From an uncultured bacterium (GTDB lineage Bacteria; UBP6; UBA1177): a stretch of DNA of 36,711 bases. The notes below the pieces were generated by a model. That model ran no database searches. It was not told the DNA's origin and saw only the letters and a program-made list of their open reading frames with translations. The position numbers and the translations under genes were made by a program. Each line of letters begins with the position of its first letter. Position 1 is the first letter of the stretch. Below are positions 1 through 36,711 of the stretch, piece by piece. The stretch lies in assembly GCA_947305505.1 (NCBI GenBank), contig CAMZDX010000008.1, positions 1 to 36,711 on the forward strand, given 5' to 3'.

Positions 1-320
1 AGATCGTAACTGTCCGGAATGCTCTGAAGCAGCGGCGCTGCGATTTTCAACGCAAGGCCCTTGTTGGGTTCAAGAAACGAGTCGTCGAGACCTGAAACGA
101 TCTCATCGAACAACGAAGCGTCCTGCCTTGTATCTCCGTCGTTATCGCTGACTTCTCCGTCGTTGTCGCTGACTCCACCGCCTTTGTCCGCATCATCCGA
201 TATATCGCTGTCGGTTGAAGTGTCCGAGTCTCCCGAATCCTTGTTTTTGCCTGATCCGCCGCAGGCGCATACAAATAAAAGCGCCAGAGCAAGGATAACT
301 GACATAATTCTTTTTTTCAT
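1..320 (-). CDS. Lipoprotein, N-terminal part only (runs off the left window edge), with an Asp/Ser-rich linker
   Basis: Absent from the ORF track because it is truncated. Reverse complement from the CAT at 318-320 reads MKKRIMSVILALALLFVCACGGSGKNKDSGDSDTSTDSDISDDADKGGGVSDNDGEVSDNDGDTRQDASLFDEIVSGLDDSFLEPNKGLALKIAAPLLQSIPDSYD, open to the window edge. Signal peptide with CAC|G lipobox. Confidence 0.8.
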   Translation of the reverse strand, partial: MKKRIMSVILALALLFVCACGGSGKNKDSGDSDTSTDSDISDDADKGGGVSDNDGEVSDNDGDTRQDASLFDEIVSGLDDSFLEPNKGLALKIAAPLLQSIPDSYD

Positions 321-527
321 TTTGTAACTCCATTTATTCCTTTTAAAAGACCTTGGATAGTGTATAGGCGCAGGAAGCAATGTCAAGCGGAAATTGAAAA
401 TATTGCGGGAAAAAGCTGCTTCGGAGATGTTGTACCGGTCAGGAAAAATTTAAGTGGACAATTCACCGTTCTTGGTGTAAAAAGCCGCGTTTTGATTTGT
501 TTGTAACGTTTTTTACAGGAGAGAAAA

Positions 528-923
528 ATGAGCGAAAAAATCAGAGTTCTTATTGCAAAACCGGGTCTTGACGGTCATGACAGAGGGGCAAAATTTGTTG
601 CAAGAGCGCTTCGTGATGCCGGAATGGAAGTCATCTATACAGGTTTGAGACAGACTCCTGAAGCAATCGCAAACGCAGCGATCCAGGAAGACGTTGACGC
701 TGTCGGCCTTTCGATCCTGAGCGGCGCGCACAACACGCTTCTTCCGAAAGTAGCCGAGCTTTTGAAAGAGAAAAACGCTCCCGATATTCTTGTTTTCGGT
801 GGCGGCGTTATCCCCGAAAGCGACATTCCTTTCCTTAAGGAAAACGGCATAAAAGCGGTTTTCACTCCCGGAACGACTTCCGAGCAGATAGTTACTTTCC
901 TTACCGACAATATCAAAAAGTAA
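528..923 (+). CDS. Stand-alone cobalamin (B12)-binding domain protein, methylmalonyl-CoA mutase C-terminal/small-subunit type
   Basis: 131 aa; [35 protein letters not shown] contains the B12-binding DxHxxG motif. SILSGAH and FGGGVIP are also typical. SD 'caggagag' upstream. Confidence 0.9.
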
Positions 924-986
924 GGCTTTTTGTTAGAAATCTTAATAAAAATCGGCATTTATATTCTAGATTTTTAATTGTCCGGC

Positions 987-1745
987 ATGATTTTTTTATA
1001 CGACGGCACTTTTGAAGGGTTTTTAAGCGCTGTTTTTGACGCTTTTCCTCTTAAAGAAAATGTGGCAATTGAAAAAAAAGAGAAGTCGCAGTCAGTTTTG
1101 TTTGCCGAAATTCGGGAAGTAGAAACCTCATCGGAAAAGGCGGGAAGGGTTGCAGACAAACTTCTTTCAATATGCGGCAAAAGAGGATTTTCGGCAATAG
1201 TATACATATTTCTTTCTGAAACCGAAAGTTGCGAAACTTACGCGTTTTATCTGATAAAATCGGTAATAAAATACGGTTCTAAGGCGTTTTCGCGCTTTCA
1301 GGATGAAAAAATCGCGCGTGCAATGGAAATCAGGAAAAAAGTTTCCAAAGAGTGTGAAAGATTTTTGGGGATACTCCGCTTTTCGGAGCTTTCCAACGGG
1401 ATTTTCTATGCCCCGTGCGAGCCTGATTTCAACATTCTTCCGATAATTACCGGTCATTTTTACGAACGTCTTTCCGGAACGAAGTGGATGATTCACGATC
1501 TAAGGCGCGGAATCGCCGTTTATCACTGCAATGGAAAAACAGAAAGTGTTGAATTTATTGACGAAATTACTTCGCATTTGAATATGTCGACTCTTCTTGG
1601 AAAGTCTGAAAACGAAGAGGATTTTGCACGAATGTGGTCCGGTTATTTCAAAATCATCGCCATTGAAAACCGCATGAATCCTAAACTTCAAAGGCAGTTC
1701 ATGCCGCAGCGTTACTGGAAATACCTTACGGAAAAGAAAAACTGA
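987..1745 (+). CDS. TIGR03915/DUF4130-type putative DNA metabolism protein
   Basis: N-terminal 'FLYDGTFEGFLSAVFDAF' and C-terminal 'NPKLQRQFMPQRYWKYLTE' match the family as I recall it. The track start at 978 is a TTG; ATG at 987 is in frame. Confidence 0.75.
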   Translation: MIFLYDGTFEGFLSAVFDAFPLKENVAIEKKEKSQSVLFAEIREVETSSEKAGRVADKLLSICGKRGFSAIVYIFLSETESCETYAFYLIKSVIKYGSKAFSRFQDEKIARAMEIRKKVSKECERFLGILRFSELSNGIFYAPCEPDFNILPIITGHFYERLSGTKWMIHDLRRGIAVYHCNGKTESVEFIDEITSHLNMSTLLGKSENEEDFARMWSGYFKIIAIENRMNPKLQRQFMPQRYWKYLTEKKN

Positions 1746-1766
1746 TGAATTTTTTGATCCGGCAAT

Positions 1767-3125
1767 TTAATTGTTATTTTTCTTAACAAAATCGGCAACT
1801 TTGTCGACTGCATTCTGAACTTTGACGCTGTCGGGTCCTTCCGCCATAATTCTCATAACAGGCTCTGTTCCGCTGTAACGGACAAGCATTCTGCCGCCTT
1901 CAAGAAGAGCTTTCTGTGATTTGATTAGTTCACATAGTCCCGGAATTTCTTCTATCGGCGTTTTTTCACCTTTGATTTTAACTTTTGCCTGAATCTGCGG
2001 GAAAAGTTCGATCTCGTCTGCGAGTTCGGAGAGTTTTCTGCCGCTTTCGGCCAGTATTTTGAGGATCATAAGCGATGCGACGATGCCGTCACCGGTCGGA
2101 TTTATCTCTTTTATGATGAGGTGTCCGCTGTTTTCTCCTGCGAGGCTCAAACCTTTTTCATTGATCCTTTCAACGAGGTATCTGTCACCGACATTCGTTC
2201 TTTCAAGGCTTATTCCGCAGTTTGCAAGATGTTTTTCAAGTCCTGCGTTGCTCATAACGGTAACTGCTGCCGTATTTTTAGCCAGCTTTCCGTTGTTACT
2301 CAGATATTTTGCGATGATCCCGATGATTTTGTCGCCGTCAACGACTCTTCCGAGCTCGTCAACCGTGATAAGTCTGTCTCCGTCGCCGTCGTAGGCAAAA
2401 CCTGCAAAGCAGTTGTGTTCAAGTATCTTCGGAGCGAGGTTTTCGGGGTGAAGCGCGCCGCAGTTGTCGTTGATGTTTATGCCGTTTGCCTCGGTGAAAA
2501 AGAAGAATTTTTCCATTTTGGTGAAAGCAGAGAATATCTTTTTCGCGATTTTTGCAGTTGCGCCGTTTGCGCAGTCGATGCAGATTTTTATTTCTGAATC
2601 TTTCAGCAGTTCAAACGCCTTGACTATCCTTGAAACGTAGTCAAATTCAGGATTTTCGGCGATATTTGCAGTTCCTATATCTTTACCGGTCGGGTTCTGC
2701 GCTTCGTTTTCATCAAAAAATATCGCTTCGATCTCAAGTTCCTGCTCGTCGTTGAGCTTTTCACCTTTTGAGTTGAAAATCTTGATCCCGTTGTCTTCAA
2801 AAGGGTTGTGGCTTGCCGAAATGACGATGCCGAGATCGCATTTGTTGGTTCTCACGAAGTCGCTTACAAGCGGAGTCGAGACTACTTTGAGGTCTGTGAC
2901 ATTGCCGCCGGCACTCATTATTCCCGCAGAAACTGCGGCACTCAGCATTTCCGAAGAAATACGCGTATCTGTTCCGATTGCAGCTTCAATTTTTTTTGCC
3001 GGATTTTTCTTCTGAAACCAGCGTGTTACAGCTTTCCCTACTTTTACCGCCGATTCGGGTGTAAGGGGATAGACATTTGCAGTCGTTCTTATTCCGTCTG
3101 TTCCGAAAATCTGTTTTTTTGCCAT
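1767..3125 (-). CDS. glmM: Phosphoglucosamine mutase
   Basis: 452 aa; N-terminal FGTDGIR, catalytic-Ser loop ISASHNPFEDNGIK, metal-binding YDGDGDR, C-terminal RYSGTEPVMRIM. Confidence 0.95.
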   Translation of the reverse strand: MAKKQIFGTDGIRTTANVYPLTPESAVKVGKAVTRWFQKKNPAKKIEAAIGTDTRISSEMLSAAVSAGIMSAGGNVTDLKVVSTPLVSDFVRTNKCDLGIVISASHNPFEDNGIKIFNSKGEKLNDEQELEIEAIFFDENEAQNPTGKDIGTANIAENPEFDYVSRIVKAFELLKDSEIKICIDCANGATAKIAKKIFSAFTKMEKFFFFTEANGININDNCGALHPENLAPKILEHNCFAGFAYDGDGDRLITVDELGRVVDGDKIIGIIAKYLSNNGKLAKNTAAVTVMSNAGLEKHLANCGISLERTNVGDRYLVERINEKGLSLAGENSGHLIIKEINPTGDGIVASLMILKILAESGRKLSELADEIELFPQIQAKVKIKGEKTPIEEIPGLCELIKSQKALLEGGRMLVRYSGTEPVMRIMAEGPDSVKVQNAVDKVADFVKKNNN

Positions 3126-3236
3126 AATTACCTCGCTATTTCATAAAATTTCAAAAAAGCCGGAGTATTTTACTCAAAATTTTCGGAATTGCGAGTAGAT
3201 AGGTGAGACCTCTGTTTATAAAAATGCGGCAACTTT

Positions 3237-3265
3237 TTGACTTGACGGCGGTTTTGGTTCATAAT
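3237..3265 (+). promoter_or_regulatory. Putative sigma70-type promoter for the pgpH-ybeY-lnt operon
   Basis: TTGACT (3237-3242), 17-bp spacer, CATAAT (3260-3265), about 27 bp before the pgpH ATG. Confidence 0.5.
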
Positions 3266-3291
3266 GCCCCGTTTTTTGTCGGCGGAGAAAA

Positions 3292-5943
3292 ATGGGAAGC
3301 TTAAGAGAGACAAACGACGATCTGAATATAAGGCTTGAAAAAGAGTTTAAAAAGCTGAAATTCATTATAGAAAAATCATCCGAAAACGAAGATGAGGATA
3401 TTTTCCGCTGGCGGTTCGGCAAGTTTGAAAAGCCTTACAAAATATATGATTCGTGGCAGAAAAAGCGCGATTCTTCGCCTCAGTTTATGGTCTGGTTCGT
3501 CTTTTCGGCGATATTCTACTACATTACGCTGCTTGAAAAATTCGACGAAATTTCTGAAAAATATGTAGGCTGGCTGCGCCAGAAGGATACAAAGTCGCGT
3601 TTTATAATATTTTTTATTTTTAACATCATTCTTGCGTGGATTCTGATCCCCGATTCGGGAAAGGAAAGTTATCCCATAGATCAGAGAAGTATCGGTCAAA
3701 CGATAGACCATTCGATAATAGCCGACAAGGATTATATAATAATCAACGAGGAAGAGACTGCGAAAAATCAGGAAAGGGCGCAGAACGATGTTCCTAATAC
3801 CTACGATTTTGTCGATCAAAAGAAAAATCTCGAGGCTCTGAACGAAGCTTTCAAAATGATGCGCGATGCTGCGAAAGAAAATATAAAAGAGACGATCGCG
3901 GCTAAAAATCTTCCGTTCCCGCCTGAATTTCACGAAATTCTTGCAGATTATGTGATAAATTCCGGTAAAAGCAGTGATTTGCGTGAATTTAAAACCGGTT
4001 TGCAGGCTCTTTTTCTCAATAAACGCAGCGATTTCGAGCGTATAATCGGAACACCTCTTTCCACTTATGTTTTCATAGATCTTGCCGAAAACATCTTCCC
4101 GGCGCGAATCCCCGAGGCTATTGCCGAAATTTCCGACTACTTCAACCAGAACGATTACTACATTCTGCGCGAAGGAATTCCGGCCGATTATGTTCCGAAA
4201 CATATCATCGTCAGGAAAAAGGATTCATATTCTCAGGAAAACAAGCTCGATCCCAATCAGGCTATAAAAAGCAGCTCTCTTGTTGTACAGACGGGAAAAA
4301 TCATCAGTTTGCCGGCTCTCAAGTCAGAGATCCTTCACATGAGGGATAAACTCAACATGTCCGATTTCACGGCTCACGGGTTTGAAACAGTCGCCGAAAT
4401 CGGAAAATGGACGATGAAGGATTCGATTTTCTACAATGCTGAAATTACTGAGTTCAACAAAATCGAAGCAAAAAACAACGCTCCGAAGTCTGAACGTAAG
4501 ATATCGAGAGGCGAGCGCGTCATTTCGTCGAGGTCGGTTATCACTAAAGAGGATATCGAAGTTTTCAGAGTCATGCAGGAGCAGTCTGAAAATATTTCGG
4601 GCGAGTTTTTATTTTTGAGCAATTTCTTCTACATTGCCTCTTTCATTTCTATCGTTTTCCTTGTTTTTACACGCTCGATCGGCAAATTCAAATACCGCAA
4701 CAAGGATCTGCTGCTTATGACCGGTCTTATTGTGATGGCGCTTCTTCTTCTGCGCTATGCGATGCCCTGGATCCAGGAAGTTGCATACGACAACAAGGCG
4801 ATATACTTCTTCTTTCCGTTGCCGTTTTTCGTTGCGGCCGTTAGGGTCCTGGTAAACACAGAAACGGCGTGCTTCCTCCTGTTTGTCCTTTCTGCGGCGC
4901 TCGCGATGCTTTTCCCTGAAAACTATTTCATTCCGATTTTTTATCTTTTCGGTTCGCTCATTTTCATGTATATCATTTTTCATGTTGAATCGTCCGGTCA
5001 GATCATGTGGCAGACGTTCAAATTTTCGATCGTTTCTATGGGGCTCGCCCTTGTTATCGGAGTGCTGGATTCATCGTTGAACCACAGCGGCATACACATT
5101 TTCGCCGCTATTGTCTGTGCTTTCGTTTCGGCGATGCTTTCGGGCGGAATACTGACGATCATGATCCCCCTTTTCGAATCGACCCTTGATTATGTCACGA
5201 ACATCAAATATGTCGGTTATTCGACGATGAGTAACGAACTTATCAAGCAGATGTCGGTTTATGCAAACGGAACCTACCAGCATTCGCTTACCGTTGCATC
5301 TCTTGTCGAAGTCGCGGCGCGGGAACTCGGGCTCAATCCGCTTAAATGCAAGGTCATGGCTTATTTCCACGACATCGGAAAGCTGGAAAGACCTGAATAT
5401 TTCACTGAAAACCAGCGCGACAGAAGAAACGCGCACGACAACTACAGACCTACTATGTCTGCGAGAATCATAACGAATCACGTGAAATACGGGCTCGAAC
5501 TTGCAAAAAAATACCACCTTGGAGAAGAGATAGAATCGGCAATAGTCGAGCATCACGGGACGACTCTTGTCGGATATTTCTATAAAAAAGCTAGAGAGCT
5601 CGATCCGAATGTTTCTGAAGCGGAATTCAAGTATGCCGGTCCGGCACCGCAGTCGAAAGAGACGGCGCTTTTAATGATTGCAGACAGCTGCGAAGCGGCG
5701 GTCCGTTCGATGGATAAGAAGACCGAAAACGGCATAAAGGCAAGAGTGCAGGAGATAATGGCAGGCAAAATCAGGGAAAATCAATTCGTGCACTGTAACC
5801 TGACGACAAAAGATCTCCAAACGATCGAAGATTCGCTTGTCAATACTTTCTCCGGAATATATCACGGCCGAGTCAAATATCCTCAGGATAAAACTAAGGA
5901 ACAAGCATTTTCAAGCGAGCCTAAGGAGCAGGAGACCAAATGA
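3292..5943 (+). CDS. pgpH: 7TM-HD family phosphohydrolase, PgpH/YqfF-like (probable cyclic-di-AMP phosphodiesterase)
   Basis: 883 aa; extracytoplasmic 7TMR-HDED-like region, multiple TMs, then an HD domain (NGTYQHSLTVASLVEVAARELG, YFHDIGKLERPEYF, IVEHHGTT). Confidence 0.88.
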   Translation: MGSLRETNDDLNIRLEKEFKKLKFIIEKSSENEDEDIFRWRFGKFEKPYKIYDSWQKKRDSSPQFMVWFVFSAIFYYITLLEKFDEISEKYVGWLRQKDTKSRFIIFFIFNIILAWILIPDSGKESYPIDQRSIGQTIDHSIIADKDYIIINEEETAKNQERAQNDVPNTYDFVDQKKNLEALNEAFKMMRDAAKENIKETIAAKNLPFPPEFHEILADYVINSGKSSDLREFKTGLQALFLNKRSDFERIIGTPLSTYVFIDLAENIFPARIPEAIAEISDYFNQNDYYILREGIPADYVPKHIIVRKKDSYSQENKLDPNQAIKSSSLVVQTGKIISLPALKSEILHMRDKLNMSDFTAHGFETVAEIGKWTMKDSIFYNAEITEFNKIEAKNNAPKSERKISRGERVISSRSVITKEDIEVFRVMQEQSENISGEFLFLSNFFYIASFISIVFLVFTRSIGKFKYRNKDLLLMTGLIVMALLLLRYAMPWIQEVAYDNKAIYFFFPLPFFVAAVRVLVNTETACFLLFVLSAALAMLFPENYFIPIFYLFGSLIFMYIIFHVESSGQIMWQTFKFSIVSMGLALVIGVLDSSLNHSGIHIFAAIVCAFVSAMLSGGILTIMIPLFESTLDYVTNIKYVGYSTMSNELIKQMSVYANGTYQHSLTVASLVEVAARELGLNPLKCKVMAYFHDIGKLERPEYFTENQRDRRNAHDNYRPTMSARIITNHVKYGLELAKKYHLGEEIESAIVEHHGTTLVGYFYKKARELDPNVSEAEFKYAGPAPQSKETALLMIADSCEAAVRSMDKKTENGIKARVQEIMAGKIRENQFVHCNLTTKDLQTIEDSLVNTFSGIYHGRVKYPQDKTKEQAFSSEPKEQETK

Positions 5944-6410
5944 AAACAGCGTTTTTTTCGGAATGTGAATACGTGCCCGGCGAGTTGAAAAACGATATGC
6001 GCAAGGCAATTCGTTTCGCACTGAAATACAAAAATCTGAAATCGACAGATCCCTACGAAGTTTCTGTAATTTTCACCGATGAAAAAGGAATTCGTGAAAT
6101 AAACAACAATTACAGGCATATAGACAGAGCAACTGATGTCATATCATTCGCTTTTGCGGAAGGCGAGGGGGCGGAATATGCGCCGTTTCTTCTCGGTGAC
6201 ATCTTCATCTGCACCGATGTTGTCGCAAGTCATGCCGAAAAATACGGAACGACTTTCAATGAAGAGATGATTTTTATGGTCGTTCACGGTATCCTTCACC
6301 TTTTGGGTTTCGATCACCACAAAGCTGCAGAGCGCGCAAAGATGCGTGAAGCCGAGATCGTGGTAATGAAGCAGATTTTTCCTCAGTGGAAAGGGCGCGG
6401 CGAAGAATAA
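5940..6410 (+). CDS. ybeY: Endoribonuclease YbeY (rRNA maturation factor)
   Basis: 156 aa; HGILHLLGFDH zinc motif, INNNYRHIDRATDVISFAF. ATGA overlap with the pgpH stop. Confidence 0.93.
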   Translation: MKTAFFSECEYVPGELKNDMRKAIRFALKYKNLKSTDPYEVSVIFTDEKGIREINNNYRHIDRATDVISFAFAEGEGAEYAPFLLGDIFICTDVVASHAEKYGTTFNEEMIFMVVHGILHLLGFDHHKAAERAKMREAEIVVMKQIFPQWKGRGEE

Positions 6411-8033
6411 ATGTCGAAAATAAAGATTTTTGCCGCAGCTTTTTTCTTCATTTTCTGTTTTGCACTCAGTTTTCCGTTCGTCATTCCCGGCAGCGGTGAA
6501 CCCGTTTTTCTCCACCAGCTTATGGGTTGTGTCCTTATTTTTCCGGTGCTTCCGCTTTTTTTTCATGTCTTGAACTCATGCACGACATTCAAAAAGAAAG
6601 TTCTGGCAATATATCTGATTACAATGCCGGCGAATGCTTTCGTTTTTTACTGGATATTCTATTCTCTCAATGTTTACGGCGGCTTGGGTGTCGTTGAAGG
6701 TGTTTTGGCGCTTATACTCATGTTCTTTATTTTAGGCACTTTCTGGCTTTTCTTTTTTGTTCTCTGCCGCTTTTTTGCAAAAAGACCTGCAAATCCGGGT
6801 ACTTTCGGTGCAATGATAAGTGCATCGGAAGGTTCTCCGCTTCCTGTCAAACCCTGGTTTATCGCGCTTCTCTGGAGTGCGGTCGAATTCCTGCGCACAT
6901 TTTTTCCGGTCGATTTTTTCTGGGCGGCGCTTGGACATTCGCAGTATTCAAACAAAGTCATTCTGCAGTGGGCTTCACTCGGTTCGGTCTACATAATTTC
7001 GTTCATGATCGCATGGATCTCGCTTTACGCCTACACGCTTTTATTCAAAAAACACGATAAAAAAGAGGGGATAGTTCTAGCTGTCGTGCTCTGCATACTT
7101 TTTTCCTACTCAGCTTACAAACTGATTTCCTTCAACTCTGCTGTTCCCGAAAAAGAGATAAAAGTCGCGCTTATGCAGCCTGCGATAAACCAGTATGACA
7201 TCAACGCGAAAGAGGAAACTGTCTTTGAAATGATCGATGTTTTTGTCGAGCAGCTGAACAGTTTTGACCGTGATACCGATCTTGTCGTCTGGTATGAAGC
7301 AGCGATGCCGCTCAGAATTCCTATAGGTTTCGACAACTTCGACTATGTAATGGAGCGCTATTTTCCGCGTGCCTACAACTTTCCGAATCAAATTGTCGGT
7401 CTTGACATGGTAGACAGGTTAGACATGAGTTTTTACAATGCCGCAGGATTCATTCAGGATGGAAAAATCCGCAAAATATATAAGAAAATCAAGCTCGCCC
7501 CGTTCGGCGAATACCTGCCTTACAGCAAAATTCTCCGTTCTCTCGGGCTTTCGATACTCGTTCCCGAATTTTCGGGTGATTTTGTCCGCGGAACAGAATA
7601 CACGGTTTACGATTACGGCAATTTTAAAGCATCGATACTTATCTGCTACGACGGAACTTTCAGCGAAAATGTCGCCGGTTTTGTTGAAAACGGAGCCGAA
7701 ATATTAGTCAACATCAGCAATGACGCATGGTTCGGCGATTCGAGCGAAACCTTCCAGCACGGAATGTTCTATCCTTTCCGCGCAGTCGAAACGGGCAGAA
7801 CGATCGTCAGAAGCGCTAATGTCGGAATCAGCGAAGTCCTGCTTCCCGACGGAACCCGCGAAAATTCAACGAGATTCCTTGAAAGAACGACGATAAACCG
7901 CAAAGTTCCGCTTTACAAAATCGATACCGTCTACCAGAAATTCGGAAACTGGTTCATCTGGCTGGTCTATATTACTTTCGGGCTTTTCCTGCTTGACAGG
8001 CTGGGGAGAACCGAGAAGAAGAAAAAACACTGA
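6411..8033 (+). CDS. lnt: Apolipoprotein N-acyltransferase
   Basis: 540 aa; N-terminal TM helices then a CN-hydrolase domain (VVWYEAAMP, KIKLAPFGEYLPY, ILICYDGTF, NISNDAWFGDSSETFQH, RTIVRSANVGIS). Confidence 0.9.
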   Translation: MSKIKIFAAAFFFIFCFALSFPFVIPGSGEPVFLHQLMGCVLIFPVLPLFFHVLNSCTTFKKKVLAIYLITMPANAFVFYWIFYSLNVYGGLGVVEGVLALILMFFILGTFWLFFFVLCRFFAKRPANPGTFGAMISASEGSPLPVKPWFIALLWSAVEFLRTFFPVDFFWAALGHSQYSNKVILQWASLGSVYIISFMIAWISLYAYTLLFKKHDKKEGIVLAVVLCILFSYSAYKLISFNSAVPEKEIKVALMQPAINQYDINAKEETVFEMIDVFVEQLNSFDRDTDLVVWYEAAMPLRIPIGFDNFDYVMERYFPRAYNFPNQIVGLDMVDRLDMSFYNAAGFIQDGKIRKIYKKIKLAPFGEYLPYSKILRSLGLSILVPEFSGDFVRGTEYTVYDYGNFKASILICYDGTFSENVAGFVENGAEILVNISNDAWFGDSSETFQHGMFYPFRAVETGRTIVRSANVGISEVLLPDGTRENSTRFLERTTINRKVPLYKIDTVYQKFGNWFIWLVYITFGLFLLDRLGRTEKKKKH

Positions 8034-8053
8034 TTTTTGACGCGCCGTTAACT

Positions 8054-8093
8054 CTGTCGGAATAACGGGATTTCGGGATCACGTGATCCCGAC
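8054..8093. repeat. 8-bp-phased degenerate tandem repeat (about 4-5 units of ATNNCGRR), containing an 18-bp perfect palindrome and bracketed by CGCGCCGT...ACGGCGCG
   Basis: CTGTCGGA|ATAACGGG|ATTTCGGG|ATCACGTG|ATCCCGAC; CGGGATCACGTGATCCCG at 8074-8091; arms CGCGCCGT 8041-8048 and ACGGCGCG 8092-8099, with a second ACGGCGCG at 8114-8121. Confidence 0.7.
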
Positions 8094-8179
8094 GGCGCGA
8101 CCGATAAAAAACGACGGCGCGCCGGAAAAAATCATTTGAAAACAAATCGATCATGAGTAAAATCCATCGTTTTTTTGTA

Positions 8180-8216
8180 GAGACGTGACCTGACACGTCT
8201 TGCCGTGGTGCGTCTC
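8180..8216 (+). promoter_or_regulatory. Inverted-repeat leader upstream of cstA with alternative pairings
   Basis: AGACGTG (8181-8187) / CACGTCT (8194-8200), 6-nt loop. Alternative GAGACG (8180-8185) / CGTCTC (8211-8216). Ends about 20 nt before the cstA ATG. Confidence 0.5.
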
Positions 8217-8237
8217 CATTATAAAGTGAGGTGAAAA

Positions 8238-9884
8238 ATGAACAGTATCTACATTCTTGTTTTTTCGCTTTTGTGGGTCGTTGTCGCTTATTTCTGGTAC
8301 GGCAACAGCGTCATTAAAAAGAAACTCATCGATCCTGTCGACGAAAATCCGACTCCTTCGCACTCAATGAATGACGGTGTCGATTTTTATCCCGCTCCGT
8401 CGATCGTCCTTTTTGGACACCACTTTTCGTCGATAGCCGGTGCTGGTCCTATCGTTGGTCCAATAGTAGCAGTAACGTGCTTCGGCTGGGGTCCTGCCGC
8501 GATATGGCTGCTTGTAGCCGGTGTCTTCATCGGTGCGGTTCACGACTATCTTTCGCTTATGATTTCTGTCCGCCATCAGGGAGTCAGCATTCCCGATACG
8601 GCTGAAAAATACGTTTCGAAAAAGGCAAAATTCCTCTTTCTGGTTTTTGTCTGGCTTACTATCGTCCTTGTCATCGCGGTTTTCGGCAACTTGGCTGCAA
8701 CTTCGATGATAACGAAACCTGAACTCGTCATCCCGACATTCGCCCTCATTCCGCTTGCGATGCTTTTCGGAGTCATCAATAAAAACAGATGGCTTCCGCT
8801 CTGGGCTAACACGATAATCGCGATCGCAGGACTTATTTTCCTAATCTGGCTCGGTTTCCAGTTCCCGATCACGATCGGAACACCGAAAACGGCTTATTCG
8901 ATCTGGTTTACGCTTCTTATGATCTACGGATTCGTGGCTTCGGTTACTCCAGTCTGGATTCTTCTCCAGCCGCGTGACTACATTTCAAGCTGGGTTTTGA
9001 TCCTCGGTATTTCGCTTGCATTCATCGGGATTTTCATCGTTCATCCCGACATGAATGCTCCTTTTGTCATCGCGGAAACTTTCAAAGATTCATCGCAGGG
9101 TCCTCTTGTTCCGTTCCTTTTCATTGTTATCGCTTGCGGCGCAGTCTCGGGCTTCCACAGCATCATCGCTTCGGGAACCACTTCCAAACAGCTTGACAGA
9201 GAAAAAGACGCGATGTTCGTCGGCTTCGGCGGTATGCTAATGGAAACGATCATCGGCATCGTCTGCGTCATCATTGCCGGTGCAGCAATAAAGTGGGGAA
9301 CAGGCGAAAATGAACTTCAGTGGATTTTCAAAAATTCGGGCGGTGCGCTCGGAGTTTACGGAAACGGTTTTGGCAGACTGACATCATTTATTTTCGGTAA
9401 CGAAGTCGGTGTCGTAATCGGTATCACTATTGTCAACGTCTTCATCATGACGACTCTCGATACAAGTGTCAGACTTGCAAGATTCCTCACGAACGAAATG
9501 ATTGGCGACAAACTTCCCGCAAAACTCCAGAACAAGTTTTTCTACACGATAGTTGCCGTTATTCCTGCATTCCTGCTCGGTATCACCGATTCGTGGGCAA
9601 GCGTATGGCCTCTTTTCGGCGCGGCTAACCAGCTTGTCGCTGCACTCGTTTTCATAATCTTAACTGCTTACTTCTATTCGAAAAACAAACCGATCAAATA
9701 CACGCTCTGGGCAACGATTTTCATGCTTACGATGACGATCTTCGCCCTCTGCTGGATGATCTGGAAATACTTCGTAGCTGCTCCAAACTACTTCCTCGGT
9801 TCTGTTGCGGTCGTTCTTGTTGTCCTTGCCGTTCTGATGATAATAGAAGGCTGCAAAAAGATCGGCAGCGCAAAAAAAGCGTAA
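8238..9884 (+). CDS. cstA: Carbon starvation protein CstA family transporter
   Basis: 548 aa polytopic protein; FGHHFSSIAGAGPIVGPIVAVTCFGWGPAAIWLLVAGVFIGAVHDYLSLMISVRHQG is characteristic of CstA. Confidence 0.93.
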   Translation: MNSIYILVFSLLWVVVAYFWYGNSVIKKKLIDPVDENPTPSHSMNDGVDFYPAPSIVLFGHHFSSIAGAGPIVGPIVAVTCFGWGPAAIWLLVAGVFIGAVHDYLSLMISVRHQGVSIPDTAEKYVSKKAKFLFLVFVWLTIVLVIAVFGNLAATSMITKPELVIPTFALIPLAMLFGVINKNRWLPLWANTIIAIAGLIFLIWLGFQFPITIGTPKTAYSIWFTLLMIYGFVASVTPVWILLQPRDYISSWVLILGISLAFIGIFIVHPDMNAPFVIAETFKDSSQGPLVPFLFIVIACGAVSGFHSIIASGTTSKQLDREKDAMFVGFGGMLMETIIGIVCVIIAGAAIKWGTGENELQWIFKNSGGALGVYGNGFGRLTSFIFGNEVGVVIGITIVNVFIMTTLDTSVRLARFLTNEMIGDKLPAKLQNKFFYTIVAVIPAFLLGITDSWASVWPLFGAANQLVAALVFIILTAYFYSKNKPIKYTLWATIFMLTMTIFALCWMIWKYFVAAPNYFLGSVAVVLVVLAVLMIIEGCKKIGSAKKA

Positions 9885-9900
9885 AATCTAAGGAGTTTAA

Positions 9901-10659
9901 ATGTTTACGGCTCAAATAATCATATATATTCTTCTCGGTTTTGCGGCTGAGATGATTGACGGCTCGCTCGGCATGGGCTACGGCGTAAGTTCCAACACTT
10001 TTTTGAGGACTGCGGGCGTTCCGAGCGCGATCTCAAGCGCATGCGTTCACGTTTCGGAGATTTTCACGACTCTCGTTTCGGGGCTTTCACACCTCAAAAT
10101 GAAAAACGTCCACAAAGGGCTTTTTTTCCGTCTTCTTTTCACAGGTATTTTAGGCGGGATCGTCGGTGCGTATCTCCTTGTAAACTTTGAAAGCAGGGAA
10201 CTTGATATCGTGATCGACATTTACCTTCTTATCATGGGCGGATTCATCTTTTCCAAAATTTTCAGAAAGCTCGGAAAACCGCGTGAATACGGAAACTACA
10301 CTATCCCGCTCGGTTTTGCCGGAGGTTTCACTGATGCTATGGGCGGCGGCGGCTGGGGTCCTGTCGTAACAAGTACGCTTTTAGCTTCAGGTCACGATGT
10401 TCCCAGAACGATAGGCACTGTCAACACTGCTGAATTTTTCGTAACTATCGCAGAAACTACAACGTTTGTCGCGATGATAGGTGACTTCAAAAACTACACT
10501 CAGATTATTGTCGGTCTCATCATCGGCGGAATGATCGCAGCACCGCTCGGTGCATACCTCTGCAAAAAGATCCCGGTCAAGCTTATGCTTGGTCTTGTCG
10601 GAGTTCTTGTAGTAATTCTCAATACTTACAAACTTCTTAAACATACAGGCGTGATTTAA
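9901..10659 (+). CDS. Sulfite exporter TauE/SafE family permease
   Basis: 252 aa polytopic protein; GMGYGVSSNTFLRTAGVPSAISSACVHVSEIFTTLVSGLSHLKMKNV and GGGWGPVVTSTLLASGHDVPRTIGTVNTAEFFVTI. Confidence 0.85.
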   Translation: MFTAQIIIYILLGFAAEMIDGSLGMGYGVSSNTFLRTAGVPSAISSACVHVSEIFTTLVSGLSHLKMKNVHKGLFFRLLFTGILGGIVGAYLLVNFESRELDIVIDIYLLIMGGFIFSKIFRKLGKPREYGNYTIPLGFAGGFTDAMGGGGWGPVVTSTLLASGHDVPRTIGTVNTAEFFVTIAETTTFVAMIGDFKNYTQIIVGLIIGGMIAAPLGAYLCKKIPVKLMLGLVGVLVVILNTYKLLKHTGVI

Positions 10660-10665
10660 GTTTTT

Positions 10666-10896
10666 TTATTTAGCGTTTTTTTCGCTTTCTTCGAAATCAA
10701 AAAGCTCTTTTAAAGGAAGTTCCAGAGCAAAAGAAATTTTTTCGATAGCGTCTATTGAAATGTTGCGTTTGCCGCATTCTACTGTGCTGATGTATTCGCG
10801 CCCGAGACCCGATTTGAATGCGAGATCATTCTGAGTCATTCCCTGCTGTTTCCGAAGAAATAAAATGCGTTTTCCGAGTAGTTCGCGAGCTTCCAT
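10666..10896 (-). CDS. Small XRE/Cro-C1-type HTH transcriptional regulator (start uncertain; ORF extends to a GTG at 10953)
   Basis: MEARELLGKRILFLRKQQGMTQNDLAFKSGLGREYISTVECGKRNISIDAIEKISFALELPLKELFDFEESEKNAK is a canonical HTH_3. The upstream in-frame extension is hydrophobic (MKKFSAILLPLLFLVFVAA). Confidence 0.85.
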   Translation of the reverse strand: MEARELLGKRILFLRKQQGMTQNDLAFKSGLGREYISTVECGKRNISIDAIEKISFALELPLKELFDFEESEKNAK

Positions 10897-10956
10897 GGCG
10901 GCAACAAAAACCAAAAACAACAACGGCAATAAAATAGCAGAAAATTTTTTCACGTA

Positions 10957-11035
10957 TGTATCTGATAATACACATTTTTGCGGTTTTTGTAGCTTTTAGT
11001 GCACTTTTTCTTGACTTTTGTAGCCGTTAGTATAC
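10957..11035. promoter_or_regulatory. Three direct repeats of a 17-bp motif at exact 31-bp spacing; candidate operator array between the XRE gene and the lipoprotein operon
   Basis: 10957 TGTATCTGATAATACAC; 10988 TGTAGCTTTTAGTGCAC; 11019 TGTAGCCGTTAGTATAC. Confidence 0.65.
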
Positions 11036-11105
11036 ATTCGGGCGCAAAAAGGAAGAGAAAGCGGTTTTCTCATGTTTATTTAAATTTTTTTTCAAGGAGG
11101 AAAAG

Positions 11106-11642
11106 ATGAAAAAAACAATGTATTCTTTAATGGCAGTCATTCTTTGCAGCATGATCCTTGCTTCATGTGCATCCAGCAGAAATTTTGCACCAATCACCAA
11201 GGCTACACTTCCGGCGGTTGAAAGATCAGACCGCACCGATGAGTATCAGATTCTTAACACGGTTGAAGCTGAGGCCGTTGTTTCCATTACTCAAGACGGT
11301 AAAAAACGCTTGATTAAATCTGAAGGTCCGGATGCTTTCCTTAATGTTTGTATTCAAGACAAAAATGATCCGGAAAAGTACATTTACAGTGTAGGAGATT
11401 CAAAAGGAACATTGCGTTTCGGAATTATAGAAAATTTCAATATGGGAGAAGCCGACAAATGTGATGCTGAATCCATGGCGCGTTATCTGGCAGCTTACAG
11501 ACTTATCAACGAAGCTAAAACCGCAGGAGCTGACGGTATTCTTGCTCCGTCATTTCGTGGTGATACTGAAGAAATAAAAAATGGTGTTGTATATAAAATC
11601 AAACTTTCTGCAAAACTTATAAAACTCAACACTGCTAACTAA
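11106..11642 (+). CDS. Hypothetical lipoprotein
   Basis: 178 aa; signal peptide MKKTMYSLMAVILCSMILASC with lipobox LASC; strong SD 'aaggagg'. Confidence 0.85.
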   Translation: MKKTMYSLMAVILCSMILASCASSRNFAPITKATLPAVERSDRTDEYQILNTVEAEAVVSITQDGKKRLIKSEGPDAFLNVCIQDKNDPEKYIYSVGDSKGTLRFGIIENFNMGEADKCDAESMARYLAAYRLINEAKTAGADGILAPSFRGDTEEIKNGVVYKIKLSAKLIKLNTAN

Positions 11643-11653
11643 TGGTGAACACA

Positions 11654-12607
11654 ATGAAAAAACTCAGCGTATTACTCGTTTTTTTATTGATCTTTTCAGT
11701 AGGTTGCGGCAGTACCTCACGGCGTAATGAACCTGCCCAGCCAAAAATGATCAGCCTTGAACTTGTAAAAGATGCTCCGGCAAACAAGTATGTCAATTTG
11801 GATTACGGTATCCGTCTTAACATAAAAGACGGTAGAGCAAACAAGAAAATGATCCAAATTTATGATGCAAGCTATTCTGCGGATTATCGTGTTGATCCTG
11901 AGGTAAAAGAGTTCGTTGACGAAAGTCTTCGCCAATATGCCCGTACAATGGGTTTTGAACTTGAAGCAGATGTTTCTACGGATTATATGCTTGAGATAAC
12001 AATCAAAGAGTTCCGTGTCGACTATCTGAGCGGTAAGGGCTGGACAGGAAGCGTAAGTCTTGACGTCGAGATTTATGACCACGACCGCAAAATCGTTTAT
12101 CCGAGAACAAGTGCAAAAGGCAGATTCAGCAATGCAGACGGTGCTCCAACCAATTTTTCTGCTGCTGCCAGGGTTGTCAACGAAGCTTATGCAAATGCTC
12201 TTGAACAGATTGACTGGGACAGAGTTGCATTCTTCCTTCACCGCGCATCATCCCCGAAAAACGAGGCAAACAAGCAGGTTACAGGAGAGGGCAATACCGC
12301 ACTTGAACACCTCACGATCCACTGGTCAATCCAGTCACGTCCTGCAGGAGCAGATTGTTACTGGCGTGTAAAATCGTCAACTCCTAATGTTAAGAATCAA
12401 AATGAAAGGTATCTTGCCCCGACTCCTTACGAGTCAACGGAAACTTTTGATATCAAAGGTTTGACCTACAACAACGCAGGAAATGTTCAGGTCGAAGTAA
12501 GATGTTCAAAAGCCGGATATATGGATCAGAAGAAAGTGTTTGATATGCTTTCGGTAATTGACGAAAAAGAGATTTCGACAATGTTCGTTCTTGTCAAAGA
12601 CGAATAA
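11654..12607 (+). CDS. Hypothetical lipoprotein, two-part: N-terminal outer-membrane-lipoprotein-like region plus C-terminal beta-rich PEGA-like region
   Basis: In-frame ATG 11654 gives MKKLSVLLVFLLIFSVGCGS with a lipobox. The track start at 11642 overlaps the previous stop (TAATG). C-terminus ...SIQSRPAGADCYWRVKS...VEVRCSKAGYMDQKKVFD.... Confidence 0.8.
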   Translation: MKKLSVLLVFLLIFSVGCGSTSRRNEPAQPKMISLELVKDAPANKYVNLDYGIRLNIKDGRANKKMIQIYDASYSADYRVDPEVKEFVDESLRQYARTMGFELEADVSTDYMLEITIKEFRVDYLSGKGWTGSVSLDVEIYDHDRKIVYPRTSAKGRFSNADGAPTNFSAAARVVNEAYANALEQIDWDRVAFFLHRASSPKNEANKQVTGEGNTALEHLTIHWSIQSRPAGADCYWRVKSSTPNVKNQNERYLAPTPYESTETFDIKGLTYNNAGNVQVEVRCSKAGYMDQKKVFDMLSVIDEKEISTMFVLVKDE

Positions 12608-12639
12608 TTTTCTATCTTAAGAAGCGTTAGCGAGCTGTT

Positions 12640-12666
12640 GCGCCCGCCTTCCCTAAAGACGGGCGC
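12640..12666 (+). terminator. Possible terminator hairpin after the lipoprotein pair
   Basis: GCGCCCG (12640-12646) / CGGGCGC (12660-12666), a perfect 7-bp stem. The downstream T tract is weak. Confidence 0.4.
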
Positions 12667-12768
12667 TCATTTACTTCAGTAAAATTTACAATTAAATAAG
12701 ATTCTTTGATATCGAATTTTCAAGGATCCTGAATTTGTTGCACGATTTTGAAGAACAGAATTTAAGTT

Positions 12769-13650
12769 CTAACTGACTGCTCTCATCCAGCAGACGAAAA
12801 TCACCGAAATAAATAGAAGTGCAGATATGTTTTGGAGGGTTTTCCCGGGAATGCTGCGTTTTGAGAATGCTGCTCCGAATATAGTTCCTGCGGGAAGTCC
12901 TGCGGCAAAGCCGAAAAGGTGGGCGAGAACATCGCTTTTTTCACTGCTTCCGAGCATTGCCAATAGTCCGAGTGCCGCGCCGAAAGGAATCCAGCGGCCT
13001 AGTTTTTTCTCGCGGAAACTGTCGAAAAACTGCAGGCCTGCAAGAACTCCGATAACGCCGAAAACAGAGGTGGAAGCGCCGATTGAGTTGTGTGCGCTGC
13101 CGTAGAAAAATGCGTTCATTACATTTCCTGCAAAACCCGTAAATAAGGCAAAAAGCAGCGCAAAACCGGTTCCGGTCATGGTTGAAAGTGCCCAGAGAAC
13201 GATTCCGCCGAAGAAAATGTTGGAAAAAAGGTGTTTGTAGTCGCCGTGAAGTGTGAGGGCTGTGACTGCTCTGAAAAACTCGCCTTCGGTTATTGCCGCA
13301 GCGCTCGATCTGCCTGCTTTTATGAGTTCCAAATGGTCAAATTCATAGATGAAAACATGAAATGCGGCTAGAAGAATGAGAGTTGCGCAAAAACAAGTCC
13401 AGTCGACTTTCTGAAAGCGTATATGAGCGAATTTGTTATGGATTTTTTCTATTCTGCCGGATTTTTCGTAAGCTGAAATTTCACTTTTAGCTTTTTCGTA
13501 ATCGTTTAAATCTACTTCTATCTGCCACGAATTCCAGCGGAAAACGGCGTTGTTAGGAATTGATAAAGAATCTAAAAGAAGCGAATATTCGCGCGCCGTT
13601 TTTTTGTTTGGAGCGGGTATGTATGCGGAATTGTTCTGAGCTTCTTCCAT
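12769..13650 (-). CDS. Rhomboid family intramembrane serine protease
   Basis: 293 aa; HGDYKHLFSN, GASTSVFGVIG (GxSxxxF catalytic Ser) and a later His in DVLAHLFGFAAGL. Confidence 0.88.
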   Translation of the reverse strand: MEEAQNNSAYIPAPNKKTAREYSLLLDSLSIPNNAVFRWNSWQIEVDLNDYEKAKSEISAYEKSGRIEKIHNKFAHIRFQKVDWTCFCATLILLAAFHVFIYEFDHLELIKAGRSSAAAITEGEFFRAVTALTLHGDYKHLFSNIFFGGIVLWALSTMTGTGFALLFALFTGFAGNVMNAFFYGSAHNSIGASTSVFGVIGVLAGLQFFDSFREKKLGRWIPFGAALGLLAMLGSSEKSDVLAHLFGFAAGLPAGTIFGAAFSKRSIPGKTLQNISALLFISVIFVCWMRAVS

Positions 13651-13656
13651 AAAGAA

Positions 13657-15627
13657 TTATTTGCCGAAGTATTCTTCGATCTTATGGTGCTTTAAGCCGG
13701 TTTCCTGATTGATTTCAAGAACATAGTTTGCATAAACTTTGTCGTATTTCGTGACGGAGTTTTCTTTGTCGGGCCAGCGGATCTCGATTTCTTCCACTTC
13801 GCAGATATCGCCCAGACCGATGATCTGAAGGTGGTCGTTCTGGAAGCCGTTGAGACCGTATGCGCCCTGAACTTCGCGGACAAACTGCTTTCCGCCTGCT
13901 TTGACGATGATTTTTGCTCCGATAGCGTCGCGGTTTGCAGTGCTTCCGGTGATATCGATTATCACTTTGTTTGCATTCTGACCGGTGTCGTTGCGGAGAA
14001 CTTTTATCCACTGTTTTTCAGGTTTTTCCTTGCTGTCAGAATCGTTCGTTCCCCAGCGCATGAAAGATGTTCCTACGATTATGTCGTAGTCTCCGTCACG
14101 GTCGATGTCGACGAAAGCGCCGCCGTGAGCACGCGCAACCTGAGCTTTGGCGTCTTTTGCGGTGTCGGCAAATTTGCCGTCAGCCTGCTGCTGGAAAAGC
14201 ATTGATTTCGTGCCCGGGTAATCGGAACTCAGAATGTAGATGTCGAGCTTTCCGTCGTTGTCCAAGTCGGCCGTAAAACCGCCGAGATCGCCGTCATTCC
14301 ATGAGCCGGTACGTTTTCTCGTAATGCCGCTTTCCTCTTCCGAAAGGCGCCTCAAAGGTTTTTCTGCAAATCCGTCGTTTATGATGAGCTGTGATTTGTC
14401 GCTCGCCTGACCTATATGCCAGTGTGCAAGTTCGATCTGGAAAAGATCGGTATCGCCGTCGCCGTCAAAGTCGCCGCAGAGAGTTCCTGCACTGTTTCCG
14501 CCGAGGCGGTATGGCTGATCGGAAAATCCGGGATCCCAGCCGTTAACACCGTCACAGCTGATTACGGCTCCTGTCGATATCGAGCAGTAATCGGTTTCTT
14601 TGTTGGATTCATCTTCGCAGTAGCATGCAAAAAACTGGTCGTCGCCGTAGTTTTCGTTGTCGTCGTGTGCAAAGCCCGAGCTTATCGAAAGGTCTTCAAA
14701 AGTGCCGTCGCCTTTGTTTCTGTAAAGCATATTGTAGGATCTGCCGTAGCTTGAGGTGAGAATGTCGGCAAAACCGTCGCCGTCGACATCGCATGCGCTT
14801 ACGCCCCAGGTCGGTTTGTTGAATTTGCCGGTGAGGGCGTTTTCTTCATTGAATTTTTCGGTTTCAAGGCCGCTTGTTCCGTCAACGATATTGTTGAATT
14901 TTCCGTTTCCGAGCCCTTTCATCAGCGTGTCCTGTTCGCACGAAGTGAGACTTCCGTAGCTGTTGTACTGTCTGCCTATGAAAAGGTCGATCACGCCGTC
15001 GTGGTCATAGTCGAGGAAAGTTGCTCCTGCGATAGCCGAAAACATATCGTTGAGCACGAAATCTCCGCCGACATATTTGAAAGTTCCGTCACCGTTGTTT
15101 AAGTAGACTCGGGAGTAGTCTTCCTGAAAAGAATCACTTGAAAGAGTGTCACTGTCTACATAAACGACATTGAATGCATCCTGATAACCGTCGTTGTTCA
15201 TATCGGCGAAGACGACGTAGGTGGAAGCCAGGCCGTTCGTTCCGTTTTTGTCTGTAAAAAGTCCGCTTGAGAACGTGACATCTTCGAAATTTTTGCCTTT
15301 TATGTTTTTAAGAAGTTTGTAAAGATTCTTCGGTTCATTCTGATCTTCGCGCGTTTTTGAAGCAAGCGTTGTATAGACATCAGGCCACCTGTCGCCGTCA
15401 ATGTCGGCTATGGTGATTTGAGTGCCGAGCGCGTTGAGCTGCTGAACGCCCATTTCTTCCGAAATATCAGTGAATTTCAGCGTGTATGGACCTGCTTGCG
15501 GAGTGAGGCATATCGGCTCAATGACTTCTTCTTCCGGCTGATTGTCGCCGGTTTCCGTTTTCGAGCCGTTTCCGCAGGCAGCGAAAATAAGAGCGAGCAA
15601 AAGAATTAAAACCGCGGTTTTTTTCAT
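13657..15627 (-). CDS. CRTAC1-like lipoprotein: FG-GAP/VCBS repeats with a C-terminal ASPIC/UnbV domain
   Basis: Start at the MKKTAVLILLLALIFAAC lipobox (ATG at 15627, SD 'ggagag'), not the track's 15687. Repeated DxDxDGxxD loops: DIDGDRWPD, DMNNDGYQD, DYDHDGVID, DVDGDGFAD, DFDGDGDTD, DLDNDGKLD, DIDRDGDYD. C-terminal ANRDAIGAKIIVKAGGKQFVREV..GLG..EIEIRWPD. Confidence 0.88.
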   Translation of the reverse strand: MKKTAVLILLLALIFAACGNGSKTETGDNQPEEEVIEPICLTPQAGPYTLKFTDISEEMGVQQLNALGTQITIADIDGDRWPDVYTTLASKTREDQNEPKNLYKLLKNIKGKNFEDVTFSSGLFTDKNGTNGLASTYVVFADMNNDGYQDAFNVVYVDSDTLSSDSFQEDYSRVYLNNGDGTFKYVGGDFVLNDMFSAIAGATFLDYDHDGVIDLFIGRQYNSYGSLTSCEQDTLMKGLGNGKFNNIVDGTSGLETEKFNEENALTGKFNKPTWGVSACDVDGDGFADILTSSYGRSYNMLYRNKGDGTFEDLSISSGFAHDDNENYGDDQFFACYCEDESNKETDYCSISTGAVISCDGVNGWDPGFSDQPYRLGGNSAGTLCGDFDGDGDTDLFQIELAHWHIGQASDKSQLIINDGFAEKPLRRLSEEESGITRKRTGSWNDGDLGGFTADLDNDGKLDIYILSSDYPGTKSMLFQQQADGKFADTAKDAKAQVARAHGGAFVDIDRDGDYDIIVGTSFMRWGTNDSDSKEKPEKQWIKVLRNDTGQNANKVIIDITGSTANRDAIGAKIIVKAGGKQFVREVQGAYGLNGFQNDHLQIIGLGDICEVEEIEIRWPDKENSVTKYDKVYANYVLEINQETGLKHHKIEEYFGK

Positions 15628-15786
15628 GAAACTCTCCATTTTTGAACAATTAAAAAGCAAAGACCGCCGATTATAGCAGAAATCCAAATAAAATAAATAA
15701 ATACTCTCAGGCTTATTGTTTTATTTTTTATTTTTTGTAAACTATCGCGTTTTTTTTGCTAATTGAATTGTTCTTGGAGGATTTGA

Positions 15787-17484
15787 ATGAAAAAATTTAG
15801 TGTTTTGTTTATGGTCATGCTTGCTGCATTCTTCTTTTGCGCATGTGTCGAGGAAGATGACGATGAGGAAGGAGGAACAACCATACCCACTGACAACGAA
15901 AATCATGATGGGAACGGAACTTCTGAAAATACTGATGCAGATATGGATCAGGAACCTACCAACGGCAGTGGAATTTATGTCACCTGCACTCCGGGAGAAA
16001 CCCGTCCGTGTTACGAAGGACCGAGCGGAACGGAAGGTGTCGGTATATGCAAAGCCGGTGTCGCGACCTGCGTTGAAGACGGAACTGACTGGAGCGAATG
16101 CGTAGGACAGGTCACTCCGCAGGCTGAAATATGCAGCAACGGCATAGACGAAAACTGCGACGGCGAGGATATGACTCCGGAAAACGCTATTGATTATGAC
16201 GGTGACGGTTACAACTACTGCACCGGCGACTGCTGCGAAACAGGCTGGGAACCGAACTGCCGCGGGACCGATTCGCCCGAAAGAATAAATCCCGGCGCGT
16301 TCGAAATGGCAGACAACTATGTCGATGACAACTGCAACGGCGAAATCGACGAAGTTGTAAGCTGCGATGAAGGACTTTCTCTGGCGGTAGGAGATTATGA
16401 GGGTAATGCGGTCAAGCTTGCAAAGGCGATGGGTATCTGCGGAGAGCAGCTTGTTTCCGCCGAGATCGGGCTTGCAGGTGAACCTGTAACTGAAATGATC
16501 GACACCAATCCCGATGCGTGCAACCAGGGTGAAAATCAGGGTTGCCAGTACAATCCGACCGAAAGGATGAGCCGCGAAAAACCTTACTACGAAAACGATT
16601 ATCAGACTTTTGCAGTTACCAATGTTTTCGGCACGATGATGAATCCGCTCGAAGGCAGCATGCTTGCCGTTCTTTCGACAGGTCAGTGGAACAGCCCGAC
16701 ACAGAATGCGAGCGTAGCAACTTTGGGGGCAGGCGATATGCAGACGGCAAGTAAAATTCCGGAAGACTGGATCAACATGATGCCTAACTGCGAAATACCG
16801 AAGGCTCCTTCATGCGGCGGTCAGAATCCGCAGGACGGTCTTACAAACCAGTGCTCAGGCAAGGAGATCCCGTCTGTTCAGGATCCGATCATGCTTACTT
16901 TGAAGTTGAAAGTTCCGGCAAACGCAAGGGCATTCGAGTTCAGCCTTTTCTTTATGTCGATAGAATATCCGAGTACGGTTTGCGCAGACAACAACTACAA
17001 CGATTTCTTTGTCGCACTTCTCGATTCGACCTACAACGAGAAAAATCCGGGTGCACAGTATAGAAACCCGTCAGACAAAAACCTTGCGAAAGACGATTTC
17101 GGCAATCCGGTCGGTGTTGACCTTGCTCCGGCAGGACTTTTTAAAGCGTGCAATCCGAACTGCGGCGGCGGAGGTCTTATCGGCAGCATGACGAGCGATC
17201 TCAACAAATGGGGTGCTTGTACCGGTGATGAACTTCTCAACGGAACAGGTTTCGGCACGGACGGCAAGTCGACAATGGTTGCATGCAGCAGCGGTCACGG
17301 CGGCACGGGCTGGCTCAGAGTCGTAGGAAACGTAGAGCCGAACGAGGAAATCACTCTTAGACTCGCTCTCTGGGAACAGGGAACTGTCGGTTACGGCCCT
17401 GACCATTCATGGGATTCGACAGTCGTTCTTGACGGTTTCCAGTGGCTTCCAAGCCCCGAAAAACCTGGTGTTTCGCCTAAATAA
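15787..17484 (+). CDS. Lipoprotein with MopE/myxococcal-type putative metal-binding motif and a choice-of-anchor-like C-terminal domain
   Basis: Signal MKKFSVLFMVMLAAFFFCAC; acidic linker; 'TPQAEICSNGIDENCDGEDM...DYDGDGYNYCTGDC...DDNCNGEIDE'; SD 'ttggagga'. Confidence 0.82.
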   Translation: MKKFSVLFMVMLAAFFFCACVEEDDDEEGGTTIPTDNENHDGNGTSENTDADMDQEPTNGSGIYVTCTPGETRPCYEGPSGTEGVGICKAGVATCVEDGTDWSECVGQVTPQAEICSNGIDENCDGEDMTPENAIDYDGDGYNYCTGDCCETGWEPNCRGTDSPERINPGAFEMADNYVDDNCNGEIDEVVSCDEGLSLAVGDYEGNAVKLAKAMGICGEQLVSAEIGLAGEPVTEMIDTNPDACNQGENQGCQYNPTERMSREKPYYENDYQTFAVTNVFGTMMNPLEGSMLAVLSTGQWNSPTQNASVATLGAGDMQTASKIPEDWINMMPNCEIPKAPSCGGQNPQDGLTNQCSGKEIPSVQDPIMLTLKLKVPANARAFEFSLFFMSIEYPSTVCADNNYNDFFVALLDSTYNEKNPGAQYRNPSDKNLAKDDFGNPVGVDLAPAGLFKACNPNCGGGGLIGSMTSDLNKWGACTGDELLNGTGFGTDGKSTMVACSSGHGGTGWLRVVGNVEPNEEITLRLALWEQGTVGYGPDHSWDSTVVLDGFQWLPSPEKPGVSPK

Positions 17485-17529
17485 TCAATTTAAAAGTCTT
17501 AAATTTTTCTAAAAAACCGAGGTCAATTC

Positions 17530-18711
17530 ATGCTTTCAAAAATGTCGGTTCCTTATCTGCATGATTCTCACAGCCACTTCACGCTTTATGCCGGAATGTT
17601 CAAGTCTATCTGCCTGAAAGAGGTCAAAACCAAAGAGACTGCGCTGAATCTGTTTGCAAAACTTGAGGATGGAAAGCTCAATTCGGCATACGGCTGGAAC
17701 AGCGGATTTTTTTCTTTGACAAAACCGGAACTTAACAAATTTCCACCCCTCATAATCTCCAATCTTTCGCTTCACGGTTTTGTGATGAATGAAGGGGCGG
17801 AAAAGCTGCTCAGACCTGAATTTGAGGAAATCATTGACAACTACGAAAATCAGGAATGGTGCGAGGAACATGTTACCGAACTTCTTCTTTTTTTCGTGAA
17901 GATAATGCCTGCAACTGTTGAAACTATGACGGAATTCGCCGAATTCCTGTTGAAAGAATGCGGAGTTTATGAAATCGAAGACATGCTCCTGCCATCGCAG
18001 GAAATATTTGAAATGATCGAATCTTCGACACTTAAAGAGCGCGTTTATTTCTGGGCTGACATCAACACTTTCCGCACTCTGCCGGAAGCAACAAAAAGAA
18101 AGATCAAAGGAATAAAACTTTTTGCCGACGGCGCTAACGGTTCCTGCACCGCTGCTTTGAGCAAGTCTTATTTAAACGGGAACAAGGGCGTTCTGACGCA
18201 CACTCTGCCGGAACTTGTAGGACTTCTTGAAGAGGCAGCCTCAACTGCTAACGGTGTTGCGATCCACGCTCTGGGAGACATTGCGGGCCGTCAGGTGGTC
18301 GAAGCCGCCGAAACTGTTCGTAAGCACGGAAGTGACCAGTTCATCAGGCTTGAACACGCGCAGTTTATCGATCTTGAAACGGCGAAAAGGGCAAAAAATG
18401 CTGGTATAGTTCTTTCTATGCAGCCCAATTTCACCGAAGATTCTCAGATCTATGCAGACAGGCTGCCGCTTGGTTTTGACGAAATGAACAACCCTTTCAG
18501 AATGCTTATCGACAAAGCTGGTTTTGTTCCGGGAAAAGATATGTTTTTCGGTTCAGACGGAATGCCGCACGGCGTGAAATTCGCGCTTAAACAATCGCTT
18601 TGCCCCGTTTTTGAAGGGCAGAGACTCACTTTGAGCGAATTTATTGCAGGTTACTGCACTGATAAAAAGTACGGCATTTATGAATTTGATCCGACAGAAA
18701 TTTTCGGATGA
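17530..18711 (+). CDS. Amidohydrolase family protein (Amidohydro_3/YtcJ-like)
   Basis: 393 aa; HDSHSHF, GIKLFADGANGSCTAAL, VAIHALGDIAGRQVVEA, RLEHAQFID, FFGSDGMPHG. In-frame ATG at 17545 is an alternative start. Confidence 0.85.
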   Translation: MLSKMSVPYLHDSHSHFTLYAGMFKSICLKEVKTKETALNLFAKLEDGKLNSAYGWNSGFFSLTKPELNKFPPLIISNLSLHGFVMNEGAEKLLRPEFEEIIDNYENQEWCEEHVTELLLFFVKIMPATVETMTEFAEFLLKECGVYEIEDMLLPSQEIFEMIESSTLKERVYFWADINTFRTLPEATKRKIKGIKLFADGANGSCTAALSKSYLNGNKGVLTHTLPELVGLLEEAASTANGVAIHALGDIAGRQVVEAAETVRKHGSDQFIRLEHAQFIDLETAKRAKNAGIVLSMQPNFTEDSQIYADRLPLGFDEMNNPFRMLIDKAGFVPGKDMFFGSDGMPHGVKFALKQSLCPVFEGQRLTLSEFIAGYCTDKKYGIYEFDPTEIFG

Positions 18712-18718
18712 GGTGAAA

Positions 18719-19789
18719 ATGAAGAAATCAAGACTCATAACTTTGGGAAAAGTGAAGATCGGCGGCGGCAATCCGCCAGTTATACAAACGATGATAACGA
18801 CCCCTTTGACAAGGCCTGATGAGGCTCTGCGCGAGGCAAACCGCGCGCTAGATCTCGGTTGCGTCGTTGTAAGAACGGCTTTCAAACACATTTCCGAGCT
18901 CGAGGGATTGAAGTTTTTAGTCGAAAATTTCAAAGGAGAAATCATCGCGGACATCCATTTCGACTACAAACTTGCTATTGCCGCGATAGAAGCAGGGGTA
19001 AGCGGAGTGCGCTTCAATCCCGGAAATGTCGGCGGTGAAGAAAATGTCAGAGCGATAATCGAAGCTGCGAAAAAACGCCCCGAACTTGCTGTTCGAATCG
19101 GCGTAAACGGTGGATCTTTGGATAAAAACATCCTAAAAAAATACGGCGGAGTAACCTGGGAAGGCTTGGTCGAAAGTTCGCTTTACTGGGCAGAGTTTCT
19201 TGAAAAAGAACTCGGATTTTTCAACTTCAAAATTTCTGCAAAGGCTTCAAATGTTTCTGAAACTGTCGCGGCGTGCAGAAAAATACGAGAGAACTCCGAT
19301 GCCCCGCTTCATGTCGGGATCACCGAGGCGGGCGGCGGAAAGCACGGAATAATCAAGGGAACTGCCGGGATCGCGATCCTTTTGAATGAAGGCCTGGTCG
19401 ATACTTTCAGGGTAAGCCTCACTGCTCCTATCGAAGAAGAGCTGCGGACTGCCAACATGATTTTGAAATCTCTCGGCATATTAAAAACAGGCGGAGAGCT
19501 CGTAAGCTGTCCCACCTGCGGAAGGACGCACGGAAAAGTTATCGAATACTACAACCGCCTGGAAGCGTGGTTCGATGAAGAAAAGTGGTGGATGAAACCC
19601 GCTCTCAAAGTTGCTGTTATGGGATGCGAAGTGAACGGTCCTGGAGAAGCGCGTGAAGCCGACCTCGGTATCGCGCTCGGCAAAGAGTGCGCCCTTTACT
19701 TCGAAAAAGGGGAGATAGTCAGGAAATTCGATGATCAGGATGAAGCTTTCAATTTCCTGATTGAGAAAATCAAAAAATTTTGGTCGTGA
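18719..19789 (+). CDS. ispG: 4-hydroxy-3-methylbut-2-enyl diphosphate synthase
   Basis: Start at MKKSRLITLGKVKIGG (ATG 18719, SD 'gaggtg'). Contains ADIHFDYKLA, VRFNPGNVG, ITEAGGGKHGIIKGTAGI, SCPTCGR and GCEVNGPGEAREADLGIA. Confidence 0.93.
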   Translation: MKKSRLITLGKVKIGGGNPPVIQTMITTPLTRPDEALREANRALDLGCVVVRTAFKHISELEGLKFLVENFKGEIIADIHFDYKLAIAAIEAGVSGVRFNPGNVGGEENVRAIIEAAKKRPELAVRIGVNGGSLDKNILKKYGGVTWEGLVESSLYWAEFLEKELGFFNFKISAKASNVSETVAACRKIRENSDAPLHVGITEAGGGKHGIIKGTAGIAILLNEGLVDTFRVSLTAPIEEELRTANMILKSLGILKTGGELVSCPTCGRTHGKVIEYYNRLEAWFDEEKWWMKPALKVAVMGCEVNGPGEAREADLGIALGKECALYFEKGEIVRKFDDQDEAFNFLIEKIKKFWS

Positions 19790-19832
19790 TCTCGGGATCT
19801 CGAGATCTCGGGATCCCGGGATTCCGGGATCA
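19783..19832. repeat. 8-bp tandem repeat array (about 6 units of ATNNCGRR) filling the gap between convergent ispG and methyltransferase genes
   Basis: gtcgtgat|ctcgggat|ctcgagat|ctcgggat|cccgggat|tccgggat|ca; includes the palindromes GATCTCGAGATC (19796-19807) and CGGGATCCCG (19809-19818). Confidence 0.85.
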
Positions 19833-20465
19833 AAGCTTGAGGCTAACCGTCAGCCCGTGCCCTATCGGCAAAATCGTGCTCAAAAGTTTTTTGTGGGCGA
19901 AAACGGCTCTGTTGTAGTCGTGGGTGTAGTCGCCAAGTCCGCTGCGGACGGTTTCGGTCACTCTGAAAAGTGAATCGTCGGCTGCTATTATTCCCCCTTT
20001 TTTGCAGAGTTTGACTGTCGTTTCAAGAAGCATCGGATATAAGTATTTGCCGCAGTCCTGAAAGATGAGGTCGAATTTTTCTCCTTTTTCCAGAAGTTTT
20101 GCAGTCTCAACTTCCGCCTTGCCGTGGATGAGTTCGATGATGTCGCCGTATCCCGATGCGGCGATGTTTTTTTCAGCCTCGGCGAAGATCCTGTCATGAC
20201 CTTCGATCGTGATTATCTTTCCGCCGGTCTTTTTGAGTGCCGAAGCCATCCAGATAGCCGAATATCCGTTGCTCGTGCCGAGCTCCAAGACCGATTTTAT
20301 CTTTTTTGCCCGAATGAGAAAAACGAGAAATTTTCCGACTTCGATCTCAATCATCGGCTGGATGTCGTTTCTGCTTCTGTTCGATTTTTCGAGTTCGTCC
20401 AAAAATTCGGAATCGTGTTTTATGAAATCCCTGAGATACTGCGCCGTTCTTGCGTCCATAGCCAA
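19830..20465 (-). CDS. Class I SAM-dependent O-methyltransferase
   Basis: 211 aa; VLELGTSNGYSAIWMA (motif I), IITIEGHDRIFAEAEKNI, FDLIFQDCGK, GGIIAADDSLF. Confidence 0.85.
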   Translation of the reverse strand: MAMDARTAQYLRDFIKHDSEFLDELEKSNRSRNDIQPMIEIEVGKFLVFLIRAKKIKSVLELGTSNGYSAIWMASALKKTGGKIITIEGHDRIFAEAEKNIAASGYGDIIELIHGKAEVETAKLLEKGEKFDLIFQDCGKYLYPMLLETTVKLCKKGGIIAADDSLFRVTETVRSGLGDYTHDYNRAVFAHKKLLSTILPIGHGLTVSLKL

Positions 20466-20586
20466 CTCCTACAAAACAAACCGGCGGTTTATAGATTATA
20501 GATAAAAAAAACAAAAGAATTTTGCTATAAAAGTTGAGTTGAAGCTCCTTATGGTTTAAAAAAAGGTGCTTTTTTGAGAGGTCGCC

Positions 20587-23500
20587 ATGAAGCATGTTTC
20601 ACTTAAAAATGATGTGACGAAAACGGTTTCGCTCGATGCAATATCGTCTGATCTTGTTTATGAGCAGGAAGAATCGCAATCGGGTTGGAAATACGATGTC
20701 AAGGAAGAACTCGGGCGCGGCGGAATCGGTAAAGTCATGGTCGCTTTTGACCGTACGATAGGGCGCGAGATCGCTTTGAAAGAGCTTATCAGCAGCAAAG
20801 AAGACGGCAGAATTCCTTCTTTGGACAAAATGAGAAGCGATGAAGCCCGTTTTTTAAGAGAAGCATGCGTCACCGGTCAGCTTGAGCACCCGGGAATCGT
20901 TCCGGTTTATGAAATCGGGCGCAAACCAGATGAAAACCGCTACTACACTATGCGTCTCGTCCGCGGAGTTACGCTTTCTCAGGCAATAAAGGATGCCGGA
21001 ACACTTGAAAAAAGGTTAAGGCTCCTTCCTCATTTCCGCGACATCTGCAACGCGGTCGCCTATTCACACAGCCGCGGAGTAATTCACCGCGACATAAAAC
21101 CCGAAAACATCATGATCGGGGAATTCGGTGAAACAGTTGTTCTCGACTGGGGTTTGGCGAAAGTAAAAGGTGAGGATGACGCCGCAGACAGCGAACTTCG
21201 CGAAGAACTCAATCTTCTCAAAGTCGAAAATATAGGCATGACTGTCAAAGGAAAGGCGATCGGAACTCCGGCATATATGTCTCCTGAGCAGGCGAGGGGC
21301 GACATTTCGGCAATAGACGAGCGTAGCGACATTTACTCTCTGGGAGCTGTTCTTTACGAGATCCTGACAGGCGAGCCGCCTTTTAAGGGGAAGGATGTCC
21401 AGGAAACTCTGGAAAATGTCAAATCGTCTCTTCCCGTTGAAATCACGGTTTATGAGCCCGCTTCTCCGCCGGATCTTTGCGCTGTTGTTGAAAAAACGCT
21501 GACAAAAGACCCTTCCGCACGCTATCAGTCAGCATTGGAAGTTGCAAAAGAAATCGAAAATTTCATGTCAGGCGGCAAAATCGCAGCCTATGAATACAGT
21601 TCCTGGGAAATGTTCAAGCGTTTTGTTTCCAAGAATAAGTCTCTTTCGGTGCTTACCGTGGCGCTTCTTGCCGTTTTGATTTTTGCTTCGGTTGCCGTTT
21701 TCGGTGCTTACCGCGATTCTGTCAGCAATGAAAAGGCTGCTCACCTCAATCTTTCGCTCGGATATCTCGAGTACGCCGAAAAACTTCTCAAAGAGGGAAA
21801 ATATTCCGATTCCGAGATTTTTGCCGCGGCTTCTCTTTACAATTCTCCTTTCAATCCGTTGAGTCCGTGGAGTTATTCTGATTCGTATCTTGCTGAAAAT
21901 ATCGAAGAAAGCCGCGAGCACATGCTTGAAATACAATCGCTGCTTTATCTTTCGCGGGTTTACGGCAACAACGCTTTCAAAGGCAATTTCGCAAATGTTG
22001 ATTTTGATGCGAGAAACATAGCGGTTTCTCCGGGAGCTTCTCTTTTTGCAGTTTCAGGCAAGAAAAAAGAGGTTAAGGTTTATTCGGCTGACGGAACAGA
22101 AAAGTTTACTTTGAACGGTCACAAGGACGAAGTGAGTGCCGTGGCGTTCTCTTCTGACGGCAAATTTATTGCAACCGGAAGCTGGGATAACAACCTTATC
22201 CTTTGGAATGCTTCAAACGGCGCAAAGATAAAGTCACTGCCGACTCTGGCAGGTGAAATCTACGCTCTGTCGTTTTCGCCAGGGAACAAGTTCATTGCTT
22301 TCGGCGGAACAGAAAAAACGCTCTGGGTCGTAAAAACCGACGATCTGACACTCTCTTCCGCAGGCAGGTTTGAGCTCGAAAACACTGTCCGCAGCATAGA
22401 CTGGTCACCCGACGGAAAAAAGATACTTGTTTCAGACAGTTCTGGAAAAATCTATGTCGTAAGGCGGAACGGCATTGAAAAAATTTTCGATTTTCACACC
22501 GAACCGGCAATATCAGTCCGTTTTCTGAGCGACGGGATCCATTTTGTCTCGGCAGGTTACGACAAAAAATTCGTTCTCTGGAGTCTGGTTTTTGATAAGC
22601 CGCTCAATGTCTTCGAGCACTGGGATGCTTTTTTCTCGCTGGATGTCTCTAATGACGGAACGCTTGCCGCAGCCGCAACGCGGGACGGTTCTATAAAGCT
22701 GATAAACCTCGTCACAAGGCAGGTCGACGACCTTCGAGACCACATCGGTTCGGTTTATTCTGTTGCTTTCCTTCCGATGGGAAATTCTCTGGTTTCGGTA
22801 GGAGAAGACCGCTTTATAAAGTTGTGGCGCACCGATTTTACGAAGGAAATGCAGCGTCTGCGCGGACATACGACCTATATTCCGTCTCTTGCATATTCTC
22901 CTGACGACAGATTTCTGGCTTCTTCAAGCTGGGATTACACGATAAAACTGTGGAATATTACGACTGAATCGGCTATTTCCTCTTTCGGTCTTGAAGGAAT
23001 AGTATCTTACAGCCTGGCGTTTTCTCCGGATGGTCAGTTTCTGGCAACGGGTGATTCCGACGGTGCGCTCCGCTTCTGGAATCCGCTTACGGGCAAGATT
23101 ATCTTTTCATATCCGCTCCACACCGATCAGATTTCGGCGATCAGCTTTTTCAACAGAGGAAAAAGCATAATTTCTTCCGGAAAAGACAGGAAAGTGAAGA
23201 TTTTCAATCTGTCCGAAAGGAGTGTCGCAAAAGTTATGGAACACGAAAACCCTGTAAATACCGTGGCTGTATCGGCTGACGGAACACTCGCTGCAAGTGC
23301 AGGCAGAAACGGAGAAATAAACTTCTGGAGCCTTCCGGAAGGTAAACTTCTTTTCGGAACTAAAGGCGGCAGCGGAAAATCTGTTCTTTCGGTTGCAATT
23401 TCGCCCGACAACAAAACCGCGGTTTCGGCGGATGAAGACGGAGTTATCAACAAGTGGGATGTTAAATCGAAAAAAATAGTCGAAACTTTTAAGGAAAATT

Positions 23501-23802
23501 CCGGAGCGGTCAATGCTGTCGCATTTTCGGAAGACGGAAAAATGTTTCTTTCGGCAGGCAGGGAAGTCGTTATCAGAAACACTGCCTATTCGCAGAAGAT
23601 AATGCAGTTCGACCTGCAGTACACAGCCTACAGTGCCGCATTCGAACGCAGCGGAAACTTCTTTGTCGTAAGCGACGGTGCAGTCATCAAACGCTATCCC
23701 GTCATTTCTGAAATGTGGAAACTTGATCCTGAAAAACTTTTGAAAGAGACACAGAAAGAGGCTGGCAAAAAACTCGAAGGTTTCAAACTTATCCCGTTTT
23801 AA
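20587..23802 (+). CDS. Ser/Thr protein kinase with a TM helix and C-terminal WD40 repeats
   Basis: 1071 aa; ELGRGGIGKVMVAFD, IALKE, HRDIKPENIM, DWGLAKV, GTPAYMSPEQARG; TM SLSVLTVALLAVLIFASVAVF; about 14 WD40-like units follow. Confidence 0.93.
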   Translation: MKHVSLKNDVTKTVSLDAISSDLVYEQEESQSGWKYDVKEELGRGGIGKVMVAFDRTIGREIALKELISSKEDGRIPSLDKMRSDEARFLREACVTGQLEHPGIVPVYEIGRKPDENRYYTMRLVRGVTLSQAIKDAGTLEKRLRLLPHFRDICNAVAYSHSRGVIHRDIKPENIMIGEFGETVVLDWGLAKVKGEDDAADSELREELNLLKVENIGMTVKGKAIGTPAYMSPEQARGDISAIDERSDIYSLGAVLYEILTGEPPFKGKDVQETLENVKSSLPVEITVYEPASPPDLCAVVEKTLTKDPSARYQSALEVAKEIENFMSGGKIAAYEYSSWEMFKRFVSKNKSLSVLTVALLAVLIFASVAVFGAYRDSVSNEKAAHLNLSLGYLEYAEKLLKEGKYSDSEIFAAASLYNSPFNPLSPWSYSDSYLAENIEESREHMLEIQSLLYLSRVYGNNAFKGNFANVDFDARNIAVSPGASLFAVSGKKKEVKVYSADGTEKFTLNGHKDEVSAVAFSSDGKFIATGSWDNNLILWNASNGAKIKSLPTLAGEIYALSFSPGNKFIAFGGTEKTLWVVKTDDLTLSSAGRFELENTVRSIDWSPDGKKILVSDSSGKIYVVRRNGIEKIFDFHTEPAISVRFLSDGIHFVSAGYDKKFVLWSLVFDKPLNVFEHWDAFFSLDVSNDGTLAAAATRDGSIKLINLVTRQVDDLRDHIGSVYSVAFLPMGNSLVSVGEDRFIKLWRTDFTKEMQRLRGHTTYIPSLAYSPDDRFLASSSWDYTIKLWNITTESAISSFGLEGIVSYSLAFSPDGQFLATGDSDGALRFWNPLTGKIIFSYPLHTDQISAISFFNRGKSIISSGKDRKVKIFNLSERSVAKVMEHENPVNTVAVSADGTLAASAGRNGEINFWSLPEGKLLFGTKGGSGKSVLSVAISPDNKTAVSADEDGVINKWDVKSKKIVETFKENSGAVNAVAFSEDGKMFLSAGREVVIRNTAYSQKIMQFDLQYTAYSAAFERSGNFFVVSDGAVIKRYPVISEMWKLDPEKLLKETQKEAGKKLEGFKLIPF

Positions 23803-23811
23803 GGAGGAAAA

Positions 23812-24288
23812 ATGTCGGAAATAAAAAAATTGGGAGCGATTCTCAAAGAAAAAAATATTAAAATCAGCGGTGCCGAGTCGTGTACCGGCGGCATGGTTGC
23901 AGCTGAAATTACCTCTGTCGACGGTATTTCCGCGGTTTTCAGTGAAAGTTTCGTCACTTATTCAAACGATTCAAAACACAGGAATCTGGGAGTTTCGCTT
24001 GAAACCCTGGAAAGCTTCGGAGCCGTCAGCGAAGAGTGCGCACGGGAAATGGCGCAAGGTGCAGCGGCAAGAAGCGGAGCCGATATCGCGTTTTCAGTCA
24101 CCGGAATTGCCGGTCCTACCGGAGGAACGAAGGAAAAACCCGTCGGAACAGTCTGTTTCGGTATATTTTTTAAAGGGAAAACCGTTTCGAAAACGGCTCA
24201 TTTTGACGGAGACCGCGAAAGCGTCAGAAGAGCTTCCGTAAATTTCGTGATAGAGATGATGATCTCGGTACTTTCAATTGCAGAATAG
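23812..24288 (+). CDS. pncC: Nicotinamide-nucleotide amidohydrolase (CinA C-terminal domain only)
   Basis: 158 aa; SGAESCTGGMVAAEITSVDG, SFVTYSNDSKHRNLGV, GIAGPTGGTKEKPVGTVCFG. Confidence 0.92.
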   Translation: MSEIKKLGAILKEKNIKISGAESCTGGMVAAEITSVDGISAVFSESFVTYSNDSKHRNLGVSLETLESFGAVSEECAREMAQGAAARSGADIAFSVTGIAGPTGGTKEKPVGTVCFGIFFKGKTVSKTAHFDGDRESVRRASVNFVIEMMISVLSIAE

Positions 24289-24398
24289 GACTTGCGCTTA
24301 GGTTTTTACTGTCTGCGCGATTCGCTAAAAGTTTATAAAAAAGTGCAAAAATTATGATTTTTATTATAATGCGCCGCTATTTTTTGAGAGAGGTCGTT

Positions 24399-25106
24399 AT
24401 GAAGCGTATTTTTCTTTTGTTTTGCCTTTTTATTTTTTGTGTTTCATGCGGAAAATCGGGCAGAACGGCTCCTTCCGTTTACAAGGCGCGTGAAAAACTG
24501 GAACTTTTGGGCTATGAGTTCAACGAAGAGAGTTTTGTAAGGGCAATAGAAGATAAAAGGTCGGATATTGTTAAACTTTTCATTGATTCTGGAATGAGCC
24601 CCGATACAACTTACAAAGTCGGAAAATATAAAGTTCCTGTTATTTTTTACGCGATAAACAGCGGTGACGAAATAACTTTTCAGGTTCTGCTTCACTCGAA
24701 AGTAGATCTTCTGGCTTCAGTCGACGGCGTTTCGGTTCTTGCAAAAGCCGCAGAAAAAGGAACTCCCGAGATGATTTCTCTCATAGTAAAGTCGGGAGCT
24801 GATATAGATACTGAAGGTTACAACAAAATGACTCCTCTTATGACGGCGATCGAAAGCGAAAACAACGGCGCGGCATGGCTTTTCATGCAGTCAGGAGCAA
24901 ATGTGAATGCTGCCGATATTTACGGAGTAACTCCTCTCATGCGTGCTCTCGGAAAAGGAAATATAGATATTGTCCGAGAGCTGATAAAAAAAGGAGCCGA
25001 TGTCAACGCTGTAACTAGAAAGGGGACGAAAACTTCGAAATTTATAGGAGAAAACGAGCGCGAGGCGATGACAGTGCTTCTTCGTGATGCAGGAGCAGAA
25101 TTTTAG
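24399..25106 (+). CDS. Ankyrin-repeat lipoprotein
   Basis: ATG 24399 with SD 'gagagagg' gives MKRIFLLFCLFIFCVSCGKSG (lipobox). ANK units: YNKMTPLMTAIESENNGAAWLFMQSGANVN, YGVTPLMRALGKGNIDIVRELIKKGADVN. Confidence 0.87.
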   Translation: MKRIFLLFCLFIFCVSCGKSGRTAPSVYKAREKLELLGYEFNEESFVRAIEDKRSDIVKLFIDSGMSPDTTYKVGKYKVPVIFYAINSGDEITFQVLLHSKVDLLASVDGVSVLAKAAEKGTPEMISLIVKSGADIDTEGYNKMTPLMTAIESENNGAAWLFMQSGANVNAADIYGVTPLMRALGKGNIDIVRELIKKGADVNAVTRKGTKTSKFIGENEREAMTVLLRDAGAEF

Positions 25107-27101
<1,995 letters not shown>

Positions 27102-27121
27102 ATACCTGTTTAGTGCTTTAA

Positions 27122-27171
27122 ATCAGGCATTTCAACCGATAAATTGACATAATGCCCTGATGTGATAATCT
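27122..27171 (+). promoter_or_regulatory. Putative hpf promoter overlapped by an inverted repeat
   Basis: IR arms ATCAGGCATT (27122-27131) and AATGCCCTGAT (27151-27161, one bulge). TTGACA (27144-27149), 16-bp spacer, TAATCT (27166-27171). Confidence 0.5.
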
Positions 27172-27204
27172 CTTATGTTTGTTTTTTATTAAATGGAGGG
27201 TTTT

Positions 27205-27507
27205 ATGAACATCAATTTCGCTTTCAGAGGATTTGAGGAAAACAGTGACGGTCTTAAAGATTATGTAACCAAAAAACTTGCAAAGATCGAGAAGTTCGTT
27301 TCGGCAAACACTGTTGTCGAAGTTGTTTTCCAGAAAGACAAAAATATTAAAATGACTGAAATCAAGCTGAACAACAACGGCGAAGAGTTTCTTGCAAGCG
27401 ATTCCGACGACAAGGAATTCCAGACTTCGATAGATCTCTGCATCGACAAGCTCGTAAAGCAGGTCGCCAAGTCGAAAGACAAAAAAGTAGATTCAAGAAG
27501 ATCGTAA
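27205..27507 (+). CDS. hpf: Ribosome hibernation-promoting factor (HPF/RaiA/YfiA family, short form)
   Basis: MNINFAFRGFEENSDGLKDYVTKKLAKIEKF...VEVVFQKDK...SDDKEFQTSIDLCIDKLVKQVAKSKDK. ATG 27205 is preceded by SD 'ggaggg'; the track start at 27193 lies at this SD. Confidence 0.88.
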   Translation: MNINFAFRGFEENSDGLKDYVTKKLAKIEKFVSANTVVEVVFQKDKNIKMTEIKLNNNGEEFLASDSDDKEFQTSIDLCIDKLVKQVAKSKDKKVDSRRS

Positions 27508-27516
27508 GGGGCGCGC

Positions 27517-27593
<77 letters not shown>

Positions 27594-27602
27594 TTTTTCG
27601 GC

Positions 27603-28472
27603 ATGAAAAGATATTCCGCTTTTATTTCGGCATTATTTCTTTTTTTCTCCGGCACTTTATTTGCCGATGCTTTTTTAAGCACTTATGAAGAGATAAAATC
27701 GGCTTACGATCTTGCAGGCGACAATTGGGATAATGAAAAAATCCCGCGCATTTTCGTGACAAAAATTCCTGAAGAGATCAAAAAACTTGAAGGGGTAGAG
27801 CGGAGAAGATTTTTTATAAAACTGCTTCTTCCTCTGGTTCTTCTGGAAAATGAAAAAATTGCGGCAGAACACGATATGATTGTTCCGGTTGCCGCAAAAA
27901 AAGATTGGAGCGAAGAAGATATAAAACTTATTGCCGAAATCGCCGAAAAATACAATATAACCGAGAAAAATCAGAATCTTTCTGTCTCAACGGAAGAAGA
28001 AAAAGAGAAGATCCGCTACTTCCTCGATCACAAGATAAGACCTGTGCCGCCGGCTATAGCTATCGGGCAGGCTGCGCTTGAATCCGGCTGGGGAACGAGC
28101 CGCTTCGTTTTTGAAGGAAACAACCTTTTCGGGCATGTTTCTCCCGATCCTTCAAAAGGGATAAAGCCGAAAAACTGGAGCGGAAACCAGCGCCACATCA
28201 GGATTTTCGATTCGATTCAGGAGTCGATTTCAGCATATATGCTCAATCTGAACCGCAACAGAGCCTATAACAAATTCCGCTGGTTCAGGCGTACTCATCC
28301 CGACAATCTTTCCAAAATGGCGGAAGGTTTCGACAAATACGCCATTATCAAAGAGGCTTATGTCGGTAGACTTCAGAGTGTTATGTTCAAATTCGGTGTC
28401 CACAGAATCAACAAGGCAAAGCTCGATCCTGGCGAGAGTGCAAATCTCATTGAAAAAGTTTCTCAGCCTTAG
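27603..28472 (+). CDS. Glucosaminidase domain protein (Bax-like, secreted)
   Basis: 289 aa; signal peptide; PPAIAIGQAALESGWGTSRFVFEGNNLFGHVSPDPSKGIKPKNW, IFDSIQESISAYMLNLNRNRAYNKFR. Confidence 0.88.
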   Translation: MKRYSAFISALFLFFSGTLFADAFLSTYEEIKSAYDLAGDNWDNEKIPRIFVTKIPEEIKKLEGVERRRFFIKLLLPLVLLENEKIAAEHDMIVPVAAKKDWSEEDIKLIAEIAEKYNITEKNQNLSVSTEEEKEKIRYFLDHKIRPVPPAIAIGQAALESGWGTSRFVFEGNNLFGHVSPDPSKGIKPKNWSGNQRHIRIFDSIQESISAYMLNLNRNRAYNKFRWFRRTHPDNLSKMAEGFDKYAIIKEAYVGRLQSVMFKFGVHRINKAKLDPGESANLIEKVSQP

Positions 28473-28517
28473 TCGGCAGAATTTCAAAAAACATGAATTT
28501 TTTAACGGAGACAACTG

Positions 28518-29732
28518 ATGCCTGAGCAGGATGATTTTTTACAGCAGCTTTACCAGAGACGCGGAGGAATAAAGTTGGGGCTCGGGCGCGTTGCCGACGC
28601 ATTTCCTGTGATTTTTGAAAAAAATATTCCGGTTTACCACGTTGCCGGTACGAACGGCAAAGGAACTGCGGTCTATTCGCTTGACCATATTCTGCGCTCG
28701 AACGGTTTGAAAACCGGAAGGTTCGTATCCCCTCATCTTCTCAGATACAACGAACGGATTTCAGTTGACGGAATCGATATCGCAGACGGCGAAGTTCGGG
28801 AAATTTACCGTTATCTTGAAAAAAAGATAAATGGTTTCGAAGAGTTGTCTTTTTTTGAAGTTACGTTTCTCATTGCCTGGAAATATTTCGAGATTTCATG
28901 CTGCGACCGTGCCGTTTTTGAAGTCGGACTCGGAGGAAGGCTCGATGCAACGAACGTGATAGAAGGTCCCAAAACAGACATCATAACTTCGATCGGGCTT
29001 GACCACACCCATATTTTGGGTGACACTCTTGAAAAAATCGCGCTCGAAAAACTCGGTATTGTGAAAAATGGCGACAAGGTTCTGATCGGCGGCAGTGCCG
29101 ATCCTGATTTTGACAAGTGGATGGCTGAACTCGCACTTTCGAAAGGGGCGAAAAGGGTCGATGACGATTCTTTAAATCTCGATATCGTTTTTCCGCCGAG
29201 CTGCATGAGTCCTGAGCAGAAAAAGAACGTGCGTCTTGCCGTAAAAGCGGCACTTGTGAGCGAAGATAAGGGGTTGAAAATTCCCGATTTCGGTGCAATG
29301 AGGCTTCCTGCAAGGTTTGAATTTATCGAGCCCGATATCGTTGTCGATGTCGCCCATAACCCCCCGGCAATGGAATCTCTCGCAAAAACGGTGAAAGAGC
29401 GTTTAGGCAAAGTCGTTGTGCTTTACGGTGCGATGAAAGATAAGGATGTGACTAAAGTTCTTGATATTATCGGTGAAATTTCGGATACGATATTTGTTGT
29501 CAATCTTGAAGCCGATAACGACCGAGGTGCGAAAGTCGGTGATATTTTAGATCGTGCAGGTGCATCGGTTTCAAATAAAATAAAGTATGCCGAAACTGAT
29601 GAAAAAACGATTGAGAATGCACTCGAATTTGCCCGTGAAAACGGAAAAAAGCTCCTTGTTACGGGGAGTTTCCACACAGTTGAAAAATTTCTTTTTTATA
29701 GAGATTGTGCTATAGACCCCAAGATTTTTTGA
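28518..29732 (+). CDS. folC: Bifunctional folylpolyglutamate/dihydrofolate synthase
   Basis: 404 aa; HVAGTNGKGTAVYSLDHIL (P-loop), GRFVSPHLLRYNERISVDG, FEVGLGGRLDATNVI, SIGLDHTHILGDTLEKIALEKLGIVK, DVAHNPPAMESL. Confidence 0.93.
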   Translation: MPEQDDFLQQLYQRRGGIKLGLGRVADAFPVIFEKNIPVYHVAGTNGKGTAVYSLDHILRSNGLKTGRFVSPHLLRYNERISVDGIDIADGEVREIYRYLEKKINGFEELSFFEVTFLIAWKYFEISCCDRAVFEVGLGGRLDATNVIEGPKTDIITSIGLDHTHILGDTLEKIALEKLGIVKNGDKVLIGGSADPDFDKWMAELALSKGAKRVDDDSLNLDIVFPPSCMSPEQKKNVRLAVKAALVSEDKGLKIPDFGAMRLPARFEFIEPDIVVDVAHNPPAMESLAKTVKERLGKVVVLYGAMKDKDVTKVLDIIGEISDTIFVVNLEADNDRGAKVGDILDRAGASVSNKIKYAETDEKTIENALEFARENGKKLLVTGSFHTVEKFLFYRDCAIDPKIF

Positions 29733-29747
29733 TTTCGCGAGGTGAAA

Positions 29748-30257
29748 ATGTTCCGTATTCTTAAACAAGTATTGTTGTTTTCGATTTTTTTCTCTTTTTT
29801 CACTCTTTTTGCAGGTGAAGACTATTTTTTCGAGCTTTACACTATGAAGGACAAGCTGGTGTCCGCATCTGAAATTATGCACAATCCCGAAACAAAGTAT
29901 CTCATTGTCGATTTCTTTTCGCTTATTTGCGAGCCGTGCAAAAGGTCTCTGCCGAAGTGGGATGAATTTTACAAAGAAAATAAATCAAAAGGGTTCGAAT
30001 TTCTGCTCGTGTCGCTTCCTATCAAAGGTGAAGGGAAAAAGTACGAAAAGGCTTTGAAAGACTATTTTAAGAAAAATGTCTTTAGTTTTAAGATGGTTTT
30101 TGACAAGTATTCCGTCGTGGGAAAAAAATTCGGTGCAGTTACCAAAAACGATGACGTTCTGCTTCCGATGATTTTTGTTCTCGATAAATCGGGGCAGATT
30201 GTTTTTAAAGCAACATCTTATGATGAAGCAGTCTCTAAAATCAATACTCTTAAATAG
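29748..30257 (+). CDS. Thioredoxin-fold (TlpA/redoxin-like) secreted protein
   Basis: Signal-like N-terminus; YLIVDFFSLICEPCKRSLPKWDEFYKENKSKGFEFLLVSL (CxxC = CEPC); LLPMIFVLDKSGQIVFKA (cis-Pro). Confidence 0.8.
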   Translation: MFRILKQVLLFSIFFSFFTLFAGEDYFFELYTMKDKLVSASEIMHNPETKYLIVDFFSLICEPCKRSLPKWDEFYKENKSKGFEFLLVSLPIKGEGKKYEKALKDYFKKNVFSFKMVFDKYSVVGKKFGAVTKNDDVLLPMIFVLDKSGQIVFKATSYDEAVSKINTLK

Positions 30258-30288
30258 TCTCGAATTCTTTGCCGGAAAATTTTGTTTG

Positions 30289-32061
30289 TCAGGATTCTTC
30301 AAACGATTTGAGGATTTCTTCAGCCAGTTCCATTGTGATTCCCGGAATTTCGGTCAACTCCTGAATGCCGGCCTCTTTTATTGCCGAAATCGTTCGGAAT
30401 TTTTCAAGAAGTGCGTTTTCGCGGGCTCTGCCTATCCCTTTGATTTTTGAGAATGGGAGTTCGAGCTTTCCTTTGCGAAGTTCTCTGTTGAAAGTTATCG
30501 AAAAGCGGTGAGTTTCGTTTCTGATAGTTTTCAAAACGACTGCAAAAGCAGTGTTCTGAAGAACGAGTTCGTTTCCTTTCCCGTCAATCAGAAGTTCCAT
30601 TCCTTTCACGTTGTGGCGGTCTTTGATGATTCCTGCGACCGGCACGAAGCCTTGGATCACCGAATTTACCGATGAGACCTGTCCTTCGCCGCCGTCAATA
30701 AGAAGGAGTGTCGGTTTTTCAAGCGAATTTTCCTGCCAGCGCTTGAGCAGACGCGCCGCGACTTCGCGCAGACTGCCGAAATCGTCGACTCCAATGACCG
30801 TTTTTATCTTGTATTTGCGGTATTTTTTCTTATCGAATTTTCCGTTTTCCCACCAAACTGCGCCGGCTACGTTGTATTCGCCGTAAAGCGTTGAAATATC
30901 GAGGCAGAGTATCGAAGAAACGGGCGTTTTGAGGAATTTCGAAATCACTGAAAGTGCTTTGTTCGTTTTTTCAGAGTCGTTAAAGAAAACGCGCATGTTC
31001 TGCCCGATGTTTGTCTGTAGCATTTTAAGGATTTCGCCGCCGGTTTCTCCTGTTTTTCTGATTTTGCGCTGCAGGATCGCCGAAATTTCATCTTTCGTGA
31101 GCGTTTCAGGGTAGAGAAAAATTTTGTCAGGAGTCTCTTTTCCCGAATAGAACGAGGTTAGAAAAGTCGCAGTCCAGCTTGACATCTCTTCGAATATTCC
31201 TGATGCAGAGTAGGATTTGAGCGTCATCAGCTTTCCTTCGCTGTAACGTGCCGCCGCGGCGAAAAGGGTGTCACCCTCTCTTTTGAAGCAGAAATGATCT
31301 TCGGCACCGCTTCCTGAAAACTCGACGCTGTACTTCCGCCTTATATCGGGCAGAAGCGTGAGCAGATCGCGCAGTTTGGCAGCTTTTTCAAAATCTAAAA
31401 CTTTCACGCTTGCATCGATTCTTTCTTTTATCAACGCTTCGATCTCGTTCCATTTTTTTCCTTGAAGCGCTTCGATCGTGTTTTTTACGTTTTCCCCATA
31501 AGCTTCTTTGTCTGCGTCTTTCCTGCACGGAGCGGGGCACAAGCCTATCTGAGAATTGATGCATCCTTTCGGATGTCTGTTGGAGCAGTATTTGAGCGGA
31601 TAAAGCGTCTGTATCAGCTGACGCAGCGAGTTTAAAAGGTTGACCTGAGTGAAAGGGCCGCGGAACGATTTCAATTTTTTTGTGAGACGCCTTGTCGTGA
31701 TGAGGCGCGGCCACTCTTCATCGGTTACCGCGAGATAAGGATAAGTCTTGTCGTCCTTCAGGTTGATGTTGAACATCGGCTGCCTGTTTTTTATGAGGAG
31801 ATTTTCTAAGATGAGCGCTTCCGACTCGGAATTCGTCATGATTATTTCGACGCTTCCCGCGTTTTTCATAAGCGTTGCGACCATCTGGCGGCTGTCTGTT
31901 CCAAGAATATACTGCGAAACGCGCGCTTTCAGGTTTTTTGCCTTGCCGATATAGATTACTTTGCCCAATTTGTTTTTGAACTGGTATACTCCCGGAGTTT
32001 CAGGCAGTTTTTTGAGTAAAAACTCATCAATTATGTAAGAATTACCGATATTTTCAGCCAA
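30289..32061 (-). CDS. uvrC: UvrABC system protein C, probable TTG start
   Basis: LPETPGVYQFKNKLGKVIYIGKAKNLKARVSQYI (GIY-YIG), YPLKYCSNRHPKGCINSQIGLCPAPC, central UVR, LLLIDGGEGQVSSVNSVIQ, C-terminal HhH. TTG at 32061 is preceded by GGAGG at good spacing. Confidence 0.9.
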   Translation of the reverse strand: MAENIGNSYIIDEFLLKKLPETPGVYQFKNKLGKVIYIGKAKNLKARVSQYILGTDSRQMVATLMKNAGSVEIIMTNSESEALILENLLIKNRQPMFNINLKDDKTYPYLAVTDEEWPRLITTRRLTKKLKSFRGPFTQVNLLNSLRQLIQTLYPLKYCSNRHPKGCINSQIGLCPAPCRKDADKEAYGENVKNTIEALQGKKWNEIEALIKERIDASVKVLDFEKAAKLRDLLTLLPDIRRKYSVEFSGSGAEDHFCFKREGDTLFAAAARYSEGKLMTLKSYSASGIFEEMSSWTATFLTSFYSGKETPDKIFLYPETLTKDEISAILQRKIRKTGETGGEILKMLQTNIGQNMRVFFNDSEKTNKALSVISKFLKTPVSSILCLDISTLYGEYNVAGAVWWENGKFDKKKYRKYKIKTVIGVDDFGSLREVAARLLKRWQENSLEKPTLLLIDGGEGQVSSVNSVIQGFVPVAGIIKDRHNVKGMELLIDGKGNELVLQNTAFAVVLKTIRNETHRFSITFNRELRKGKLELPFSKIKGIGRARENALLEKFRTISAIKEAGIQELTEIPGITMELAEEILKSFEES

Positions 32062-32085
32062 GACAGCCTCCAAAAACGACTTCGC

Positions 32086-32114
32086 TTTATAGCAGAATCG
32101 GCGCAGTTTGACAA
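32086..32114 (-). promoter_or_regulatory. Putative sigma70 promoter for uvrC
   Basis: On minus: TTGTCA (32114-32109), 17-bp spacer ending TCTGC, TATAAA (32091-32086). Confidence 0.5.
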
Positions 32115-32202
32115 CTTGACTCCATGTTCCGTGGAAAAAAACTTGAAGCAATGCCGAACACGAATAAAATCTGCGGGTTTATTGTTTGTGTGGAGTTTTT
32201 TT

Positions 32203-33126
32203 ATGCTTGTTTCGGTTTTCATTCCTTTCTGCAACGAAGAGAACAATTTAGCTGAAATCATTGATAGAACTGCAAAAGGTGCGGCTGCTGCGAATGTCGA
32301 TGTCGAGCTTGTTATGGTTGACGACGGTTCGACCGACGGCGGCGCGGCAGTTGTCGAAAAAGCGGCTGAAACGAGGCCTTGGGTCCGTCTTTTCAGGCAC
32401 CGCAAAAACAGAGGACTTACCGAGGCGATGAATACCGGTTTCAAGGAGTGCCGCGGCGAGATCATAGTTTTTCTTCCGGCCGACCTCGAATCTTATCCCG
32501 ATGAAGATATCCCGGCGCTTCTAAAAGCGTTTGAACCGGGTGTCGATATTGTCTGCGGAAAAAGGGAAAAAAGGCGCGAATTTAAAGTGTTTCTATCGAG
32601 AATTTATAATGAAATCAGTATGTTCCTTTTTGGAATAAAACTTGGCGACATGAACTGGATAAAGGCTTTCAGGCGGGAATGTCTCGAAGATTTGGAACTT
32701 CGCAGCGACTGGCACCGCTTTATTGTTCAGATTCTGCACGCAAAAGGTTACAACGCGGTCGAAGTACCCGTTCTGTGGCACAGACGCAAAAGCGGTCGCA
32801 GCCACTTCGGACTGAAAAGGATCCCGATTTCGTTCTTTGATTCGATAGCGGTCAAATTTATCCTCACTTTCACAAAAGCGCCGATGCGTATTTTCGGCTC
32901 GATGGGATTCTTTCAGCTTCTTGCTTCTCTCGTTATTGTTGCATGGCTGCTTTACGGTCAGTTCGTTCTTGGACATTCGGTTTTCAGAATGCGCCCTTTG
33001 CTCTATTTCAGTCTGGGACTTTTTCTTTCCGGACTTATTTTCGTTTTTATGGGATTTCTGGCGGAACTTATTGTCAGCATTCGTGACGACATTAGGAAAT
33101 TTAAAGATGATTGGGGGAAAAAATGA
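32203..33126 (+). CDS. Glycosyltransferase family 2 (dolichol-phosphate mannosyltransferase-like) with C-terminal TM helices
   Basis: MLVSVFIPFCNEENNLAEIIDRT, VDDGSTDGGAAVV, RHRKNRGLTEAMNTGFKECRGEIIVFLPADLESYPDEDIP; two C-terminal TMs. Track start at 32116 is probably too far upstream. Confidence 0.88.
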   Translation: MLVSVFIPFCNEENNLAEIIDRTAKGAAAANVDVELVMVDDGSTDGGAAVVEKAAETRPWVRLFRHRKNRGLTEAMNTGFKECRGEIIVFLPADLESYPDEDIPALLKAFEPGVDIVCGKREKRREFKVFLSRIYNEISMFLFGIKLGDMNWIKAFRRECLEDLELRSDWHRFIVQILHAKGYNAVEVPVLWHRRKSGRSHFGLKRIPISFFDSIAVKFILTFTKAPMRIFGSMGFFQLLASLVIVAWLLYGQFVLGHSVFRMRPLLYFSLGLFLSGLIFVFMGFLAELIVSIRDDIRKFKDDWGKK

Positions 33127-34058
33127 AGAAAATATCGACACTTATAGCTGTCATTCTGATTTTGGCGACGATTCTTCCTTTTTATTTCGTGAGAAAGCAC
33201 CTGATTGAAAACGAAAGGCCGAAAGTCGAGACGATAGCGGCTTATCCGGAGCCCGATTTTGCAAAGATAATGTTTATGGGGCTTAACGCTTTCGCAGCCG
33301 ATCTTCTTTTTGCAAGATCTCAATATTATTACGGAAGTCATTATGTGACAGATGGAACTTACATGCTGCTGGAACAGATGATCCGCGTTATTCTGGCACT
33401 CAATCCGAGTCTTGAATATGCAATTCCTTTCGGCGAAGCGGCAATTTCTTCGATGAGGACCGAAAGCGCGATAGAATCTGCGAATTCGCTGCTTCGACTC
33501 GGGCACGAACTTTATCCTGACGATTATTACTATGTTTTCAACCAGGGATACAACTATTATATTTATCTTGGCGATATGGAAAGGGCTTATCCTTTGATGT
33601 ATGAGGCTGTAAGCATGAAAAGTGCGCCGTCGAGAGTAATATGGCTTGTAAATCACATAGCAACTATGGGCGGCGGATACAGACTGGGCTATGAATATAC
33701 GAAAGCGCGTCTTGAAACGGCGAAAGACAAATATATGCGTGACCAGTTTGAAAAGGAGCTGCGTCATTTCTCCAACCTTCTGACTTTGAGCGAGGCTGCT
33801 GAGGAATACTATAAAAAATATAAGACATCGCCCGACAAAGAGCTGAAAGATCTGGTTAAATCAAAGCTGATAAAAGAGATTCCGGAAGATGTTTACGGCG
33901 GCGAATACTATTACGACGAAGGTGACAGGATCGTGAAAACGACTTCACAGGGTGACCGTCAGTACGCTCAGAAAAAAGAAGCTGAAGCAAAAAAACAGAA
34001 AGAAACTGAACTGAATAAAGAAGCTCCGGAAAAAGAAAACTCTAAAACAGAAAAATAA
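33123..34058 (+). CDS. Membrane-anchored TPR-like hypothetical protein, translationally coupled to the GT2 gene
   Basis: ATG 33123 overlaps the GT2 stop (ATGA). N-terminal anchor MKKISTLIAVILILATILPFYF; helical Tyr-rich repeat-like region; charged Lys/Glu tail. Confidence 0.75.
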   Translation: MKKISTLIAVILILATILPFYFVRKHLIENERPKVETIAAYPEPDFAKIMFMGLNAFAADLLFARSQYYYGSHYVTDGTYMLLEQMIRVILALNPSLEYAIPFGEAAISSMRTESAIESANSLLRLGHELYPDDYYYVFNQGYNYYIYLGDMERAYPLMYEAVSMKSAPSRVIWLVNHIATMGGGYRLGYEYTKARLETAKDKYMRDQFEKELRHFSNLLTLSEAAEEYYKKYKTSPDKELKDLVKSKLIKEIPEDVYGGEYYYDEGDRIVKTTSQGDRQYAQKKEAEAKKQKETELNKEAPEKENSKTEK

Positions 34059-34084
34059 TCAAAAATATCGGTACCGAAAAACTT

Positions 34085-34116
34085 GCCGGAATATCGTGAT
34101 TTCATAATTTCTGGAT
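34085..34116. repeat. Degenerate 8-bp-phased repeat of the same family as 8054 and 19783, followed by CTCGGCGGCGC
   Basis: gccggaat|atcgtgat|ttcataat|ttctggat then ctcggcggcgc. Confidence 0.45.
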
Positions 34117-34175
34117 CTCGGCGGCGCTAACGGAATCCTGATAGCTGTTCGGTGATTTGCGTGATTTTAAAGTCT

Positions 34176-35273
34176 CTATTTTGCTGCTGACATTTCAGCT
34201 TTTCTTCTTTTTTCGGCTTTAGCCATGAAGTAGATTGCAAGGAATATGAAACCGAGCGATACCCAGTCGATGAGAGCCGGATATTTGCCGCCGAAAACGG
34301 CTGCGAAGATGACTGTCGAAAGAGTTCCCGCGATGAGAGACGTCAGACGGTTTGCAAGATTTGCGAAAGTTGCCGTTCTTCCTTTGAACATGAAAATGAA
34401 GACTGAGAAGAACGCGTTGATTCCGTAAGCACATCCGACAATTCCAGCCCAGATAGCCCAATCCCAGTTTGTATTGAAGAAAGCTTTTGAGAACGGGTCG
34501 ATTCTCGGACCGGTTACACCGAATTTACCTGCCGCGATGAGAACGCAGATCGTGACGAGCGTCATTGTGGTGAAAGATGCGATCTGCTCGATTGCGAAAA
34601 AGGCTTTGTTGTTGTCTTTCTTTGCCGCTTTCTCTTCAGGCGGACGGGTGTTTTTATAATAGTTCATGATGTAGATTCTGAATGCATAAGCCAGAATGTA
34701 GCTTGCGAAAATGACCATGAACGGAATCGACGAAAACGGGCTCTCCTTGCCGTCGCTGCCTCCTGTGAAAGCCTTGATGAGCACTGCGAAAAGGGCGATC
34801 CCCATCGCGATGTTCTCTTCCATGAAGACTTTTTTCTTCAGAATGCCCTGTTTGATCTGGATCGCGTCAACGATTCTGCCGATGATGATGACCGAGCCGC
34901 GCATGATTATCATTGCTACCATTACCGAAATGTGGTCGAAAGTGTAGAGCAGGGTGGTTGTCGGAACTACGACTGCGGTGCAGATTCCCGAAAAGACGAT
35001 GTAGGGCAGTTCGCTCGGCATCGAAATTCCGCAGACTGTGATTTTTCTTACCGAATCGAGGCGGTACCACTGCATTATGAGAACGATTGCCGTGACGAGA
35101 ACGCTTGACGCCAATGTGCTGTAAAAAAGGTATTCCATACCGGGAAGACCCGGGAAACCTTCGCCGGTTTTAAGGAAGAATTTAACGCCGACACCTGTTA
35201 TGATGTAGAAAAAGAAGTAGCCGAAACAAAGCTGCATGAGCCTTGAAGTTGATCCTGAATTGTTGTCTGACAA
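34176..35273 (-). CDS. Polytopic EamA/DMT-like membrane protein
   Basis: 365 aa with about 10 hydrophobic segments; VVVPTTTLLYTFDHISVMVAMIIMRGSVIIIGRIVD and FANLANRLTSLIAGTLSTVIFAAVFGGKYP resemble DMT carriers. Confidence 0.65.
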   Translation of the reverse strand: MSDNNSGSTSRLMQLCFGYFFFYIITGVGVKFFLKTGEGFPGLPGMEYLFYSTLASSVLVTAIVLIMQWYRLDSVRKITVCGISMPSELPYIVFSGICTAVVVPTTTLLYTFDHISVMVAMIIMRGSVIIIGRIVDAIQIKQGILKKKVFMEENIAMGIALFAVLIKAFTGGSDGKESPFSSIPFMVIFASYILAYAFRIYIMNYYKNTRPPEEKAAKKDNNKAFFAIEQIASFTTMTLVTICVLIAAGKFGVTGPRIDPFSKAFFNTNWDWAIWAGIVGCAYGINAFFSVFIFMFKGRTATFANLANRLTSLIAGTLSTVIFAAVFGGKYPALIDWVSLGFIFLAIYFMAKAEKRRKAEMSAAK

Positions 35274-35310
35274 GTTGTTCTCCTTTAATGTGAATTATTA
35301 ATAATATTGG

Positions 35311-36558
35311 CTAGTTAAGCGGGCATGCGACGAGACTTGCATTTGTTATGTCGCCGGTTTTGGATGTTTGACCTTTATACATCGGAGCGTTTTTGTAGCT
35401 GTAAAGATTTATTTCGCCTTTTATAGAGAGGGTTTTCTCTCCGGTCGTATATGTTTCGGCAAGTGCTGTGCCCGAAAGTTCTACATAGCCGTATCCGAAA
35501 GCATGGTCACAGGTGTATTTTTTGGAATTGTAGTCCCAATTGCGGATAAGAATTTTTACTTCGTCATCCATTCCTACTGAATATGTTCCGGGAGCGGTTG
35601 CTGTTATAAAAACACTAACAAGGGGATTCTGCGTTTTTGTATCGTCTTTATACGCTTGAATGATGTTGAGAAATTCGACATGAGTCTCAGTATATTCATT
35701 TAGCAATGTAAAGGCATAAGTCCCGGTTTCTCCGGCAGTCGGATCAACGATGTTGCCTGAATTTCCGAAATATCCGGAAATGAACGAGCCGTCGATATAT
35801 ATACCGTCACCAAGAGTTTCGCCTTCTGCTCCAGTGTAAACATATTCGAAATCACCGAATATAACTGCATGTCCGTAAGGCAAATTGAAACTTGAATCTC
35901 CTTTTACACCGCATTTAACGGCAAGCTCCTGACAGTGTTTCAAATCGTCGAGTTCAGTATAACCGGGACACATGTGGTTACGTTCGTAAAATTCGTTTTG
36001 AGCTTCAGTATTTCCTCTATTGTAGCAGTCGTTGATGCAATCTCCGTCAGTACACTGATCCTGACATTTGATTATACCTTCACAGCTTTCTATGGTAGAG
36101 GTATCATGCGGTTCGTTATCTGCATCGTTGTCATTCTGTTCGTTATCGACGGGTTCATTGTCTGATGTGTTGTTGTCATCAACTGGTTCATTGTCCGGTT
36201 GTTCGGGATCTGTATCGTTGGAATTCGGATCATCAGTCGGATCGGAATCGTTATTGTTATTGTTATTGTCGTTGTCGCCTGGCTCTGTCGTGTTGCTGCT
36301 GTTTTCAGAATCGGTGCAGCTGAAAGAGCCGTTCGCATTCTGTCTGCAGTACTGGCCGAAATTGAGGTTGCAAGTTTTTTTCGTCTGCCATGACGCATCC
36401 TGACAAATTAAGATTTGTGAACTGTCCTGAGAACAGGCTTCAACACCTTCCGGTGAGCATGAACCGCCGAGCGCATTTGCTATTTCATCTTCTCCTGCGC
36501 ATGAAACTACAAAAAGCATTGCGGAAAGCACAAATACGATAAATAAAACTTTTTTCAT
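35311..36558 (-). CDS. Cys-rich lipoprotein with a long Asp/Asn/Pro/Glu low-complexity linker
   Basis: 415 aa; signal MKKVLFIVFVLSAMLFVVSCAG; N-terminal Cys-rich module; EPGDNDNNNNNNDSDPTDDPNSNDTDPEQPDNEPVDDNNTSDNEPVDNEQNDNDADNEP linker. Confidence 0.85.
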   Translation of the reverse strand: MKKVLFIVFVLSAMLFVVSCAGEDEIANALGGSCSPEGVEACSQDSSQILICQDASWQTKKTCNLNFGQYCRQNANGSFSCTDSENSSNTTEPGDNDNNNNNNDSDPTDDPNSNDTDPEQPDNEPVDDNNTSDNEPVDNEQNDNDADNEPHDTSTIESCEGIIKCQDQCTDGDCINDCYNRGNTEAQNEFYERNHMCPGYTELDDLKHCQELAVKCGVKGDSSFNLPYGHAVIFGDFEYVYTGAEGETLGDGIYIDGSFISGYFGNSGNIVDPTAGETGTYAFTLLNEYTETHVEFLNIIQAYKDDTKTQNPLVSVFITATAPGTYSVGMDDEVKILIRNWDYNSKKYTCDHAFGYGYVELSGTALAETYTTGEKTLSIKGEINLYSYKNAPMYKGQTSKTGDITNASLVACPLN

Positions 36559-36590
36559 TTAATTCTCCAAAAACCAATTGTTAACTTCTA

Positions 36591-36618
36591 ATAATACATG
36601 AAAGAGTGTTGTTGTCAA
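36591..36618 (-). promoter_or_regulatory. Putative sigma70 promoter for the 36558 lipoprotein
   Basis: On minus: TTGACA (36618-36613), 16-bp spacer, TATTAT (36596-36591). Confidence 0.5.
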
Positions 36619-36674
36619 TACAACATTGACTGGCGAGCGCCGCGGTTTCTGTCTTTTTTGCCGCCGCCGTTTTT

Positions 36675-36711
36675 CTGTCGAAGTATCGAAATAACGAAAT
36701 TGTGCCGCCGA
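36675..36711. repeat. 8-bp-phased repeat at the right edge, apparent relative of the 8054 array (truncated by the window)
   Basis: CTGTCGAA|GTATCGAA|ATAACGAA|ATTGTGCC|GCCGA, compared with CTGTCGGA|ATAACGGG|ATTTCGGG at 8054. Confidence 0.5.

Follow-up and report, generated by a model that had tools for sequence, protein, structure and literature searches.

An octamer array beside ispG as a probable arm-less member of a REP/MITE-like intergenic repeat family with an AT/CG register

The octamer array that fills the gap between ispG and its convergent neighbor is one member of a genus-wide repeat family with dozens of copies per genome. It lies in a stretch of 36,711 nucleotides (the window) from an uncultured bacterium, and we consider it probable that the array represents an arm-less form of a REP/MITE-like intergenic repeat whose register of AT and CG dinucleotides is read by a candidate factor. 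Dispersed bacterial repeats are usually recognised by their look-alike copies. The AT/CG copies share a spacing code only, and for this reason the family escapes ordinary repeat finders, which pick up no more than a faint tandem signal.

The ispG gap array and its genus-wide family

The ispG (gcpE) gene occupies positions 18716–19789 of the plus strand (TIGR00612 and PF04551, both above cut-off) and its open frame extends back to a TTG at 18644. The O-methyltransferase family gene (PF01596) lies on the minus strand at 19830–20465; further along the window, at 20587–23802, is a 1071-aa open frame that by eye resembles a Ser/Thr protein kinase with WD40-like repeats behind it. The array itself spans 19785–19830, has no strand and can be written CG(NNATNNCG)n; none of its AT or CG letters is altered from end to end. 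A first-pass annotation had described six 8-bp units in this gap, and the letters were as claimed, TRF reporting 19784–19831 with a period of 8, 6.0 copies and 85% matches. Both stop codons were likewise found at the array edges, the ispG TGA (19787–19789) inside the first unit and the methyltransferase TGA (19830–19832, TCA on the plus strand) in the last, where it overlaps the array end. The array is self-complementary, as noted earlier, and its predicted folding is strong on both strands (−35.8 and −27.6 kcal/mol).

Scores for the array were compared with those from the window simulated 100 times under a first-order Markov model. Its AT/CG register score was 24 against a null maximum of 12, and its lag-8 run score was 24 against a null maximum of 10. 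The annotation had itself named a chance low-complexity tract as the alternative should the array prove unique, and by this criterion it is not one, as such arrays recur in the genome.

Searching the same genome with a degenerate pattern of 14 fixed letters (ATNNCGNN x3 plus AT) identified 21 exact places, 56 with at most one mismatch, and none with the reversed control. Arrays of the form AT-NN-CG-NN were present in all 15 genus genomes (5 to 81 exact places each; reversed pattern, 0) and in 0 of 46 genomes outside the genus, four of them from the same family and 42 more distant. The array is thus not unique, and although its own assembly is fragmentary and 59% complete, the pattern holds in 15 separate assemblies. 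Its dinucleotides are also particular: when all ordered pairs of different dinucleotides were tried in XXNNYYNN, AT/CG gave 36 arrays in 791 kb and any other pair gave at most seven. One array of a genus genome (G014) is identical to one in the public record "Bacterium isolate RGIG2292 Goat_Duodenum" (L065), which argues that the genus is a ruminant-gut lineage.

Intergenic autocorrelation, used as a detector, was raised only slightly at lag 8, an Rfam 15 scan of the window gave no gathering-score match except a tRNA, and our literature search found no published description of an AT/CG octamer repeat.

Armed elements and the conserved register

The majority of copies are armed elements, about 61–65 bp long, with a fixed core of 37 bp between GC-rich inverted arms. 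A standard member starts with a GC-rich arm of 6–8 bp; next come the core and a short spacer, which is asymmetric, and the element closes with the complement of the first arm. In 20 copies picked for their GC-rich flanks, the core was exactly 37 bp long and consisted of CG(NNATNNCG)x4 with, in most cases, RYA after it; its AT and CG letters were 90–100% conserved, whereas none of its N letters exceeded 60%. Examples of arm pairs are GCGCCG/CGGCGC and GCCGCC/GGCGGC. In a separate test on 20 cores picked blind to their flanks, the match of arms to their own partner was 5.65, against 4.52±0.42 for re-dealt partners. With one copy as query, BLAST found over 100 matches at non-orthologous sites, most of them 75–93% identical, and the matches had sharp edges at about 65 bp.

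The window carries a full armed element on the minus strand at 8041–8099, with arms CGCGCCGT (8041–8048) and ACGGCGCG (8092–8099) and a 37-bp core at 8055–8091. A decayed AT/CG core with no strand, which has lost several of its AT/CG letters, lies in another convergent gap at 34084–34120. Compared with the standard armed member, the ispG gap array is without arms and has one additional unit; as the arms are lacking, it could stem from local octamer gain rather than from insertion.

The letters that resist change are those of the register. Across 11 orthologous pairs, which were few, hand-aligned and non-independent, and in which some differences may represent exchange between copies, differences affected 26 of 160 N letters but 3 of 182 AT/CG letters. 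The N letters are nearly free, running from A/T-rich to G/C-rich among copies with a variance 3.5 times the binomial, although G before CG (3/171) and C after CG (3/172) are rare. This freedom is neutral for folding: with AT/CG fixed, the fold energy of armed copies equaled that of random N letters (mean z 0.00), and the plain arrays, including that of the window, likewise fold about as the AT/CG letters alone dictate. Since the AT/CG letters resist change while the N letters are free and fold-neutral, the constraint, as judged from these alignments, falls on the AT/CG register and not on hairpin detail. A hairpin action is possible, though it would not be specially selected, as the AT/CG letters alone make the RNA fold. 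We also considered a covarying hairpin core and rejected it, as N pairing was not above permutation (z about 1.2, main axis).

We infer that the register is maintained because a trans-acting factor reads it, and the reader would most simply be a dimeric DNA-binding or recombining protein that loads with an 8-bp pitch. If a protein does read the register, the code would be of a new kind, and each genome would offer it dozens of native recognition sites. A comparable geometry is known from the met boxes of MetJ, which are tandem 8-bp operators made of self-complementary degenerate octamers. The AT/CG arrays are also tandem, self-complementary and degenerate, and their register would be compatible with that arrangement. 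By analogy, the arrays could be bound in tandem, one dimer per 8 bp, and have a regulatory or nucleoid role in the host; the fixed dinucleotides at an 8-bp pitch, the free letters between them and the core without covariation are all consistent with this. However, unlike met boxes, the AT/CG arrays are dispersed by dozens, vary in position and number between species and lie mostly outside promoter gaps, and we therefore regard a host regulatory or nucleoid role as quite improbable.

Gene ends and turnover at orthologous sites

We favor the repeat-family reading, in which the copies turn over in octamer register, through gain, loss, inversion, replacement and recombination, in the manner of REP and MITE sequences. 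Several sites bear on this. At the window 8055 site the element is present, inverted, replaced or missing, depending on the species. For one insertion, three species have the filled site and eight others the empty one; one of the filled copies lacks exactly 24 bp. Empty and filled versions were observed at L164:3398 and at the window 8055 site. At a convergent site other than the ispG gap, one array resembles an in-register fusion of two neighbors, and a nearly empty version also occurs; at a further locus the distance between the stops differs by 16 bp (two units). Such changes are the marks of a mobile or recombining repeat, whose copies may move by transposition or be rewritten by exchange.

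The gap next to ispG is itself variable. The comparison of unit numbers that the annotation had proposed revealed plain arrays touching both stops in four species, with 6 units in G000 (the genome of the window), 4+4 in G005, 4+4 in G009 and 3+4 in G014. The gap contains armed elements in G008, G003, G002 and G001 and a second octamer class, GT-NN-CG-NN, in G006, G011 and G012 (L217/L218/L220), and in G010 and G004 there is another neighbor gene and no array. The second class was identified in 13 of the 15 genus genomes (reversed control, 0), is generally frequent in genomes with fewer AT/CG arrays, and also shares the orthologous gap at the window 8055 site (site F8055; L284, L287).

The annotation had further suggested that changes in array length could alter the C-termini of both proteins. 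This did not hold in any of the 11 species that have the gene pair: the methyltransferase end is the same and IspG differs in its last two or three residues only, the C-termini barely changing because the stops sit at the array edges. A small C-terminal effect is possible elsewhere (G009 L191:14791 versus G006 L196:1205).

Length differences of whole octamers might also be expected of a neutral microsatellite that arises by slippage and has no reader, and perfect octamer repeats do occur in some unrelated genomes, e.g., Taishania. Yet the units vary at N and not at AT/CG, dozens of loci have the same register, together with fixed 37-bp cores and paired arms, and slippage would leave the one register in all copies unexplained. 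The slippage reading is largely refuted, and we give it very little credence.

Arrays are mostly intergenic, in genomes where intergenic DNA is about 6% by simple gene calls. Tabulating positions relative to gene ends, as had been proposed, placed 14 of 32 arrays in convergent gaps, compared with 34 of 262 background gaps. The arm-less copies, as exemplified by the window array, sit at convergent stop codons. Under the repeat-family reading, copies are found for the most part at sites that tolerate insertion, and gaps between convergent stops are foremost among these.

This placement could also indicate a bidirectional terminator or 3'-end mRNA stabiliser, as the annotation had put forward, kept under selection at convergent ends where any palindromic class would serve and the site would stay occupied. 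The convergent enrichment and the strong folding on both strands are in its favor. In addition, the gap contains an array, an armed element or a GT/CG repeat in each of the 11 species with the ispG-methyltransferase pair, and the convergent site at 9198–9299 of L170 is filled in nearly all species, although such occupancy is biased because the sites were chosen for their own-genome copy. An intrinsic terminator was nevertheless not borne out: a terminator scan of the window did not list the array, there is no T-tract directly on either side, the folding is no better than the AT/CG register dictates, armed copies also occur in divergent gaps, and most convergent gaps are without such a repeat. 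The convergent preference does not prove a terminator, since published REP families also favor convergent gaps, together with unidirectional gaps, near 3' ends (PMC3733652). Together, these observations make selection as a terminator or stabiliser unlikely in our estimation. The window array itself may have a 3'-end or roadblock role; within the repeat-family reading, this would be that of a weak hairpin or roadblock acting on the 3' ends from both sides, and nothing requires such a role.

Relation to known repeats and to arrays in Bacteroidales

The AT/CG family resembles REP, BIME and REPIN sequences in being short, dispersed, palindromic, intergenic, near stops, convergent-favoring and species-variable, with hairpin arms (PMC3733652, PMC8266576, PMC3116915). 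In particular, it consists of short dispersed intergenic palindromes near gene 3' ends. Published REPs have a stem of 5–13 bp with a loop of 2–20 (GTAG) or 4–5 (CGTC) (PMC3733652). In contrast, the AT/CG elements are about 61–65 bp long with an interior of about 46 nt between the arms rather than a short loop, have no GTAG at their arms and CGTC at the arm-core junction in some copies only, and have a core set by AT or CG at 4-bp intervals, the letters in between being free. Formal REP membership was thus rejected on the GTAG/CGTC tag and stem-loop geometry, and on the lack of Y1/RAYT: Y1_Tnp/RAYT (PF01797) was identified in one of 12 genus genomes searched, as a partial copy in G009, and not in the own genome, which is 59% complete.

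The window also contains, at 8177–8200, a separate GTAG-tagged hairpin repeat (GTAGAGACGTGACCTGACACGTCT), which has exact matches of 23–29 bp at dozens of sites that are not orthologous, in genomes of the genus, where Y1/RAYT is almost lacking.

The likeness to MITEs lies in the inverted GC-rich ends, the small size, the dispersed non-coding copies and the empty and filled sites; terminal inverted repeats are present, with arms matching their own partner above re-dealt arms. The AT/CG elements differ in having a terminal repeat of only 6–8 bp, and no target-site duplication could be made out at the empty and filled sites, nor was a parent insertion sequence found among the genes between neighboring copies. 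These genes, read by eye, were housekeeping-like and included no transposase. We count it against the repeat-family reading that no transposase or reader protein was found, that target-site duplications were not defined and that the arm-less window array may be a product of local octamer gain. Orthologous sites in the empty, filled, inverted and fused states offer material on how short intergenic repeats can spread when no transposase is in view.

When GTDB genomes were scanned for the pattern with 18 fixed letters, rumen Prevotella and other Bacteroidales made up most of the matches listed. Sampled Bacteroidales genomes contained 4 to 365 AT/CG places each (reversed control, 0), and no published description of these arrays was found in the literature. 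They share with the genus family the AT/CG register and the variable N letters. However, the Bacteroidales arrays (loci L041–L157) have no GC arms and no fixed core length and lie mostly in codirectional gaps, in one orientation relative to the genes and ending in AACGAAAA near the next start. We have treated them as a class that appears parallel to the genus family. It is tempting to propose a new class of DNA element, defined by a phased code of AT or GT then CG per 4 bp, rearrangement in octamer steps and a putative reader protein or recombination machinery with an 8-bp pitch, and occurring in two unrelated gut lineages; we offer this tentatively and consider it rather doubtful. As the same code occurs at up to 365 places in a Bacteroidales genome, recognition of the register by a protein is testable in cultured Prevotella. 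Outside both the genus and the Bacteroidales, positions 1869–2082 of locus L127 contain an array of ATGACGGAATGACGG adjoining CGGGCTTTAGCCCG hairpins.
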